Assembly: GCA_017551625.1 (NCBI GenBank)
Contig: JAFZLF010000005.1
Location: forward strand, 1-64,000
Direction of reading: 5' to 3'
Length of the DNA: 64,000 bases
Source of the DNA: Clostridiales bacterium
GTDB lineage: Bacteria > Bacillota > Clostridia > Saccharofermentanales > Saccharofermentanaceae
Part shown: piece by piece, positions 1 through 64,000 of the stretch
Layout: every line of letters begins with the position of its first letter
How positions within the stretch are numbered: the first letter of the stretch is position 1
Program-made: the position numbers and the translations under genes
The notes under the pieces: generated by a model
What the model saw: the letters and a program-made list of their open reading frames with translations, nothing else
Told to the model about the DNA's origin: nothing
The model's database searches: none

Positions 1-38
1 TCTCGGTCACATGGTGTAAGATGATGGTAGTTGCTCAT
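1..38 (-). CDS. Partial 5' end of a probable IS30-family transposase
   Basis: Only the first 12 codons are in the window, reading MSNYHHLTPCDR on the minus strand; the gene runs off the left edge. An AAGGAG ribosome binding site (complement of 45-50) lies six bases before the ATG, so the start is well supported. IS30-type transposases commonly begin with a short MS-x-Y-x-HLT segment before the helix-turn-helix, and that resemblance is the only basis for the name. Twelve residues are too few for certainty; another protein with a similar N-terminus is possible. Confidence 0.4.
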   Translation of the reverse strand, partial: MSNYHHLTPCDR

Positions 39-59
39 ACGGTGCTCCTTTGATGTTTT

Positions 60-455
60 TTGTTTAGCAACACCATTATATCAAGGGCCCTATGGGCAAT
101 TTTATTTACTGCGGTTGCACTTGGCTTGAAAATTCACGGCGTTAAGCAGGTAGATTTCCTCTCGACATGTTCGTGGGCCGGTCTAGCTCTCGCTCCGTAT
201 TCCGTGATGATCCTCTTTACCTGGATCAACAGTAAGATCGTTTCCGGTATGGACTATAAGATCTTCTCGATCTCTTCCGTTCTGACGGCGGCGACTATGG
301 TATTCCTTTCTGTGGTGCTCTATGACTACTTCACCACCAACAAGACAGAAAAGGGCAGCAAGATGAAGGCTATGTACTTCGCAGTTACGGCGGTTGCAGT
401 ATGGAAGTTCGTCGTGATCCTCATGTCCTGGCTCGATAACAAGATCTTCTTCTGA
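60..455 (+). CDS. Small multi-span membrane protein, function unknown
   Basis: A 131-residue hydrophobic protein with about four predicted membrane segments (roughly residues 7-24, 36-56, 68-90 and 105-124) and short charged loops. I do not recognise the family. The only in-frame start is TTG, with no ribosome binding site in front of it, because the bases just upstream are the leader of the divergent transposase gene. The true N-terminus may have been replaced by an insertion sequence end, which would make this a truncated or altered gene. It ends 29 bases before a strong hairpin terminator. Confidence 0.5.
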   Translation: MFSNTIISRALWAILFTAVALGLKIHGVKQVDFLSTCSWAGLALAPYSVMILFTWINSKIVSGMDYKIFSISSVLTAATMVFLSVVLYDYFTTNKTEKGSKMKAMYFAVTAVAVWKFVVILMSWLDNKIFF

Positions 456-483
456 TAGAGAATCAGTCAAATAGCGATAGATG

Positions 484-518
484 AAAGGCTGTTCCGGAGT
501 TTCGGAACAGCCTTTTTT
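484..518. terminator. Bidirectional intrinsic terminator
   Basis: A 13-bp stem (AAAGGCTGTTCCG with CGGAACAGCCTTT) has a 6-base loop, a run of T after it and a run of A before it. It can stop transcription from the membrane protein on the left and from fabG on the right. Confidence 0.9.
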
Positions 519-591
519 CGTCTGGGATCAGTTCTTCCGGCTGTCGCTGAAAACTACAGACGGGAAAATGACAGGAAGTGTCAGCTTAAGG

Positions 592-1332
592 TCAGGTGAT
601 AAATCCGCCGTTGACGCCGAGGACCTGTCCCGTGATAAAAGAGGATGTGTCATCGGACAGGAAGAAGATCGCGTCAGCGACCTCTTCGGCGTTGCCGAGA
701 CGACACAGAGGTGTCTCCTCACAGAGTTCCTCGCGGGTCTCATCATCGAGTACGGCGTTCATCTCGGTGTCGATCACGCCGGGGGCGACGCAGTTGACGC
801 GGATCCCGGAAGGACCGACCTCCTGGGCCAGTGCTTTTGTAAAGCCGATAATGGCGGCTTTGGAAGTGGAGTAGGCAACTTCACAGGAAGCACCGACGAC
901 GCCCCACATGGAAGAAACGGTGATGATGTTGCCGCTGTGGCGGGCGATCATGGAGGGCAGGACGGCGTGCGTGAGGTTATAAAGCCCGCCGATGTTCGTG
1001 TCCATGATAAAGTTCCATTCATCGGGAGAGGTCTTCGTGAAGAGTTCGATCCTCGAGACGCCGGCGTTATTGACGAGTACGTCAACAGGACCGAATGTCT
1101 CGACGGCCTCTCTGACTGCAGACTCGACGGCGTCGAGGTCACGGACATCGACCTTATAAGCGAGACAATCGTAGGTGAGTTTCTGGATACGCTGTTTCGT
1201 GTACTGGGCGGATTCGTCGTCACTTCGGTAGAAGAAGGTGACCTTGTATCCGGCCTGCGCAAACCGGTAGGCTGTGGCAGCGCCGATCCCGCGGGACCCG
1301 CCGGTGATGAGACAATGTTTGCGATTCTCCAT
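592..1332 (-). CDS. fabG: FabG-like 3-oxoacyl-ACP reductase (short-chain dehydrogenase)
   Basis: A 246-residue classical short-chain dehydrogenase/reductase. It has the NAD(P)-binding TGGSRGIG motif near residue 10, the NNAG motif near 90, catalytic Ser in SSMWG, the YSTSK motif (Tyr and Lys) near 150-155, and the C-terminal TGQVLGVNGG motif. Length and motifs fit FabG, which reduces 3-oxoacyl-ACP in fatty acid elongation. The gene stands alone, not in a fab cluster, so another keto-reductase substrate is possible. The start has a GGAGG site nine bases upstream. Confidence 0.85.
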   Translation of the reverse strand: MENRKHCLITGGSRGIGAATAYRFAQAGYKVTFFYRSDDESAQYTKQRIQKLTYDCLAYKVDVRDLDAVESAVREAVETFGPVDVLVNNAGVSRIELFTKTSPDEWNFIMDTNIGGLYNLTHAVLPSMIARHSGNIITVSSMWGVVGASCEVAYSTSKAAIIGFTKALAQEVGPSGIRVNCVAPGVIDTEMNAVLDDETREELCEETPLCRLGNAEEVADAIFFLSDDTSSFITGQVLGVNGGFIT

Positions 1333-1450
1333 ATGCTCCGCCTCCGATCACGGGACGATCTGCCTTCCGTTTGTCGGACAGACCGCCGATTTTCTTCTTC
1401 CATCGTATCGAAGATGTGGCCCCGTGACAAGAAGCCTTTGCGGAAAAAGG

Positions 1451-1479
1451 TTGCGATTTTTCGCAATAATGATTATTAT
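1451..1479 (+). promoter_or_regulatory. Promoter with overlapping inverted repeat
   Basis: TTGCGA (1451-1456) and TATTAT (1474-1479) are 17 bases apart, ahead of the unknown membrane protein. The -35 element is half of the inverted repeat TTGCGA-TTTT-TCGCAA (1451-1466), which could be an operator. Confidence 0.55.
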
Positions 1480-1511
1480 CTCTATAGTGTTCTTACGAGA
1501 GAGGTCGTATT

Positions 1512-2645
1512 ATGGCAAAGATTTTGAAAAATGAAAATGAATCACCGGAAGTCGATCTGAAGAATCTGACGGTGAAGTTGGCCGGTATGGGTCTCGATGA
1601 AGAGATCGATGATATGATTCCGGGAAAGAAAGAAAAGAAATCCGAGGATGCATCTGACGAAGGCGCGCATGCGGACGAGGAGACAGAGATGGACGAGGTG
1701 ACTGATTCCGATTCCGACGAGGAAGAGGACCTCGACCAGTCTGAAGAAGTGACTGAATTCTATGAAAAGAGAGCGGCCGAGCGTGACCTGACTCTCGATA
1801 AGGTCGAGGCGCTCGCGGAAGAGATGGAAGCTTCCGACAGTGATAAGAAGCAGAAGGTGGGCGTTCTGGATACCGTGATCGGGAAGCCCGAGAAGAAGGA
1901 CGAGAAGACGGAAGAGGAAAAGGGCAAGAAGAAAGCCCACTTTGATGCGGTCGCGATCTGTGGTATCGTGGCGGCGATCCTTGCGCTCATCGGCGGCGCC
2001 ATCTATATCTTCTTCCAGGTGTACGAGGAGCCGAATCTCGGCGTGACTGAGAAGGAGTTCCGCCTCCACTACTATGAGACTGCGATCTATAAGAGCATCG
2101 TCGGATACGGATTTGCGATGCCGATGCCGCAGTATCGTGACGAAAAGACGGATGCTACTTCCGGATCTGATGCGACTGAAGCGACAACGACGCAGACTTC
2201 GTACGTGATCGACCCGACGGCGGTTACGACGGTGGAGAAGTCGAAGTACAGATATTATGAAGGTGTGATGACGAATGCCTTATCACTTCCTATCTTTGTT
2301 ACCGGTGTGGAATGCAGGAATAATAACATGCTCAAGCAGATCCGGTTCTTCGCTCCGTGTTCGGGCGATGCGGATGAGATGAGGACGATCAAGGTCGCAT
2401 ATGCGGCTTTCCTGCAGGCATTCTATGTCGGGGAAGATAGTCAGGTCTGTGCGGATAAGATCAAGAATGCCTACGATCAGTCTGTGGCCTCGGCCAATGC
2501 CGCGGTCATGATCAAGGACGGGGATATCGCCTATGCCGTATCCTACAATGCGATCGATGGTGTGCCGTGCCTCGTGCTCGATATCGTTCCTGCCAAGGAA
2601 GCGGATAAGTTCATCTTCAATAATTCGGTGCTGCCTCAGCCATAA
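1512..2645 (+). CDS. Single-span membrane protein with acidic cytoplasmic region, unknown
   Basis: A 377-residue protein of unrecognised family. Residues 1-140 are highly charged, rich in Glu, Asp and Lys and probably unstructured or coiled. One membrane segment lies at about 146-168 (start AVAICGIVAAILALIGG). About 210 residues follow on the far side, including a Thr/Ser-rich stretch near 215-235. The arrangement (long charged cytosolic part, one span, outer domain) is seen in many Clostridia envelope proteins but gives no function. It has its own promoter and a GAGAGG ribosome site, and ends at a strong terminator, so it is transcribed alone. Confidence 0.8.
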   Translation: MAKILKNENESPEVDLKNLTVKLAGMGLDEEIDDMIPGKKEKKSEDASDEGAHADEETEMDEVTDSDSDEEEDLDQSEEVTEFYEKRAAERDLTLDKVEALAEEMEASDSDKKQKVGVLDTVIGKPEKKDEKTEEEKGKKKAHFDAVAICGIVAAILALIGGAIYIFFQVYEEPNLGVTEKEFRLHYYETAIYKSIVGYGFAMPMPQYRDEKTDATSGSDATEATTTQTSYVIDPTAVTTVEKSKYRYYEGVMTNALSLPIFVTGVECRNNNMLKQIRFFAPCSGDADEMRTIKVAYAAFLQAFYVGEDSQVCADKIKNAYDQSVASANAAVMIKDGDIAYAVSYNAIDGVPCLVLDIVPAKEADKFIFNNSVLPQP

Positions 2646-2684
2646 GAAGGATTTCCTCGCGGAAATAATAGAAGTGACTATTTT

Positions 2685-2718
2685 GGTGACGAATGGATTA
2701 TCTGTTCGTCACCTTTTT
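2685..2718 (+). terminator. Intrinsic terminator
   Basis: Stem GGTGACGAA with TTCGTCACC (2685-2693 and 2705-2713) followed by five T. It ends the unknown membrane protein transcript. Confidence 0.85.
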
Positions 2719-2757
2719 CGTCAATTGCACCTGCTACATAGTAGTAGCAGTATATGT

Positions 2758-2788
2758 AAAAAGGACTGCCACATATGTGACAGTCCTT
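2758..2788 (-). terminator. Terminator of tRNA-Trp
   Basis: On the minus strand, AAGGACTG pairs with CAGTCCTT around a CACATATGTG centre and is followed by a T run. It begins directly after the tRNA 3' end. Confidence 0.85.
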
Positions 2789-2789
2789 C

Positions 2790-2864
2790 TGGCAGGGGAG
2801 ACACGATTCGAACATGCAACCAGCGGTTTTGGAGACCGCTGCTCTACCATTGAGCCACTCCCCT
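2790..2864 (-). tRNA. trnW: tRNA-Trp (anticodon CCA)
   Basis: A complete cloverleaf reads on the minus strand. The acceptor AGGGGAG pairs with CTCCCCT, the discriminator is G, and a CCA end is encoded. The anticodon stem CAGCGGT/ACCGCTG carries the loop CTCCAAA with anticodon CCA (complement of 2830-2832). The T arm contains GTTCGAATC. It is a single-tRNA transcription unit with its own promoter and terminator. Confidence 0.95.
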
Positions 2865-2904
2865 AGGTATATGGGTGTTTGAACTTCTTCAAACAACATG
2901 CATT

Positions 2905-2933
2905 AGTTTACTCAAGTGTTTGCATGATGTCAA
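2905..2933 (-). promoter_or_regulatory. Promoter of tRNA-Trp
   Basis: On the minus strand a consensus TTGACA (2933-2928) and TAAACT (2910-2905) are separated by 17 bases, about 40 bases upstream of the mature tRNA. Confidence 0.7.
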
Positions 2934-2948
2934 GTAGAATGTTATGAT
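2920..2948 (+). promoter_or_regulatory. Promoter of the proC series, overlapping the tRNA promoter
   Basis: TTGCAT (2920-2925), a 17-base spacer and TATGAT (2943-2948). The -35 region overlaps that of the divergent tRNA-Trp promoter, so the two probably compete for polymerase. Confidence 0.65.
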
Positions 2949-2989
2949 TTTATAGAATAAGGAAAAAGAAGAAAATCGAGGTGTTGCAC

Positions 2990-3793
2990 ATGATTTTTTC
3001 AGTAATCGGCACCGGCAATATGGGCCGGGCTCTGGTCGGCGGTTTTATCAAGAGCGGGATCCTGACACCGAAGGACGTACGCCTATGTGATATTGATGAG
3101 AAGAAGGTGACGGAGCTTTCCGAGGAGACAGGTTGCCAGCCGTATACGGATGCCTCTCTGGCTGTTGCAGAGGCAGACTATGTCCTGATGGCGGTGAAAC
3201 CGCAGGTCTTCGATAAGACCGTGTCTTCTCTGGCCGGAAATCTCAAGGACGGAGCGGTCGTGATCTCGATCGCCGCTTCGGTCACGCTGGACCGGATCCA
3301 GGGTCTCCTGAATGAAGGGACGCCGATCGTGCGTGTCATGCCGAATACTCCGGCACTGGTAGGCGCGAGCGTCTGCGCGGTGTGCACCAGAAATGTCGAT
3401 AGTGAAAAGGAAGAATTTGTCCATAAGCTCCTCGGTACTTGCGGTATCGTGGTTCCCTGCGATGAGAAGACGCTCGATGCGATCGGATGCGTCTCCGGTA
3501 CGGGCCCTGCTTATGTGATGCTCTTTATCGAAGCGATGGCGGATGCGGCCGTCAAGCTCGGTATCCCGAGAAAGACGGCTCTCGATATCGCAGCAATGAC
3601 GGTATATGGCTCCGGCAAGCTTATGGTCGAGACCGGTACCCATCCGGCTGTTCTGAAGGATCAGGTATGCTCGCCTGGCGGAACGACGATCGAGGGCGTG
3701 CTGGCACTCGAGAAGGGCGGACTTCGTGCCGCTGTCGAGGATGCGGTCATCGCGGCTGATCTGAAGACGAAGGCGCTCGCGGGAGGCAAGTGA
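2990..3793 (+). CDS. proC: Pyrroline-5-carboxylate reductase
   Basis: A 267-residue ProC, which reduces 1-pyrroline-5-carboxylate to L-proline with NAD(P)H in the cytoplasm, the last step of proline synthesis. Visible features are the Rossmann motif GTGNMG at the N-terminus, the VRVMPNTPALVGASV segment, and the family signature around SGTGPAYV and SPGGTTIEGVLALE. The ATG chosen has GAGGTG six bases upstream; an in-frame GTG nine bases earlier overlaps that site and is less likely. It is followed after three bases by rnhA and appears to start a long operon. Confidence 0.95.
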   Translation: MIFSVIGTGNMGRALVGGFIKSGILTPKDVRLCDIDEKKVTELSEETGCQPYTDASLAVAEADYVLMAVKPQVFDKTVSSLAGNLKDGAVVISIAASVTLDRIQGLLNEGTPIVRVMPNTPALVGASVCAVCTRNVDSEKEEFVHKLLGTCGIVVPCDEKTLDAIGCVSGTGPAYVMLFIEAMADAAVKLGIPRKTALDIAAMTVYGSGKLMVETGTHPAVLKDQVCSPGGTTIEGVLALEKGGLRAAVEDAVIAADLKTKALAGGK

Positions 3794-3796
3794 TCC

Positions 3797-4252
3797 GTGG
3801 CGGAACTGATGTCGGTCGATATTTATACGGACGGCGCCTGCTCCGGAAATCCCGGTCCCGGCGGATGGGGAGCGATCCTGATCTGCAAGGGAGTAGAAAA
3901 AGAGATCTCCGGCGGGGAGAAATTGACGACGAATAACCGGATGGAGCTCTCGGCAGCGATCTTCGCGCTGAAGTGCCTGAACCGTCCCTGCAAGGTGAAT
4001 CTTTATAGCGACAGCGCTTATCTGATCAACGGTTTTACCGCAGGGTGGATCCTGTCTTGGAAACGTAACGGATGGAAAAACAGTTCGAAACAAACGGTGA
4101 GTAATATAGAGTTATGGCAGGAACTAGACCGTCTTTCAGGTATCCATGAGATCACATGGATCAAGGTCAAGGGCCATGCCGATAACGAATACAACAACCG
4201 CTGCGACAAGCTTGCTGTCGCACAGTCAAGAAAATACGGGGATATGAAGTAA
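3797..4252 (+). CDS. rnhA: Ribonuclease HI
   Basis: A 151-residue RNase HI that cuts the RNA strand of RNA-DNA hybrids. The catalytic residues line up with the E. coli enzyme: Asp12 in YTDGACSGNPGPGG, Glu50 in NNRMEL, Asp72 in YSDSAY, His127 in KGHAD and Asp137. The basic handle region (WKRNGWKNSSKQ) is present. The start is GTG, three bases after proC; an ATG four codons later is the alternative. Together with rnhB at 30.7 kb the genome carries both RNase H types. Confidence 0.95.
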   Translation: MAELMSVDIYTDGACSGNPGPGGWGAILICKGVEKEISGGEKLTTNNRMELSAAIFALKCLNRPCKVNLYSDSAYLINGFTAGWILSWKRNGWKNSSKQTVSNIELWQELDRLSGIHEITWIKVKGHADNEYNNRCDKLAVAQSRKYGDMK

Positions 4253-4822
4253 ATGAAACCGAAGGGGAATATCGAAGCAAGAGACGAACAGCTTATCGAG
4301 AAGACTGTCGGACGTGAAGTGGTCTTTGAAGGAAAGGTCTTCTCGGTTGAGGTGAAGAAGGTCGAACTTTATGACGGCTCGATCAGCAATCGCGAGGTCG
4401 TGCTCCATCACGGAGGCGCCACGATCGTCGCGCTGGATGAAGATAAGAATATCTTCATGGTGAGGCAGTTCCGTTCTCCCTATGAAAAAGTACTGTTTGA
4501 GCTGCCTGCGGGTAAACTCGAGAAGGACGAAGATCCGAAGGAGTGCGCGATACGCGAACTGAAGGAAGAAACAGGCATGGTGGCCGAATCTGTCGAGAGC
4601 CTCGGCGAGATGTATGCGACTCCCGGATACTGCTCGGAGATCATCCATCTTTATCTGGCCACAGGTCTTTCTAAAGGAGAGGGGAATCCGGATGACGGGG
4701 AATTCCTGCAGGTGATTAAGATCCCTCTTTCCGAGGCGATCGATATGATCGAGAGAAATGAGATCTCTGATGCGAAAACGATGGTTGCGCTATTAAAAAC
4801 GGCAAGAAAGGTCGGCATCTGA
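4253..4822 (+). CDS. Nudix hydrolase, ADP-ribose pyrophosphatase type
   Basis: A 189-residue Nudix protein. The full Nudix box GX5EX7REUXEEXGU is seen starting at residue 87 (GKLEKDEDPKECAIRELKEE and then TGM). The proline-containing PAGK start and the downstream ATPGYCSEIIHLYLA segment are typical of the ADP-ribose pyrophosphatase subgroup (B. subtilis NudF type), which turns ADP-ribose into AMP and ribose phosphate. The substrate is inferred from subgroup features only. It begins directly after the rnhA stop and overlaps ftsK by one base, so it is translationally coupled. Confidence 0.9.
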   Translation: MKPKGNIEARDEQLIEKTVGREVVFEGKVFSVEVKKVELYDGSISNREVVLHHGGATIVALDEDKNIFMVRQFRSPYEKVLFELPAGKLEKDEDPKECAIRELKEETGMVAESVESLGEMYATPGYCSEIIHLYLATGLSKGEGNPDDGEFLQVIKIPLSEAIDMIERNEISDAKTMVALLKTARKVGI

Positions 4823-7626
4823 TGAACGAACGACATGAACAGAGGCATGATATCGTAGGGGTTTTCCTCTTTGCCTTTGCCGTGCTGCTGGGGCTTTCTT
4901 TCTATCTGCCCCTCGATGTCACGGGAGCGCTCGGCCGTGTCCTTCGCGGGACGGGGACCGGACTTCTCGGCGTGTCCTCATATCTGATCCCGGTGATCCT
5001 GCTCTATGCTTCCGTGGACTTTTTCCTGGAGAAAAGACCGGATGTCGCGCCGATGCGCGTGCGCTCGGTCGTGATGCTGCTGATCTGTGCTGCTTCCATC
5101 TTAGCGGTATGCACCGTAAGCCCGACGTATGTCAAGGCCGCCTGTGCGAAGCCGCCGGCCGGTGATGTTTCCGCTTCGGATACTATCGCGCTTCTGTGGA
5201 AGATGGGCATGAAGCCGTCTCTTCTCGGCGCGCCGGAGAAAGATATCGTGCTTTCGGGTGGTGTGATCGGAGGTTCGATCGCGCTTGCCCTTCGCGCTGT
5301 TGCGGCTAAGGCCGGTGCGCTCCTGATCCTCATCGCGTTTACCCTTTCCCAGATCGTCTGGATCTTTAACATCAGTGTGACGAAGACTGCCGTTAAGACG
5401 GCAGAGGCGATCCGCACGACCGGTCAGAAAGCCTCCGAGGCGCTCCGCCAGGACAAGGCTTATCGTGAGCGTGAAAGAGAGCGTATCGCCAGAGAGCGTG
5501 CAGCGCAGGCCCGTTTCCAGGGTCAGCCTGGCGTAGGCAGAAACGGCCGTCCTTCTTACATCAAGAATCCAGTCGTTTCTCCGTTTGAAGAATACACCGG
5601 ACCTCAGGGATTTATCGATCTCGAAGGTACCGAGGTCAAGATGAATCAGCCCACATGGGAAGAGAGAGAGAAGAGTTTCGACTTCGATCTTACTCACGAC
5701 CAGGATACGGCGCCGGAAGCGCGGAAAGTCGAAGTTCCGCCGGAGCCGAGAGTCGATATCAGTTTCATCGATCCGAAGATGCCGAAACAGGAGAAGCAGC
5801 CTTCTCCTGATGAGCCGCAGTGGATCGATCTGCCGCCACTTCCGGGTGAGCAGCCCCGACCGGGTTCGATCCTGCCTTCTCCGAAGGTTGATCCGAACCA
5901 GACGGTGGAAGTGCGCGTGCACGAAGCAGGTGGCGAACAGATCCGGGTTCCTGACTTAAGTAATACGGGAACAGTACCGGATACGACCGGTTTTCCGATG
6001 AATGTTCAGCCGGCACCGGAAGTCCTTCCGGACATGCCGCCCGTGACCGCTGCACCTGTTGCTCCGGCTCCTGCTGTTTCGTCTCCTTCTTCCGCTGTCG
6101 CCGCGCCGGCTGCTTCTTCAGGAGCGGACGCACAGACTTCCGGACTTTCCGGCCGGGTTTCTTCGAAGAAATATTCGAAAGCGCCGACCAATCTTCTTTC
6201 ACACGATAAGCCGCAGAAGGGTAGACCGCTTCAGAACGGGCAGGATGCCGAGGGCATGAAGCTCATCGCAGCGCTCAAGAGTTTCGGCATCGAGACGACG
6301 CTTGGTGATGTGACACGCGGTCCTGCGATCACGAGATTTGAGATCACACCGGCGCCGGGCATCAAGGTTAGCCGTATCACGAACCTGTCAGACGATATCG
6401 CACTTGCGCTTGCTGCGAAGTCGATCCGTATCGAGGCGCCGATCCCCGGCAAGTCGGCTGTTGGCATCGAGGTGCCGAATAAGGAAGTGACGCCGGTGAA
6501 TCTGGGTGATCTCGTTGATTCCCCCGAATTTAAGAAAGCCGAGTCGCCGCTGACGGTCGCGCTCGGTAAAGATATTCCGGGAAAACCGATCCTCTGTGAT
6601 CTTGCGAAGATGCCGCATCTTCTGATTGCAGGATCGACCGGTTCCGGTAAGTCCGTGTGTATCAACTCGATCCTGATGAGTATCCTCTGTCATGCGACAC
6701 CCCAGCAGGTGCGGATGATCATGGTGGACCCGAAGGTCGTTGAGCTTGCCGTATATAACGGCATCCCGCATCTTCTTTGTCCGGTCGTCACCGATGCGAA
6801 GAAGGCGGCAAATGCCCTGAACTGGGCGGTCCGTGAGATGACAGACCGCTATGCGAAGTTTGCAGAGGCTTCTGTCCGTGATTTCAAGGGCTTTAACGAA
6901 TACCAGAGATTGAACGGTGAGAGTGAACTTCCACTGATCCTCGTCGTCATCGATGAGCTCGCGGACCTGATGCAGGTCGCGGCGAAAGAAGTCGAGGAAT
7001 CGATCTCGAGATTGACGGCGATGGCCCGCGCAGCCGGTATTCATCTTCTCATCGCTACCCAGCGTCCGTCTGTCGACGTCATCACGGGTGTCATCAAGGC
7101 GAATATCCCGTCGAGAATCGCTTTTGCCGTATCGAGTCAGGTGGATAGCCGTACGATCCTTGATATGGTCGGCGCCGAGAAGCTCCTCGGTAAGGGCGAC
7201 ATGCTCTACTATCCGCAGAGTGCGCCGAAACCGCTTCGTGGCCAGGGCGCATATGTCTCGGATAAAGAAGTCGAGGAAATCATCGGTTATATAAAGAAGA
7301 ATAATGTTGTACAATATGATGAGGATACGGCAGAGGCCATCGTCAATGCAAGTAAAGCAGGCGGATCGGCCGCATCATCCGGTGGGTCTTCGGATACGGA
7401 CGGGGAGGACGAGCTCTTCTACGATGCCGTGGACGTGGTCATCCAGGCCGGATATGCTTCCGTATCGCTTCTGCAGAGAAAGATGAGCCTCGGATACCCT
7501 CGTGCGTCACGTCTTATCGACCGCATGTCGGAGAAGGGCTATATCGGGCCGTTTGAAGGAAGTAAACCCAGAAAAGTACTGATCGATCCGGCTCAATGGC
7601 TGGAGATCAAAGCAAAGAAAGGATAA
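4822..7626 (+). CDS. ftsK: DNA translocase FtsK/SpoIIIE
   Basis: A 934-residue membrane-anchored DNA pump. The first 190 residues contain about four membrane segments. A long Pro/Glu/Arg-rich linker (about 200-480) follows, then the RecA-like motor with Walker A GSTGSGKS at about 604 and Walker B in LILVVIDELADLM. The C-terminal winged-helix gamma domain occupies roughly the last 65 residues and reads KOPS/SRS-type DNA polarity in the family. It moves chromosomal DNA through the division or sporulation septum. It starts inside the stop codon of the Nudix gene (TGATG). Confidence 0.95.
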   Translation: MNERHEQRHDIVGVFLFAFAVLLGLSFYLPLDVTGALGRVLRGTGTGLLGVSSYLIPVILLYASVDFFLEKRPDVAPMRVRSVVMLLICAASILAVCTVSPTYVKAACAKPPAGDVSASDTIALLWKMGMKPSLLGAPEKDIVLSGGVIGGSIALALRAVAAKAGALLILIAFTLSQIVWIFNISVTKTAVKTAEAIRTTGQKASEALRQDKAYRERERERIARERAAQARFQGQPGVGRNGRPSYIKNPVVSPFEEYTGPQGFIDLEGTEVKMNQPTWEEREKSFDFDLTHDQDTAPEARKVEVPPEPRVDISFIDPKMPKQEKQPSPDEPQWIDLPPLPGEQPRPGSILPSPKVDPNQTVEVRVHEAGGEQIRVPDLSNTGTVPDTTGFPMNVQPAPEVLPDMPPVTAAPVAPAPAVSSPSSAVAAPAASSGADAQTSGLSGRVSSKKYSKAPTNLLSHDKPQKGRPLQNGQDAEGMKLIAALKSFGIETTLGDVTRGPAITRFEITPAPGIKVSRITNLSDDIALALAAKSIRIEAPIPGKSAVGIEVPNKEVTPVNLGDLVDSPEFKKAESPLTVALGKDIPGKPILCDLAKMPHLLIAGSTGSGKSVCINSILMSILCHATPQQVRMIMVDPKVVELAVYNGIPHLLCPVVTDAKKAANALNWAVREMTDRYAKFAEASVRDFKGFNEYQRLNGESELPLILVVIDELADLMQVAAKEVEESISRLTAMARAAGIHLLIATQRPSVDVITGVIKANIPSRIAFAVSSQVDSRTILDMVGAEKLLGKGDMLYYPQSAPKPLRGQGAYVSDKEVEEIIGYIKKNNVVQYDEDTAEAIVNASKAGGSAASSGGSSDTDGEDELFYDAVDVVIQAGYASVSLLQRKMSLGYPRASRLIDRMSEKGYIGPFEGSKPRKVLIDPAQWLEIKAKKG

Positions 7627-7629
7627 TGT

Positions 7630-8493
7630 ATGAGCGCAACGATTATTTCGGGTAAAGAACTGTCATCCCTGATCCGTGAGCGGATCTCGAAAGAAACGGA
7701 GGAACTGGCGTCGAAGTACGGTAAAAAGCCGGGACTGGCTGTCATCCAGGTCGGTGAGAACCCGGCCTCGACGATCTACGTCAACAATAAAAAGAAAGCT
7801 TGTGAGCAGGTGGGATTCCAGTCTTTCGGTTATGCTCTCCCGGAGAGCGCTTCCGAAGCAGAGCTTCTCGAATTGATCGATACACTGAATAAGGACGAGC
7901 GCGTGCACGGCATCCTCTGCCAGCTGCCTCTTCCGAAGCATATGGACGAGTTCTCCGTGATCTGCGCGATCGCGCCGGAGAAAGATGTGGACGGTTTCCA
8001 TCCGGTGAATAAGGGTCTTCTCACGATCGGCCGAGACTGCCTCGTATCCTGCACGCCGAAGGGCTGTGTGGAACTTCTGAAGTATGCCAATGTCGATATC
8101 GCCGGCAAGAACTGCGTCGTGATCGGCAGAAGCAATATCGTCGGAAAACCTGTCGCTTCTCTGATGCTTCAGGAGAACGCGACGGTCACCGTCGTGCACT
8201 CGAAGACGAAAAACATCAAGGAGATCTGCAAGCAGGCCGATATCCTGATCGTAGCCATCGGTAAGCAGGGCTTCGTCACGAAGGACTTCGTCAAAGAGGG
8301 CGCTGTCATCATCGACGTCGGCATCAACCGCTGCGAGGACGGCAAAGTCCGCGGTGACGTTGATTTTGACGATGTAGTGGATATCGCTTCGGCGATCACA
8401 CCGGTCCCGGGCGGAGTCGGCCCGATGACCATCACCATGCTCCTTCAGAATACACTGGAGGCATTTACCCGGATCGAGAAAGGACGTGCATAA
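7630..8493 (+). CDS. folD: Bifunctional methylenetetrahydrofolate dehydrogenase/cyclohydrolase
   Basis: A 287-residue FolD that interconverts 5,10-methylene-THF and 10-formyl-THF. The catalytic YVNNKKKACEQVG segment near residue 50 holds the conserved Tyr and Lys. The VDGFHPVN signature is near 120, the NADP-binding GRSNIVGKP follows near 165, and the PGGVGPMTITMLLQNT signature ends the protein. It begins three bases after ftsK. It supplies one-carbon units together with glyA at 41.2 kb. Confidence 0.96.
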   Translation: MSATIISGKELSSLIRERISKETEELASKYGKKPGLAVIQVGENPASTIYVNNKKKACEQVGFQSFGYALPESASEAELLELIDTLNKDERVHGILCQLPLPKHMDEFSVICAIAPEKDVDGFHPVNKGLLTIGRDCLVSCTPKGCVELLKYANVDIAGKNCVVIGRSNIVGKPVASLMLQENATVTVVHSKTKNIKEICKQADILIVAIGKQGFVTKDFVKEGAVIIDVGINRCEDGKVRGDVDFDDVVDIASAITPVPGGVGPMTITMLLQNTLEAFTRIEKGRA

Positions 8494-8494
8494 T

Positions 8495-9766
8495 ATGAGC
8501 ATCAATTCTGCAGAGATCATCTGTGTCGGTACAGAACTTCTGATGGGTCACACCCTTAATACCAATTCCGCTTTCCTCGCAAGAGAACTGGTCTCGCTCG
8601 GCATCTCATCTTATCGCCAGATCGTGGTCGGCGATAACCATGAGCGTCTCGCCGAGCAGATCAAGGAGAGTGCTTCCCGTGCGGATCTGGTGATCCTGAC
8701 AGGGGGATTAGGTCCAACGACAGATGATATTACGATGGGCGTGGCCGCATCGGTCGCTGGAAAAGAACTGGTATTTGACGAAGAGAGTTTCCAAAACATG
8801 AGTGAGTATTTCCGCCGCCTCTGCAGAAATATGCCGAAGAGCAACAGAAAACAGGCGATGCTCCCGGAAGGAGCGACGATCCTGAAGAATAATAACGGTA
8901 CTGCGCCGGGCGCGATCTTCGAGTATGCCTGCCCGAGTGATCAGGATCCGGACCGAGTCGTACATTTCGTACTTCTCCCGGGCCCGCCGTCCGAGATGAA
9001 ACTGATGTTTACCGAGCAGGCAAGACCGGTCCTCGAGAAGATGAGTGATTCGAAGTTCGTCACGAAGTTCGTACACCTCTTTGGTATCGGTGAGTCCGAT
9101 GCGGCAGAGCGCATCTCCGATCTGATCGACGCGCAGACGAATCCTACCATTGCTCCGTATGCCGCGGAAGGTGAGTGTATGTTCCGCGTCACTCAGCGCA
9201 TCGGCAAGGATGAAGAAGAGAAGGATCTCATCACACCGATCATCGACGTCATGAAGGAACGCTTCGGCCAGTGCATCTACGAGATCGGCACCCGTCCGCT
9301 GAAGCAGGTCGCATATGATCTTCTTCTTGAGAAAAATAAGACTGTCAGTTTCGCTGAGAGTTGCACGGCCGGCATGGTATCTTCCGAGTTCGTAGATATC
9401 CCGGGTGCTTCCCAGGTGTTCATGGGTTCGGTCGTTTCATACGGCAATAAGGTCAAGAGCAATCTTCTCGGAGTTTCCGATGATGTCCTCGATAACCTCG
9501 GTGCCGTCAGCCGCGAATGTGCGCAGGAGATGGCCGAAGGCGCAAGAAAACTGCTGGGTACGGATATCGCCGTTTCCATCACGGGTATCGCAGGTCCGAC
9601 AGGTGAGAGTGCTGTGAAACCGGTAGGTCTCGTATATCTGGCGCTTGCCGACGAGAAGGGCACGGAGGTAAAGGAAGTGCACTTAAGCGGTAACAGAAGC
9701 CGCGTCCGTCATGTGGCCGTTCTCCATGCCTTTAATATGATCCGGATGAGACTGCTGCATGAGTAA
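8495..9766 (+). CDS. cinA: CinA-family nicotinamide-nucleotide amidohydrolase
   Basis: A 423-residue CinA with two parts. The N-terminal molybdopterin-binding-like domain (about 1-170) carries TGGLGPTTDD. The C-terminal amidase domain (about 265-423) carries the FAESCTAGMVSSEFVD and SITGIAGPTG segments. In other bacteria CinA recycles NMN and is often next to recA, as here with only murJ between. The start chosen is the ATG one base after the folD stop; an overlapping in-frame GTG is the alternative. Confidence 0.93.
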   Translation: MSINSAEIICVGTELLMGHTLNTNSAFLARELVSLGISSYRQIVVGDNHERLAEQIKESASRADLVILTGGLGPTTDDITMGVAASVAGKELVFDEESFQNMSEYFRRLCRNMPKSNRKQAMLPEGATILKNNNGTAPGAIFEYACPSDQDPDRVVHFVLLPGPPSEMKLMFTEQARPVLEKMSDSKFVTKFVHLFGIGESDAAERISDLIDAQTNPTIAPYAAEGECMFRVTQRIGKDEEEKDLITPIIDVMKERFGQCIYEIGTRPLKQVAYDLLLEKNKTVSFAESCTAGMVSSEFVDIPGASQVFMGSVVSYGNKVKSNLLGVSDDVLDNLGAVSRECAQEMAEGARKLLGTDIAVSITGIAGPTGESAVKPVGLVYLALADEKGTEVKEVHLSGNRSRVRHVAVLHAFNMIRMRLLHE

Positions 9767-11441
9767 TCAGGGGAGACCGGCAAGACCCGAAGCGGGTAAA
9801 GTGCAGGGGAATAGGCAGCAGAACGAAGGAAGCGCTGCTTCTTCCGGAAAAAAGGGCGGCACACGCACGCGTAGCATTGCTTTTTCCACAGTGATCATGA
9901 TCATCGGACTCTTTTTCTCAAAAGGGTCCAGTTTTCTGCGTAATATCCTCGTGGCGCATGTCTTTGACAACACGTACCGCGATGCCTTTATCGCGGCGTT
10001 TCTGATCCCGGACTTCTTCTTCGCGCTTTTAGTCGGCGGTTCGATCCAGTCGGCCATCACGCCCACTCTGTCGCGGGCCATCGAGCAGAAGACCCTGAAG
10101 AAGACATGGAAGGGCGTCAGTGTTTTTGTCACGTTAATGAGCATCGTTCTTCTGGTCGCGATCCTTTTCGGCGAGATCTTCTCCGGCGCGCTTTATAACC
10201 TCTTCTATCAGGGCAAGAACCCGGATGTCGTGCGTCTGGCCGGGAATATGGCGCGGACGCTCTATCCGCAGATCTTCTTTATGATGCTCGCGGCGCTCTG
10301 TATCGGCGTGCTAAATGCATATAAGAAATTCGGTTCGACGGCCTTCGGTCCGACGATCTATAATATCGGAGTGCTGATCGCGATCTTCTTCCTCGGCGCT
10401 TCCAATCCGAGCCATCTCTACATGACCGGTGTCGGCATCATGGCGGCGGCGATGGTGTTTTTCATCTTCCAGCTCTACATGGGCAGAAGAGAAGTCGTCC
10501 ACTATAAGCCTTCTGTCGATACGCATGATCCGGAGTTCCGGCGGCTCTTTAAGCTGGCGGTCCCGATCCTGATCTCCGCGTCGATCGTGCAGATCAATAT
10601 GCTGCTTCTGAATTCTTTCGCGTCGCGATTTGACGAGGGCTCCATCTATGCGCTGAATAACGCATCCACACTGTGGCAGCTGCCGTACGGCATCTTCGCC
10701 GTCGGTATCGGTAATGTTATGCTTCCGTCGCTCGCGGCGCTGTATTCCACGAAGAAGTATAAGGATGCAGGCGATCTTCTGGGACGAAGCATCAAGAACG
10801 CGCTTTTCCTGGCGGTGCCGTGTGCCGGTATCTTCCTGATCCTCCGTTTCGATCTGGTAAAAGCCGTATATCAGTGGTCGTCGAGCTATACCGACGAGAA
10901 TGCGGAGATGGCGGCGATGTTCCTGATCGGCTATTGCGCATCGATCATCCTGCAGTCCGTGATCTTCATCCTGAATCAGGCTTACTACGCGATCGAGAAT
11001 ACGAGATTCCCGCTCTTTGCCGGTGTTGTCTCGATGATCGTAAACTTCGGCCTCTGCTACCTGTTTGTCTCGGTCGGCATGGGCCCGATGTCCATCACCA
11101 TCGCATACTCGATCTCCTGTGCGGTCCGTCTGGCGCTTCTGGTCGTGGTCTATAACAGGAACAAACGTCTCGCGCCGAAGAACATCCGGCTGTTCCTGGT
11201 GAAATCTGCCGTCTGCCTTCTGGTCATGATGGCCGGGCTTTATCTGATCGGTCTCGTCCCGTTCTCGCCGAGCCGCAAGCTCTTCCATCTGGTGTGGTTC
11301 GGGGTACAGTCTCTGTTCGGATTTGTTCTTTATTTCGCGACGGCTTTCCTCCTTCACATGGAGGAACTCCAGGCCGCCTACGACAAGTATATCGCCCGTT
11401 TCTTCAGAAAGAAGAAGCCTTCTTCCGGCCCTGTCCGCTGA
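9759..11441 (+). CDS. murJ: Lipid II flippase MurJ
   Basis: A 560-residue MviN/MurJ-type membrane protein of the MOP superfamily with about 14 membrane segments and a charged cytosolic N-terminus of some 40 residues. Family features include the FFSKGSSFLRNILVA segment in the first span and ALNNASTLWQLPYGIFAVGIG near the middle. It flips lipid II for peptidoglycan synthesis. It overlaps cinA by eight bases. A complex inverted-repeat region follows before the recA promoter. Confidence 0.93.
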   Translation: MSNQGRPARPEAGKVQGNRQQNEGSAASSGKKGGTRTRSIAFSTVIMIIGLFFSKGSSFLRNILVAHVFDNTYRDAFIAAFLIPDFFFALLVGGSIQSAITPTLSRAIEQKTLKKTWKGVSVFVTLMSIVLLVAILFGEIFSGALYNLFYQGKNPDVVRLAGNMARTLYPQIFFMMLAALCIGVLNAYKKFGSTAFGPTIYNIGVLIAIFFLGASNPSHLYMTGVGIMAAAMVFFIFQLYMGRREVVHYKPSVDTHDPEFRRLFKLAVPILISASIVQINMLLLNSFASRFDEGSIYALNNASTLWQLPYGIFAVGIGNVMLPSLAALYSTKKYKDAGDLLGRSIKNALFLAVPCAGIFLILRFDLVKAVYQWSSSYTDENAEMAAMFLIGYCASIILQSVIFILNQAYYAIENTRFPLFAGVVSMIVNFGLCYLFVSVGMGPMSITIAYSISCAVRLALLVVVYNRNKRLAPKNIRLFLVKSAVCLLVMMAGLYLIGLVPFSPSRKLFHLVWFGVQSLFGFVLYFATAFLLHMEELQAAYDKYIARFFRKKKPSSGPVR

Positions 11442-11510
11442 GTCTTCGCGGATATTCGACAAAACGACTCCGGTTGTCGGAAATTGTCGAAAAATCTTCC
11501 CGAAAAGCAC

Positions 11511-11539
11511 TTGACGATGTGGTATTGTATTGTTAAGAT
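11511..11539 (+). promoter_or_regulatory. recA promoter
   Basis: TTGACG (11511-11516) and TAAGAT (11534-11539) are 17 bases apart, so recA is transcribed independently of murJ. Confidence 0.7.
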
Positions 11540-11549
11540 TAAACAAGAT

Positions 11550-11563
11550 AGAACGAATGTTCG
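11550..11563. promoter_or_regulatory. LexA (SOS) box upstream of recA
   Basis: AGAACGAATGTTCG matches the Gram-positive SOS box CGAAC-N4-GTTYG at all but the first base. It begins ten bases after the -10 element, over the likely transcription start, which is a good repressor position. lexA is in this window at 58.6 kb. Confidence 0.85.
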
Positions 11564-11577
11564 ATAGGGAGGTTCTT

Positions 11578-12684
11578 ATGGCGAAGAAGGATTCGAATAA
11601 GTCAACACAAGATGTGTCGAAGAAGGTAGATAGTGAGAGAGCGAAGGCCCTGGATGCGGCCTTGATGCAGATCGAGAAGCAGTTTGGTAAGGGCGCGGTC
11701 ATGCGCCTCGGTGAGCAGGCCGGTATGGTCGTTGATTCGATCCCGACCGGAGCGCTCACTCTGGATATCGCACTGGGTGTCGGCGGTTTGCCGAAGGGAA
11801 GGATCATCGAGATCTACGGGCCGGAGTCTTCCGGTAAGACCACAGTAGCGCTTCATGTCGTTGCAGAGGCACAGAAACAGGGCGGAACGGCGGCCTTTAT
11901 CGATGCCGAGCATGCTCTCGATCCGGAGTATGCCGCGAAGATCGGTGTCAATATCGATGAGCTCATCGTTTCCCAGCCGGATACCGGTGAGCAGGCGCTG
12001 GAGATTACGGAAGCGCTCGTCCGCAGCGGCGCGATCGATGTAGTGGTCATTGACTCGGTCGCAGCACTTGTTCCGAAGGCCGAGATCGATGGCGAGATGG
12101 GTGATTCCCACGTTGGACTTCAGGCCCGCCTCATGTCCCAGGCTCTCCGCAAGCTCGCAGGTATCGTCAGTAAGTCCAGTACCGTATGTATCTTCATTAA
12201 CCAGCTCCGTGAGAAGGTCGGTGTCATGTTCGGTAATCCCGAGACCACACCGGGCGGCCGTGCTCTGAAGTTCTATTCCTCCGTCCGTCTGGATGTCCGT
12301 CGTGTCGAGTCTCTCCGTAACGGCAGTGAGGTCATCGGTAACCACACGCGTGTCAAGGTCGTGAAGAACAAGGTCGCTCCGCCGTTCCGTGATGCCGAGT
12401 TCGACATCATGTACGGTGAGGGTATCTCCAAGGAGGGCTGTATCATCGATCTGGCGGTGGATAAGGACATCATGGAGAAGTCCGGTTCCTGGTTCTCCTA
12501 TAAGGGACAGAAGATCGGTCAGGGCAAGGATAATGCGAAGACCTATCTGAAGGAGCATCCTGAAGTTCGAGATGAGATCGAAGAGAAGATCCGTGCGCTC
12601 ATCGCCGGTAATGCGGTTTCCGAGGAGCCCGTGCAGGAGGAAGCTTCCGATGATGACGAGGATTTCCTCGGTATCGATGTCTGA
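11578..12684 (+). CDS. recA: Recombinase RecA
   Basis: A 368-residue RecA. It forms filaments on single-stranded DNA, drives strand exchange and triggers LexA self-cleavage. Walker A GPESSGKT is at 81-88, and the segments [16 protein letters not shown] and [15 protein letters not shown] are characteristic. The acidic C-terminal tail ([10 protein letters not shown]) is present. The ATG has GGGAGG upstream; an in-frame start further upstream would lie before the SOS box and is rejected. recX follows. Confidence 0.98.
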
Positions 12685-12722
12685 TCCTTAAACGGGATGA
12701 CCTGTTTTAAGAAGGACTTGTT

Positions 12723-13208
12723 ATGAATAGAGACCTTCAATATAGTGATGCAAGAAACCAAGCGATCGCCCATATCGGCATCGCTGTTTCTTCTTCCGGG
12801 AAGATTCGGGAGTTCCTAGAGGAGAAGGGTTACGTTTCCGATGTGATCGAAGATGTGATCGAGCAGCTCACGGAAGAGAAGTATGTCGATGATGCCCGTT
12901 ATGCGAGGAAGATCCTCCGTGCCCGCTCGGGGAGTAAGGCGGAAGGAAGATTGAAACTTCAGGCCCGCCTCGAGGCGGCAGGTGTCGCGCCGGATGTGAT
13001 CTCGGATGTTCTTTCCGAGCCGGCGTATGCCGATGAGAATACGATCATGGAAGTGATCCGTGACCGTTTCCCGGCAAGTTCTTTTTCCACGGATCCTTCT
13101 GAGACCAAGCGTCAACTGGCCAAGGCGATCCGCTATCTCGAGAGTCGCGGATATTCCTCTTCCTTGGCGCTCTCGTCTTTCAGAAATCTTCTAAATGATG
13201 TAGAATAA
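12723..13208 (+). CDS. recX: RecA regulator RecX
   Basis: A 161-residue RecX, the small all-helical modulator of RecA filaments. It has the typical tandem three-helix repeats: LEEKGYVSDVIEDVIEQL with EEKYVDDARYAR, then LKLQARLEAAGVAPDVI, then AIRYLESRGYS. Its position 38 bases after recA fits the family. It is likely co-transcribed with recA and so under the same SOS control. Confidence 0.92.
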   Translation: MNRDLQYSDARNQAIAHIGIAVSSSGKIREFLEEKGYVSDVIEDVIEQLTEEKYVDDARYARKILRARSGSKAEGRLKLQARLEAAGVAPDVISDVLSEPAYADENTIMEVIRDRFPASSFSTDPSETKRQLAKAIRYLESRGYSSSLALSSFRNLLNDVE

Positions 13209-13239
13209 CCTGTATACGTTGAAGAAATGGCAGGTTTTT
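13207..13239 (+). terminator. Weak terminator-like hairpin after recX
   Basis: AACCTG (13207-13212) pairs with CAGGTT (13231-13236), followed by three more T. The stem is only six base pairs, so termination may be partial. Confidence 0.4.
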
Positions 13240-13247
13240 GATTATTT

Positions 13248-14603
13248 ATGCAGCATACGGTCTCGATGATCTCTCTCGGATGTTCGAAGAACCTCGTGGA
13301 TGCCGAGTGCATGACCGCGATCCTTCGAAATGACGGCTATACCATGGTCGACGATATCTCGAAGGCCGAGGCTGTAGTCATCAATACCTGCGGGTTTATC
13401 GAGAGCGCGAAGAAAGAAGCGATCGACACGATCCTCGAGGTGGCTTCTCTCAAGAAGAAAAGACGTAAACTCAAGTACATCATCGTGACGGGCTGTCTTT
13501 CCCAGAGATATCCGGATGATATCCGAAAGAGCCTGCCGGAAGTTGATGCCGTGCTCGGGACCTCCCATTATCAGGATATCTCCGAAGTGGTCGGCAAGCT
13601 GTTCAGAAAAGATCCGATGGACTGGAATGCCTATATCGGAAGAGCGGGGAGCCTCTCGCATATGATGACGGATCGTGAGATCTCGACGCATCCCTATGCA
13701 TGGCTGAAGATCGCGGAAGGCTGCTCGAACGGATGCGCATTCTGCGCGATCCCGGGCATCCGCGGCAAGTACCTCTCCAGGCCGATGGAAGATATCCTAA
13801 AAGAGGCAAAGGTCCTTGCGAAGAAGGGCTGCGGCGAGATCATCCTGGCGGCGCAGGATACGACCGGATACGGCCGGGATCTGTATGGTGAGAGAAAGCT
13901 CGCAGAGCTTCTGAATAAACTTAGTAGAATCAAGGGGATCCGCTCGATCCGCATCATGTACGCCTATATCGACGGGATCACGGATGAACTGATCCATGAG
14001 ATGGCGACGAATAAGAAAGTCCTGCATTATCTTGATATTCCGGTGCAGCACGGAGATGACGAGATACTTAAGAAGATGAGAAGAAGGGATACGGCCGCTT
14101 CCATCACGAAAACGATCGAGAAACTCAGAAAGAAAATCCCGGACATCGCGATCCGCTCTACTGTTATGGTCGGTTTTCCTGGTGAGAAGAAGAAGAATTT
14201 CGAAAATCTCCTGAAGATGCTGAAGATCTGGCGTTTCCAGTGCCTCGGCTGCTTCATCTATTCTCCGGAAGAGGGGACGCTCGGCTATAAGATGCACCCG
14301 CGTGTCAGAAAAGACGTCTCGGAGCGCCGCTATAACCGCGTCATGGAACTTCAGCAGGAGATCTCGCTTTCTTATAATGAAGCGCGTGTCGGCACAATTG
14401 TGGACGTGACTATTGATTCTATTGCTGAAGATGGTATATTCTACTTGGGACGTTCTTTTTCTGAAGCACCGGAAGTTGACCCTGTGATCTATGTCGCTTC
14501 AACGACCAGACCGCTGGAGATCGGGGAGATTGTCCGGGTGAAGATCATGGAATGCACGCCTTATGAACTGACAGGAGTAACTGAAGATGAATCTGCCGAA
14601 TAA
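13248..14603 (+). CDS. rimO: Ribosomal protein S12 methylthiotransferase RimO
   Basis: A 451-residue radical-SAM methylthiotransferase. The N-terminal domain begins with the RimO-typical SLGCSKNLVD and has further cluster-binding Cys in NTCGF and TGCLSQRY. The radical-SAM motif C159-x3-C163-x2-C166 (CSNGCAFC) and a C-terminal TRAM domain follow. It adds methylthio to an Asp of ribosomal protein S12; the SLGCSKNLVD form argues for RimO over MiaB. The ribosome binding site is weak. The gene overlaps pgsA by 17 bases. Confidence 0.94.
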   Translation: MQHTVSMISLGCSKNLVDAECMTAILRNDGYTMVDDISKAEAVVINTCGFIESAKKEAIDTILEVASLKKKRRKLKYIIVTGCLSQRYPDDIRKSLPEVDAVLGTSHYQDISEVVGKLFRKDPMDWNAYIGRAGSLSHMMTDREISTHPYAWLKIAEGCSNGCAFCAIPGIRGKYLSRPMEDILKEAKVLAKKGCGEIILAAQDTTGYGRDLYGERKLAELLNKLSRIKGIRSIRIMYAYIDGITDELIHEMATNKKVLHYLDIPVQHGDDEILKKMRRRDTAASITKTIEKLRKKIPDIAIRSTVMVGFPGEKKKNFENLLKMLKIWRFQCLGCFIYSPEEGTLGYKMHPRVRKDVSERRYNRVMELQQEISLSYNEARVGTIVDVTIDSIAEDGIFYLGRSFSEAPEVDPVIYVASTTRPLEIGEIVRVKIMECTPYELTGVTEDESAE

Positions 14604-15216
14604 ACTATCCCTGACGAGAATCATTCTGGTTCCGTTTATTTTGCTGTTCATGCTTCCGATCCATATCGGTTCGTGGGCGCCGGCGGCCTGGAACGATTTC
14701 ATCTCCGAATACGGCATGATCGTCGCCGCGGTGCTCTTCGTGATCGCCTCGATCACGGATCTCGTGGACGGAAAGATCGCGAGAAAATATAACCTGATCA
14801 CCAATCTCGGTAAGTTCCTGGATTCGCTTGCAGATAAGATGCTCGTTATCTCCGTTCTGATCGCACTGGTCGACCTCAACCGAATCTCGGCGGTATGGGT
14901 GTGTATCATCGTGCTTCGTGAGTTCGCCGTGACCGGTATCCGTATGCTCGCGAGCGCGCAGGGTGTCGTCATGGCGGCGAAGATGATCGGTAAGATCAAG
15001 ACCGTCACCCAGATGATCGCCATCATCTATCTGATGTTCGAATCACTTCTTATCAAGATCTTCCATGCGATCCTGACCTCGGCGGAGGTTTCCGATATCA
15101 CATATTATGTCCAGATCGTCGGCAATATCCTCTTTATCGGATGTGTCATCATGACGATCATTTCGGGCATGGATTACGTCATGAATAACCTCAAGTACTT
15201 CAAAGAGAATAAATGA
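14587..15216 (+). CDS. pgsA: CDP-diacylglycerol-glycerol-3-phosphate 3-phosphatidyltransferase
   Basis: A 209-residue membrane enzyme of the CDP-alcohol phosphatidyltransferase family, making phosphatidylglycerol phosphate. The family motif D-x2-DG-x2-AR-x8-G-x3-D-x3-D is seen in full: TDLVDGKIARKY, then LGKFLDSLADK. Five to six membrane segments follow the usual pattern. The pairing with rimO is common in Firmicutes and the two are translationally coupled here. An AGGAG site precedes the ATG. Confidence 0.94.
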   Translation: MNLPNKLSLTRIILVPFILLFMLPIHIGSWAPAAWNDFISEYGMIVAAVLFVIASITDLVDGKIARKYNLITNLGKFLDSLADKMLVISVLIALVDLNRISAVWVCIIVLREFAVTGIRMLASAQGVVMAAKMIGKIKTVTQMIAIIYLMFESLLIKIFHAILTSAEVSDITYYVQIVGNILFIGCVIMTIISGMDYVMNNLKYFKENK

Positions 15217-15261
15217 TTGTTTGATTTTCAAAATATTTTCCTTTTTTATGCGAATTATGTA

Positions 15262-15290
15262 TTGACAATTCGAAATCTTTCGATTACAAA
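15262..15290 (+). promoter_or_regulatory. acpP promoter with internal inverted repeat
   Basis: TTGACA (15262-15267) and TACAAA (15285-15290) are 17 bases apart. Between them is the inverted repeat CGAAATCTTTCG (15271-15282), placed where a repressor would block polymerase. The FapR consensus known from Bacillus is not seen. Confidence 0.6.
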
Positions 15291-15336
15291 CATATATGAA
15301 GATTGCTAAAGAGCGATTTGACAGGAGGTTATTAAT

Positions 15337-15576
15337 ATGTCATCTGATTCTGTATTTGAGAAAGTAAAGGCGATTCTTGTGGATCAACTGAATATATCTG
15401 AAGATAGCGTACAGATGGATTCTCTCTTCGTAGATGATCTGAATGCGGATTCCCTCGATATGGTTGAGCTGGTTATGGCTATGGAGCAGGAATTCAACAT
15501 CTCCATCCCGGACGAAGAAGCAGAGCGCATCAAGACAGTCGGCGATGCAGTTGAGTTCATCAAGAGCAAGGCGTAA
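15337..15576 (+). CDS. acpP: Acyl carrier protein
   Basis: A 79-residue acidic acyl carrier protein. Ser39 in [12 protein letters not shown] is the 4'-phosphopantetheine attachment site. It carries growing acyl chains for fatty acid and phospholipid synthesis. It has a perfect AGGAGG site, its own promoter and a downstream hairpin, so it is a strongly expressed single gene next to rnc, a common Firmicute order (acpP-rnc-smc-ftsY). Confidence 0.97.
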
Positions 15577-15600
15577 TCACTGATACGATCTCATAACAAA

Positions 15601-15642
15601 ACAAAGGGAGCTGTTCCGATGAGGGGCAGCTTCTTTCTTTGT
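15601..15642 (+). terminator. Terminator-like hairpin after acpP
   Basis: Outer arms ACAAAG and CTTTGT and inner arms AGCTG and CAGCT form a two-part stem with T-rich sequence in its 3' side. It may only partly stop transcription into rnc. Confidence 0.45.
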
Positions 15643-15703
15643 CCGACATTCGGATTTTTGATATACTGATACCATAGAAAATACGAACAGGGTACGAAGG
15701 ATC

Positions 15704-16408
15704 ATGGAACGGGCATACGGCGCACAACATGAAAAACTCGAACAGCAGATCTCCTATTCTTTCTCGGATAAGGAGTTCCTGCTTCTGGCGCTGACGCACT
15801 CGACCTATGCATATGAGCACAGAAAATACGGCATCGTATCCAACCAGCGCCTCGAATTCCTCGGTGATGCGATCCTCGACTTCATCGTCGGTGAAGAGAT
15901 GTATAAGAGAAAACCCGCATGGGACGAGGGAAAGCTCTCGAAGCACCGCGCGCTGGTCGTGTGTGAGAAGACCCTCGCGAAGGTCGCCGGGCAGTTGTCT
16001 GTGGGACAGCTTCTCTTCCTCGGAAAAGGCGAAGAAGGAACGGGCGGGAGAACGAAGATCTCGACGCTCGCGGATACGATGGAATCACTCTTTGCCGCGA
16101 TCTACCTCGACGGCGGTTTTGACGAGGCAAAGAAAGTCGTCCTGAGTCTGCTTTCACCCTATATCGATCAGGCGATTCATGGTGACCTGATCTTCGACTA
16201 TAAGAGTAAACTCCTCGAGAAGGCCCAGATCCCGCAAAACCCGCATCAGGTTGCTTTTGAAGTGGTAAGGGAGGAAGGCCCCGTGCATGACCGGGTTTTC
16301 GAGGTGGCTGTGCTGATCGACGGAAACGAAGTCGTCCGCGCAGAAGGCCGGTCGAAGAAACAGGCCGAGCAGGAAGCCTCGCGTCTGGCGCTCGAGGCAT
16401 GGAAATAG
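15704..16408 (+). CDS. rnc: Ribonuclease III
   Basis: A 234-residue RNase III that cuts double-stranded RNA, including rRNA precursors. The catalytic signature RLEFLGDAILDFIVGEEMY is at about 45-63, and a second acidic cluster (LADTMESLFAAIYLDGG) lies near 125-140. A C-terminal double-stranded-RNA-binding domain (about 160-234) ends with KKQAEQEASRLALEAW. It lies just upstream of smc and ftsY, a widely conserved order. Confidence 0.96.
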   Translation: MERAYGAQHEKLEQQISYSFSDKEFLLLALTHSTYAYEHRKYGIVSNQRLEFLGDAILDFIVGEEMYKRKPAWDEGKLSKHRALVVCEKTLAKVAGQLSVGQLLFLGKGEEGTGGRTKISTLADTMESLFAAIYLDGGFDEAKKVVLSLLSPYIDQAIHGDLIFDYKSKLLEKAQIPQNPHQVAFEVVREEGPVHDRVFEVAVLIDGNEVVRAEGRSKKQAEQEASRLALEAWK

Positions 16409-16448
16409 ACCGGAATATCAGCACTTCCCGTGTCATAACAGAAATCGG

Positions 16449-16477
16449 AGCACCGTTCCTACTGTGACGGTGCTTTA
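16449..16477 (+). terminator. Hairpin between rnc and smc
   Basis: AGCACCGT (16449-16456) pairs with ACGGTGCT (16467-16474), followed by TTTA. The stem is good but the T tract is short, so read-through is likely. Confidence 0.55.
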
Positions 16478-16479
16478 TA

Positions 16480-16488
16480 TGTTATAAT
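16480..16488 (+). promoter_or_regulatory. Extended -10 promoter for smc
   Basis: TGTTATAAT is an extended -10 element lying 32 bases before the smc ATG. No clear -35 box is seen, as is usual for this promoter class. Confidence 0.5.
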
Positions 16489-16520
16489 GTATCTTCAAGA
16501 TTAAAAGGAAGAGACTGTCC

Positions 16521-19500
16521 ATGCATCTTAAAAAACTGGAAATCCAAGGTTTTAAGTCATTCCCCGAGTACACGCTCATCGAGTTTGACAAGGGAATGAC
16601 GGCGATCGTAGGTCCGAACGGAAGCGGTAAGAGCAACGTTACGGATGCGATCCGCTGGGTGCTGGGCGAACAGAGCGTCAAGACTCTCCGCGGCAGTAAG
16701 ATGGAGGACGTCATCTTTAACGGGACACAGTCCCGCCGCGCCATGAATTTCGCCGAGGTCTCCATGACTCTGGATAACTCGGACGGGATCCTCCCGATCG
16801 AGTACTATGAAGTGCAGATCACACGAAGACTTTACCGTTCCGGAGAAAGTGAATACCAGATCAACCACGTCAACTGCAGAATGAAGGATATCCTGCAACT
16901 CTTCATGGATACGGGACTCGGTAAAGACGGGTACTCCATCATCGGCCAGGGCCGCGTCGACGATATCCTCTCGACCAAGTCCGAAGACCGCCGTAAGGTA
17001 CTCGAAGAAGCGTCCGGTATCGTCAAGTTCAAGACGAGAAAAGAAGAATCCGAGAGAAAACTCAATGCCGCCGAGCAGAACCTCGTGCGCATCAATGATA
17101 TCCTGACCGAGCTTTCGTCGCAGATCGGGCCGCTTTCCGAACAGGCGGAAAAAGCGAAGAAGTACCATGTGCTCTACGATGAGTGGAAAAAGGGCGATAT
17201 CGCTCTGATCCTTAATATGATCGATAGGAACAAGGTCTTCCTCGACGCCAGTGCCGACGAGCGGCAGTCCCTCGCGGATGCGATCAAAGAGCAGGAGGAT
17301 CTCGTGCTGAAGATCCGTTCGGAGAACCGGGAACTGACTGAGAAATCGGCCGCACTCGAGGAAGATATCGAAAATACCCGTCAGGAAAGATCGGACCTCA
17401 CGGAGAAGATCCATGAGATCAACAGCCAGATGCTCCTTCTGAAGGAAAGATTTGAACAGCTGAAACTGCGCATCAAGGCGGCAGAGGGCTCGGACGAAGA
17501 GCATGCTTCGGAGATCGCGAGACTGGACGAAGAGATCAGATCGGCCAGGGAACAGATGGGTAAGTTCGAACTGGAGAAGAAGAATCTCACCGGCGAACAG
17601 GAAGTGACGGAGAAGGCCTATCAGGCCCTCATGGAGAAGCTCTCGTCCACGCAGGCCAAGCAGTCCGAGCTCAGAAAAAAGATCGATACACTCACCGAAG
17701 AGATCTATGAAGCCAGAGAAACCGTTTCCCAGCTGTCCGGGGACATGATGGTCAAGGAAGCCCGTATCAAGTCGCTCTCCGAGGATCGTATGCTCATGAT
17801 CTCCGAACGCGATGAGGCCGCCAAGAGAAGAACGGCCGCAGATGAGGAACTGAAGAAGACGCTCACTGAGACTGCGGAACTGGCCTCGGCCGTTTCGGAC
17901 AAGCAGAGCGAGATGGCGGAGATGAGAAAGAAAGAAAACGATGCCGCCGCCGAGCTCGAGAAGAAACAGCGCCTCCTGTCGAATACGGACTTCACCATCA
18001 AGACCCTCGAGGATCTCGAGAAGAGCCGTGAGGGCTACCAGGAATCGGTCAGAAGACTTCTGGCGAGCACGGATAAAGATCCGCGCCTGTCCGATAAAGT
18101 GATCGGTATCCTCGGTGAACTTATCAAGGTCGATAAGGAATACGAGACGGCAATCGAGATCGCGCTCGGAAATGCCGTCCATAACGTAGTCACCCAGAAC
18201 GACAGGGATGCGTCGCTTCTGATCGAACACTTAAAAGAGAATAAACTCGGCCGTGTCACTTTCCTGCCGATCGACTCGATCCGTCCGAGGATCCTCGAGG
18301 ACAACCTCCTTCGTGAGGCGAAGCGCTCGAGAGGATATATCGGTCTGGCGTCCGAGCTAGTAGACACGAGATCTGAACTTCGGGATATCGTTGAGAATCT
18401 CCTCGGTCGCATCGTCGTAGTCGATACTCTCGATAACGGCATCGCGATGGCGAAGGCTGCCCGATACGCTTATCGTGTCGTTTCCCTGGCCGGATACGTC
18501 GTCAACCCCGGCGGATCCCTCACGGGTGGCAGCATCAACCGCAAAGGCGCCGGTCTTCTCGGACGTACCCGCGAGCTCGAGGATATCCGCAAGAAACGTG
18601 GCATGCTCGTACGTGAGATCGCGAAGATGGAAGCCGAGAAACAGGACTTCGAACTCGAGATCAAGGACGTAGCCCGTGAACAGCTCGCCCTCGAGGAGAA
18701 ACTGCAAAGTATGTCCCTCAGCAAGATCCGCGTGGAAAGCGCTTTTGAAACGGCGGATGAGGACTATAAGAAAGCGCTCGAACGTATCTCTTCCGTGGAA
18801 AAAGAACTCGAGACCATCTCCGCGGCGAAACTCAGCTCGACCTCGGATCTCGAAGAGGCCAAGCAGGTCATCACAGAGCGGGAAGAGGAGATCGCCGAAC
18901 TGAAGGAAAAAGTCGAGTCCTCGTCCGATACCGTCGAGCAGGATCAGCTCGATCTCGAGAAGATGCGCGCGGACATCAGCGACCTGCGAGTCCGGATCGA
19001 AACGATCAACGGCTCGGTCTCCGCGCTCACGGAAAAGATCCGCATGTTCGAAAATGAGAAACAGAAGACGGCCGAAGATATCGAGAAACTCAAGCAGGAG
19101 TGCGAACAGGCGAAGAAGGACTGCGAAAGCATAAAGAAAGACTTCGAGGAGCAGGGCGCCATGAAGGATGCCATGAAGATCGAAGACGAGAAATACGAGC
19201 AGAAGATCCGGGCCGCTCTTCAGGAAAAAGAAGAAATCGAGGGAAGACTTAACGACTTCATCGATAATGTCACGGCCGCGACGCAGAAACTCAGTAAACT
19301 CCAGCAGGAGCAGACCAAGCTCGAGAGTAAACTCGAAAGATACGAAGTAGAGGTCGACGATGCCAAGAACCGCCTGTGGGAGAACCACGAGCTTACGTAT
19401 GACAACGCTTCGGAGTACAGGATCGAGATCGAGAGCCTCACGGCCCTGCAGAAGCGCGTCAACGAACTGCGCACACAGCTCAAGGAGATCGGACCGGTCA

Positions 19501-20087
19501 ATATTGACGCGATCGATGAGTATAAGAAACAGAGCGAGCGCTATGAATTTATGTGCTCTCAGCGCGACGACATCGAGAAGGCCAAGGCCGATCTTCTGAA
19601 GGTCATCGAGGACCTCATCGCCGAGATGAAGACACAGTTTATGGCGCATTTCACGCAGATCAACGAAAACTTCAAGACCGTATTTGCCGACCTCTTCAAT
19701 GGCGGTACGGCAGAGATCCTCCTCGAGAACGAGGAAGATGTCCTCAACTGCGGCATCGAGATCAAGGCCCAGCCACCGGGAAAGAAGTTGCAGAGCCTGT
19801 CGCTTCTTTCGGGTGGTGAGCGGTGCCTGACGGCGATCGCGCTTCTGTTCGCGATCTTGCAGCTCCGTCCGTCGCCGTTCTGCGTGCTTGACGAGGTCGA
19901 GGCGGCGCTTGATGATGCAAACGTCAACCGTTTCACGGACTTCGTACGCCGTTACTGCGCGAAGTCCCAGTTCATCCTCGTTACCCACAGAAAGGGCACG
20001 ATGGAGGCCTGTGACCGGATGTACGGTGTCACGATGCAGGAGAGAGGTATCTCGAAGATCCTGTCGATGCGCCTGAGCGAGACATGA
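16521..20087 (+). CDS. smc: Chromosome segregation ATPase SMC
   Basis: A 1188-residue SMC protein, the core of bacterial condensin. Walker A GPNGSGKS is at 31-38 and the Q-loop follows in the first head part. Two long coiled coils flank a hinge at about 520-640. The C-terminal head has the ABC signature LSGGERCLTAIAL at about 1095 and Walker B CVLDEVEAALDD at about 1120. It compacts and separates chromosomes with ScpA and ScpB. The length is standard for Firmicutes. ftsY follows after 34 bases. Confidence 0.97.
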   Translation: MHLKKLEIQGFKSFPEYTLIEFDKGMTAIVGPNGSGKSNVTDAIRWVLGEQSVKTLRGSKMEDVIFNGTQSRRAMNFAEVSMTLDNSDGILPIEYYEVQITRRLYRSGESEYQINHVNCRMKDILQLFMDTGLGKDGYSIIGQGRVDDILSTKSEDRRKVLEEASGIVKFKTRKEESERKLNAAEQNLVRINDILTELSSQIGPLSEQAEKAKKYHVLYDEWKKGDIALILNMIDRNKVFLDASADERQSLADAIKEQEDLVLKIRSENRELTEKSAALEEDIENTRQERSDLTEKIHEINSQMLLLKERFEQLKLRIKAAEGSDEEHASEIARLDEEIRSAREQMGKFELEKKNLTGEQEVTEKAYQALMEKLSSTQAKQSELRKKIDTLTEEIYEARETVSQLSGDMMVKEARIKSLSEDRMLMISERDEAAKRRTAADEELKKTLTETAELASAVSDKQSEMAEMRKKENDAAAELEKKQRLLSNTDFTIKTLEDLEKSREGYQESVRRLLASTDKDPRLSDKVIGILGELIKVDKEYETAIEIALGNAVHNVVTQNDRDASLLIEHLKENKLGRVTFLPIDSIRPRILEDNLLREAKRSRGYIGLASELVDTRSELRDIVENLLGRIVVVDTLDNGIAMAKAARYAYRVVSLAGYVVNPGGSLTGGSINRKGAGLLGRTRELEDIRKKRGMLVREIAKMEAEKQDFELEIKDVAREQLALEEKLQSMSLSKIRVESAFETADEDYKKALERISSVEKELETISAAKLSSTSDLEEAKQVITEREEEIAELKEKVESSSDTVEQDQLDLEKMRADISDLRVRIETINGSVSALTEKIRMFENEKQKTAEDIEKLKQECEQAKKDCESIKKDFEEQGAMKDAMKIEDEKYEQKIRAALQEKEEIEGRLNDFIDNVTAATQKLSKLQQEQTKLESKLERYEVEVDDAKNRLWENHELTYDNASEYRIEIESLTALQKRVNELRTQLKEIGPVNIDAIDEYKKQSERYEFMCSQRDDIEKAKADLLKVIEDLIAEMKTQFMAHFTQINENFKTVFADLFNGGTAEILLENEEDVLNCGIEIKAQPPGKKLQSLSLLSGGERCLTAIALLFAILQLRPSPFCVLDEVEAALDDANVNRFTDFVRRYCAKSQFILVTHRKGTMEACDRMYGVTMQERGISKILSMRLSET

Positions 20088-20121
20088 TACAATAGAGGAA
20101 AGAAACAAGGAGTCATGGACT

Positions 20122-21030
20122 ATGGGATTGATAGATGCATTTAAGAGAGGCCTGGCCAAGACCAGAAACTTCGTATCGGAGGGAATCACGAAGATCTCCG
20201 CTTCGATGGGACATTTCGATGAGGATATGCTCGATGATCTCGAGGCGCTCCTCGTACAGGCCGACTGTGGCGTAGGCGCGAGCCTGGCGATCATGGACGA
20301 AGTAAGAGATTCCATCAAGAAGACCGGCGATGACAGCAAGGAAGCAGTCATGCATGTTGTCAGCAGTAAGATGCTCGAGATCCTTGGTGAGAAGAAGACG
20401 CTCGAGATCGAGGACAATAATCTCAACATTATCCTGATGGTGGGCGTCAACGGCACAGGCAAAACCACTACGGCAGGCAAGCTCTGTCTGCGTTATAAGA
20501 AGATGGGCAAGAAGGTCATGCTCGCGGCGGCGGATACTTTCCGCGCGGCGGCGATCGAGCAGCTGGCGGCCTGGGGCGATATGACGGATACACACGTGAT
20601 CTCCCATGAAGAGGGCTCCGATCCGGCGGCGGTCTGCTACGATGCCGTGCACTCTGCGATCGCGAAGCGTGCGGATGTCCTGATCATCGACACGGCCGGA
20701 AGACTCCATAACAAGCAGAACCTCATGGATGAGCTCAGTAAGATCTGCCGCGTCATCGAGAGAGAAGCGCCGTCGGCAAATACGCAGGCACTTCTTATCA
20801 TCGATGCGACGACCGGTCAGAATGCCGTCATCCAGGCTGAGGTCTTCAGCAAGGCTGTTAAGATCTCCGGTATCGGTATTACCAAGCTCGACGGAAGTGC
20901 CAAGGGCGGTGTGGCTATTGCCGTTGCTTACTCGACAAAAGCACCGATCTTCCTCGCGGGACTCGGCGAAAGCGTAGAAGACCTCGTGGACTTTGATCCG
21001 GAAGTATTCGTAAAGTCGCTGCTTCCGTAA
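20122..21030 (+). CDS. ftsY: Signal recognition particle receptor FtsY
   Basis: A 302-residue SRP receptor GTPase. It lacks the long acidic A domain of E. coli FtsY, as usual in Gram-positives. The N domain is at about 1-90, and the G domain has [15 protein letters not shown] at 108-122, [30 protein letters not shown] and the closing [14 protein letters not shown]. It docks ribosome-SRP complexes to the membrane; its partner Ffh is encoded 2.2 kb downstream. A TACAAT box just before the gene may be an extra promoter. Confidence 0.97.
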
Positions 21031-21132
21031 GCGAAAGGCATTCTTTAAAAGGGATATATCGTTTGCGACTCAGACAGTTTGCTCGCGCAAAACTCGTCGC
21101 TCACGATATATCCCTTTTCTTTTGCCTTTCGC
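21031..21132. repeat. Long hairpin element after ftsY (divergent member of the terminator-hairpin family)
   Basis: Outer arms GCGAAAGGCA and TGCCTTTCGC, then AAAAGGGATATATCG with CGATATATCCCTTTT, enclose a third stem-loop built on GCGAC/GTCGC and TTTGC/GCAAA. It starts at the base after the ftsY stop and has T-rich 3' sequence, so it can terminate transcription. The core sequence differs from the other family members but the architecture is the same. A decayed piece with GGAGGCACGTCGAAAAC follows at 21141-21177. Confidence 0.7.
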
Positions 21133-21257
21133 TAATTGTAAGTGTGCTTTCCTGATGGAGGCACGTCGAAAACTTTTTTCATCTCCGCGAAACTATATCC
21201 GCTTTCGGAATGCAGACGAATCACCTGATGTTCTCGTCGCTTGCGATATATCGGTTG

Positions 21258-21285
21258 TTGCGATTCTGAGAAAAGCAAGTATAAT
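21258..21285 (+). promoter_or_regulatory. Promoter of a candidate small RNA
   Basis: TTGCGA (21258-21263), a 16-base spacer and a perfect TATAAT (21280-21285). No protein gene follows; the transcript would meet a strong terminator after about 85 bases. Confidence 0.5.
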
Positions 21286-21291
21286 AGAAAT

Positions 21292-21376
21292 AGGAAGCAG
21301 TCAGTTCTGTTTCCCCTAGATTATACTTTTAAAAGTAAACCGCAAGGGTCAGAATCTGCGGTTTACTTCTTTTTTA
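21292..21376 (+). ncRNA. Candidate small RNA of about 85 nt
   Basis: Between a good promoter and a strong terminator lies a short sequence that folds into two hairpins. The first is GGAA-GCAG with CTG-TTTCC (about 21294-21315). The second is the terminator AAGTAAACCGCA/TGCGGTTTACTT (21333-21344 and 21357-21368), with CTTTTTT after it. No open reading frame with a ribosome site is inside. I do not recognise a known RNA family. It could also be the remnant of a lost gene. Confidence 0.4.
21333..21376 (+). terminator. Strong intrinsic terminator
   Basis: A perfect 12-bp stem AAGTAAACCGCA/TGCGGTTTACTT with a 12-base loop, followed by a T tract. Confidence 0.85.
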
Positions 21377-21403
21377 CTTGCTTTGATTGCATTTGAGTGA
21401 TGA

Positions 21404-21523
21404 TTCTATGATTTGGTCTATGTTTCAAAGAAAATGTAGACCAAAACATAGAACTGGAAAATGTTCTATGATTCAGTCTATGTTTCGAAGAGAACATAGA
21501 CCAAATCATAGATCTGCAAAGGG
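21404..21523. repeat. Two 60-bp tandem units, each a long palindrome
   Basis: Two copies (21404-21463 and 21464-21523) differ at a number of positions but keep period 60. Each folds into a long hairpin: CTATGATTTGGTCTATGTTT and its near complement in unit one, CTATGATT..GTCTATGTT with AACATAGAC..AATCATAG in unit two. They lie between the small RNA candidate and the lipoprotein promoter. No T tract follows, so these are not simple terminators. Confidence 0.8.
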
Positions 21524-21534
21524 TCACACGGCGC

Positions 21535-21584
21535 TGTTATACTACGCCTAACAGATTAAGACAGCCTTTTCAAGCCTGTCTTAA
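21535..21584 (+). promoter_or_regulatory. Extended -10 promoter and leader hairpin of the lipoprotein gene
   Basis: TGTTATACT (21535-21543) is an extended -10. Just downstream TTAAGACAG (21556-21564) pairs with CTGTCTTAA (21576-21584), followed by CTTCTTTCT. The hairpin would be at the 5' end of the mRNA and might stabilise it or attenuate it. Confidence 0.45.
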
Positions 21585-21623
21585 CTTCTTTCTGGTCGAT
21601 GCTTTGTCAAAGGGGATGAGGGT

Positions 21624-22670
21624 ATGAGGCGTACTGGTAAGAGTAATCTCGTTGCTTGTTTTCTGATCGTTTGTATGATTCTTTCGGCTTGCTCCGGAAA
21701 AGAGAAGTCGACGAATCCGTCAGTTTCTTTATCTGTGAGCCCCGAGTCGGCTTCAGTAAGTAATGGAGAAAATGAAACTATTCCCGGTGACTCTGCGTCA
21801 GAATCATCTGTGATAGCGACTTCGTCTGCGTCCTCATCTGCTACTACGACTGTTACAGCCTCAGAGTCAGAGACATCTGTGAGCGATGCAACAAATACGT
21901 CTGAAACGTCTCAATCTGAGAAGACCACTTCATCGAACTCGACGACAACCACCACAACAGGATCGACATCACAAGCGAAGACAACGCAGCAGGATTCCCA
22001 AGAAGAAACACCGGGAAATAGTACCACGACGACAAAACCCGCCAGTGAAACTCCAGTCTCGTCAGAAACACCACAAACTAACGAAACAAGTCAACAGGAC
22101 ACCACACCAAGCTCATCATCAGAAGACACAACCACACCCGAGCCGACAGAGACTACTCCGGCTCCGACTACTCCGGAACCTACAACTGAATACTGCATTG
22201 ACTTTACTGGTAAGACAAACTACAACCACTGCTACATCAATAGTACCGAAGGTGTTGTTGGTATGGTAAAGGCTGGAACTAAGGTAACTGTAAAGATTCA
22301 GATTAAGGACGAGTATAAGGACAAGTACAACTGTTATCTCGCAGTAAACGGAGAAACTTCCTATACTTTCACAGTTAACAGCGACATGACTTTTAAGATC
22401 GTAACTGAAGAAATTCAGGCACCGACTCAGCCGGCAGAACCTGATTACAGAACAGGTACAGTTAAGGTTACTTATGATACAAATGCTGAACCTGGAGTTT
22501 GGAAAGTTAAGGAATTTTACAACATTCCGGTATGCTGTTCCAGCGGTCCGAATTCTGATCCGAGAGCCTATCAGGTTATCGAAAGTGCAAAGTTTGAGAA
22601 CGAAGTTCTTGCTTTCCTTAGAGGAGAAGGATACATTGGTTATAACGCAGCATGTATTGCTCTTGATTAA
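21624..22670 (+). CDS. Ser/Thr-rich secreted lipoprotein, unknown
   Basis: A 348-residue predicted lipoprotein. The signal peptide ends with lipobox LSAC and lipid-bearing Cys23. Residues about 30-190 are a low-complexity Ser/Thr/Glu/Pro linker, typical of a wall-spanning spacer. The last 155 residues form one or two small globular domains with Cys pairs (YCIDF..NHCYIN and PVCCSSG). No family is recognised. Codon use is more AT-rich than in flanking housekeeping genes, and the gene sits among repeats, which suggests later acquisition. Confidence 0.8.
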   Translation: MRRTGKSNLVACFLIVCMILSACSGKEKSTNPSVSLSVSPESASVSNGENETIPGDSASESSVIATSSASSSATTTVTASESETSVSDATNTSETSQSEKTTSSNSTTTTTTGSTSQAKTTQQDSQEETPGNSTTTTKPASETPVSSETPQTNETSQQDTTPSSSSEDTTTPEPTETTPAPTTPEPTTEYCIDFTGKTNYNHCYINSTEGVVGMVKAGTKVTVKIQIKDEYKDKYNCYLAVNGETSYTFTVNSDMTFKIVTEEIQAPTQPAEPDYRTGTVKVTYDTNAEPGVWKVKEFYNIPVCCSSGPNSDPRAYQVIESAKFENEVLAFLRGEGYIGYNAACIALD

Positions 22671-22765
22671 CTGAGTTTAAGTTGTCAAAGTGCATATTCG
22701 GTTGTTGATTTTTTGCTTTCTATCGCAAAGTAGAATAAATGATTTATCTCAGGCTATGTGACAGG

Positions 22766-22840
22766 TTGGGAAAGAAAGAGTTTCGAAGTGCCTCCGCAGG
22801 GCGAAGCACGAGGACAGCACGAGAAAACTTTCTTTCCCAA
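22766..22840. repeat. Conserved-core terminator hairpin element (copy B, reverse orientation)
   Basis: Outer arms TTGGGAAAGAAAG and CTTTCTTTCCCAA pair perfectly (13 bp). The core reads, on the minus strand, CTCGTGCTGTCCTCG then CTGCGGAGGCAC, the family consensus. It lies between the lipoprotein gene and ylxM. Confidence 0.85.
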
Positions 22841-22895
22841 TTGGCTACGATATCAAGAGATATTCTTTTCTTCCCCAACTGACAAGGAAAACTAC

Positions 22896-22924
22896 TTGAC
22901 ACCTCCCGATATCTTTGTTATTCT
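22896..22924 (+). promoter_or_regulatory. Promoter of the ylxM-ffh operon
   Basis: Consensus TTGACA (22896-22901), a 17-base spacer and TATTCT (22919-22924), followed by GGGAGGGG and the ylxM start. Confidence 0.8.
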
Positions 22925-22952
22925 ACCTTAGCGTGTGAGGGAGGGGACTTCT

Positions 22953-23273
22953 ATGGACAGCGTTAAGGTTTGTTTGTTGCTTGATTTCTATGGGCAGCTT
23001 CTGACAGAGCGTACCAGAGATATCCTCGAGCTTCGTTTCCAGGAGGATATGTCCTTAGCGGAGATCGCGGAGGACCTTTCGATCAGCAGGCAGGCGGCGC
23101 ACGATGCGATCCATCGCGGTGTCTCGTCGCTTACCGAATACGAAGAGAAGCTCAAGCTCGTGGAGCGTTTCACACAGCAGAAGAAAACGATCAACAGTGC
23201 TTTTACGGCATTGGAGGAACATAATGAGGAACGGGCAAAAGAACTGCTCGCGACTCTGGTAGAGGAATTGTAA
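22953..23273 (+). CDS. ylxM: YlxM-type helix-turn-helix protein
   Basis: A 106-residue member of the UPF0122/YlxM family, a sigma-factor-region-4-like helix-turn-helix protein (SLAEIAEDLSISRQAAHDAIHRG). In Firmicutes and Mollicutes it is encoded just before ffh and is thought to modulate the SRP pathway. The ATG with GGGAGGGG upstream is preferred over an in-frame GTG 18 bases earlier that overlaps this site. The stop overlaps the ffh start, so translation is coupled. Confidence 0.92.
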   Translation: MDSVKVCLLLDFYGQLLTERTRDILELRFQEDMSLAEIAEDLSISRQAAHDAIHRGVSSLTEYEEKLKLVERFTQQKKTINSAFTALEEHNEERAKELLATLVEEL

Positions 23274-24670
23274 TGTTTGAGAGTTTGTCGCAAAAACTTC
23301 AGAATATCACCGCGAAGATGCGCGGAAGCGCTCGTGTAACGGAAGCGGACATCAAGGCCATGATGAAGGAGATCCGTATGGCGCTCCTCGAGGCGGATGT
23401 CAACTATTCCGTTGTAAAGGAATTTGTCGCGGATATGTCCGAGAAGTGTAAGGGCGCGGATGTCATGAAGAGCCTGACACCGGGGCAGCAGATCGTCAAG
23501 ATCGTGCACGAGTCTCTGGTCGAACTTCTCGGCCAGACCAGTAGTAAGCTGGCAGTCTCGCCTTCGGGCTTTACGGTGATCATGCTGTATGGTCTTCAGG
23601 GCGCAGGTAAAACGACGACCGCGGCAAAGCTCGCGAATATCCTGAAGAAGAACGGCAAGCGTCCGCTTCTCCTGTCACTCGACGTACACCGTCCGGCGGC
23701 GGCGAAGCAGCTCGAAGTGCTGGCGCAGAAGATCGATGTGCCGTGCTTCATCATGCCGGAAGAGAAGGATCCGATCGTGATCGCAAAGGCCGGTATCGAT
23801 CGTGCGAAGTATCTCCTCTGCGATACGCTTCTCGTCGATACCGCAGGCCGTATGACCGTAGATGACGAGATGATGGACGAGCTCATCAAGATCGGTGAAT
23901 TCGTCAAGCCTCATGAGAAGCTCCTCGTTGTCGATGCCATGATCGGTCAGGAAGCCGTGGCGGTCGCCCAGAGCTTCGAAGAGCGGATCGGTCTGGATGG
24001 TTTCATAATGACCAAGCTCGATGGTGATGCCAGAGGCGGTGCGGCGCTGTCGATCCGTAAGATGACAGGTAAGCCGATCAAGTACATCTGCGTAGGTGAA
24101 AAGATCGAGAATATCGAAGAGTTCTATCCGAACCGTATGGCGGACCGTATCCTCGGCATGGGAGACGTGCTCTCTCTTATTGAAAAAGCACAGCAGACCA
24201 TCGATGAGGAAGAAGCGGCGAAGTCCGTGGAGAGGATGCTCAGTAATACCTTTAACATGGATGACCTGCTGTCTCAGTTCGAGCAGATCAAGAAGATGGG
24301 CTCCATGAAGGACGTGCTTGGCATGATCCCGGGTGCGGCCGGTAAGATCAAGGAAGAAGATATCGACGATAAGCTGATCGATACGAATATGGCGATCATC
24401 CGCTCCATGACGAAGAAGGAGCGCCGTGTGCCGAATATCCTGAATGCGAGCCGCAGAAAGAGGATCGCGGCCGGTTCGGGTACGACGGTACAGCAGGTCA
24501 ACCAGCTGATCCGCCAGTATGAGCAGACTTCGGAGATGATGAAGAAGTTCTCTAAGATGACGAAGGGCAAGAAGGGCTTCGGTAAGGGAATGCCCGGCCT
24601 GGGAGGATTCGGAAAAGGAATGCCCGGCGGCCTGGGCGGCTTCGGCGGGAAAGGAAAGTTTCCTTTCTAA
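23273..24670 (+). CDS. ffh: Signal recognition particle protein Ffh
   Basis: A 465-residue SRP54 homologue. The N domain is at about 1-90. The GTPase has GLQGAGKTTTAAKLA near 105-120, DVHRPAAAKQLEVLA, DTAGR and TKLDGDARGG. The C-terminal M domain (about 300-465) binds SRP RNA (NASRRKRIAAGSGTT) and signal peptides and ends in a Gly/Met-rich tail (GMPGLGGFGKGMPGG). It delivers nascent membrane proteins to FtsY. Confidence 0.97.
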   Translation: MFESLSQKLQNITAKMRGSARVTEADIKAMMKEIRMALLEADVNYSVVKEFVADMSEKCKGADVMKSLTPGQQIVKIVHESLVELLGQTSSKLAVSPSGFTVIMLYGLQGAGKTTTAAKLANILKKNGKRPLLLSLDVHRPAAAKQLEVLAQKIDVPCFIMPEEKDPIVIAKAGIDRAKYLLCDTLLVDTAGRMTVDDEMMDELIKIGEFVKPHEKLLVVDAMIGQEAVAVAQSFEERIGLDGFIMTKLDGDARGGAALSIRKMTGKPIKYICVGEKIENIEEFYPNRMADRILGMGDVLSLIEKAQQTIDEEEAAKSVERMLSNTFNMDDLLSQFEQIKKMGSMKDVLGMIPGAAGKIKEEDIDDKLIDTNMAIIRSMTKKERRVPNILNASRRKRIAAGSGTTVQQVNQLIRQYEQTSEMMKKFSKMTKGKKGFGKGMPGLGGFGKGMPGGLGGFGGKGKFPF

Positions 24671-24678
24671 ATAACGGA

Positions 24679-24781
24679 TGCGGTGAAAGACCGCAGAATA
24701 TACAAGATGTTCACGCGAAACTTCTGAGCCCATGTGCTTTTCCCGAAAAAGCAGAGGGATAGCGGGGGCCCAACGCGAGAA
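24679..24781 (+). promoter_or_regulatory. Structured RNA leader between ffh and rpsP
   Basis: A first hairpin TGCGGT-GAAAG-ACCGCA (24679-24695) is followed by a longer fold (24710-24781). In that fold TTC-A-CGCG pairs with CGCG-A-GAA, GCCC with GGGC, and GCTTTT with AAAAAGC around CCCG. The region has no coding potential and lies just before rpsP, where autoregulatory leaders of ribosomal proteins occur. I cannot match it to a named riboswitch or leader class. Confidence 0.5.
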
Positions 24782-24825
24782 TATAAAAGAAAAAACATAA
24801 AAGATATTGCTAGGAGGAAAGAAAA

Positions 24826-25074
24826 ATGGCAGTAAAGATTCGTTTGAGAAGAATGGGTGCGAAGAAGGCTCCGTATTATCGTGTAGTTGTGGCTGATGGC
24901 CGCTATCCGCGTGACGGACGTTTCATCGAGGAGATCGGAACCTATAATCCGCTTACAGATCCGGCTGAGATCAAGATCGACAACGAGGCTGCGAAGAAGT
25001 GGATCGCTAACGGCGCACAGCCGACCGATACCGTTCGTGCTCTTCTGAAGAAGTCCGGCGCGATCGAGAAGTAA
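24826..25074 (+). CDS. rpsP: 30S ribosomal protein S16
   Basis: An 82-residue S16 with the family start [22 protein letters not shown] and the IEEIGTYNP segment. It helps assemble the 30S 5' domain. A strong AGGAGG site precedes it. It leads the rpsP-khpA-rimM-trmD genes. Confidence 0.98.
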
Positions 25075-25123
25075 TTCTCTCTAAGAAGTCTGGTGAAGAC
25101 GAAGTTAATCTTCGAATACTAAT

Positions 25124-25174
25124 AGGAGGCAAGCAGCACACCTACTTCTATCTACATGCTGCGTAATTGTAGAA
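25124..25174 (+). promoter_or_regulatory. Distant ribosome binding site with intervening hairpin before khpA
   Basis: AGGAGG (25124-25129) is 45 bases before the khpA ATG, and nothing similar lies nearer. GCAGCA (25133-25138) can pair with TGCTGC (25157-25162) and would fold out most of this distance, leaving about 15 bases between the site and the start. Confidence 0.4.
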
Positions 25175-25402
25175 ATGGAACTGTTAACTACAATGGCCAA
25201 GTCTCTGGTCAACCATCCTGAGGATGTATCCGTAAAGAAGTCTGAAAGAGGCAATACCGTCGTACTCGAGCTGTCCGTGAATCCGGAAGACATGGGTAAG
25301 GTCATCGGTAAGGCCGGCCGTCGCGCTCAGGCGATCCGCTCCATCATGAAGGCGAAGTACCTCCGTGAGGGCAAGCGCGTCATCGTTGATATCGTCGAAT
25401 GA
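25175..25402 (+). CDS. khpA: KH-domain RNA-binding protein KhpA
   Basis: A 75-residue single KH-domain protein (formerly YlqC). The GxxG loop region is in MGKVIGKAGRRAQAIRSIM. With KhpB it binds many RNAs and affects cell division and elongation in Gram-positives. It is almost always between rpsP and rimM, as here. The stop overlaps the rimM ATG. Confidence 0.94.
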   Translation: MELLTTMAKSLVNHPEDVSVKKSERGNTVVLELSVNPEDMGKVIGKAGRRAQAIRSIMKAKYLREGKRVIVDIVE

Positions 25403-25923
25403 AGGACTACCTGATCATCGGAAAAATCGGCGGTGCACATGGTGTTCGTGGAGAGGTGAAGATTCAGCCTCTCACGGACGATGTGCGCCGTTTTTCTTCG
25501 CTTAAGGAGTGTCTGATCCTCGATGAGAAAGAGAACCTGAAGGCGCGAAAGACCGTGAAGAACGTGCGTTTCGATGAGACTCGTACACTGGTGCATTTCG
25601 AGGGGATCGATGACAGAGATGAGGTCAGTAAGCTCACGGGCTTTTATCTCGGTGTCTCCCGTGAAGATGCCGTGAAGCTTCCGGAAGGGAGATACTTCAT
25701 CGCAGACCTGATCGGTCTGAAAGTGGTGGATGACGTTCACGGTGATCTCGGGAAGATCAAGGACATCATCAATACAGGCGCTAGCGACATCATCATCGTC
25801 GCGCGAAAAGGAAAGAATGAGCTTCTGATCCCGTATCTCAATTCCATCGTGACGGATGTCGATATCCATGGCGGCGCCATGAAGGTCGTGCTTCCGGACG
25901 GACTTTATGAGATCTACGAGTGA
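25399..25923 (+). CDS. rimM: Ribosome maturation factor RimM
   Basis: A 174-residue RimM, an assembly factor for the 30S head that binds S19. The N-terminal IGKIGGAHGVRGEVKIQPLTD segment and the C-terminal PRC-barrel (YFIADLIGLKVVDD..GDLGKIKDI, LIPYLNSIVTDVD) are typical. It overlaps khpA by four bases and is followed by trmD, its constant neighbour. Confidence 0.96.
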   Translation: MKDYLIIGKIGGAHGVRGEVKIQPLTDDVRRFSSLKECLILDEKENLKARKTVKNVRFDETRTLVHFEGIDDRDEVSKLTGFYLGVSREDAVKLPEGRYFIADLIGLKVVDDVHGDLGKIKDIINTGASDIIIVARKGKNELLIPYLNSIVTDVDIHGGAMKVVLPDGLYEIYE

Positions 25924-25932
25924 GGCCCGCTT

Positions 25933-26706
25933 ATGAAGTTCTCGGTATTGACGTTATTTCCTGAACAGGTGAAGCGTTTCCTCGGCGAGAGTATCCTCGG
26001 CCGCGCGGAAGAAAAGGGCATCCTTGAGATCGATGCGGTCGATATCCGGGATTTCTCCGGAAACCATTACGGTAAAGTGGATGATACGCTCTTTGGCGGC
26101 GGGACCGGCATGCTGATGCAGTGTGAGCCGGTATATCAGGCCTATCTGTCGGTGTGCAGTGGTGATGATACGAAAAAACCACACTGTATCTTCATGAGCC
26201 CGAAGGGAGCGGTACTTACGCAGGAGAAGGCGAGAGAGCTTTCGAAGTACGAGCATCTCGTGATCCTGTGCGGGCATTACGAAGGCATCGACCAGAGAGT
26301 GCTCGATGAGATCGTGGATGAGGATATCTCCATTGGCGACTATGTGCTTACGGGCGGGGAAGTCGCGGCCTGTGTCGTGATCGACTGTATCTCCCGCATG
26401 GTCGACGGCGTGCTTCCGAATTCGGAGGCCTACGAGGAAGAATCCCATATGCAGGGCTATCTCGAGGCGCCTCAGTATACGAAGCCGAATATCTGGCACG
26501 ACAAGGCTGTCCCGGAAGTGATGCTCTCCGGAAATCATGCGAAAATCAAGGAATGGAAGCGTCTCCACGGACTCTATGACACTTGGAAGAGAAGACCGGA
26601 TATGCTCGAGAAACTGGATATCTCCGCGGAAGACTGGCAGAAGATCCTTCAGATCGAGAGGGAAGAATCGGAAAAAAGAAAACAGGTGCCACCTGTTGAT
26701 GAATAG
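25933..26706 (+). CDS. trmD: tRNA (guanine37-N1)-methyltransferase
   Basis: A 257-residue SPOUT methyltransferase that puts m1G at position 37 of tRNAs and prevents frameshifting. The knot-forming motifs LCGHYEGIDQRVLD and SIGDYVLTGGEVAACVVID are seen, and the start FSVLTLFPEQV is characteristic. The protein is a little longer than usual, with a charged tail after the C-terminal domain. Confidence 0.97.
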   Translation: MKFSVLTLFPEQVKRFLGESILGRAEEKGILEIDAVDIRDFSGNHYGKVDDTLFGGGTGMLMQCEPVYQAYLSVCSGDDTKKPHCIFMSPKGAVLTQEKARELSKYEHLVILCGHYEGIDQRVLDEIVDEDISIGDYVLTGGEVAACVVIDCISRMVDGVLPNSEAYEEESHMQGYLEAPQYTKPNIWHDKAVPEVMLSGNHAKIKEWKRLHGLYDTWKRRPDMLEKLDISAEDWQKILQIEREESEKRKQVPPVDE

Positions 26707-26745
26707 GATGGACGGAAATAAGGCAGCATTTGAGGTGACAGAATC

Positions 26746-27387
26746 ATGAGAATCGAAGTCGAGAATGATCAGATCCGCGCGCGAAAGAAGCAGGAGTACG
26801 AAGAGCTGGTCGCCGAGATGGATCAGAAAGGCATGGAAGCGAGACTCGAGAAGATCAGTATCGTGACGGCCAATGTTTTCGGAGTGCTCGTATTCTTTAT
26901 CGTGGGTGCGATTTCTTTTGCGCTCTTCTATCTTATACATGGGCGGGAAGCTCTGGGCAATTATATGGGCGTGGAAGGATCCGCGAAGCTCCTGCTGTTC
27001 GTCGTAGTGTATGCGGTGACGATATTCGTGCATGAGTTCATACATGGGTTCTTCTGGCATTTTCCGTGCGAAGGGAAATGGAAGAGTATCGACTTCGGTT
27101 TTAATCCGAAGTGTATCACGCCTTACTGCCACTGCCGCGAGGCCCTGAACCTGAAGCAGTATCTCTGGGGCGCTCTCGCTCCGACGGTATTTCTCGGCAT
27201 CGTCCCGATCATCGTAGGTCTCGTGATCGCCGATGCTTTTGTGCTCCTGATCGGCGTCGTCGGTGTGGTCGGCGGCTGCGGGGACCTGATGGTCATCTGG
27301 ACGCTGAGAAAGCACAAGGATTGCATGCTTTTCGATCACCCGTATGAGGTCGGATACGCCTATTTCGTAAAGAAAAACGCGGATTGA
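26746..27387 (+). CDS. DUF3267-family membrane protein, putative zinc peptidase
   Basis: A 213-residue integral membrane protein with about four spans. HEFIH at 96-100, at the end of the second span, is a HExxH zinc-binding motif. The HP-x-EVGY segment near the end is another conserved element of DUF3267 proteins. The family is thought to be zinc-dependent intramembrane or membrane-associated peptidases, but substrates are not known. It has a charged N-terminal helix of about 35 residues. It lies between trmD and rplS and is not a usual member of this operon. Confidence 0.8.
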   Translation: MRIEVENDQIRARKKQEYEELVAEMDQKGMEARLEKISIVTANVFGVLVFFIVGAISFALFYLIHGREALGNYMGVEGSAKLLLFVVVYAVTIFVHEFIHGFFWHFPCEGKWKSIDFGFNPKCITPYCHCREALNLKQYLWGALAPTVFLGIVPIIVGLVIADAFVLLIGVVGVVGGCGDLMVIWTLRKHKDCMLFDHPYEVGYAYFVKKNAD

Positions 27388-27451
27388 AAACGAAAAAGTC
27401 AGTAAAACAAGTGCTTCTAGCGAAGAAATATAAGAAAACCGCAGAAAATGC

Positions 27452-27480
27452 TTGCATATGAAAATCCGTTATGGTATCAT
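27452..27480 (+). promoter_or_regulatory. rplS promoter
   Basis: TTGCAT (27452-27457) and TATCAT (27475-27480) are separated by 17 bases; transcription would start near 27487. Confidence 0.7.
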
Positions 27481-27487
27481 TTAACGG

Positions 27488-27531
27488 CTAAAAGGGATGG
27501 TCCGCTGCGTGATCCCGCATGAACATCTATC
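27488..27531 (+). promoter_or_regulatory. Candidate L19 leader hairpin
   Basis: In the short untranslated leader of rplS, GGATG pairs with CATC and inside it TGCG with CGCA. Its position between promoter and ribosome site fits the known L19 leader class of low-GC Gram-positives, but I cannot check the consensus. Confidence 0.4.
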
Positions 27532-27550
27532 GGAAGAGGAGGAAACTGAT

Positions 27551-27904
27551 ATGGATTTAGTAAAAGCAGTCGAGCAGGACAACCTGCGCAATAGCTATCC
27601 TGAGGTCGAAATCGGTGATCTTGTTAAGGCTCACCTGAAGATCAAGGAAGGCTCCAGAGAGCGTATCCAGGTATTTGAAGGCTATGTGATTGCACGTAAG
27701 GGCGGCGGTCTTTCTGAGACCATGACTATTCGCCGTCTCTCCTATGGAGTAGGTGTTGAGCGTGTTTTACCCGTTCATTCTCCTAACATTGATAAGATTG
27801 AGATCGTCCGTAAGGGCCGTGTAAGAAGAGCGAAGCTGTATTACCTGCGTGGTCGCGTCGGTAAGGCGGCAAGAATTACTGAGAAGCTTTCTTCGAAGAA
27901 GTAA
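27551..27904 (+). CDS. rplS: 50S ribosomal protein L19
   Basis: A 117-residue L19, located at the 30S-50S interface. The segments [31 protein letters not shown] and the closing [18 protein letters not shown] are diagnostic. AGGAGG lies eight bases before the ATG; an in-frame start further upstream inside the leader is rejected. It has its own promoter. Confidence 0.98.
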
Positions 27905-27928
27905 TTCCGGTTTCAAATTACGACAAAC

Positions 27929-27970
27929 ATGCAAAAGAACTGTTCCCGTGTGGAGCAGTTCTTTTTGCAT
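27929..27970. terminator. Bidirectional terminator between rplS and the M1-like gene
   Basis: ATGCAAAAGAACTGTTCC pairs with GGAGCAGTTCTTTTTGCAT around a CGTGT loop, with A and T tracts on the two sides. It serves the convergent genes. Confidence 0.9.
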
Positions 27971-28006
27971 TTGGAGGGGGTTATGAAAAAGAGGGGGTGT
28001 GCAATA

Positions 28007-29524
28007 TCAGGTGAAGTAGATGGTAAACATCTCTTCAAAGTCGCCGCGAAGATTCCAGAAGTAGAAGAATTCTTCCGGCGTGACCTCTGTATAGGCGAAG
28101 TAGGCGACGTAGTCACGTATGGCCGATACAAATGCATCAGGGCCGAGCTCCCGGTAGATGTGGTAGATCATGGCGGCGGACTTATAGGAAACCTCGATGT
28201 ATTCCTGCGGGTGACTCCTGTTAATGTCGTAGAGGGAACTGTTGAGGTTCATGTTGAAGCAGGACTCCGATCCGCCGAAGTATGCGTCGTAGATGCCCTG
28301 GTCCTCGTTGCTGAGTTCCTGAAGGAGTGTGTACTCGCCCTGATTCTCGTTATAGCAGTCGCAGTAGAGGGCTTCCATGAAACGGCACATGCCCTCGTCG
28401 ATCCAGGCGTGGCGGATCTGGTCGTTGCCGACGATCCCGTAGAACCACTGATGGGCGATGCCGTTGGCGACCGCGCGGGTGATGGGGTTGATCGCCGGAT
28501 TCTGGTACTGAAAACCGGACTCGATCCGGGAATCGGTGTTGATGGTGATCAGTCCCGGATACTCCATGCCGCCGACGCCGACCGTATCATTGGAAAGGAC
28601 CAGTGTCAGGGTATCGTACGGGTATTCTCCGAGAAGGGAATCATAGAGGTCGAGAGATTTCTTCGCGGTGTCCATGACGAGCTCGGCCGCGTGCGGGCAC
28701 TTCTTCGGGTAATAGACAAAGAGCGCGATATCGCCGTATTCTTCGCAGAGAATATTCATCTCGGAGGACACGACCATGGCGAAATCACGGACATCTTCGG
28801 CTACATACACGTCGTTGATCTTTGTGCCGGTCGAGGCAACCTTGTACCCATCCGGTACGTCGATCGAAACACGGTAATCGGAGATCTCGCTGTAGAAGGC
28901 ATCTCCCAGTTCGATATACGGCTGCGAGAGCCAATGGCCGTTTTCGTAAAGTGAAGGGGTCAGGATCGCGTGCCCCAGATTAAAAGTGTTGCCGGTCGTT
29001 CCGAGACGATATGCGCCGTCCGGGAAGATAATGGTGTATTTGAGCTCGATATGTATGGTTCCGTCTACTTCCAGAGTGGAAGGAAGCTTGAGAGCATAGA
29101 CCGTATCGTTGACTTTCGAAAATGTGGCGGAAGCGCCGTCGGCATTCGTGTAGCCGATACGGATGTCGCCGCCGTCATCGTAATAACCGTCGGAGACGAC
29201 GTTGAAGTAGATCTCGCTTTGGGCGGAGCCGGTGTTGTTTACATATGTCAGTTCCTCAAGGACCTCGAGGGATCTCGTGATATAGTCGAGCTTCATGGAC
29301 ACGTCGTACTGGTTTTTCTGCCGTGTCGTGTGGTTGCTGAGGTCGCCGTCCCAGAGTCCGACGGTCGGGTCATAGGAGGCTTCGGACGGGATCGCGGCCG
29401 CCTTCAGGATCTGTGTATCGGTCGCCGAGGCATCCTTGCAGCTTACTTTATATGCTTTCTTCTGACAGGCGGTCGTGGAGAGCACGGCCGATGCGAGTAG
29501 AAATGTGAGGATTCTCTTTTTCAT
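28007..29524 (-). CDS. M1-peptidase-like lipoprotein with broken HExxH motif
   Basis: A 505-residue predicted lipoprotein (signal peptide, Cys20 in STTAC) with the layout of an M1 metalloaminopeptidase. The GGMEYPG segment matches the GAMEN exopeptidase loop. The expected HExxH-x18-E zinc site reads N354-G-I-A-H358 and then E377 in WIDEGM. The second His and the distant Glu are kept at exact spacing, but the first zinc His is Asn and the catalytic Glu is Gly. A Tyr in the downstream VSYKSAAMIY segment is kept. The gene is intact, so it probably lost peptidase activity and serves as a binding or scaffold protein. Its ATG has AAGGAG upstream. Confidence 0.85.
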   Translation of the reverse strand: MKKRILTFLLASAVLSTTACQKKAYKVSCKDASATDTQILKAAAIPSEASYDPTVGLWDGDLSNHTTRQKNQYDVSMKLDYITRSLEVLEELTYVNNTGSAQSEIYFNVVSDGYYDDGGDIRIGYTNADGASATFSKVNDTVYALKLPSTLEVDGTIHIELKYTIIFPDGAYRLGTTGNTFNLGHAILTPSLYENGHWLSQPYIELGDAFYSEISDYRVSIDVPDGYKVASTGTKINDVYVAEDVRDFAMVVSSEMNILCEEYGDIALFVYYPKKCPHAAELVMDTAKKSLDLYDSLLGEYPYDTLTLVLSNDTVGVGGMEYPGLITINTDSRIESGFQYQNPAINPITRAVANGIAHQWFYGIVGNDQIRHAWIDEGMCRFMEALYCDCYNENQGEYTLLQELSNEDQGIYDAYFGGSESCFNMNLNSSLYDINRSHPQEYIEVSYKSAAMIYHIYRELGPDAFVSAIRDYVAYFAYTEVTPEEFFYFWNLRGDFEEMFTIYFT

Positions 29525-29650
29525 AAGTGCTCCTTTTTGACTTTCTGATACTATTTTACGGTTTTGCCTTCGCGACTTTCCTTTCTAAACCGTCATCTGA
29601 CAGAATTGTCACTTTCTGTTCGGCGTTGTTCTGTGGCGGCAGGCCCGATA

Positions 29651-29659
29651 TGCTATAAT
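29651..29659 (+). promoter_or_regulatory. Extended -10 promoter for rbgA
   Basis: TGCTATAAT is a consensus extended -10 box, 36 bases before the rbgA ATG. It follows the divergent M1-like gene. Confidence 0.6.
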
Positions 29660-29695
29660 GAATCCATTATTTGAGAAGATATAAGGAGCGCGAAG

Positions 29696-30571
29696 ATGGC
29701 AGAGCCGAAGGGTAATATCAACTGGTTTCCCGGTCATATGCGAAAAGCACTGAACGAGGTGTCGGATAAGCTGAAATACGTGGACATCGTCTTCGAGACG
29801 GTCGATGCGCGTATCCCGATCTCGAGCAGAAATCCCGAGCTCGATACTCTTGTGGCGAGTAAGCCGCGTATCGTTGTTCTGAACAAGGCGGATCTGGCGG
29901 ATGAGAAAGTGACAGCCGAGTGGCTCGCGTACTATAAAGAAAAGGGAATCGCCGCAATCGCGATCGATGCGTCTCATAAGAAGGGGCTGGATAAGCTTCG
30001 CAGTATGGCGGTCGAGATGTGTAAGGAGATCCTTGCAAAGGCTGAGGCGAAGGGACGTGTGGGCCGTCCTGTCCGCGCGATGGTCGTCGGTGTGCCAAAT
30101 TCCGGAAAGTCCACGCTCATTAATGGCCTCTGTAACCGTAAGATCGCCGTAACAGGGGACATGCCCGGCGTGACACGTGACTTTAAGTGGGCCAGATCCG
30201 ACGGGCAGCTCGAACTGATGGATATGCCGGGTGTCCTGTGGCCACGTCTCGGTACGCCGCGAAATCAGCTCGTACTCGCACTGACCGGAGCCGTGAAGGT
30301 GGAAGTGGTCGACGTCGTAGACGTCGCATTTTCCGGCATGAAACTTATCGAGAAACTCTATCCGGATGATTTCTATGCGCGCTACAAACTGGCGCCGGAA
30401 GGCTCCGAGGACTATATCGAAGATGACTACGAGCGTTTCGAGGAGGCAGCCCGGCATATGGGCTGTATCCTCTCGGGCGGACGCATCAACGACGAGCGCT
30501 TCGCGAAACTCCTGCTGGATGATTTCAGAAGCATCCGCATCGCCAGGATCTCGCTGGAGACGCCGTCGTAG
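29696..30571 (+). CDS. rbgA: Ribosome biogenesis GTPase RbgA
   Basis: A 291-residue circularly permuted GTPase (YlqF). The NKAD (G4) motif near residue 62 comes before the P-loop GVPNSGKST at 132, the hallmark of the permutation, and DMPG follows. It starts with the typical INWFPGHMRKA segment. It drives a late step of 50S assembly. A C-terminal helical domain binds 23S rRNA. It sits before rnhB as in Bacillus. Confidence 0.96.
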   Translation: MAEPKGNINWFPGHMRKALNEVSDKLKYVDIVFETVDARIPISSRNPELDTLVASKPRIVVLNKADLADEKVTAEWLAYYKEKGIAAIAIDASHKKGLDKLRSMAVEMCKEILAKAEAKGRVGRPVRAMVVGVPNSGKSTLINGLCNRKIAVTGDMPGVTRDFKWARSDGQLELMDMPGVLWPRLGTPRNQLVLALTGAVKVEVVDVVDVAFSGMKLIEKLYPDDFYARYKLAPEGSEDYIEDDYERFEEAARHMGCILSGGRINDERFAKLLLDDFRSIRIARISLETPS

Positions 30572-30572
30572 C

Positions 30573-30605
30573 CGGAGTAATTCCGGAATCGGAGTAATTC
30601 CGGAA
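30573..30605. repeat. Two tandem short palindromes
   Basis: CGGAGTAATTCCGGAA occurs twice with a 17-base period directly after rbgA; each can form a small hairpin. No T tract follows. Confidence 0.7.
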
Positions 30606-30665
30606 ACGGCATGACGGTCGGGAATGGATGTGTGTGGGAACATGGAATGGGTGAGGTGAAGCATC

Positions 30666-31379
30666 ATGACTTCGGAAGAAAAGAGATTAGAAAAAGAACA
30701 AAAACAGAGAGCAAAAGAGCAGAAACTGCGAGAGAAAGAACTGCTGCGGGAAGAAAAGGAGCAGGAACTGATCGATAAATACGAGGAGATGTCCGCGTAT
30801 GAGAAGGAGTGCTTCGCGGAGGGGAAACACCTCGTCTGCGGGATCGATGAAGCGGGAAGAGGCCCGTTGGCCGGTCCTGTCGTGGCGGCTGCCTGTATCC
30901 TCGATCCGGAAAAGCCGATCTACGGACTTGATGACTCGAAGAAACTAACGGCCAGGAAGAGAGAGCAGCTCTACGATGAGATCGTGGCAAAAGCGAAGTG
31001 CTTCTGCATCGTTCGTGTCGAACCGAATGAGATCGACGAGGTCAATATCCTCAATGCGACGAAGAATGCTATGCGTGCCTGTGTCGAGCGTATGGCGATA
31101 AGACCGGATATCCTTCTGATCGATGCGGTGAATCTGACGGGCACGGGCATCGAGGTCAAGCCGATCATCAAGGGCGATGCGAAGTCCAATTCCATCGCTG
31201 CGGCCTCGATACTCGCGAAGGTCAGCAGGGACCGGATCATGGACGAATACGATAAGGAATATCCCGGGTACGGTTTTGCCAAGCACAAGGGCTACGGCAC
31301 GGCAGCGCACTATGCGGCGATTAGAGAACTGGGGAAATCTCCGATACATCGGGAGTCGTTTCTGAAGAAGATGCACTGA
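30666..31379 (+). CDS. rnhB: Ribonuclease HII with charged N-terminal extension
   Basis: A 237-residue RNase HII that removes ribonucleotides from DNA. The catalytic residues are visible: Asp61 and Glu62 in GIDEAGRGPLAGP, Asp153 in LLIDAV, and Asp171 in KGDAKSNSIAAASILAKV. The first 40 residues are almost all Lys, Glu, Arg and Gln and should form a helix or coiled coil; they are not part of the catalytic fold and are longer than usual. The gene lies after rbgA in the usual order. Confidence 0.96.
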   Translation: MTSEEKRLEKEQKQRAKEQKLREKELLREEKEQELIDKYEEMSAYEKECFAEGKHLVCGIDEAGRGPLAGPVVAAACILDPEKPIYGLDDSKKLTARKREQLYDEIVAKAKCFCIVRVEPNEIDEVNILNATKNAMRACVERMAIRPDILLIDAVNLTGTGIEVKPIIKGDAKSNSIAAASILAKVSRDRIMDEYDKEYPGYGFAKHKGYGTAAHYAAIRELGKSPIHRESFLKKMH

Positions 31380-31392
31380 TTGTTTGAAAAAC

Positions 31393-31589
31393 ATGTTTTC
31401 TCGCTGGTCCTCGACATTCAGTCTGCGAGTCGTCGGAATTCATTTTCTCGCTGGTCCTCGACATTCAGTCTGCGAGTCGTCGGAATTCATTTTCTCGCTG
31501 GTCCTCGCCGCTTCGCGTCTGCGGAATCGCTCGAAAATGTATTCTGACGCTTCGTAGAACTACATTTCTGGGTAACTATGAGAAAACAT
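31393..31589. repeat. Expanded terminator hairpin element after rnhB (copy C)
   Basis: Three tandem 47-bp units start at 31396, 31443 and 31490. The first two are identical (TTTTCTCGCTGGTCCTCG start); the third has a different centre that matches the family core CCTCGCCGCTTCGCGTCTGCGG. The outermost arms ATGTTTTCTC (31394 on) and GAGAAAACAT (31580-31589) can pair. It begins within 20 bases of the rnhB stop. Confidence 0.85.
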
Positions 31590-31604
31590 CTATATAAAAG
31601 GTTA

Positions 31605-31732
31605 TGTCACACTTAAGTGTTGATATTGATGATTCATCGTCGCACGACCCAGTCTCCAAACGCTCTCCTTTCGAGGCAAAAGGAGACCCAAAGGAGACTG
31701 GAGCTAAGATCAACACTAAGAGCGGACAGAGC
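31605..31732 (-). mobile_element. MITE-like element with terminal inverted repeats (one 50-bp unit)
   Basis: Ends are imperfect inverted repeats: TGTCACACTTAAGTGTTGAT at the left, and the complement of the right end reads GCTCTGTC..CTCTTAGTGTTGATC. Inside is one roughly 50-bp unit with arms AGTCTCC and GGAGACT. The same element, in the opposite direction and with three units, is at 47800-48025. It has no open reading frame. Confidence 0.75.
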
Positions 31733-31762
31733 TTTTAAAATATGTAATGGGAAGGGATTTCG

Positions 31763-32128
31763 ATGACAAGAAACCAAGATATCGGTAAGAAGTCAGAAGA
31801 GTATGTCGCTAATTATTTGGCGACGCGCGGGTGCAGGATCCTGGCGCGGAATTATGCGGTGCATAATGTCGGGGAGATCGATATCATCTGTGAGTTTAAG
31901 GGGAAGGTACTGGTCATCGAGGTGAAGTCCAGAGATTACCGTGAGCGCTACGGCACGCCGGAAGAGGCGGTCACGAAGAGTAAGCAGAACAAGATCATGC
32001 AGACGACAGTGCTCTACTGTAAGGAGAATAAGATCCCGCTCGAACGTGTATCTTACTTTGTGGCCGGCGTTACGCACGATGCGTCCGGAAATGTCATGGA
32101 TGTGCAGTTTACACCGTTTTTTGACTGA
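31763..32128 (+). CDS. yraN: YraN-family (UPF0102) putative endonuclease-like protein
   Basis: A 121-residue UPF0102 protein. It has a restriction-endonuclease-like core with the conserved acidic pattern GEIDIIC..KGKVLVIEVKSR, resembling the D-ExK site of Holliday-junction and very-short-patch nucleases. Function in the cell is unproven. It is next to rnhB in many Firmicutes, as here, with only repeats between. C-terminal YDVQFTPFF-like ending (MDVQFTPFFD) is typical. Confidence 0.93.
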   Translation: MTRNQDIGKKSEEYVANYLATRGCRILARNYAVHNVGEIDIICEFKGKVLVIEVKSRDYRERYGTPEEAVTKSKQNKIMQTTVLYCKENKIPLERVSYFVAGVTHDASGNVMDVQFTPFFD

Positions 32129-32230
32129 ATGGCCATACTCTGTTCATAAATCATCGATAGCATAAATTTAGATGATGATTCTGATGCGCTGAAATGACGG
32201 CGTTTACTGATATGAAATGAGGTATGACTT

Positions 32231-32980
32231 ATGAAGAAACAGAGAATCGGGCTGGCGGCGCTGCTTGTTTCTATGGCCATGCTGTTTACCGGATGCCCGG
32301 AGACGATGGCGCCGTCGGACAGTAATAATGTCAAAGCGGCGGTGGCGACGACTTCGATCATTGAAGTGAAAAAGAAAGCGGAGCCATCTGTGGAGACCTC
32401 GGAAAAGAAGTCTTTGATCCCGGAAAATGAGATGTCAGATGCGACGGAGCCGGAAGAGACTACTGTGGAGGAGACCGAGGCTTCTGAAGCGCCCACTGAG
32501 ACGACGGCAGAAACGACCAGAGAAACTACACGGGAAACCACCGTAGAGACAACAATAGAAACCACGACAGAGCAGACGACGCTTCCGGATCCCGAACCTT
32601 CGGAGGAACCTGAGACAACGCCGGAACCGGTCTATGAAGAGCCTGCTGAAGATACAACGGCTGCGGAGCCTGAAACTGATCCGGAACCTGAGGTCGTGGT
32701 CGTTCCGGCGGTAGTCGAAGAGGAGCCGGCCACAGAGCCGGAAAGCACGGAGACGCCGAGCTCCGGCGGAGGTGGCGGATCCGGTTCGTATTCGGGCAGC
32801 GATTATTGGTATGATTATGCTTATGTTGCCAATTCGAATACGAGGAAATTTCATCGGGCGGGTTGTTCCTCTATCGGACAGATGAAAGATTCTCATAAAG
32901 TAGGGTATGATAGTGCACAGGAGGCCATAGATGACGGTTATTCGCCTTGTAAGAGGTGTCATCCGGAAAATGATATTTGA
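32231..32980 (+). CDS. Lipoprotein with Thr/Glu-rich linker and C-terminal Cys/His domain
   Basis: A 249-residue predicted lipoprotein (signal peptide, Cys22 in FTGC). Residues about 40-185 are a Glu/Thr/Pro-rich linker, with a Gly-rich hinge (SSGGGGGSGSYSG) before the end. The last 50 residues hold a small domain: NTRKFHRAGCSSIGQM, then GYSPCKRCHPEN. One His and three Cys suggest a metal site like the Ada zinc-binding fold. The next gene has the same domain, and the two genes overlap by one base, so they are an operon. Function is not known. Confidence 0.8.
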   Translation: MKKQRIGLAALLVSMAMLFTGCPETMAPSDSNNVKAAVATTSIIEVKKKAEPSVETSEKKSLIPENEMSDATEPEETTVEETEASEAPTETTAETTRETTRETTVETTIETTTEQTTLPDPEPSEEPETTPEPVYEEPAEDTTAAEPETDPEPEVVVVPAVVEEEPATEPESTETPSSGGGGGSGSYSGSDYWYDYAYVANSNTRKFHRAGCSSIGQMKDSHKVGYDSAQEAIDDGYSPCKRCHPENDI

Positions 32981-34314
32981 TGAGATCTAAAATCAAAAAA
33001 GTACTTCTCATATTTGTAAGCGTGTCACTGCTTGCTTCCTTCGGATGTGATTCGAAGACGACGGGCGGTGATTCGTCTGTTGTTGAGAGCATATCGCAGA
33101 TGAGCGAGTCTTCGCCGATTTCTGAAGATGTTTCTTCGTCGGAAGAACAAGGTTCATCTGAAGTTTCGGTTTCAACGGAAGATAGCGTTTTGACGGAAAC
33201 GGAGGATACCTCTTTGCCTGAAGAGTCTTCATCTGACCTTCCGGGCGATCCTTCATCTGAATCAATAGATCCTTCTTCTGAAACTTCGGAATCTTCGTCT
33301 GAACCTGTTGATGAATTCTCTTCCGCGGCTATTCCGGAAGATGCGAACTTTGTCGTGCATTTTATCGATGTGGGGCAGGGGGATGCGGCTCTGATTGTCT
33401 GCGACGGGGAGGCCATGATGATCGATGGCGGGTCTTCCGATAAGTCAGAGCTCATCTATTCTTATCTGAAAAAGAACGATATCACGAATCTTAAGTATAT
33501 AGTGGCAACGCATCCGGATGACGACCATATCGGCGGGCTTTCCGGCGCACTGAACTTTGCCACTGTTGAACGGGCCTTCTGTTCGGTGAAAGAATACGAA
33601 GGATGGGCATTCGAGAATTTCCTGAAATATCTGACAAAGCAGAACGTCACGATCGAGATCCCTTCTGCAGGAATGACTCTGTCGCTTGGAAGTGCCGAAA
33701 TCACTGTCCTGGCGCCGATCGACACGCTCGAGGAGGTCAACAATAACTCGATCGTGCTCCGCATCGTGTATGGCAGTACGTCATTCCTGTTTACGGGCGA
33801 TGCGGAGTTTTCCAAGGAAAGCGTGATCCTTAATTCGGGGCAGGATATCCGAAGTGACGTCCTGAAGGTCGGGCATCACGGCAGCGAGTATTCCAGTTCA
33901 GCGACTTTCCTTAAGGAAGTTTCGCCTTCTGTGGCCATCATCTCCTGCGGTGCGAACAATGACTATGGTTTTCCGAAACAGCGCGTCCTCGATTCTCTGA
34001 AGAAGTTGGAGGTGCATCTTTTCCGTACCGATCTTTGTGGAGATATCCTGATTTATAGTGACGGGGAGACGCTCTATATTTCTCCGGAAAAAGCACTGTC
34101 CGACGATCCTTTCGTGGCTCCGCCGCCTCAGGAGATCGATCCGGCGACGATCCCGGACTGCGACTTCGTCGTTAACAAGAGCAGCAGGAAGTTCCATCTC
34201 CCGACATGCGAGGCCGTTGCCAAGATGAGCGAGAAGAACAAGTGGTGCTATAACGGCGACCGCGACACCCTCATCGAGGAAGGTTACGAACCCTGCCAGA
34301 TGTGCAATCCCTGA
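32980..34314 (+). CDS. Secreted ComEC-type metallo-beta-lactamase-fold protein with Cys/His domain
   Basis: A 444-residue exported protein. It has a signal segment ending near Cys23 (weak lipobox) and a Ser/Glu-rich linker to about 110. A metallo-beta-lactamase domain of the ComEC C-terminal type follows: FIDVGQGDAALI, ATHPDDDHIGGL, FTGDAEF, LKVGHHGSEYSSS. The C-terminal domain repeats that of the upstream gene (SRKFHLPTCEAVAKM then GYEPCQMCNP). ComEC relatives may degrade one DNA strand or a nucleotide; here the channel part is absent. An extracellular nuclease or phosphodiesterase role is plausible but inferred. Confidence 0.85.
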   Translation: MRSKIKKVLLIFVSVSLLASFGCDSKTTGGDSSVVESISQMSESSPISEDVSSSEEQGSSEVSVSTEDSVLTETEDTSLPEESSSDLPGDPSSESIDPSSETSESSSEPVDEFSSAAIPEDANFVVHFIDVGQGDAALIVCDGEAMMIDGGSSDKSELIYSYLKKNDITNLKYIVATHPDDDHIGGLSGALNFATVERAFCSVKEYEGWAFENFLKYLTKQNVTIEIPSAGMTLSLGSAEITVLAPIDTLEEVNNNSIVLRIVYGSTSFLFTGDAEFSKESVILNSGQDIRSDVLKVGHHGSEYSSSATFLKEVSPSVAIISCGANNDYGFPKQRVLDSLKKLEVHLFRTDLCGDILIYSDGETLYISPEKALSDDPFVAPPPQEIDPATIPDCDFVVNKSSRKFHLPTCEAVAKMSEKNKWCYNGDRDTLIEEGYEPCQMCNP

Positions 34315-34609
34315 TTATTATCACAAGAAAGCTTCTTTTCTTATCGCCAACCGAAGGATCAGCACGGGAATTGCACTATCCTCGTTAAAATGCCATGCAG
34401 AAACACCCGTATGAGGGTTCTTTTGTATATTTCATCGAATTTGTGATATTGCTTTGCAAGTTGCTTGCCAAAATCTTTCAAATATACCATAATGTATAAG
34501 GTTTATTCTCTATATAGATTTTGCAAAATGCAAGACGAGAAAAACAAAGTTTCTTTTCGAGTGCTTTTGAAGCAGAAAAACGGATACAAATGGCAAGGAG
34601 GCCGATGGC
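34315..34609 (+). promoter_or_regulatory. Intergenic region with aminotransferase promoter
   Basis: No gene is seen in these 295 bases. An imperfect GAAACACCC/GGGTTC hairpin with four T at 34400-34424 may end the upstream operon. A promoter TTGCCA (34465-34470), 17 bases, CATAAT (34488-34493) lies before the aminotransferase, giving a leader of about 110 bases ending in AAGGAGG. Confidence 0.5.
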
Positions 34610-35899
34610 ATGAAGACTTATCTTGAACTGAGTAAAGCGGAGTTGAAGGATACACTCAGTATCCTGGAGTTGCGGTACAACGATCTGAAATCCCGTAATC
34701 TGGCTCTGGATATGACGCGTGGTAAGCCGAGCCCGGACCAGCTCGATCTGGCGAACGGGATGCCGGGGCTTCTGGATCCTGATAATCTGAAGGCTGAGGA
34801 CGGTTCTGATGTGCGTAATTACGGCGTGCCGTTTGGTCTCAAGGAGAGCCGCGCGCTCTTCGGCGAGATCCTCGGGATCGATCCGGCGCTGGTGACTGTC
34901 GGCAACAACTCGAGCCTGCAGCTCATGTACGATACACTTTCCCGTTCGCTGATCTTCGGTGAGATCGAGTCGGAAAAGCCCTGGGGACAGATCCCGGAGC
35001 GCAAGTGGCTCTGCCCGGTGCCTGGGTATGACAGACATTTCCTCGTGACCGAGACACTCGGCTTCGAGCTGATCGCCGTGCCTCTTAAGGAAGACGGCCC
35101 GGATATGGATATCGTGGAGAAGCTCGTCGCGGAGGATGCGTCGATCCTCGGAATGTGGGCGATGCCTCTTTACAGTAACCCGGACGGATATATCTATTCC
35201 GAAGAAGTCTGCAAGCGTCTCGCTTCCATGAAGACCGCGGCTCCGGATTTCCGTATCCTCTGGGACAATGCGTATGTCGTACATCATCTCTACGATGAGC
35301 CGGAAAGACAGGGGACGCTCCCGGATATCCTCGCGCTCTGCCGTGAGGCCGGTAACCCGAATCGTGTTTATGAATTTGCTTCTACCAGTAAGATCTCTTT
35401 CGCCGGTTCCGGTATCGCCTGTATGGCGGCAAATACCGAGAATACCGAGCGTGCCAGAAAGTATCTGGGCGTGCAGTCCATCGGTCCGAATAAGCTCGTG
35501 CAGCTCATGCATGCGAAGTATATCCCGAATCTTGAGGCGGTGAAGAAGGTCATGTCCGCGCAGGCGGAGATCCTCCGTCCGAAGTTCGAGATGGTGCTGA
35601 AGATCCTCGATGACGAGTTCCGCGGATCCGGTATCGCGCGCTGGAATGCGCCGCTGGGCGGATATTTTATCTCGGTCTATCTTCTCGACGGTACCGCCAA
35701 GGAGACCGTACGTCTTGCCAAAGAGTGTGGCGTGGCCTTTACTCCGGCCGGCGCGACCTACCCCTACAAGAAGGATCCGAACGACAGCAATCTGCGCATC
35801 GCGCCGAGCTTCCCGAGAGTGTCCGATATCGAAACAGCCGTTACAGTTTTCTCGGTTTGTGCTAAACTAGCAGCAGTAAGAAAACTTCTGGAGGAGTAA
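34610..35899 (+). CDS. Class I aminotransferase, aspartate aminotransferase subgroup Ic type
   Basis: A 429-residue PLP enzyme of the Aminotran_MocR group (fold type I). The N-terminal LDMTRGKPSPDQLDLANGM segment is the group signature; Corynebacterium aspartate aminotransferase belongs here. The PLP Lys is in FASTSKISFAGSG, and the PLP-binding WDNAYVVHHLYDE segment precedes it. It probably makes aspartate from oxaloacetate and glutamate. The following gene is purB, which uses aspartate-derived substrate, three bases later, so a shared purine/aspartate operon is likely. Confidence 0.88.
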   Translation: MKTYLELSKAELKDTLSILELRYNDLKSRNLALDMTRGKPSPDQLDLANGMPGLLDPDNLKAEDGSDVRNYGVPFGLKESRALFGEILGIDPALVTVGNNSSLQLMYDTLSRSLIFGEIESEKPWGQIPERKWLCPVPGYDRHFLVTETLGFELIAVPLKEDGPDMDIVEKLVAEDASILGMWAMPLYSNPDGYIYSEEVCKRLASMKTAAPDFRILWDNAYVVHHLYDEPERQGTLPDILALCREAGNPNRVYEFASTSKISFAGSGIACMAANTENTERARKYLGVQSIGPNKLVQLMHAKYIPNLEAVKKVMSAQAEILRPKFEMVLKILDDEFRGSGIARWNAPLGGYFISVYLLDGTAKETVRLAKECGVAFTPAGATYPYKKDPNDSNLRIAPSFPRVSDIETAVTVFSVCAKLAAVRKLLEE

Positions 35900-35902
35900 G
35901 TC

Positions 35903-37336
35903 ATGAAGGATATTTATGAGAGCCCGCTGAATTCCCGCTATTCGAGTAAAGAAATGAAGGCGATCTTCTCGCCGGATCATAAGTTTAAGACATGGAGACA
36001 GCTGTGGATCTACCTGGCTTCCTGTGAAAAAGAACTGGGCCTTAACATCACTGATGAACAAATCGCCGAGCTCGAGGCCAGTAAGGAAGATATCAACTAC
36101 GACGTCGCGGCCCGCGAAGAGAAACTCGTCCGTCATGACGTTATGGCGCATGTGCATGCTTACGGCGAACAGTGTCCGAAGGCAAAGGGCATCATCCACC
36201 TCGGCGCCACATCCTGCTATGTCGGAGATAACACCGATATCCTTCTGATGCGTGAAGCTCTGATCCTGACTCGTAAGAGACTCCTCGCCGTGATCGAAAA
36301 GCTCGCGAAGTTCGCAGACGAGTATAAGGCCATGCCGACACTCGGTTTCACGCACTTCCAGCCGGCACAGCTCGTTACTGTCGGTAAGCGCGCGACACTT
36401 TGGCTCCAGGATCTTCTGATCGACCTCGATGAACTCGATTACACACTTTCGTGCCTCAAGCCTCTGGGCTGCAAGGGTACGACCGGTACACAGGCCAGCT
36501 TCCTGGATCTTTTCCAGGGCGACCATGAGAAGGTCGAGAAACTCGATAAGATGATCGCCGAGAAGATGGGATTTGAGGCTTCCATCTCCGTTTCCGGCCA
36601 GACCTATACGAGAAAACTCGACGCGAAAGTCCTGAATACTCTTTCCGGTATCGCGACCTCTGCGCATAAATTTAGTAACGATATCCGCCTTCTCCAGCAC
36701 CTCAAGGAGATCGAGGAGCCCTTCGAGAAGACCCAGATCGGATCTTCTGCGATGGCCTATAAGAGAAACCCGATGCGATCCGAGCGTATCTGCTCGTTGT
36801 CCCGTTACGTTATCTCCGCGGCGCTAAATCCCGCGATGACGGCGTCCGAGCAGTGGTTCGAGAGAACACTCGATGACTCTGCAAATAAGCGTATCTCCGT
36901 TCCGGAAGCCTTCCTCGCGGTCGACGCGATCCTCAGCATTTATCTGAATGTTGCCTCCGGACTTGTCGTATATCCGAAGATGATCCACAACCACATCATG
37001 AACGAACTGCCGTTCATGGCGACCGAAAACATCATGATGGAAGCCGTCAAGCGCGGCGGTGACCGTCAGGAACTCCACGAGAAGATCCGCGTGCACTCCA
37101 TGGCGGCCGGTAAAGTCGTTAAGGAAGAGGGTCTCCCGAACGATCTTCTGACGCGTATCGCCGAGGATCCGGCTTTCGGTCTCGATAAGAACTCTCTCGA
37201 TTCACTTCTCGATCCGAAGCTCTACATCGGCCGTTGCCCTGAGCAGGTCACGTCTTTCCTGAAGAATGACGTCGAGCCTGTCCTGAAGTTCTACGCATCC
37301 GAACTCGATATGGAGGAACCGGAACTGAACGTATGA
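35903..37336 (+). CDS. purB: Adenylosuccinate lyase
   Basis: A 477-residue fumarase/aspartase-superfamily lyase that releases fumarate from adenylosuccinate and SAICAR in purine synthesis. The signature GSSAMAYKRNPMRSE near residue 280 contains the catalytic loop Ser, and HLGATSCYVGDN near 95 is another active-site segment. Its length fits the longer, animal-like subgroup found in many Clostridia. The stop overlaps the next start (ATGA). Confidence 0.95.
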   Translation: MKDIYESPLNSRYSSKEMKAIFSPDHKFKTWRQLWIYLASCEKELGLNITDEQIAELEASKEDINYDVAAREEKLVRHDVMAHVHAYGEQCPKAKGIIHLGATSCYVGDNTDILLMREALILTRKRLLAVIEKLAKFADEYKAMPTLGFTHFQPAQLVTVGKRATLWLQDLLIDLDELDYTLSCLKPLGCKGTTGTQASFLDLFQGDHEKVEKLDKMIAEKMGFEASISVSGQTYTRKLDAKVLNTLSGIATSAHKFSNDIRLLQHLKEIEEPFEKTQIGSSAMAYKRNPMRSERICSLSRYVISAALNPAMTASEQWFERTLDDSANKRISVPEAFLAVDAILSIYLNVASGLVVYPKMIHNHIMNELPFMATENIMMEAVKRGGDRQELHEKIRVHSMAAGKVVKEEGLPNDLLTRIAEDPAFGLDKNSLDSLLDPKLYIGRCPEQVTSFLKNDVEPVLKFYASELDMEEPELNV

Positions 37337-38472
37337 GTATCTATTTTGACAATAGTGCTACCACGAAGCCACTTCCCGAAGTGGCTCGTTTGGTATATGA
37401 AACCTTAAGCGGGGAGGAGTCGTTCGGTAATCCCGGATCGCTCCACCGTCTTGGCGTGCTGGCCGAAAAGGACTTGAACGAGAGTGCGGATAAGATCAGT
37501 AAGATCCTTTCCTGTAAGAAGGATGAACTGTACTTCACGTCCTGTGGTTCTGAGTCGGTGAATACCTCTATCCTGGGCTATATGCATCAGAATCCCCGCG
37601 CAGGGAAGAAGGTCATCTCCACGAAGACCGAGCACAAGGCTTCTCTCGAGTCACTGGCGCGTCTGGAAAAAGAGGGCTACGAGATCTGTTATCTCCCGGT
37701 GGATATTAACGGGAAGCCTGACCTCGATGTCTTGGAGAGAGAACTGGATGACAATACCGCGCTTCTTACTTTCACGCATGTGAATAACGAATCCGGCGCG
37801 ATCCTTCCGCTTTCGGATATCGTCGCGATCCGGAATAAGAAAAACAGGAATACGAAGATTCATCTGGACTGTGTGCAATCCCTCGGGAAACTTCCGATCG
37901 CCCTGTCGCGCATGGGTATCGATATGGCGTCTTTCTCGGGTCATAAGATCCACGCGCTGAAGGGATTCGGACTTCTTTATATCAAGACGGGAGTCCGGGT
38001 CGAGCCCCTGATCCTCGGCGGCGGCCAGCAGAGAGGGATGCGCTCCGGCACGCAGAGCCCGTACCTCGCAAGTGCTTTTGCCATGGCGCTGGAAAAAGCT
38101 TATGAGAATATCGATGAAAACCTTCAGAAGATGACGGAGCTCCGGGATCATTTCGTATCCGGTCTTTCGAAGTTCGATGTGCACGTCCTTTCTCCGAAGG
38201 ATGCGCTTCCTTATGTCCTGAACGTATCTTTTCCGTCTTTTCAGTCTGAAACCATGTTACACTGTTTAGAGGAAAAAGAGATCTATGTATCGACGGTGTC
38301 GGCCTGCTCGAGTAAGACGAAGAAAGTGAGCTACGTTCTTTCCGAGATGGGCGTGCGACGTGAGATCGCGGCCAATGCCGTCCGTTTCAGCTTCTGCCGG
38401 TTTAATACTATCGAGGAAGCGGACCGTGTGATCGCGGCGATATCTGAGATCTACGACAAGTATAAAGTGTAA
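37333..38472 (+). CDS. Cysteine desulfurase paired with ThiI
   Basis: A 379-residue PLP cysteine desulfurase of the NifS/IscS class. It has YFDNSATTKPLPEV at the start, the PLP Lys in FSGHKIHALKG near 205, and the active-site Cys in STVSACSSKTKK near 325. It is 15 bases before thiI, and in Firmicutes such a dedicated desulfurase (NifZ type) feeds sulfur to ThiI for 4-thiouridine. It is the first of two desulfurases in this window. Confidence 0.92.
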   Translation: MSIYFDNSATTKPLPEVARLVYETLSGEESFGNPGSLHRLGVLAEKDLNESADKISKILSCKKDELYFTSCGSESVNTSILGYMHQNPRAGKKVISTKTEHKASLESLARLEKEGYEICYLPVDINGKPDLDVLERELDDNTALLTFTHVNNESGAILPLSDIVAIRNKKNRNTKIHLDCVQSLGKLPIALSRMGIDMASFSGHKIHALKGFGLLYIKTGVRVEPLILGGGQQRGMRSGTQSPYLASAFAMALEKAYENIDENLQKMTELRDHFVSGLSKFDVHVLSPKDALPYVLNVSFPSFQSETMLHCLEEKEIYVSTVSACSSKTKKVSYVLSEMGVRREIAANAVRFSFCRFNTIEEADRVIAAISEIYDKYKV

Positions 38473-38487
38473 AGAGGAGACTTCAAG

Positions 38488-39711
38488 ATGAGCCATTCGT
38501 ATAAGACGATCATCCTCGCCCGTATGGGTGAGATCGCCCTGAAGGGATTAAACCGCGGCAAGTTCGAGCGCCAGCTCATGGATAACATGCGCTGGAGACT
38601 AAAAGAATACGGTTCTTTTTCCATCGTACAGAGCCAGTCGCGTATCTGGATCGAGCCGAAGGACATAAATCCCGATCTTCTCGAGGATAAGGAAACCGCA
38701 CAGCAGGTGCTCCGGGCCGTGACACAGGTTTTCGGTCTCGTTTCCGCGAGCCTCGTATGGCGTTTCGACGGGGACCTCGAGGACATTAAGGCTCATGCCA
38801 ATATGCTGACGGACGAGATCCTCGCCGAGCATGACTATAAGACATTTAAGGTAGAGAGCAAGCGTGGAAACAAGCGTTTCCCGCTGGCATCTCCGGAGAT
38901 CTGCGTCGAGGTCGGTGAGGCGATCCTCATCGCGCATCCGGAGCTCTCGGTCGATGTGCACGAGCCGGACTTTACGATCTATGTGGAAGTGCGCGAAAAC
39001 CTTTATGTGTACAGCGGGAAACTCGAGGGGCACAGAGGTCTTCCGGTCGGTACGGCAGGGAAGGGCATGCTGCTTCTGTCCGGCGGCATCGACTCTCCTG
39101 TCGCAGGCTATATGATGGCTTCCCGCGGTATGCAGCTCGAGGCGATCTATTTTCATTCCTATCCGTACACGAGTGAACGGGCCCTTGAGAAGGTCAAGGA
39201 CCTCGCGCGTATTGTGTCCCAGTATTCGGGAACGATCCTTCTGCATGTCTGTAACTTCACGGACATCCAGCTGAATCTTTATAAGAACAGTCCGCAGGAT
39301 ATGCTGACAATCACGATGCGCCGCATCATGTTCGAGATCGCGGAAGAACTGGCCAATAAGCAGGGCTGTAAGTGCCTGATCACGGGCGAATCACTGGGTC
39401 AGGTCGCAAGCCAGACGATCGAAGCGATCCAGATCACAAACGAAGTCGTCAAGACTATGCCGGTATTCCGTCCGCTGATCGGACTCGATAAGGAAGAGAC
39501 GTGCAATATCAGTAGAAGGATCGGTGCTTTTGAAACGTCGATCCTGCCGTATGAGGACTGCTGCACGGTGTTTGTCGCGAAGCATCCGAAGACGCATCCG
39601 CAGAAGAAGCATATCATCGAGGCGGAAGAGAAACTCGATATCCCGGCACTTGTGAAGCAGGGCGTCGAGGGCATCGAGACCTATAAGATCGAGCGTACGG
39701 CGAAGTCCTGA
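38488..39711 (+). CDS. thiI: tRNA 4-thiouridine synthase ThiI
   Basis: A 407-residue ThiI. An N-terminal ferredoxin-like and THUMP region (about 1-165) binds tRNA. The PP-loop LLSGGIDSPVAGYMM near 190 binds ATP and adenylates uridine 8. No C-terminal rhodanese domain is present, as in Bacillus, so sulfur must come straight from the partner desulfurase encoded upstream. A PYEDCCTVFVAKHP segment near 355 is typical of the family. Confidence 0.95.
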   Translation: MSHSYKTIILARMGEIALKGLNRGKFERQLMDNMRWRLKEYGSFSIVQSQSRIWIEPKDINPDLLEDKETAQQVLRAVTQVFGLVSASLVWRFDGDLEDIKAHANMLTDEILAEHDYKTFKVESKRGNKRFPLASPEICVEVGEAILIAHPELSVDVHEPDFTIYVEVRENLYVYSGKLEGHRGLPVGTAGKGMLLLSGGIDSPVAGYMMASRGMQLEAIYFHSYPYTSERALEKVKDLARIVSQYSGTILLHVCNFTDIQLNLYKNSPQDMLTITMRRIMFEIAEELANKQGCKCLITGESLGQVASQTIEAIQITNEVVKTMPVFRPLIGLDKEETCNISRRIGAFETSILPYEDCCTVFVAKHPKTHPQKKHIIEAEEKLDIPALVKQGVEGIETYKIERTAKS

Positions 39712-39778
39712 TCCGAATGAAAAGGTTTCTGATGTAGGTCGGTCTCTATGAAGACTATCGGGAGGAAGGAGCGAATCT

Positions 39779-40963
39779 ATGTATCTGCGAAATGGTATCC
39801 TCAAAGCACTAAAGGTCAAAAATGTGCTCCTGATCATCGGCGGGATCTTCTTTCTCTTTGCCGGAGCATATAACATCATCGACCTGCTTCTCCGTTACAG
39901 AAATGATCTCGACACGGCGCTTCACGCCAAGGCGATGCCGGGCTCGGTCGAGTGGGTCAAGAATGCGATCGCCATGCTCCTGATCGCGACGGCCTCCCGG
40001 AAACTGATGGGCGATGCGCGGTTCTACAGCAGTTATTTCGAAGGCTCGATCGAAGGGAGGATCTCCTTCCGCGAACTTTCAAAAGTCACGGGAAAGCCTG
40101 TTTTTGTCGTTGTTCTGGAACTCTTTTTCTTCCGTTTCATCTACATGAAGAAGTATTCGTTTACCACGATCGATGGAAGTAAAAAGATCGAGCTCTACAG
40201 CAAGCGTACGCTCTGCGAGTGCAGGAACTGCGGCGCGCCGGTTGATAAGCGCATCTATTTTGCCGGTACATGCAGTTACTGCGGAAGTTCGGATGTTTTC
40301 GCCAAGATACTCGCGGGGAACAAGTTTTACAGCATTTCCAACGAGGTCGATAAGGGCGTGAACCGGCCGGATTACTATCAGGGTAAGAACGTCGTAGCGA
40401 AAAGAAATCTCTTTATCGCGCTTTTTATCATCTGTCTCGGTGTGGCGATGATCTTGGGCTTTATGATTCTCGACAGCGTGACGAAATATGATAATCAGAA
40501 TTATCTTCGCGAGAAACTGCTGGATCCGGCTACCAAAGTGCACTCTTATGATGCGATCCAGGCGGAGCTTCTTTCACTGTGTGTCTTTGCAGGGATCCTT
40601 CTGGTCATCCTTCTGGTGCTGGCCGTGCGAAGAATCTTTAAGTTATTCTTCGTGAGTGAAGCCATAACCTGTGCCGGATTTTTCGCCAAGTCGAAAAAGC
40701 CGTTTATCGAGACGGAGATGGTGCCTTCCATCAAGGCAAAAGGCGGGAAGAAGATGGGTCGTCTGAGAGGCGCGATCCGTAACGGCTATCTTGCCCACTG
40801 TACACTTGAGATGCATGAGGACGTCATGAAGGTCGCTCTCGCTAAGAAGATCGTCAAGGATACCTGCCCGTCCTGCGCATCCCCGATCGTCGGCGCTGTG
40901 GATGAGAATTACACCTGCCAGGTATGTGGGAATAAGATCATGGGAGTTATCGAGAAGAAGTAA
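39779..40963 (+). CDS. Membrane protein with two zinc-ribbon motifs, unknown
   Basis: A 394-residue protein of unrecognised family. Predicted membrane segments lie at about 14-38, 57-67 (weak), 108-122, 215-238 and 263-286. Two Cys-pair sites suggest zinc ribbons on the cytosolic side: CECRNCGAP with CSYCGS (about 142-168), and CPSCASP with CQVCGN at the C-terminus. The arrangement resembles uncharacterised zinc-ribbon membrane proteins but gives no role. GGAGCG precedes the ATG. A family-type terminator hairpin starts at its stop codon. Confidence 0.8.
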   Translation: MYLRNGILKALKVKNVLLIIGGIFFLFAGAYNIIDLLLRYRNDLDTALHAKAMPGSVEWVKNAIAMLLIATASRKLMGDARFYSSYFEGSIEGRISFRELSKVTGKPVFVVVLELFFFRFIYMKKYSFTTIDGSKKIELYSKRTLCECRNCGAPVDKRIYFAGTCSYCGSSDVFAKILAGNKFYSISNEVDKGVNRPDYYQGKNVVAKRNLFIALFIICLGVAMILGFMILDSVTKYDNQNYLREKLLDPATKVHSYDAIQAELLSLCVFAGILLVILLVLAVRRIFKLFFVSEAITCAGFFAKSKKPFIETEMVPSIKAKGGKKMGRLRGAIRNGYLAHCTLEMHEDVMKVALAKKIVKDTCPSCASPIVGAVDENYTCQVCGNKIMGVIEKK

Positions 40964-41042
40964 GAAAGAAAAATGTGTTTTCTTGTGCTGTCCTCGCCGC
41001 TTCGCGTCTGCGGAGGCACGGCGAAAATTCATTTTTCTTTCT
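40963..41042. repeat. Conserved-core terminator hairpin element (copy D)
   Basis: Outer arms AGAAAGAAAAATG and CATTTTTCTTTCT pair perfectly (13 bp); TTTTC/GAAAA and GTGC/GCAC continue the stem. The core is TGTGCTGTCCTCG, then CTGCGGAGGCACGG. It overlaps the last base of the preceding stop codon. Confidence 0.88.
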
Positions 41043-41090
41043 GCTTGTTATTTCTTTGCTTTTTTGTGCATGTTTCATGGCTGTTTTCTC

Positions 41091-41119
41091 TTTACGCAAG
41101 CCGATAATTTGAGTATCAT
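41091..41119 (+). promoter_or_regulatory. glyA promoter
   Basis: TTTACG (41091-41096) and TATCAT (41114-41119) with 17 bases between, 39 bases before the start. Confidence 0.5.
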
Positions 41120-41158
41120 AGTAAGGTAATTTTGTATCACTTTTTATGGAGGTATCCC

Positions 41159-42403
41159 ATGTTTGAACATATTAAGATGGAAGATCCTGAGGTATTTCAG
41201 GCGATTACACAGGAAGTCGAGCGTCAGCGCAATAAGATCGAACTGATCGCTTCCGAGAACTTCGTAACTGAGGCGGTTCTCGAGGCTGCCGGTTCGCCGC
41301 TCACGAATAAGTATGCAGAGGGATATCCGGGAAAGAGATATTACGGCGGATGTGAATACGTCGATATCGTCGAGTCTCTGGCGATCGAGAGAGCGAAGAA
41401 GCTCTTCGGCGCTGAGCATGTTAACGTACAGCCGCACTCCGGTGCACAGGCCAACACAGCGGTTTACTTCGCGATCCTCGAGCCGGGCGACACGATCCTC
41501 GGTATGGATCTTTCTCATGGCGGTCACCTCACACACGGCATGAAGCTCAATGTTTCCGGCCGTACATATCACTCCGAGTTCTATCAGGTAGATCCGGAGA
41601 CACAGACGATCAACTACGACAAGCTCATGGAGCAGGCTAAGGAAGTCAAGCCGAAGGTCATCGTTGCCGGTGCTTCCGCTTATCCGAGAATCATCGACTT
41701 TAAGAAGTTCCGTGAGATCGCGGATGCTGTCGGCGCATACCTCTTCGTAGATATGGCGCACATCGCAGGTCTCGTCGCGGCCGGTCTTCACCCGAACCCG
41801 GTTCCGTATGCGGACTTCGTTACCACAACGACACATAAGACCCTCCGCGGACCGCGTGGCGGTATCATCATGTGCAAGGAAGAATACGCTAAGAAGATCG
41901 ATTCTGCCGTATTCCCGGGCCAGCAGGGCGGTCCGCTGATGCACATCATCGCCGCCAAGGCCGTTGCATTTAAGGAAGCGCTCAGCGATGAGTTCCGTGC
42001 ATATCAGGGACAGATCATCAAGAATGCGGCATCGCTTGCCGACGGACTCATGAAGAGAAACGTTAACCTCGTTTCTGGCGGTACGGATAACCACCTGATG
42101 CTCATCGACCTTCGCGGCACAGGCGTTACCGGTAAGGAACTCCAGCTCCGTCTCGACGATGTCAACATCACCGCAAACAAGAACACCATTCCTTTCGATC
42201 CGGAAAAGCCGTTCGTTACGTCCGGTGTCCGTGTCGGTACAGCGGCTGTATCCGCTCGCGGCATGAAGGAAGAGGATATGGACGTGATCGCAGACTGCAT
42301 CGCGAAGGCAATCTTCTCCTTCGAGGAGTCTAAAGAAGACATCAAGGCGGCAGTAGCAGGCCTGACTTCCAAGTATCCGCTCTATCCGGATATGAAGTAC
42401 TGA
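41159..42403 (+). CDS. glyA: Serine hydroxymethyltransferase
   Basis: A 414-residue PLP enzyme that converts serine and THF to glycine and methylene-THF. The active-site Lys is in [15 protein letters not shown] near 225. The N-terminal [20 protein letters not shown] and [16 protein letters not shown] segments are diagnostic. TGGAGG lies six bases before the ATG; an in-frame start 27 bases upstream is rejected for lack of a ribosome site. It supplies one-carbon units used by FolD. Confidence 0.98.
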
Positions 42404-42518
42404 TCGCTTTTCTGCGCGAAAAGCACTTGCCTTCTGATTCTTGCGGTTATAAACGCTGGATCCATAGGGCCAGTGCTTTTGCAGAGAAAAAGGCAAAACC
42501 TGAAAGAGGAAAACGACA

Positions 42519-43877
42519 ATGGGCGTCAATGAGGAATACAAAAAGAGAGAACCTTTGGCATTCCGCATGGCGCCTCGTTCTTTGTCGGAATATATCGGCC
42601 AGGAGCATATCCTGGGCAAAGGTAAGATGTTAAGAAGGATGATCGAGGCAGACCGTCTGTCGTCGATCATCCTTTTCGGACCTCCGGGTACCGGTAAGAC
42701 GGCGCTGGCGAGACTGATCGCGCACACCACATCTGCGAAATTCGAGCGTATCAATGCCGTGACTGCGGGTGTGTCAGATATCAAGCGTATCGTGGAAGAT
42801 GCGAAAAATCCGATCCTGACTCCGAATGGAAGAGTCGTTCTCTTCGTCGATGAGATCCACCGTTTTAACAAGATGCAGCAGGATGCGCTCCTGCCTCACG
42901 TCGAGGACGGCACGGTCATCCTGATCGGCGCGACGACGGAGAATCCGTTCTTCGAGGTCAATAAGGCCCTCATCTCCAGATCGACGGTCCTGGCGCTAAA
43001 ACCGCTCACGGAGGAGAATATCATCGCGATCCTGAAACAGGCACTCTCGGATAAAGAGAGAGGTCTCGGAAATGAACCAATCGATATCTCTGAAAGGACG
43101 CTCGCGTATATCGCGGATCTCTGTAATGGGGATGCGCGTATCGCGCTTAGATCTCTGGAACTTGCCTATATCACGACGCCTCCGGATGCTTCGGGCACCA
43201 TCACGATCAACGAAGAGATCATGCAGGACTGCATGCAGAAGAGGTCCCTTGCTTTCGATACGAACGGGGAGAGCCACTACGACAATATCTCCGCCATGAT
43301 CAAGTCCATGCGCGGAAGTGACCCGGATGCGGCGATCTTCTATCTGGCGCGGGCGCTTCATAGCGGTGAGGATATCGAGTTCCTCGCACGACGTATCCTG
43401 ATCTGTTCGTCGGAAGACGTCGGCATGGCGAACCCGAATGCGATCCTCGTGGCGATGGCGGCATATCAGGGCGTCATGGCCGTCGGTATGCCGGAAGCGC
43501 GGATTCTCCTGGCCGAGGCGGTCGTCACTGTGGCGACAAGTCCGAAGTCGAATAGTTCCTATCTCGCGATTGATAAAGCTCTCGCTGATGTGGCGAACAA
43601 GCGGACAGGTGAGGTGCCGATGCATCTTCGTAATGCGCCTGCAAAGGGGATGGAGGAACTCGGTTATTCTGTCGGCTATAAGTATGCGCATGATTTCCCG
43701 GAGCACTATGTGAAGATGCAGTTCCTGCCGGACGAGATGGCCGGGACGACCTACTACGAGCCGGGAACGCTCGGCTACGAGAAGCAGATCCGCGTCTGGA
43801 TGGATCATCTTAAGAATGGGACGCCGCTTCCCGGGCCCCGTCCTACGGCCGGCGATAACGAGTCTGATAAGAAGTAA
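42519..43877 (+). CDS. rarA: Replication-associated recombination protein A
   Basis: A 452-residue AAA+ ATPase of the RarA/MgsA/WRNIP1 family, acting at stalled replication forks. Near the start it has the RP/PR-type segment FRMAPRSLSEYIGQEHIL. Walker A GPPGTGKTALA follows near 52, Walker B LFVDEIHRFNKMQQD near 110, and the sensor segment GATTENPFFEVN. The C-terminal half is the tetramerisation region. It stands alone between glyA and the marR operator region. Confidence 0.93.
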   Translation: MGVNEEYKKREPLAFRMAPRSLSEYIGQEHILGKGKMLRRMIEADRLSSIILFGPPGTGKTALARLIAHTTSAKFERINAVTAGVSDIKRIVEDAKNPILTPNGRVVLFVDEIHRFNKMQQDALLPHVEDGTVILIGATTENPFFEVNKALISRSTVLALKPLTEENIIAILKQALSDKERGLGNEPIDISERTLAYIADLCNGDARIALRSLELAYITTPPDASGTITINEEIMQDCMQKRSLAFDTNGESHYDNISAMIKSMRGSDPDAAIFYLARALHSGEDIEFLARRILICSSEDVGMANPNAILVAMAAYQGVMAVGMPEARILLAEAVVTVATSPKSNSSYLAIDKALADVANKRTGEVPMHLRNAPAKGMEELGYSVGYKYAHDFPEHYVKMQFLPDEMAGTTYYEPGTLGYEKQIRVWMDHLKNGTPLPGPRPTAGDNESDKK

Positions 43878-43921
43878 CAAATAATTCACGGATTATATGC
43901 ACGATTCTGTGTATTTGCGCA

Positions 43922-43988
43922 TTGACAATTCCTATACTGAAATCATATAATCTAACCCAGTTAGCAATTGAGACCTAACCCAGTTAGG
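43922..43988 (+). promoter_or_regulatory. marR promoter with two operator palindromes
   Basis: TTGACA (43922-43927), 18 bases, TATAAT (43946-43951). Directly downstream the palindrome CTAACCCAGTTAG occurs twice (43952-43964 and 43975-43987), 23 bp apart centre to centre. They cover the transcription start, as expected for autorepression by the MarR protein encoded next. Confidence 0.8.
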
Positions 43989-44028
43989 TAAATCTGACAG
44001 AATTCTGACAGAAAGATGGGGAGAACGT

Positions 44029-44502
44029 ATGGCGAAAGATCAGGAAGTCCTTGCTTTACTTCAAGATTTTAACAGTATCAAGCCCTTGGCATTTCTGCAG
44101 CACATCGATATGACGTCGATGGGCATCGGTAATGTCCTGGGTTTTCTTATTTCATCCGGACGGGAAGTGACGGCCGGTGAGATCAGTGAATATATGAATG
44201 TCAGTACGGCCCGTGTCGCGGTGCTCCTGAAGAAGATGTCTGAGAAGGGCTTGATCACCAGAAGATCCGACCCGAAGGATAAGCGGAAGGTCATGGTGAC
44301 GATCACCCCCCTGGGGATCAGTGCTTTTGAAGAGAAGAGAAAAGAGATACTTCTCTACGCAGGTGCGGTCGTCGATCACTTCGGGATCGAGAAACTCCAG
44401 GATTTCATCGAGTCCTGCAGACAGATCCGGGCTGTTGTGGACCGCGTCGAGAAGGAACAGAATACGAAAGCCGCATGGCGAAAAGGGGAACAGGATTCCT
44501 GA
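44029..44502 (+). CDS. MarR-family transcriptional regulator
   Basis: A 157-residue winged-helix regulator. The helix-turn-helix (EVTAGEISEYMNVSTARVAVLLKKM) is at about 43-67, followed by the wing with GLITRRSDPKDKRKVMVTITPLG, the most conserved MarR part. It most likely represses its own operon at the two CTAACCCAGTTAG sites and so controls the exporter gene that begins 38 bases downstream. The inducer is unknown. Confidence 0.92.
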   Translation: MAKDQEVLALLQDFNSIKPLAFLQHIDMTSMGIGNVLGFLISSGREVTAGEISEYMNVSTARVAVLLKKMSEKGLITRRSDPKDKRKVMVTITPLGISAFEEKRKEILLYAGAVVDHFGIEKLQDFIESCRQIRAVVDRVEKEQNTKAAWRKGEQDS

Positions 44503-44539
44503 CTTAAGAATAAAAACACATACAGATGGGAGACAGAAA

Positions 44540-47500
44540 ATGCTGCAGTTAAAAGACATCGTGAAGATCTATCCGGCGGGAGATAACCCGGTCGAGGCGC
44601 TCAAAGGAATCACGCTCAACTTCCGGGACAGTGAATTTGTATCCATATTGGGTCAGTCCGGATGCGGAAAGACCACCATGCTGAATATCATCGGCGGGCT
44701 CGACCAGTACACCTCCGGTGATCTCGTTATCAACGGAAGATCGACGAAGGACTATAAGGACCGCGACTGGGATGCGTACCGCAACCACTCGATCGGATTC
44801 GTGTTCCAGAGTTATAATCTGATCCCGCATCAGAATGTGCTCTCGAACGTCGAGATCGCGCTTTCGCTCTCGGGTGTCAGTAAGAAGGAACGGCGCGAAC
44901 GAGCGACCGAGGCACTGAAGAGAGTCGGCCTCGGCGATCAGCTGAAGAAGAAACCAGCCGAGATGTCCGGCGGACAGATGCAGCGTGTCGCGATCGCCCG
45001 TGCGATCGTCAATAATCCGGATATTATCCTCGCCGACGAGCCGACAGGCGCGCTTGATACCGAGACCAGCGTGCAGGTCATGGATATCCTGAAGGAATTG
45101 TCGAAGGATAAGCTGGTCATCATGGTCACACATAACCCGGAGCTGGCCGAGAAGTACTCGACGCGTATCGTTCGCATGCTCGACGGTAAAATCACAGGCG
45201 ATTCCGCTCCGTTTACGGAAGAGGAGCAGAAGAAGGCCGATGAGATCTTCGAGAATGTCGCCAAACTCGATAAGAAGGCGAAGAAGGAAGCATCGAAGAA
45301 AGAGAAGAAACCGTCCATGTCTTTCGCGACTTCCTTCGGCCTTTCCCTGAAGAACCTCTTTACGAAAAAGGGAAGAACGATCCTGACGTCCTTTGCCGGA
45401 TCGATCGGTATCATCGGCATCGCCCTGATCTACTCGGTGTCGCAGGGTACGAACAACTTCATCAATGAAGTACAGGAGGATACGATCTCCGCATATCCTC
45501 TTGAGATCCAGGCGCAGACCGTAGACCTCAGCACACTCCTCAATGCATTTGTCGGGAATGATGAGAATTCCGTGAAGCACGAGAGAGATGCGGTCTATCA
45601 GCGCTATAAAATGTACGATATGGTCAATTCGCTCCTGGCTGTCGAAACGCAGGAGAACGACCTTTCTTCCTTTAAACGCTATATCGAAGAAGAAAAGACC
45701 AAGTCCGGAAGTGAACTGGCCGGCGCGCTCTCCGGTGTGCAGTACGCATACGATCTGAATCTGGCAATCTATACGAAGAATGTCGAGGGGAAGATCATCC
45801 ACTCGGATACGACAGAACTGATGAGTGCGCTTTTTGGTCAGTATACGCAGACCGTGTTCAATATGGATCTGAGCGGAATGGGCCAGAACAGCCAGTCCTC
45901 GCAGATCATGAGCTCTTCGATGACGCTGTGGAGCGAACTTCTTCCCGGAAGCAACGGTGAAGCGACCAATCCTGTCACGCACAAACAGTATGATGTTATC
46001 TACGGGCGCTGGCCGGAAAGTTACGATGAGATCGTGCTTTTCCTTGATGAGAATAACGAACTGGATGACTACACTCTCTACGCACTTGGCCTGAAGACGG
46101 AAGAAGAGATCACCTCCATGATGAAGGCCGCTCTTAACAAGCAGCAGATGCAGTACTCTGACCAGCACTGGAGCTACGAGGAGATCTGCGGTCTGGAGTT
46201 CCGTTCTGTCCTTCCTTCGGCCTGCTGGAGCTACGATCCGGCTACGGGCCTTTATACGGACCTGCGTCTTTCGGAACAGGGCCTGCAGTACCTCTACGAT
46301 AACGCCATGACGCTGAAGGTCGTCGGTATCGTCCGTCCGAATGAGGATGCAGTATCTACGAGCCATCACGGAACGATCGGCTACACCCATATGCTTACGG
46401 AATACATCATCACAGAAAGCCAGAAATCCGATGCGATCACGGCCCAGCTTGCGGATCAGAAGTTCGATGTGACTTCCGGACTTCCTTTCAAGGAAGAAAA
46501 TGCGGCGGTGACCGAGGCCGATAAGGCCGCTTACTTCCGTAAGTATGTAAGTGAACTTGATGCGCAGGGCAAGGCAGGCATCTATGTGAAGGTCATGAGC
46601 ATCCCGTCCGAGTCCATGATCAACGAATATGTCGAGGCGACACTCGCACAGCTTGACCGTGCGACGATGGAGGCTATGATGAAAGAGCAGATGCTCGCGA
46701 TGGGCATGGATGAGGCCACGATCTCCGGGTATCTCTCTCAGATGTCCGATGAAGACATGAAGGCGACTTTCGCGCAGGGTATCCGCGATCAGTATCTGGC
46801 TGACTATGCTGATAATATGGCAAATGAACTGGCATCGAAGACTCCGGAAGAACTTGCGGCGAATCTGGACCACGCGATGGAAGGATTTGATGATGCCAGC
46901 TGCGCGGGCTTCTACGACGATGTGATCGAGTTCTCGGCTTTTACGTATGACTATAACCTCATCCGTCTCGGATGCCTGGATCTGGATGTGCCGTCGGCGA
47001 TCCGTCTCTATGCTTCGACTTTCGAGGATAAGGATACGATCGTGGACTGCATCGATGAGTACAATGCCTCCGTTCCGGAACTGCAGAAATTGAAGTATAC
47101 CGATTATGTGGGTATCCTGATGTCTTCGGTCACGACAATCATTAACGCGATCACTTACGTCCTCATCGCTTTTGTCGCGGTATCCCTGATCGTATCTTCG
47201 ATCATGATCGGCGTTATCACACTGATCTCGGTCCAGGAGCGTACGAAAGAAATCGGTATCCTCCGTTCCCTCGGTGCGTCGAAGAAGAACGTCTCGAGTA
47301 TGTTTAACGCCGAGACGATCATCATCGGCTTTACCTCCGGCCTGATCGGTGTTCTGATCACGTATATACTCCTGATCCCGATCAATATCATCGTGCATGA
47401 TCTCACGGGGCTCAATAACCTGACGGCGGTGCTGCCGATCATCACGGCGGTCATCCTGATCATCATCAGTGTGCTGCTGACACTGATCGCGGGTATCATC

Positions 47501-47554
47501 CCGTCAAGATCCGCGGCAAAGAAGGATCCGGTAGTGGCGCTTCGTACGGAGTGA
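44540..47554 (+). CDS. ABC transporter, ATPase fused to FtsX-like permease (MacB-type)
   Basis: A 1004-residue fusion protein. Residues 1-225 are the ATPase: GQSGCGKTT (Walker A), MSGGQMQR (signature), [12 protein letters not shown] (Walker B), MVTHN (switch His). A first membrane segment at about 281-303 is followed by an outer region of about 560 residues. Three further spans lie at about 872-895, 929-952 and 958-985, the FtsX/MacB layout. Such proteins work as mechanotransmitters or exporters of antibiotics and peptides, often as dimers. The ATG has GGGAG upstream. Control by the adjacent MarR protein suggests a role in drug or stress response. Confidence 0.9.
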
Positions 47555-47571
47555 TTGCTTCGGCTATATTA

Positions 47572-47652
47572 TGAGAAAAGAAATAAAGTCTTCTCGCGCT
47601 GGTCCTCGGACATTCGTCCTGCGGAGGCGCGGAAGACTTTTTTCTTTTCTCA
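47572..47652. repeat. Conserved-core terminator hairpin element (copy E)
   Basis: Outer arms of about 21 bp pair with a single unpaired base (TGAGAAAAGAAA..GTCTTC and its complement). Core CTCGCGCTGGTCCTCG, then CTGCGGAGGCGCGG; the T-rich right arm makes it a likely terminator. It follows the exporter gene by 17 bases. A degenerate copy with GTATGCGGAGGCACATCG follows at about 47655-47727. Confidence 0.88.
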
Positions 47653-47799
47653 ATCAGCGTGCGAAGCACTCACTCCATACTTTCGAGTATGCGGAGGCAC
47701 ATCGAAAGCTTTTTCTATTCGCAGTTAAACTGCGAAACGATTATTTCTGTACTTCTGCTAGAGGAGACGGTGGCATGGAACCCTTTTTTCTTTGGCTTT

Positions 47800-48025
47800 G
47801 CTCTCTCTTCGTGTTGATCTTAACTACAGTCTCCTTTTGGTCTCCTTTTACCTCGAAAAGAGACAGCTTGGAGACTCAGTCTCCTTTTGGTCTCCTTTTG
47901 CCTCGAAAAGAGACAGCCTGGAGACTCAGTCTCCTTTTGGTCTCCTTTTGCCTCGAAAAGAGACAGCTTGGAGACTGGGTCGTGCGATGATGGATCATCA
48001 ATATCAAACTCAAGGGTGACAGAGC
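47800..48025 (+). mobile_element. MITE-like element with three exact 50-bp units
   Basis: Units at 47827-47876, 47877-47926 and 47927-47976 are nearly identical; each has arms AGTCTCC and GGAGACT and an inner TCTCCTTTT/AAAAGAGA hairpin. The left end GCTCTC..GTGTTGATCTTA and the complement of the right end GCTCTGTCAC..GATATTGATGA form imperfect terminal inverted repeats. The other copy is at 31605-31732 with one unit. No protein is encoded. Confidence 0.8.
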
Positions 48026-48051
48026 ATTTTCTTTTCTCAGTGAACGTGCGA

Positions 48052-48057
48052 TATAAT
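48052..48057 (+). promoter_or_regulatory. -10 element for the second cysteine desulfurase
   Basis: TATAAT, 40 bases before the chosen start; the -35 region is poor. The promoter starts 26 bases after the MITE-like element. Confidence 0.4.
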
Positions 48058-48097
48058 GTATATCAGTTCTGTAAACTTTACTTCCTGGAGAATGAGC

Positions 48098-49252
48098 ATG
48101 GAGTGCAAGAAAAGAGTGTATCTGGATCATGCGGCGACGACGCCGATGCGGCCGGAAGTGATCGATGCGATGTCGGCTGTGATGTCGGATACTTTTGGAA
48201 ATCCTTCATCGCTTCATCGTGAGGGGCAGAGAGCGAAGAAACTCATGGAGGAGGCGCGTGAAAGTATAGCCACCTCGCTTCGCTGTGATCCGCAGGAAAT
48301 TCTTTTCACCTCCGGTGGGACGGAGTCGGATAACTGGGCGATTAAGTGCGCTTCCTGGCGCGCCGCTGAAGATGATGGTATCTCGCCGAGAAACGGGATC
48401 ATCACGTCTTCCGTTGAGCATCCGGCGGTCCTTCATTCTTGTGAATCGCTGGAGAAGCATGGCCTGAAGGTCACATATCTTCCTGTAGATGAGTTTGGTC
48501 TGGTGTCGAATGATTCTCTGGTAGAAGCACTGTCGCCAGAGACGTCTCTTGTTTCGATTATGTTTGCGAATAATGAGATCGGCACGATCGAGCCGATCGT
48601 GGATCTGTGCCGGGTCTCTCACGAGAAAGGTGCGCTGTTTCATACGGATGCCGTGCAGGCAGTAGGTGCAGTACCTGTAGAGATTTCGGATCTTGGCGTT
48701 GATCTTCTTTCGTTCTCCGCGCATAAATTCGGTGGCCCGAAGGGTGTAGGTGGCCTTTATGTGCGAAAAGAACTGAAACTTCCGCCCTTTCTGAATGGCG
48801 GCGCGCAGGAGTCCCATCACCGTGCAGGGACGGAAAATCTTCCGGGCATTGTCGGCATGGCTCGGGCACTTGAACTCGCCATAGCGGAGAGAGAAGAGAC
48901 GGGGAGACGGGTACAAGTGCTTTCGGAGAAGTTGATGGCGCTTCTTAAAGAGAAGATCCCGAATGTCCGTTTCAACGGACATTCCACTTTGAGGCTTCCG
49001 GGCATCGTGAACTTTACCGTTCCGGGAGCGGACGGTGAGAAACTCCTTCTGTTGCTGGATATTCATGGCTTTGCCTGCTCAGCAGGAGCGGCTTGTTCGT
49101 CTAAAGACGCGAAGACTTCTCATGTGCTGACAGCGATAGGACTCTCGCAGGAAGATGCCGCAAGTGCGCTTCGGATAAGCATCGGAAGAGAGAACACCGA
49201 GGACGATATCATCCGCTTCGCCGATGCCCTTTCTGAAATCGTCGGGAAATAA
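48098..49252 (+). CDS. Cysteine desulfurase, NifS/IscS type (second copy)
   Basis: A 384-residue PLP enzyme. VYLDHAATTPMRPEV is at the start, TSGGTESDNWAI near 65, the PLP Lys in FSAHKFGGPKGVGGLY near 205, and the active-site Cys in CSAGAACSSKDAKTSH near 328. It is closer to classic NifS/IscS than the thiI-linked paralogue. The start was set by TGGAG seven bases upstream; ATG codons six bases and 42 bases upstream are less likely. No partner gene (iscU, mnmA) is adjacent. Confidence 0.9.
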   Translation: MECKKRVYLDHAATTPMRPEVIDAMSAVMSDTFGNPSSLHREGQRAKKLMEEARESIATSLRCDPQEILFTSGGTESDNWAIKCASWRAAEDDGISPRNGIITSSVEHPAVLHSCESLEKHGLKVTYLPVDEFGLVSNDSLVEALSPETSLVSIMFANNEIGTIEPIVDLCRVSHEKGALFHTDAVQAVGAVPVEISDLGVDLLSFSAHKFGGPKGVGGLYVRKELKLPPFLNGGAQESHHRAGTENLPGIVGMARALELAIAEREETGRRVQVLSEKLMALLKEKIPNVRFNGHSTLRLPGIVNFTVPGADGEKLLLLLDIHGFACSAGAACSSKDAKTSHVLTAIGLSQEDAASALRISIGRENTEDDIIRFADALSEIVGK

Positions 49253-49327
49253 ACCATATTGACGAGATGGAAAAACTCAATTGTCGATGTATCGGATCAG
49301 CGCTTCGCAAACTGCTCCATAACGAAT

Positions 49328-50305
49328 CTAATCATGTCCTCTGAGCTTCTTAAATACTGTGAGGAAACGCTGGCGGATCACTTTGTCCGGAGCTTCGCCC
49401 AGATCTTCCATATGATCGGGGAAGATGACGCCTCCGGCCATCATCGGATGGCCGCCGCCGTCGCCGATGCCCTGCAGCGCCAGATGGATGAGGTCGCCGG
49501 CCTTGAAATCTGTTAGCTCGGAACGCACGGAGAACTTCAGTCCGCCGTTTCGGTCTGCATACACGATGGACAGATCGACACAGTCCAGAGAGAGAATGAA
49601 ACTCGATACCATCGCAATCAGACGGTCCGGGCAGTCGAAGGGAATGTGGACAAAGCCCAGCCCTTCGTCCGCATAGAGGTTCTGGATCGCGGCACCGTAA
49701 GCGCGAAGATCATCGATCGACAGATCGTTGCTTTCCAGACGGAGCAGAAAGGCCTGATCCGCGAGTTCATTGAGTATGGCAAATGCATTTATGTCTTGCT
49801 CTTTGACACCTGTCGTAAAGTTCTGAGTATCCACTTTGATTCCGAAGAGAAGAGCAGTGGCTACATCCCGCGGGATCGGGATATTGTTCTCGGTAAAATA
49901 GTCCGTAATGATCGTCGAGCATGCGCCGACTATACGGTGGTCGGTAAAGGCGTATTTGTAGTCCGTTACCCAGGGGTGATGGTCGATACAGGCGATCTCG
50001 TGACCGATCAGGTCGGTGAAATTGGCGTTAAACTTCTGGCCGTCGACATTGATTACATAGTCATCCTCACTGCCTTCGTAATCAGAAGCATTGATCGCCT
50101 CGATCCCGAGCTGTTCGGTAAGTAGCTTAAAGGTGACCTTATCAAATTTGCCGAAATAAACGATGCGCGTACTGATTCCACGGGTCTTCAGGAGATGCTG
50201 AAGGCCAAAGGCACAACCGATCGCGTCGGGATCCGGGAAGTTGTGCGTCTGGATGACGACATTCTTTCCGTCAAGTACGGCTACCAATTCATCAAGCTTC
50301 GTCAT
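49328..50305 (-). CDS. DHH/DHHA1-family phosphoesterase, NrnA-like
   Basis: A 325-residue DHH-superfamily protein. It has THNFPDPDAIGCAFGL at the N-terminus, the DHH motif in CIDHHPW near 105, and the DHHA1 substrate-binding GDGGGHPMMAGG near 290. Relatives include NrnA/pAp phosphatase (nanoRNA and 3'-phosphoadenosine-5'-phosphate) and cyclic-dinucleotide phosphodiesterases; it lacks extra sensor domains, so the NrnA type is more likely. The ATG follows GGGGG by eight bases. It lies downstream of, and in the same direction as, the PHP gene. Confidence 0.88.
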   Translation of the reverse strand: MTKLDELVAVLDGKNVVIQTHNFPDPDAIGCAFGLQHLLKTRGISTRIVYFGKFDKVTFKLLTEQLGIEAINASDYEGSEDDYVINVDGQKFNANFTDLIGHEIACIDHHPWVTDYKYAFTDHRIVGACSTIITDYFTENNIPIPRDVATALLFGIKVDTQNFTTGVKEQDINAFAILNELADQAFLLRLESNDLSIDDLRAYGAAIQNLYADEGLGFVHIPFDCPDRLIAMVSSFILSLDCVDLSIVYADRNGGLKFSVRSELTDFKAGDLIHLALQGIGDGGGHPMMAGGVIFPDHMEDLGEAPDKVIRQRFLTVFKKLRGHD

Positions 50306-50389
50306 GCTGTTCACCCCCAAACTGCATTCCTGTTATCACGCTTAAGAAAAATACCTGATCTGATTATATCACGCCGTGCATGAGAAAGA

Positions 50390-51211
50390 CTATGGCAGAA
50401 GCGGTTCGCCCATGCGCTTTCTTCCGACGTAGTAGGAGTTCTCGGTAAATCCGAATGAGGCGAGATATTTGGCCACTTCCGGGAAGTGGATGCAGAGTGT
50501 ATCGGATGAGTGCGAGTCGGACCCCAGTGAGATCAGACGGCCTCCGAGCTCGTAGTAACGTCTGAGGATCTCCGGATCCGGAAGCGTGTCGGTAAGCCCT
50601 TTTCTGCGCATCTTATCGACAGATCTGGTATTGATCTCCAGTGATTTTCCCTTGGCAACGATCGCGGAAAGAAAGCGGTCGAAGCTCTCCGGACACTGGG
50701 AGTACTTGATCTGCGGCTTCTCATACGGTCCGTAGCGGTTGATATAGTCGTAGTGACCGACGATGTCGAAGTTGTTGCATCCCTCGACGAGATCGGCCAT
50801 CTCCTCGATATAGGCTCTGTATGCGACGTTCATGTCCGCATCGTACATATCCCGGAAGAAATACGGATCTTTGCCTTTATAGAGGTGGTTGGACATGATG
50901 ACACTGTCGAAAGGATACTTCGCGACCATCTCGTCATAAAAACCGCAGAGGTGCTTCTGGTATCCGAGTTCGATCCCGCGGTAAAGCGGCAGGTCTCCGG
51001 CATACTCTTCCCATTCTTTGCTCGATTCGAAAAATGACGGAATATCGAAGATTTGTGGCGCGCCGATATCGTGCGGATAATCACCCTCGTAGTGCTCGGT
51101 GATGGCGACGCCACGCATGTTTTTCGCTTTACACGTGTCGATCAGTTCGTGCGCGGTCATCTTCGCATCGGAGCTGAAATGCTTCGTGTGATTGTGGTTG
51201 TCTGTATACAT
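50390..51211 (-). CDS. PHP-domain histidinol-phosphatase family protein
   Basis: A 273-residue PHP phosphoesterase. Metal-binding segments are visible in order: DNHNHTKHFSSDAK at the start, ITEHYEGD near 40, IELGYQ near 84, SNHLY near 110, GHYDYINRYG near 155 and SLGSDSHSSD near 235. This set fits the HisJ/HisK histidinol-phosphatase group, which removes phosphate from histidinol phosphate. No other his genes are adjacent, so another phosphoester substrate is possible. Confidence 0.88.
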   Translation of the reverse strand: MYTDNHNHTKHFSSDAKMTAHELIDTCKAKNMRGVAITEHYEGDYPHDIGAPQIFDIPSFFESSKEWEEYAGDLPLYRGIELGYQKHLCGFYDEMVAKYPFDSVIMSNHLYKGKDPYFFRDMYDADMNVAYRAYIEEMADLVEGCNNFDIVGHYDYINRYGPYEKPQIKYSQCPESFDRFLSAIVAKGKSLEINTRSVDKMRRKGLTDTLPDPEILRRYYELGGRLISLGSDSHSSDTLCIHFPEVAKYLASFGFTENSYYVGRKRMGEPLLP

Positions 51212-51312
51212 ATATTCCCCATATCAAGAAAGAGTTAGTCTCGAATAACCTGACAATATGGTATCATATATTCGTATTTTTTGTTTATATTCTTTGTTTA
51301 GGGAGTGATCAT

Positions 51313-52812
51313 ATGGCTAAAGAGAAGAAGACGTTGGCAAAAGCACTTAAGGAGAAGACGGATAAGCCGGTAAAAGAGAAGTCTTCGAAGGAAAAGAAGA
51401 ATAAATCCTCGAAGAAGGAGAAAGAAGCCCTTCTGGCAGACTATCCGAATCTTTGGGAGACCCGTTCTCAGGATGATATCGACCACACTATGGCATTTGC
51501 CGAGGAGTATATGGCATTCCTCGACATCGCGAAGACCGAGCGCGAATTCGTAAACAACGCGATCGATGCCCTGAATGACAAGGGTTTCGTCGATATCGAT
51601 ACGGTAGAAACGCTTAAGCCCGGTGATAAAGTGTTCTCTTCGATCAAGGGAAAAGGTCTTATGTTCGCGGTCGTCGGTAAGGAAGAGATCGTAAAGGGCA
51701 TGAACATCCTCGGCGCGCACATCGATTCACCGAGACTGGACCTGAAGCCGAATCCGATCTACGAGGAAGACGAACTCGTGTTCTTTAAGACCCACTACTA
51801 CGGCGGAATCAAGAAGTATCAGTGGACGACGATCCCGCTTGCGATCCACGGTGTGATCATGAAGAAAGACGGTACGAAACTGTCGCTGTGTATCGGTGAG
51901 AAAGACGAGGATCCGATCTTCTATATCTCGGATCTCCTGCCGCACCTCGGTTCGGAGCAGATGAGTCACAAGGCCAGTGATTTTATCAAGGGAGAGGACC
52001 TGAATGTCCTGATCGGCGGCAGCAAGCTTCCGGACGACGATTCCAGAGATGCCTGCAAATACGCGATCCTGAAGCTCCTAAATAAGGAGTACGGCATCGA
52101 CGAGAAGGATTTCGTCTCTGCCGAGATCGAGATCGTACCGGCCATGAAGGCCAGAGATGTCGGTTTCGACCGCGCTCTGATCGCGGCCTACGGTCATGAC
52201 GATAAGGTCTGCGCGTATCCGGCCCTGATGGCCCTGATGGCGCAGGAAGCGCCGGCGAGGACCTGCGTGTGCATGCTCTCCGATAAAGAAGAGATCGGCT
52301 CTTACGGCAACTCCGGCGCACAGTCCCGTCTCTATGAGAACTTCCTGGTAGAGCTTTTCGCGAAGATCAACGGCGGGTATGACGAGCTCGGTTACAGAAA
52401 GTGTATCGCGAACACGAAGATGCTATCGACTGATGTAAGTAATGCCTACGACCCGAAGTATGCGAGCGTCTCGGATAAGAGAAATACCGCGTATCTCAGT
52501 AAGGGTGTGAAGATGGAGAAGTACACGGGAGCCAGAGGAAAGTCCGGCGCCAGCGACGCGAACTCCGAGTTCTTCGCTTCGATCCTCCGTATCTTCGCCG
52601 AGAACGATATTCCGTGGCAGACCGGTGAGCTCGGTAAGGTCGATGCCGGCGGCGGCGGAACGATCTCCGCATATCTTGCCAAGCTCGGCATGGAGGTCAT
52701 CGACTGCGGTGTGCCGGTACTGTCAATGCATGCTCCATATGAGGTCATCAGCAAGATCGACCTGTATTTTACCTATCTTGCTTATAAATGCTTTATTGAA
52801 AACATGAAATAA
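51313..52812 (+). CDS. M18-family aminopeptidase
   Basis: A 499-residue zinc aminopeptidase of family M18 (aspartyl aminopeptidase/ApeA class). Zinc ligand segments are GAHIDSPRLDLKP near 138, the DKEEIGSYGNSGAQS region near 325, and SMHAPYEV near the C-terminus. The first 40 residues are an extension made almost wholly of Lys, Glu, Ser and Ala, absent from most family members. It removes N-terminal residues from peptides in the cytosol. It is divergent from the PHP gene. Confidence 0.93.
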   Translation: MAKEKKTLAKALKEKTDKPVKEKSSKEKKNKSSKKEKEALLADYPNLWETRSQDDIDHTMAFAEEYMAFLDIAKTEREFVNNAIDALNDKGFVDIDTVETLKPGDKVFSSIKGKGLMFAVVGKEEIVKGMNILGAHIDSPRLDLKPNPIYEEDELVFFKTHYYGGIKKYQWTTIPLAIHGVIMKKDGTKLSLCIGEKDEDPIFYISDLLPHLGSEQMSHKASDFIKGEDLNVLIGGSKLPDDDSRDACKYAILKLLNKEYGIDEKDFVSAEIEIVPAMKARDVGFDRALIAAYGHDDKVCAYPALMALMAQEAPARTCVCMLSDKEEIGSYGNSGAQSRLYENFLVELFAKINGGYDELGYRKCIANTKMLSTDVSNAYDPKYASVSDKRNTAYLSKGVKMEKYTGARGKSGASDANSEFFASILRIFAENDIPWQTGELGKVDAGGGGTISAYLAKLGMEVIDCGVPVLSMHAPYEVISKIDLYFTYLAYKCFIENMK

Positions 52813-52822
52813 GGATAAGTCC

Positions 52823-52851
52823 TTTATTCGCAGGTTAAAATGCGTTATAAT
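52823..52851 (+). promoter_or_regulatory. aroF promoter
   Basis: TTTATT (52823-52828), 17 bases, TATAAT (52846-52851). The leader contains a small hairpin GTGGCGC-ATGGA-GCGTCAC. Confidence 0.6.
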
Positions 52852-52909
52852 CCTTGTTCGTAGTATGGTAGGTGTGGCGCATGGAGCGTCACAAGAAAGA
52901 AGGTAAAGT

Positions 52910-53935
52910 ATGATTATTGTTGTAAAACCGGGTGCCAGTGATTCTCAGGTACATGAGATCATTGATGTTCTGGAGAGAAATGAACTGAAGGCGCATGTTT
53001 CCGAGGGCGCCGAGCGTCTGATCATCGGTGTTATCGGTGATAAATCTCGTCTGACTCCGGGTTCGCTCGAGGTACTCACGGGCGTTGAGAAGATCGTCCC
53101 GATCATGGAGTCCTATAAGCTCGCGAGCCGTCAGTTCCGCCCCGAGGGTACGTCCTTTAATGTCAAGGATCTCGTCATCGGCGGGGATGAACTGGTCATG
53201 ATGGCCGGTCCCTGCGCGGTAGAGAGCGAAGAACAGGTCGAGGCCGTCGCTTCAAAGATGGTCGCCTGTGGCGTGAAGGTCCTTCGTGGCGGCGCATATA
53301 AGCCGAGAACGTCTCCGTATGCTTTCCAGGGCCTCGAGAAAGAGGGCCTGAAGATCCTCCGTCGTGTCGCAGACCGCTATGGTCTCCTGGTCATCTCCGA
53401 GGTGACCTCCGAGAACGATATCGAATACGCATCAAACTATCTGGATATCATCCAGATCGGTGCCCGAAATGCCCAGAATTTCCGTCTTCTGTCCGCTGTT
53501 GGCAAGTCCGGCATCCCGGTCATGCTCAAGCGTGGTATCGCGGAAACGATCGATGAGTGGCTCGGATCGGCCGAGTATATCATGAGCGAGGGCAATTACC
53601 ACATCATGATGTGCGAGCGTGGTATCCGTACATTTGAGACGGCGACGAGAAGTACACTGGATATCAGCGCTGTTCCGGTCCTTAAGGGTAAGACACATCT
53701 TCCGATCATCGTGGATCCGAGTCATGCCGCAGGAAAAGCGCAGTATGTGCAGCCGCTGGCTCTGGCCGCGATCGCTGCAGGCGCCGACGGTCTCATCATC
53801 GAGGTCCATCCGGATCCGAAGCATGCGCTCTCCGATGCGGCGCAGCAGCTGACTCCGGAAGCTTATGCGGAACTTGCGCAGAGAGTCAAGGAGATGGCGG
53901 CCATCGTAAAACGTTCCTATCCGAAGAACGCGTGA
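52910..53935 (+). CDS. aroF: 3-deoxy-7-phosphoheptulonate synthase (DAHP synthase)
   Basis: A 341-residue type I-beta DAHP synthase, the first step of the shikimate pathway (PEP plus erythrose 4-phosphate). An N-terminal ferredoxin-like regulatory domain (about 1-75) is followed by the TIM-barrel with [34 protein letters not shown], and [10 protein letters not shown] near 265. The N-terminal domain gives feedback control in homologues such as Thermotoga. The gene stands alone and ends in a family-type hairpin. Confidence 0.96.
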
Positions 53936-53967
53936 TTGGAAAACGCGTGGCCTTCGCATCAATTATT

Positions 53968-54046
53968 CAGATAACAAATAATACCTTTCTCGTGCTGTCC
54001 TCGGCTTTCAGCCTGCGGAGGCACGGAAAGGTATTTTTGTTATCTG
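53968..54046. repeat. Conserved-core terminator hairpin element (copy F)
   Basis: Outer arms of about 21 bp (CAGATAACAAA.. and ..TTTGTTATCTG) pair with one extra base. Core CTCGTGCTGTCCTCG-GCTTTCAGC-CTGCGGAGGCACGG is the clearest example of the consensus. It follows the aroF stop by 32 bases and faces the convergent anti-sigma gene. Confidence 0.9.
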
Positions 54047-54066
54047 ACAGATTAAGTTAATGACCA

Positions 54067-54178
54067 CGTGTTTTTCGATCTTCGTTTTGACGTACTGTTT
54101 TCGCGCATTTTCCGATTCACGTTTTGATAGATGGTTTTCACGCGTTTTCCGATTTGTGTTTTGACAGTTCGTTTTTTT
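54067..54178. repeat. Three degenerate 37-bp tandem repeats
   Basis: Units at about 54067-54103, 54104-54140 and 54141-54178 share the pattern CG-x-GTTTTCCGATT..CGTTTTGA. They lie just downstream of the anti-sigma gene end and close with a T7 run. Confidence 0.7.
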
Positions 54179-54186
54179 ATTTGGGG

Positions 54187-54813
54187 CTAGTTGCCTTTGA
54201 GTTCGTTTATGAATTCCTGTGTGTCTTTCTCGGCTTTCTTTTCCCATTCTTTTTGTGGTGAATCTGCGTCACAGATCTTGCTTGAGATGGTAGCCGTGAC
54301 CAGGACACCATCTTCGCCGCTTCCGGCCTGATTCATATCCGGCACGATGATGATCTCGATCCAACCGTATTCAGAGGGCGTTCCACCGATATAGATGAGA
54401 TTATAGGTCCCGTCATCATTTCTGATCTCGTAACGGAAGAAATCCGAATCGCTACACTGATCAGTGATGTCGGTCGAAGTGCCGTCAATCTTAAAGTAGA
54501 TCCGATCATCGATCACCTCGATGTATTCGTCTGCGCCTTCTTTTACCTCGGCAGATACGATATCGTTGTTTTCGTCCATGACGACTTTGATCTCGGTTCC
54601 GGTTTTGCTCTTAAATGTCGAGATAACATTCTCCGCGGCCTGAAGGATCGTATTTCTGGTGAAGGGAACGATCATCAGTGCGGCTACGACTGCAGCAACG
54701 GATGCGGCGACCTTGACCCAGGTGTGGTTCTTCGTTCTCTTCTTAAGAAGTTCCTTACGGATCTCTTCTTTTTTATTCTCGTCCATTACGATCTTATCTA
54801 TTGTATTTTTCAT
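54187..54813 (-). CDS. Probable anti-sigma factor, single membrane span
   Basis: A 208-residue protein encoded immediately after, and overlapping by four bases, an ECF-type sigma factor, so it is most likely its membrane-bound inhibitor. Residues 1-30 are charged and cytosolic (MDENKKEEIRKELLKKRTKN); one span lies at about 33-52. The rest is an outer, acidic domain with a Cys pair (QCSDSD and KICDADS). The layout resembles DUF4179/RsgI-like anti-sigma proteins, but no zinc anti-sigma motif is present. The signal it senses is unknown. Confidence 0.75.
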   Translation of the reverse strand: MKNTIDKIVMDENKKEEIRKELLKKRTKNHTWVKVAASVAAVVAALMIVPFTRNTILQAAENVISTFKSKTGTEIKVVMDENNDIVSAEVKEGADEYIEVIDDRIYFKIDGTSTDITDQCSDSDFFRYEIRNDDGTYNLIYIGGTPSEYGWIEIIIVPDMNQAGSGEDGVLVTATISSKICDADSPQKEWEKKAEKDTQEFINELKGN

Positions 54814-55289
54814 GTTTCTTCCTCCAATCTGATCTTCAGTTGTTCTTTGCCACGCTTGATCCGCATGGCTACGGCTGATTCTGAAATCTTCAAGATCCTG
54901 CTGATCTCTTTATACGAATACCCTTCGTAGTAGAAGAGGTGGATCGGGGCCCGATAAATCTCCGGCAGCGCCATCAGTTCGTCAAATACAGCTCTGTCTG
55001 AATCCGTGAATCCTTCATAGTATTCCAGATGCCATTCCTCGGATTCCAGATCTACGCTTGTTTTTCTTGCCTTTGACTTAAGCAGATCCTTACACTTATT
55101 TGCCGTGATCGTCAGAAGATAGGACTTTTCGAATCTCCTGTCAAAAAGCAGGTTCTTCGATAATAACTTTAGAAATACATCCTGTACGACATCCTCTGCA
55201 TCGTGTCTGGATCCGACATAGGAGACGGCAAACCGATATAGGTCATCTGCATACGAATCAAACAGTTTGACTACATCTTCGTTTTTCAA
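54810..55289 (-). CDS. ECF-type RNA polymerase sigma factor
   Basis: A 159-residue sigma-70 family protein of the ECF group. Region 2 (YADDLYRFAVSYVGSRHDAEDVVQDVFLKLL) binds core polymerase and the -10 element. Region 4 (LPEIYRAPIHLFYYEGYSYKEISRILKISESAVAMRIKRG) binds the -35. There are no regions 1 or 3. The start codon is TTG, fixed by AAGGAGG six bases upstream. The overlapping anti-sigma gene suggests release on an envelope signal. Targets cannot be read here. Confidence 0.92.
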   Translation of the reverse strand: MKNEDVVKLFDSYADDLYRFAVSYVGSRHDAEDVVQDVFLKLLSKNLLFDRRFEKSYLLTITANKCKDLLKSKARKTSVDLESEEWHLEYYEGFTDSDRAVFDELMALPEIYRAPIHLFYYEGYSYKEISRILKISESAVAMRIKRGKEQLKIRLEEET

Positions 55290-55422
55290 GCTCTTCCTCC
55301 TTGCTCATCGAATTGAGATCTCATTGATTAAACGATTCAGAAAGATGATTACTCACATGATTGTATACTTGTTCTGTGAAAAATTGGAAGAGAATCGGAA
55401 AAATCCGACTCGCATCGGCTTA

Positions 55423-55451
55423 TTGTCAAATGAAAAGTTTTATGTTAAGTT
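55423..55451 (+). promoter_or_regulatory. Likely promoter of the leuA T-box leader
   Basis: TTGTCA (55423-55428), 17 bases, TAAGTT (55446-55451). Transcription would begin near 55458, just before the T-box stem I. A TATACT at 55364-55369 is an alternative upstream promoter. Confidence 0.4.
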
Positions 55452-55479
55452 TAATGAGTAAAACACGTGGAAGGGGACT

Positions 55480-55728
55480 AGTAGGAACCTTACTTCTTTC
55501 TTCAGAGAGTCTGCGGGCGGTGCGAGCAGATGAAAGAGAAGTTTTGAACTCACCCCGGAGTGGCTTCGTTGAAAGGCAAGTAGATGAAGACGGAAGGCTC
55601 ACCGTTATCGAAGGGCAGGATATCGGAATTGGTTCCCGTATCCGATGAGCGCATCCGAAGATGGATGAACAAGAGTGGTACCGCGGAAGTTCAGGCTTTC
55701 GTCTCTTATATGAGACGGAAGCCTTTTT
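55480..55728 (+). promoter_or_regulatory. T-box riboswitch, leucine specific
   Basis: A leader with stem I (AGAGAGTCTGCGGGCGG region) contains the specifier loop GAACTC, in which CTC (55549-55551) is a leucine codon. The conserved T-box AGAGTGGTACCGCGG (55672-55686) follows. The terminator AGGCTTTCGTCTC/GAGACGGAAGCCT with TTTTT (55693-55728) ends it. Uncharged tRNA-Leu pairing with the specifier and T-box would form the antiterminator and switch on leuA. Confidence 0.92.
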
Positions 55729-55805
55729 GTTTGCCCGATTCGACCGGATCGGCGAAAAGTTCGGAAACCGCCGCAGGAAGCGGCAGAAGAAGAGGAGGGA
55801 AGAAG

Positions 55806-57458
55806 ATGAATACAGGTAAGTATCGTATGCCGGCGATGATCGATTTTCCGGAGCGCACATGGCCATCTAAGAAGATCACGAAGGCGCCGATCTGGTGCAG
55901 TGTGGATCTGCGTGACGGAAATCAGGCGCTCGAGGTGCCGATGGATCTTACCCAGAAGGTCCAGTTTTTCGATTATCTGGTCAAGCTCGGATTTAAAGAG
56001 ATCGAGATCGGTTATCCGGCCGCATCCGACACGGAGTACGAGTTTACGCGATATCTTATCGACAACGATCTGATCCCGCATGATGTGACGATCCAGGTCC
56101 TGACGATGGCCCGCGAAGATGTCATCAAGAAGACTTTCGAGGCCGCCAGCGGCGCACATAAGGCGATCGTGCATCTGTATAACTCCACGTCGAAATTGCA
56201 GCGTGAAGTGGTCTTCGGTTTTGATAAAGAAAAGTGTAAGAATCTGGCGGTAAACGGCGCGAAAATGATCCGGGCCGAGATCGAGGCGGATGAGAGCAAC
56301 ACAGAGTGGCTCCTGGAATATTCGCCCGAGAACTTCTCGGAAACTGAGCCGGAATTTGCCGTGGAAATCATCGATGCGGTCCTGGATATCTGGCAGCCGA
56401 CGCCGGACAATAAGGTCATCATCAACCTCCCGGAAACCGTGGAGATGACGTATCCGAACGTTTTTGCGGATCAGGTGGAGTACTTCGCAACACATACGAA
56501 ATACAGGGATTCCATTATCATTTCCGTGCATACGCATAACGATCGCGGCACCGGCGTGGCGTCCTCGGAAATGGCGCTCCTGGCCGGCGCAGAGCGTGTC
56601 GAGGGAACGCTTTTCGGAAACGGGGAGAGGACCGGAAATGCCGATATTGTCACGCTTGCGATGAATATGTTCATGCAGGGCGTCGATCCGAAACTCGATT
56701 TTTCGAATATTGATGACGTTATTGATATGTATGAAGGATGCACCGGGATGCGTATCGGAGACCGCCAGCCTTGGGCCGGAAGGCTTGTATTTACGGCGTT
56801 TTCGGGCACACATCAGAATGCAATCCAGAAAGGCATGGAAAATGTCAAAAAAATAAATAACTGGTATGTGCCGTATCTGCCGATCGACCCGAAAGATGTG
56901 GGCCGGAACTACGATCCGATCATCCGTATCAACAGCCAGTCCGGCAAAAACGGCCTCGCGTACATCATGGAGCGCAATTATGGGCTGCATCTGCCGAAGG
57001 CGTTCCAGAAAGACTTCATGCAGATCGTGACAAGCGAGTCCGAGAGCCGACATGCCGAGCTGATGCCGCAAGAGCTTTTCGAGCTGTTTGATGAAGTTTA
57101 CGTTAACGTCATGACGCCGTATCACATGGTCGGATATCGTGAAGAATCTCTCGGCGACAAAAAAGCGCACGTCACAGTTAATCTGAAATATGTTGATGAA
57201 CTGATCGAGGTCAACGGAGATGGTATCGGTTTACTCGATGCGTTCTGTAACGGTATCGAAAAAACACTTCATGTGCAACTCTCGATCAAGATGTATAACG
57301 AGCACGCGATCCAGAGCGGATCAGACTCGGCCGCTATCACATATGTACAGATCGAAGATCAGGATGGGAAACTGCATCTCGGAGCGGGCATATCGAGTTC
57401 TGTGACCAAATCATCACTGCGGGCCGTCGTATGCGCGTTAAATAGAATGATCCGTTAA
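55806..57458 (+). CDS. leuA: 2-isopropylmalate synthase
   Basis: A 550-residue DRE-TIM enzyme making 2-isopropylmalate from acetyl-CoA and 2-ketoisovalerate, the first committed step to leucine. Catalytic segments include WCSVDLRDGNQAL near 30 and HTHNDRGTGVASSE near 240. GNGERTGNADIV and a C-terminal regulatory domain (about 420-550) for leucine feedback follow. It belongs to the longer, yeast-like subgroup (LeuA2). AGGAGGG precedes the ATG. Expression is under the leucine T-box directly upstream; no other leu genes follow. Confidence 0.95.
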   Translation: MNTGKYRMPAMIDFPERTWPSKKITKAPIWCSVDLRDGNQALEVPMDLTQKVQFFDYLVKLGFKEIEIGYPAASDTEYEFTRYLIDNDLIPHDVTIQVLTMAREDVIKKTFEAASGAHKAIVHLYNSTSKLQREVVFGFDKEKCKNLAVNGAKMIRAEIEADESNTEWLLEYSPENFSETEPEFAVEIIDAVLDIWQPTPDNKVIINLPETVEMTYPNVFADQVEYFATHTKYRDSIIISVHTHNDRGTGVASSEMALLAGAERVEGTLFGNGERTGNADIVTLAMNMFMQGVDPKLDFSNIDDVIDMYEGCTGMRIGDRQPWAGRLVFTAFSGTHQNAIQKGMENVKKINNWYVPYLPIDPKDVGRNYDPIIRINSQSGKNGLAYIMERNYGLHLPKAFQKDFMQIVTSESESRHAELMPQELFELFDEVYVNVMTPYHMVGYREESLGDKKAHVTVNLKYVDELIEVNGDGIGLLDAFCNGIEKTLHVQLSIKMYNEHAIQSGSDSAAITYVQIEDQDGKLHLGAGISSSVTKSSLRAVVCALNRMIR

Positions 57459-57506
57459 GAACAATTACACGTTTGGAAGAAAATAAAACGCTCCTGCGGC
57501 TTCATC

Positions 57507-57543
57507 AAAAAAGAGGTCATTTTGAAAAAAGTGACCTCTTTTC
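57507..57543. terminator. leuA terminator
   Basis: AAGAGGTCA (57511-57519) pairs with TGACCTCTT (57532-57540) with A-rich sequence before and T after, so it may work in both directions. Confidence 0.85.
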
Positions 57544-57560
57544 TCTGTTTTGCCTCTTCT

Positions 57561-57592
57561 CAATTAAACAAAACTGTGATTTTGTTTAATTG
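57561..57592. repeat. Perfect AT-rich inverted repeat
   Basis: CAATTAAACAAAA and TTTTGTTTAATTG, 13-bp perfect arms with a six-base centre, between two terminators of convergent genes. No function is evident; a protein-binding site or cruciform is possible. The rest of 57544-57664 holds nothing I can name. Confidence 0.7.
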
Positions 57593-57664
57593 TGTGTTGC
57601 AATCTGAAGCCTCTTCTGTTCCGTTTTATTTGTTTGCAAATGATAGATGGATCGTTTCAGACAA

Positions 57665-57697
57665 AATAAAACGATTACGTTTCTTTGTAATCGTTTT
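57665..57697 (-). terminator. Terminator of the 209-residue membrane protein gene
   Basis: On the minus strand AAAACGATTAC pairs with GTAATCGTTTT and a T-rich stretch follows. It begins seven bases after the stop codon. Confidence 0.85.
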
Positions 57698-57703
57698 ATG
57701 TCT

Positions 57704-58333
57704 TTATACATTATCGTTTGTTGTTTCGGATGTTTCCGATGTGTTTGACGGGATCGGCGTCACGGCCTGGGATTCCGGTGCGATATCTTCCTTGGTCGTT
57801 TCAGTGGCAAAAGGATCGCTCTGGGTCAGATCATCGATTTCCTCGATGCCGACCATCTGTTTATATTCGTTGGTGTCGATCTTGGGCATGATCCATCTGT
57901 ATGTCATGATCAGGATAAGGATGATGATCGCAGCGACCAGGATCCGTCGGATGTTCAGGAGGATCCTCTCTTTCCTGTACTTCTGATCCACGTATTCCTT
58001 CGTGGTATATCCGACAAGCACATAGACCTTGGAGATGGATTTCCTTTTCGGCATCCTTCTGTGTTCTGCGATCTTGGCCTTTACCTTGTTTCGGATCTCG
58101 TTGGGAAGATTCCTGAAATACTGGACTGTGGTCCGTCCGAGGAACCGGAAGAAACCGATAATGGACGTAAGTAAAGTTCCGGCGTCGCTATCATCAAGCT
58201 CGTCATCCCAAGCCTCGTTTTCAGAACGCATGTCGTCTTGAAGTTTCGGATCGCGTTCTTCTTCTGCATGATCGTCCGGTGTTTCTTCAATATCGATATT
58301 CGGTTGATGATTCTTCTGTTCTTCTGTATCCAT
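57704..58333 (-). CDS. Single-span membrane protein near lexA, unknown
   Basis: A 209-residue protein with an acidic N-terminal 45 residues, a basic juxtamembrane region (KAKIAEHRRMPKRKSISKVY) and one strong span at about 131-148 (RILVAAIIILILIMTY). An outer tail of about 60 residues is rich in Thr, Ser and Glu. No family is recognised. An extended -10 box TGCTATAAT (minus strand, at 58356-58364) just upstream can drive it alone, and read-through from the 58-residue gene is also possible. Confidence 0.75.
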   Translation of the reverse strand: MDTEEQKNHQPNIDIEETPDDHAEEERDPKLQDDMRSENEAWDDELDDSDAGTLLTSIIGFFRFLGRTTVQYFRNLPNEIRNKVKAKIAEHRRMPKRKSISKVYVLVGYTTKEYVDQKYRKERILLNIRRILVAAIIILILIMTYRWIMPKIDTNEYKQMVGIEEIDDLTQSDPFATETTKEDIAPESQAVTPIPSNTSETSETTNDNV

Positions 58334-58371
58334 ATATCATTCCTTTTCGAGGATGATTATAGCATACTCGA

Positions 58372-58548
58372 TTATTCTTGCCTATTCCACCTCCCGAAAC
58401 TTCCGTCGATGCCGTATCTTGCGCCGATTTCATGCTTTCTGGCATCGAAATGTCTCTTAAGTGTGATGGAACTTAAGACGAACATGATGATTATGCTTCC
58501 TGCGATGAGCCATAGCAGGACGGTGTAAAGCTGCTCATTTTTCTTCAT
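58372..58548 (-). CDS. 58-residue membrane protein divergent from lexA; candidate SOS-controlled gene
   Basis: A short open reading frame starting MKKNEQLYTVLLWLIAGS. It has one hydrophobic segment at about 8-28 and a basic, mostly polar tail (residues 31-58). An AAGGTGAG ribosome site lies close before the ATG. The start is only 20 bases from the lexA SOS box, which lies between the two divergent genes. In B. subtilis the division inhibitor YneA, also a small one-span protein, is encoded divergently from lexA. No sequence family is recognised (no LysM domain), so the analogy is positional. Confidence 0.65.
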   Translation of the reverse strand: MKKNEQLYTVLLWLIAGSIIIMFVLSSITLKRHFDARKHEIGARYGIDGSFGRWNRQE

Positions 58549-58568
58549 TTTCTCACCTTCTCAGAATT

Positions 58569-58582
58569 CGAACAATCGTTTG
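58569..58582. promoter_or_regulatory. LexA (SOS) box between lexA and the 58-residue gene
   Basis: CGAACAATCGTTTG is a perfect match to CGAAC-N4-GTTYG. It overlaps the lexA -35 element by three bases and lies 20 bases upstream of the divergent start codon, so it can control both genes. Confidence 0.9.
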
Positions 58583-58608
58583 ACAACGATTCTGTTAAAT
58601 GTTACTAT
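58580..58608 (+). promoter_or_regulatory. lexA promoter
   Basis: TTGACA (58580-58585), 17 bases, TACTAT (58603-58608). The SOS box overlaps its -35. A TATAAT three bases further on is an alternative -10 with a long spacer. Confidence 0.65.
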
Positions 58609-58641
58609 AATCGTAAATATACGTATACGGAGGCAGATGGC

Positions 58642-59286
58642 ATGAGCACGTATCGGTTTACCAAGAGCAATCTGAACGAGACACTTGAGATCATTTATTC
58701 CTTCATTGTTTCCTATGTGAAGAAGGAAGGTTATCCGCCGTCTGTCCGAGAGATCTGTCAGGGCGTCGGGATCCGTTCCACTTCTACAGTTCACGCGCAT
58801 CTTCGTCGTCTGAAAGAGGAAGGTAAGATCGAGTATGTTCCGGGTAAGCGCAGAGCGATCATGGTCAAGGATAATGAGAATGAGCGCATGGCGGCTTCTT
58901 CTGCGAAGAATATCCCGCTGGTAGGAACCGTTACGGCCGGTGTTCCGATCCTCGCTGAGGAGAATATCGATCATCTTATGCCCTTCCCGTCCGAATACTT
59001 CAATTCCGCTGAGTATTTCGCGCTAAAAGTCCGTGGCGACAGCATGATCAATGCCCACATCTGTGACGGCGATTATGTTATCGTCAAGCGTGACAATATG
59101 GCCAATATGAATTCTATCATTGTCGCTCTGATCGGTAACGAGGCAACCGTTAAGCGCCTCACCTACCGTCGCGGTCATGCGATCCTTCAGCCTGAGAATC
59201 CGGCTTATGAGCCGATCCCGTTCGAAGATGACGACTGCCGTATCTTAGGTGTGGTACAGGGTGTATTCCGCACGAATGTGAACTGA
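58642..59286 (+). CDS. lexA: SOS repressor LexA
   Basis: A 214-residue LexA. The N-terminal winged helix-turn-helix (PSVREICQGVGIRSTSTVHAH) is at about 33-53. The self-cleavage site Ala99-Gly100 lies in VGTVTAGVP, with catalytic Ser134 in VRGDSMI and Lys171 in EATVKRL. RecA filaments trigger cleavage and release SOS genes, here at least recA and lexA. GGAGG precedes the ATG. Its last 82 bases overlap the 3' end of hfq on the other strand. Confidence 0.97.
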   Translation: MSTYRFTKSNLNETLEIIYSFIVSYVKKEGYPPSVREICQGVGIRSTSTVHAHLRRLKEEGKIEYVPGKRRAIMVKDNENERMAASSAKNIPLVGTVTAGVPILAEENIDHLMPFPSEYFNSAEYFALKVRGDSMINAHICDGDYVIVKRDNMANMNSIIVALIGNEATVKRLTYRRGHAILQPENPAYEPIPFEDDDCRILGVVQGVFRTNVN

Positions 59287-59654
59287 TCCGAATAGTAGAT
59301 CTGTCTGTCAGGAAGGATCATGTGTTTCCCGTTTCTTGGCGAGATATAACTGATTGCGTGCTTGTAGATCAGTAATTGGGCGATGTCGTTGTGCAGAACG
59401 ATCGTCTCCTTATCGTAGCCGTCGATGATCCCCTCGATGATTTCTCCTGTATTCATGACGATTTCTACCGAGGCATATTCCTTACGGCAGAGATTCAGGA
59501 AGATCTCGTGTACACGGATAGGTACTCTGGGCGTTTCTTTCAATGAAATCGAGACGTGTTTCTTCTTCTTTTTCTTCTTAGGCAGCGCTGTCTGGCTAGA
59601 GATGTCCTTCAGATCTGTTGATGTCTTGGGGCCGAAATAAGTTGTGTGGATCAT
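59205..59654 (-). CDS. hfq: RNA chaperone Hfq with long N- and C-terminal extensions
   Basis: A 149-residue protein with an Hfq/Sm core at about 49-106: FLNLCRKEYASVEIVMNTGE (Sm1) and QLLIYKHAISYISP (Sm2, with YKHAIS at 97-102, the uridine-binding motif). Typical Hfq is 70-100 residues. Here about 47 residues precede the core, including seven Lys in a row (26-32), and about 43 follow it. The start has AAAGGAGG upstream. It follows miaA as in many bacteria, and its coding end is antisense to the lexA 3' end. Confidence 0.9.
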   Translation of the reverse strand: MIHTTYFGPKTSTDLKDISSQTALPKKKKKKKHVSISLKETPRVPIRVHEIFLNLCRKEYASVEIVMNTGEIIEGIIDGYDKETIVLHNDIAQLLIYKHAISYISPRNGKHMILPDRQIYYSDQFTFVRNTPCTTPKIRQSSSSNGIGS

Positions 59655-59758
59655 GGGGAAAACGCCTCCTTTGTTAGTTGTGTTCAAACTATAGCATGTT
59701 TCCCGCTCTTTGACTTTATGATATATCCGACTTTTTATTCTCATTCGGGATATATTTA

Positions 59759-60694
59759 TCAAAGATATGATTCTACGTTATATTCCTCGAGTGTATCCGC
59801 AGGGATCCAGTTTATCCCTTCCATATGCCGAAACCACGTCAACTGTCTTTTGGCATAATTTCGGGAGTGTTGCTTGAGAAGCGCTACACACTCCGGGAGA
59901 CTTTTTTCGCCGTTTAGATATGGGAAGAGTTCCTTGTATCCGATCGCCTGCATGGCGGTACAGTTTTCCGGCAATGTCTGCTTAAGAAGCCATTCGGCTT
60001 CGTCCAGGATCCCCTGTTCGAGCATGATGTCCACACGCAAATCGATCCTTCTGTAGAGTTCTTCTCGCGGCCAGTCGATCGCAAACAGTGTAAAAGGATA
60101 GCGAGGGCCTTCTTTTGTCGAAGCTTCGCGGATCTCCGAAGTCGTCTTCGAGACGGACATCAGAAGAGCCAGTGTGTGGATCACACGCTTGGTATTATTC
60201 TTATGGATCTTTCCCTCACATTCGGGATCCAGTTTCAGAAGGCGGCTGTAGATCGGCTCGATACCGTCTCTTTCAAATTCTTCCCGGAGTTTCTGCTCGA
60301 TCGAACGATCAATCGGCGCCTCGTCAAAAGAGAACCCCTTTTGGAGTGCCTGGACATACTGTCCGGTTCCGCCGCAGAATACCGGAATCACACCGCGACA
60401 AAGAAGCGATTCGATCTTTTCGTATGCGGCATCAAGATAAGCCGCGACATGGAAAGGCGTAGACGGTTCGACAAGGTCGATCAGATGATGCGGGACCTGC
60501 TTCTTCTCTTCTTCTGTCGGTTTAGCTGTGCCGACCGACAGATGCCGGTAGATCTGCATGGAGTCACAGCAGCAGATCTCGCCACCGAGCGCTTTCGCGA
60601 CACGGATCGAAAAACCGGTCTTTCCGCTTGCAGTCGGACCACATATGACCGGGATCGAACGATATCCGGTTTTTTCGTAGACCGGGTTTGTCAT
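59759..60694 (-). CDS. miaA: tRNA dimethylallyltransferase
   Basis: A 311-residue MiaA that isopentenylates A37 of tRNAs reading UNN codons. It has the P-loop GPTASGKTGFSIRVA at the N-terminus, CDSMQIYRHLSVGTAKP near 39, and FCGGTGQYVQAL near 100. The C-terminal RQLTWFRHMEGINW ending is present. It lies between mutL (23 bases upstream) and hfq, a conserved order. Confidence 0.96.
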   Translation of the reverse strand: MTNPVYEKTGYRSIPVICGPTASGKTGFSIRVAKALGGEICCCDSMQIYRHLSVGTAKPTEEEKKQVPHHLIDLVEPSTPFHVAAYLDAAYEKIESLLCRGVIPVFCGGTGQYVQALQKGFSFDEAPIDRSIEQKLREEFERDGIEPIYSRLLKLDPECEGKIHKNNTKRVIHTLALLMSVSKTTSEIREASTKEGPRYPFTLFAIDWPREELYRRIDLRVDIMLEQGILDEAEWLLKQTLPENCTAMQAIGYKELFPYLNGEKSLPECVALLKQHSRNYAKRQLTWFRHMEGINWIPADTLEEYNVESYL

Positions 60695-60717
60695 TTCTGC
60701 TTCTTCTCCCCTTTATT

Positions 60718-62736
60718 TCAGACGATCCGCTTGAATTCTTTCTCGATTTCTTTTTCGGAAAGACGGATCAGGATCGGGCGCCCGTGCGGACAGTGGTACG
60801 GATCCTGAAGTCTGGAAAGATCTTCCAGAAGTCCTCGTATCTCGATGTCGTGGAGCCTGTCGTGTCCTTTAACTGCGGCCTTGCAGGCGCTGGTAGCAAG
60901 AGACAAGATGAGTGCATCGTTTCTAGTCTTACTGGCATGCATCCATTCGTCGATCATCTCGATAAAAGCACTCTTGACTTCGTTTTGATCGATCTGCGCA
61001 GGTATGGCACGGATCGCCATCTCGGTCTCTCCCATCGACGACAGTTCAAATCCGATCTCCGAAAGTTCCGGGATATGCTCTTCGACAAAGCTGATATCGG
61101 ATCGCGACATGGACACGATCAACGGGGTGAGAAGCGGCTGGGATACGACGCTTCTGTCCATCTCGGCATGAACAAGTTTCTCGTAGAGGATCTTCTCGTG
61201 CGCTGCATGCTGGTCGATCAACAGGAGCTTCCTGTCTTTCGACTCGAGAAGAATATAGGTGTCAAAGAGCGTACCGATCACACGCGCAGAAAGAAGCTCA
61301 TGCATGCTCTCTTCTTTCGTCTGTGAAAGGAGAGATGCTTCAGCGCTCGTCGTTCTATCGTTTTCCGGAGGCAACAGAGTCGTTGTATCGGTTTCCTCAG
61401 GTGCCGGCGTCGTTGTATCGGATTTCGGAGGTGTCGTGTTATCAGATGGGACTTCGGATGTCGGCGCAGTGACAGGCTTCGAGGTAACATACTCAGTCTC
61501 CGGCTCTTTGAAATAGAGACTGTGGAAACCGATCCTCTTTGAGTACTCTGTTCCGGTGACAGTGTTTCTCACGGATGGCGCTACCGTCATCGCTTCAGCG
61601 GACTTTGTAGATGAAGGCTCGGACATGACCGATGTTTCTTTTTCGTCAAAGGAAATAGCATGCTCTTTTTTTGTTTCAGCAGGCTTCTTTGTTTCTCTTT
61701 CTTCCGTTTCTTTCGCATCGGAAGAAAGAGAGATATCGACGCTCATTGATTCCGTCGCGAGGGTATTGGAGATCGCGTGATATACGGCACGATAGATCGC
61801 AGAATCATTGGCGAAACGGACCTCTGCCTTCTGGGGATGGACATTGACATCGAGGTCGTGGGAAGGCATCAGGATATCGAGGATCACGAAAGCGTATTTG
61901 CCTTTCATGAGCATATTCGTGTAGGCTGCGTCGATCGCGGACGTGATGGTCTTGCTGCGGATCAGGCGCTGGTTTACGAAGATCGTCTGCTCGGAGCGTG
62001 ATGCACGGCAGATCTTCGGAAGACCGGCGAAACCTCTGACCGTGATGTCGTCGATCTTACTGTCGATCGGGCGGCAACTACTTACGATCTCCTTACCGTA
62101 GACGCTGTAGAGAGCGGAGCTCGGGTCACAGTTGCCAGGGCTCTGAAGGACGGTCTTCCCGTTCTTGATGAACTTGAAGGACACATCGGTATGACAGAGG
62201 ATGAATCGCTCCATCAGGACCTGGATATAGTTAGCTTCAGTCTGGTCTTTCTTCAGAAATTTGAATCGGGCCGGAAGATTATAGAAAAGATCCCGAACTT
62301 CTACGGTCGTACCGGAGGGCATGCCGACGGAAGTACAGGAGATGAACTGACCGCCCTCGTACTTGACACAGGTTCCCTTTTCCGCCATGGGTTCTTTGGT
62401 TGAAAGAGTGACACGTGAAGCTGCTGCGATACTGGCCAGCGCCTCGCCTCGGAAGCCCATGGAGTGTAAAGAAAACAGTTCTTCCAGGGATTGGATCTTA
62501 CTTGTTGCGTGGCAGATAAAGGCGTTTTGGGCATCTTCTTCGTCCATACCGCAGCCGTTATCGCGGACTCGGATGAGGGTCACGCCGCCATCGGCGATCT
62601 CGACTGTGATCTGGGTCGCGCCGGCATCGATACTGTTCTCCATCAGTTCTTTTACGATAGACATAGGTCTCTCGATGACTTCGCCCGCGGCGATGGCGTT
62701 GGAGGTGGCGGCATCGAGGATATGAATTCTAGACAT
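60718..62736 (-). CDS. mutL: DNA mismatch repair protein MutL with endonuclease motif
   Basis: A 672-residue GHKL ATPase. Motifs NSIDAGATQI, RDNGCGM and GFRGEALASI are in the first 100 residues. A long Thr/Glu/Ser/Pro-rich linker spans about 335-475. The C-terminal domain has the metal-binding endonuclease motif DQHAAHEKILYE (DQHAx2Ex4E) and the CPHGRP segment, so this MutL nicks DNA itself, as expected where MutH is absent. It starts two bases after mutS. Confidence 0.97.
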   Translation of the reverse strand: MSRIHILDAATSNAIAAGEVIERPMSIVKELMENSIDAGATQITVEIADGGVTLIRVRDNGCGMDEEDAQNAFICHATSKIQSLEELFSLHSMGFRGEALASIAAASRVTLSTKEPMAEKGTCVKYEGGQFISCTSVGMPSGTTVEVRDLFYNLPARFKFLKKDQTEANYIQVLMERFILCHTDVSFKFIKNGKTVLQSPGNCDPSSALYSVYGKEIVSSCRPIDSKIDDITVRGFAGLPKICRASRSEQTIFVNQRLIRSKTITSAIDAAYTNMLMKGKYAFVILDILMPSHDLDVNVHPQKAEVRFANDSAIYRAVYHAISNTLATESMSVDISLSSDAKETEERETKKPAETKKEHAISFDEKETSVMSEPSSTKSAEAMTVAPSVRNTVTGTEYSKRIGFHSLYFKEPETEYVTSKPVTAPTSEVPSDNTTPPKSDTTTPAPEETDTTTLLPPENDRTTSAEASLLSQTKEESMHELLSARVIGTLFDTYILLESKDRKLLLIDQHAAHEKILYEKLVHAEMDRSVVSQPLLTPLIVSMSRSDISFVEEHIPELSEIGFELSSMGETEMAIRAIPAQIDQNEVKSAFIEMIDEWMHASKTRNDALILSLATSACKAAVKGHDRLHDIEIRGLLEDLSRLQDPYHCPHGRPILIRLSEKEIEKEFKRIV

Positions 62737-62738
62737 AA

Positions 62739-64000
62739 TTATTCGTCTCCTTTTGCTTTCTCAATGAGTGAATAGAGTATATTCATCGCCTCCAGCGGCG
62801 TAATCCGGGATATATCAAGGTTGACCAGATCCGATCGAAGTGAATGGGAATCGGAGACGGTGGTCTGGCTCGGAGCAAAGAGCGGGATCTGTCCGGAGAT
62901 CGGTCCGTCGTACTCCTCCCCTTCCGAATAGGTGATCTGCATCTTCTTCTTATCCAACTCGGAAAGGATCACGTTGGCGCGTTCTACGACCTCAGAGGGC
63001 ACCCCGGCGAGTCTGGCTACTTCGATACCATAACTGTCGGATGTTCCACCCGTTGAGATCTTATGGAGGAACCGGACTTCCTTGTTCTTCTCTTCTACTT
63101 CAACGTGGGCGTTATATACGCCTTCAAGCGTGTTCTCGAGCTGGTTGAGCTCGTGGTAATGTGTCGCAAAGATCGTTCTGGCGAACATGATCGAGCGGTT
63201 GCTGATAAACTCGATGATCGCCCATGCGATCGCCAATCCGTCATACGTACTCGTGCCGCGTCCGACTTCATCGAGAAGAAGAAGACTTCTGTATGTGGCA
63301 TTTCGAAGGATGCCGGACACTTCGTTCATCTCCACCATAAAGGTCGACTGGCCGAGGGAGATATCATCCGAGGCGCCGATCCTTGTGAAGATCCGGTCTA
63401 CGATACCGATATGCGCGAAGGATGCCGGGACGAAAGAGCCGATCTGGGCCAGAAGTACGATAAGCGCGGTCTGGCGCATATAGGTGGATTTGCCGGCCAT
63501 ATTCGGTCCTGTAAGAATCATGATGCGGCGGTCACTCTCATTCATGCTGATCCCGTTAGGAACGAATTCCCCTTCCTTGAGCATCTTCTCGACGACCGGA
63601 TGTCTTCCTTCTTCGATCACCAGAACAGTCGAGTCGTCTACATTCGGACGGCAATAGTTATTCCTTTCCGCGAGTTCGCCGAGAGCCATCATAACGTCAA
63701 GAACGGCCAGAGCCGAGGCGACACGAAAGAGACGGTGTACCTGTGAGGCGATCCTCTCCCGGATCTCACAGAAGAGATCGTATTCCAGAGCGATCAGCTT
63801 CGCAGTAGAGCCGACGATGGTATCCTCGACCGACTTGAGTTCTTCCGTGATATAGCGTTCCCCAGTGGTCAGCGTCTGCTTACGGATATAACGGTCCGGA
63901 ACAAGCGGGACATTACTTTTCGAGACTTCGATATAGTAGCCGAAGACCTTGTTATAACTGATCTTCAGATTCTTGATTCCTGTCAATTCTTTCTCTTTTG
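62739..64000 (-). CDS. mutS: DNA mismatch repair protein MutS (C-terminal part)
   Basis: About 419 residues of the C-terminal half are in the window; the gene enters from beyond the right edge, so the N-terminal mismatch-binding domains are not seen. Visible are the clamp/lever part (KISYNKVFGYYIEVSKSN), Walker A GPNMAGKSTYMRQ, the STFMVEMNE segment, Walker B LLLLDEVGRGTSTYDG, and the helix-turn-helix and tail at the end. It recognises mispairs and recruits MutL, encoded directly after it. Confidence 0.97.
   Translation of the reverse strand, partial: KEKELTGIKNLKISYNKVFGYYIEVSKSNVPLVPDRYIRKQTLTTGERYITEELKSVEDTIVGSTAKLIALEYDLFCEIRERIASQVHRLFRVASALAVLDVMMALGELAERNNYCRPNVDDSTVLVIEEGRHPVVEKMLKEGEFVPNGISMNESDRRIMILTGPNMAGKSTYMRQTALIVLLAQIGSFVPASFAHIGIVDRIFTRIGASDDISLGQSTFMVEMNEVSGILRNATYRSLLLLDEVGRGTSTYDGLAIAWAIIEFISNRSIMFARTIFATHYHELNQLENTLEGVYNAHVEVEEKNKEVRFLHKISTGGTSDSYGIEVARLAGVPSEVVERANVILSELDKKKMQITYSEGEEYDGPISGQIPLFAPSQTTVSDSHSLRSDLVNLDISRITPLEAMNILYSLIEKAKGDE

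Follow-up and report, generated by a model that had tools for sequence, protein, structure and literature searches.

The short open reading frame that diverges from lexA in this Clostridiales genome is, with near certainty, a real gene under purifying selection. It encodes an undescribed 58-amino acid membrane microprotein with a single span. The earlier note had proposed that the product is an SOS cell-division inhibitor. This candidacy is plausible, the more so because the same genomic slot holds the division inhibitor YneA in other Clostridia, but it is unproven.

A microprotein gene conserved in one genus

The frame, its ribosome-binding site, its single span (approximately residues 7–30) and its divergence from lexA are present as the earlier note had described them, as is the spacing of exactly 20 bases between the end of the LexA box and the ATG. 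Coordinates in the window (the whole 64,000-nt stretch of DNA analyzed) are given in Table 1. The AlphaFold model of the protein is a single helix (residues 3–47), with pLDDT >90 across the span.

Table 1. Features of the lexA region, in window coordinates.
Feature	Position	Strand	Evidence and remarks
58-aa single-span membrane microprotein gene	58372..58548 (stop codon included)	-	ATG frame and translation
Conserved core, codons 1–32: start MK and membrane helix with S/C18, M22, L25, T29	58453..58548	-	Alignment, column conservation, leave-clade-out profile scores
Basic tail, codons 33–58	58375..58452	-	Clade-specific, constraint weaker; missing from 35–41-aa members
Ribosome-binding site AAGGTGAG	58552..58559	-	Sequence; purine-rich GGA/AGG-type site before every genus copy
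Credible LexA operator CGAACAATCGTTTG (minus strand CAAACGATTGTTCG)	58569..58582		20 bases from small-gene ATG; overlaps lexA -35
lexA	58642..59286	+	Pfam LexA_DNA_bind 6e-18, Peptidase_S24 3e-32
lexA promoter TTGACA-17-TACTAT, TG before -10	58580..58608	+	Small gene's sole -10-like match, TATAGT, lies in the reverse complement
Extended -10 TGCTATAAT of downstream gene, directly after small-gene stop	58356..58364	-	Conserved in family
209-aa single-span protein, older lexA-side neighbor in the order	57704..58333	-	

The synonymous/nonsynonymous comparison suggested in the earlier note indicates purifying selection. Over codons 1–32, pN/pS is 0.27 in six pairs of relatives, as against a mean of 0.83 and a minimum of 0.47 in 2000 neutral simulations; this ratio, and that of 0.43–0.47 for the more weakly constrained tail (codons 33–58), are rough because synonymous sites are near saturation in several pairs. 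Changes at codon positions 1, 2 and 3 of the core number 49, 24 and 82 in the same six pairs. The frame is short, diverges fast and lacks a family match, as would be expected of a chance open frame with no product, but the codon-position bias and a pN/pS below the simulated minimum rule this reading out, and we assign it a negligible probability.

Searches of PDB, NCBIfam and phage genomes returned no match to the protein, and those of Pfam and PHROG only sub-threshold ones; the earlier note's statement that the protein has no LysM domain is supported by the Pfam search. A search for paralogues gave weak background matches (E ~1e-4 or worse), compared with 1e-8 or better at lexA, where the matches are the training sequences themselves.

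Conservation of the frame in relatives, on which the earlier note had made its proposal depend, is borne out: 18 of the 23 genus genomes (family Saccharofermentanaceae) carry it. These 23 are mostly rumen metagenome-assembled genomes, with one named relative, Candidatus Scatonaster coprocaballi. Linkage is strict, the small one-span frame being divergent from lexA in all 18 carriers. The five genomes without the gene form one supported clade within the genus in the LexA tree, and the sister genera also lack it. The placement of the non-carriers points to a single gain, basal to the genus, and a single loss, and the loss, together with the absence from sister genera, indicates that the gene is dispensable. 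In the clade that lost the gene (L011–L015), the lexA spacer is shortened and the downstream gene has shifted up to the box.

Sequence similarity among the carriers is limited. Leave-clade-out profiles recognized four of seven clades, ranking them highest or nearly so among 3000 shuffled decoys, and were weak for the other three (L020; L021; L026–L029), whose membership in the family rests mainly on position. Only M1, K2 and the four helix residues listed in Table 1 are common to the lineages, and the tails differ. Members range from ~35 to ~75 amino acids, five of them having only 35–41. In three genomes (L016, L019 and L021), the frame reads across the next gene's promoter. With cross-lineage conservation confined to MK and the helix, and with members this short, the working part of the microprotein is most likely the helix. 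A conserved helix face is hinted at by residue spacing but does not reach significance (p 0.11–0.18).

The basic tail to which the earlier note drew attention is present in this protein, but it is a feature of some lineages and is not conserved across the family. In this genome, the residues that follow the span are more basic than those of the N-terminus, which is not so in some other members. The topology is therefore ambiguous; here the more basic tail would favor a cytoplasmic C-terminus.

The place of YneA in Clostridia

Among 27 genomes of the class outside the family, 22 carry a LysM motif next to lexA; almost all of these motifs lie in a YneA-like protein composed of a transmembrane segment and LysM. 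A lexA-adjacent YneA has been published for Clostridium thermocellum (PMC8457756). The comparison with YneA made in the earlier note is therefore apt. At these clostridial lexA–yneA loci (class survey L181–L209) there are two to three LexA boxes, the one nearest lexA being mostly CAAACNNNTGTTCG. Here only the lexA-side box remains.

YneA of Bacillus and Clostridia, an SOS division inhibitor, resembles the microprotein in being divergent from lexA, lying beside a LexA operator and having one span near the N-terminus. It differs in possessing LysM, two to three operators and ~90–120 amino acids, whereas the microprotein has no LysM (by Pfam search), one operator and ~35–75 amino acids, with no detectable profile similarity: an hhalign comparison of profiles with 11 lexA-adjacent YneA-like proteins of the class gave a probability of 7.5%. 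No LysM-containing YneA-like gene was found at lexA at any of 50 loci of the order (23 in the genus and 27 others). Nor was LysM detected in this genome, so a YneA elsewhere in it was rejected, or in 14 genomes sampled from the family. The absence of LysM genes from the order's loci, along with the lack of kinship, suggests that the order probably lost YneA from beside lexA at an early stage, the small gene being a later arrival in one genus.

The alternative that the microprotein is no new gene, and is instead a degenerate YneA stripped of its LysM domain, would account for the shared slot and orientation and for the basic N-terminus and single span of both proteins. Both the profile comparison and the distribution oppose it, since none of the 27 sampled loci from the rest of the order has YneA at lexA, and a remnant would thus require many separate losses. 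We regard this alternative as very improbable.

The earlier note had also cited other small SOS-linked membrane proteins as precedents. The YneA slot bears out the comparison, but the nearest precedent, SosA, was missed. Staphylococcal SosA (77 amino acids) is likewise divergent from lexA and without LysM (PMC6851548), and the absence of LysM is consequently not in itself new. By description, SosA also shares with the microprotein a single span and a lineage-specific sequence. It differs in its extracellular C-terminus, which is conserved and needed, whereas the tail of the microprotein varies between lineages and is possibly cytoplasmic.

The probable LexA operator and promoters

The box beside the small gene, which the earlier note had called perfect, differs at one base from the palindrome CGAAC-N4-GTTCG (13 of 14 positions). 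Matches with one mismatch occur at chance level in the window (12 found, 11.2 expected), and a genome-wide scan for CGAAC-N4-GTTYG returned mostly chance sites within genes. The box is nonetheless very probably a LexA operator, because the 14-mer is conserved (unchanged in all but one of the 23 genus genomes and retained in sister genera), because it overlaps the -35 element of lexA, and because this genome has similar boxes upstream of recA and of two genes for Y-family polymerases (L167 and L169, named from sequence). The recA box, AGAACGAATGTTCG, is located at 11550–11563 of the same window, with the RecA match at 11644. A further box, CGAACAAACGTTTG (L098, 2461–2474), is 37 bases upstream of a 66-amino acid frame (MAKETVRFEYDSDKLMAIR...) and marks a possible additional LexA target.

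While the earlier note's operator stands, it is foremost that of lexA: genomes without the small gene, namely the five in the genus and those of the sister genera, keep the box at lexA, so that its first role is lexA autoregulation. The lexA promoter (TTGACA-17-TG-N-TAAGAT or TACTAT) is well conserved at all 23 loci of the genus. On the strand of the small gene, no sigma-70-type promoter is conserved across these loci, in agreement with the weakness that the earlier note had acknowledged. A minus-strand promoter with TTGTCA as its -35 was considered and rejected, since no consistent -10 is suitably spaced from it. In many genomes, the reverse complement of the lexA -10 reads TATAGT, TATCTT or TATATT. 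E. coli has many bidirectional promoters with a common -10, and a single repressor can shut off both transcripts (PMC12825309). We infer that the small gene is at best transcribed from the lexA promoter read in reverse.

These features also bear on whether the gene responds to DNA damage at all. A small membrane protein might merely reside in the lexA spacer, weakly and constitutively expressed, with a function unrelated to DNA damage. The lack of a dedicated promoter or an operator of its own, with the lexA-side box alone remaining where other loci have two to three, and the retention of that box in genomes without the gene, are in keeping with such a protein. Yet the box is 20 bases upstream of the start, within any 5' leader, and would hinder transcription initiated upstream; and the linkage to lexA is strict in 18 of 18 carriers. 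We consider mere residence in the spacer doubtful, and control of the small gene by the SOS response rather probable.

Possible roles of the microprotein

In the full account that we tentatively favor, at slightly less than even confidence, the microprotein would be an SOS-controlled division inhibitor, genus-specific and membrane-only, in the slot of YneA. In undamaged cells, LexA on the common operator would block both the lexA promoter and a weak reverse transcript from the same -10 region. Upon DNA damage, RecA-driven cleavage of LexA would free both directions. The microprotein would then enter the membrane, where its conserved helix may contact a membrane part of the late divisome (of FtsW type, as for YneA and SidA), and septation would be delayed until repair is complete. 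The analysis shows the selected gene with its position and membrane helix, the operator with its kin at recA and the Y-family polymerase genes, and the loss of the LysM-bearing YneA; reverse-face transcription, induction by the SOS response, contact with the divisome and the block of division are what we infer.

Several findings agree with a division inhibitor: the gene is under purifying selection, traces to one gain and one loss on the LexA tree, faces away from lexA across the same operator in every carrier, and takes the slot that is YneA's elsewhere in the class; operators similar to the lexA box occur at recA and the two polymerase genes; and conservation across lineages falls in the helix. 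Against it are the lack of an own promoter, the persistence of the operator without the gene, the dispensability of the gene, a helix face that is not significant, and a possibly cytoplasmic C-terminus unlike that of SosA. Some members are also nearly tail-less. The transmembrane segment of YneA alone binds TM7 of FtsW and reaches midcell but does not stop division in B. subtilis (PMC13396833), and large C-terminal truncations of SosA abolish its activity (PMC6851548). On the other hand, SidA of Caulobacter, with one span and 29 amino acids, stops division via FtsW (PMC4211646) and, like SosA and YneA, acts late in division; by description it is in the same helix-only size class, and the microprotein would similarly act through membrane contacts.

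A more specific form of the division-inhibitor account is possible, though we think it unlikely. After the order's loss of YneA beside lexA, one genus would have gained a helix-only gene between lexA and its neighbor, transcribed off the back of the lexA promoter, whose product halts division by helix–helix contact with the divisome alone, without a cell-wall-binding domain. The members of 35–38 amino acids make the idea of the helix as the whole inhibitor directly testable. If the microprotein is a division inhibitor, the slot beside lexA gets refilled once YneA is lost, and the targeting part of YneA, its membrane helix, can be the whole inhibitor elsewhere. Uncultured rumen Clostridia would gain a candidate DNA-damage checkpoint, none having been described in the literature searched.

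The main mechanistic rival to a divisome target is a membrane-active peptide of the TisB/DinQ kind, a LexA-controlled helix that depolarizes or alters the membrane and slows growth. These E. coli peptides are likewise LexA-linked, small, hydrophobic and single-span, and the size class of the microprotein, with its single hydrophobic helix and a core of ~35 amino acids, fits them; DinQ is a LexA-controlled single-span peptide that acts without filamentation (PMC3567139). They are under antisense RNA control, of which no sign was noticed here short of a dedicated search, and they occupy a genomic slot other than that of the microprotein, which in other Clostridia belongs to a division inhibitor. 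In addition, hydrophobicity is uniform along the span, and most members have a low moment. We judge this rival to be fairly unlikely.

The microprotein could instead act together with the downstream 209-amino acid protein, as its partner or its regulator in the membrane, as the two genes are adjacent on the same strand and both encode membrane proteins. We find this improbable: the downstream gene occurs across the order without the small gene, and its own conserved extended -10 (TGCTATAAT) suggests that it probably needs no small-gene transcript. The 209-amino acid protein has no match in Pfam or NCBIfam, a weak MacP-like match being found for one distant member only, and its predicted structure is of low confidence (mean pLDDT 63). 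It carries a [KR]VYxLxGYTT motif before its span and neighbors lexA on this side across much of the order. On the other side, hfq (minus) and lexA (plus) share 82 bases at their 3' ends (59205–59286), so that read-through from mutL-miaA-hfq would be antisense to lexA and would reach into the small gene.
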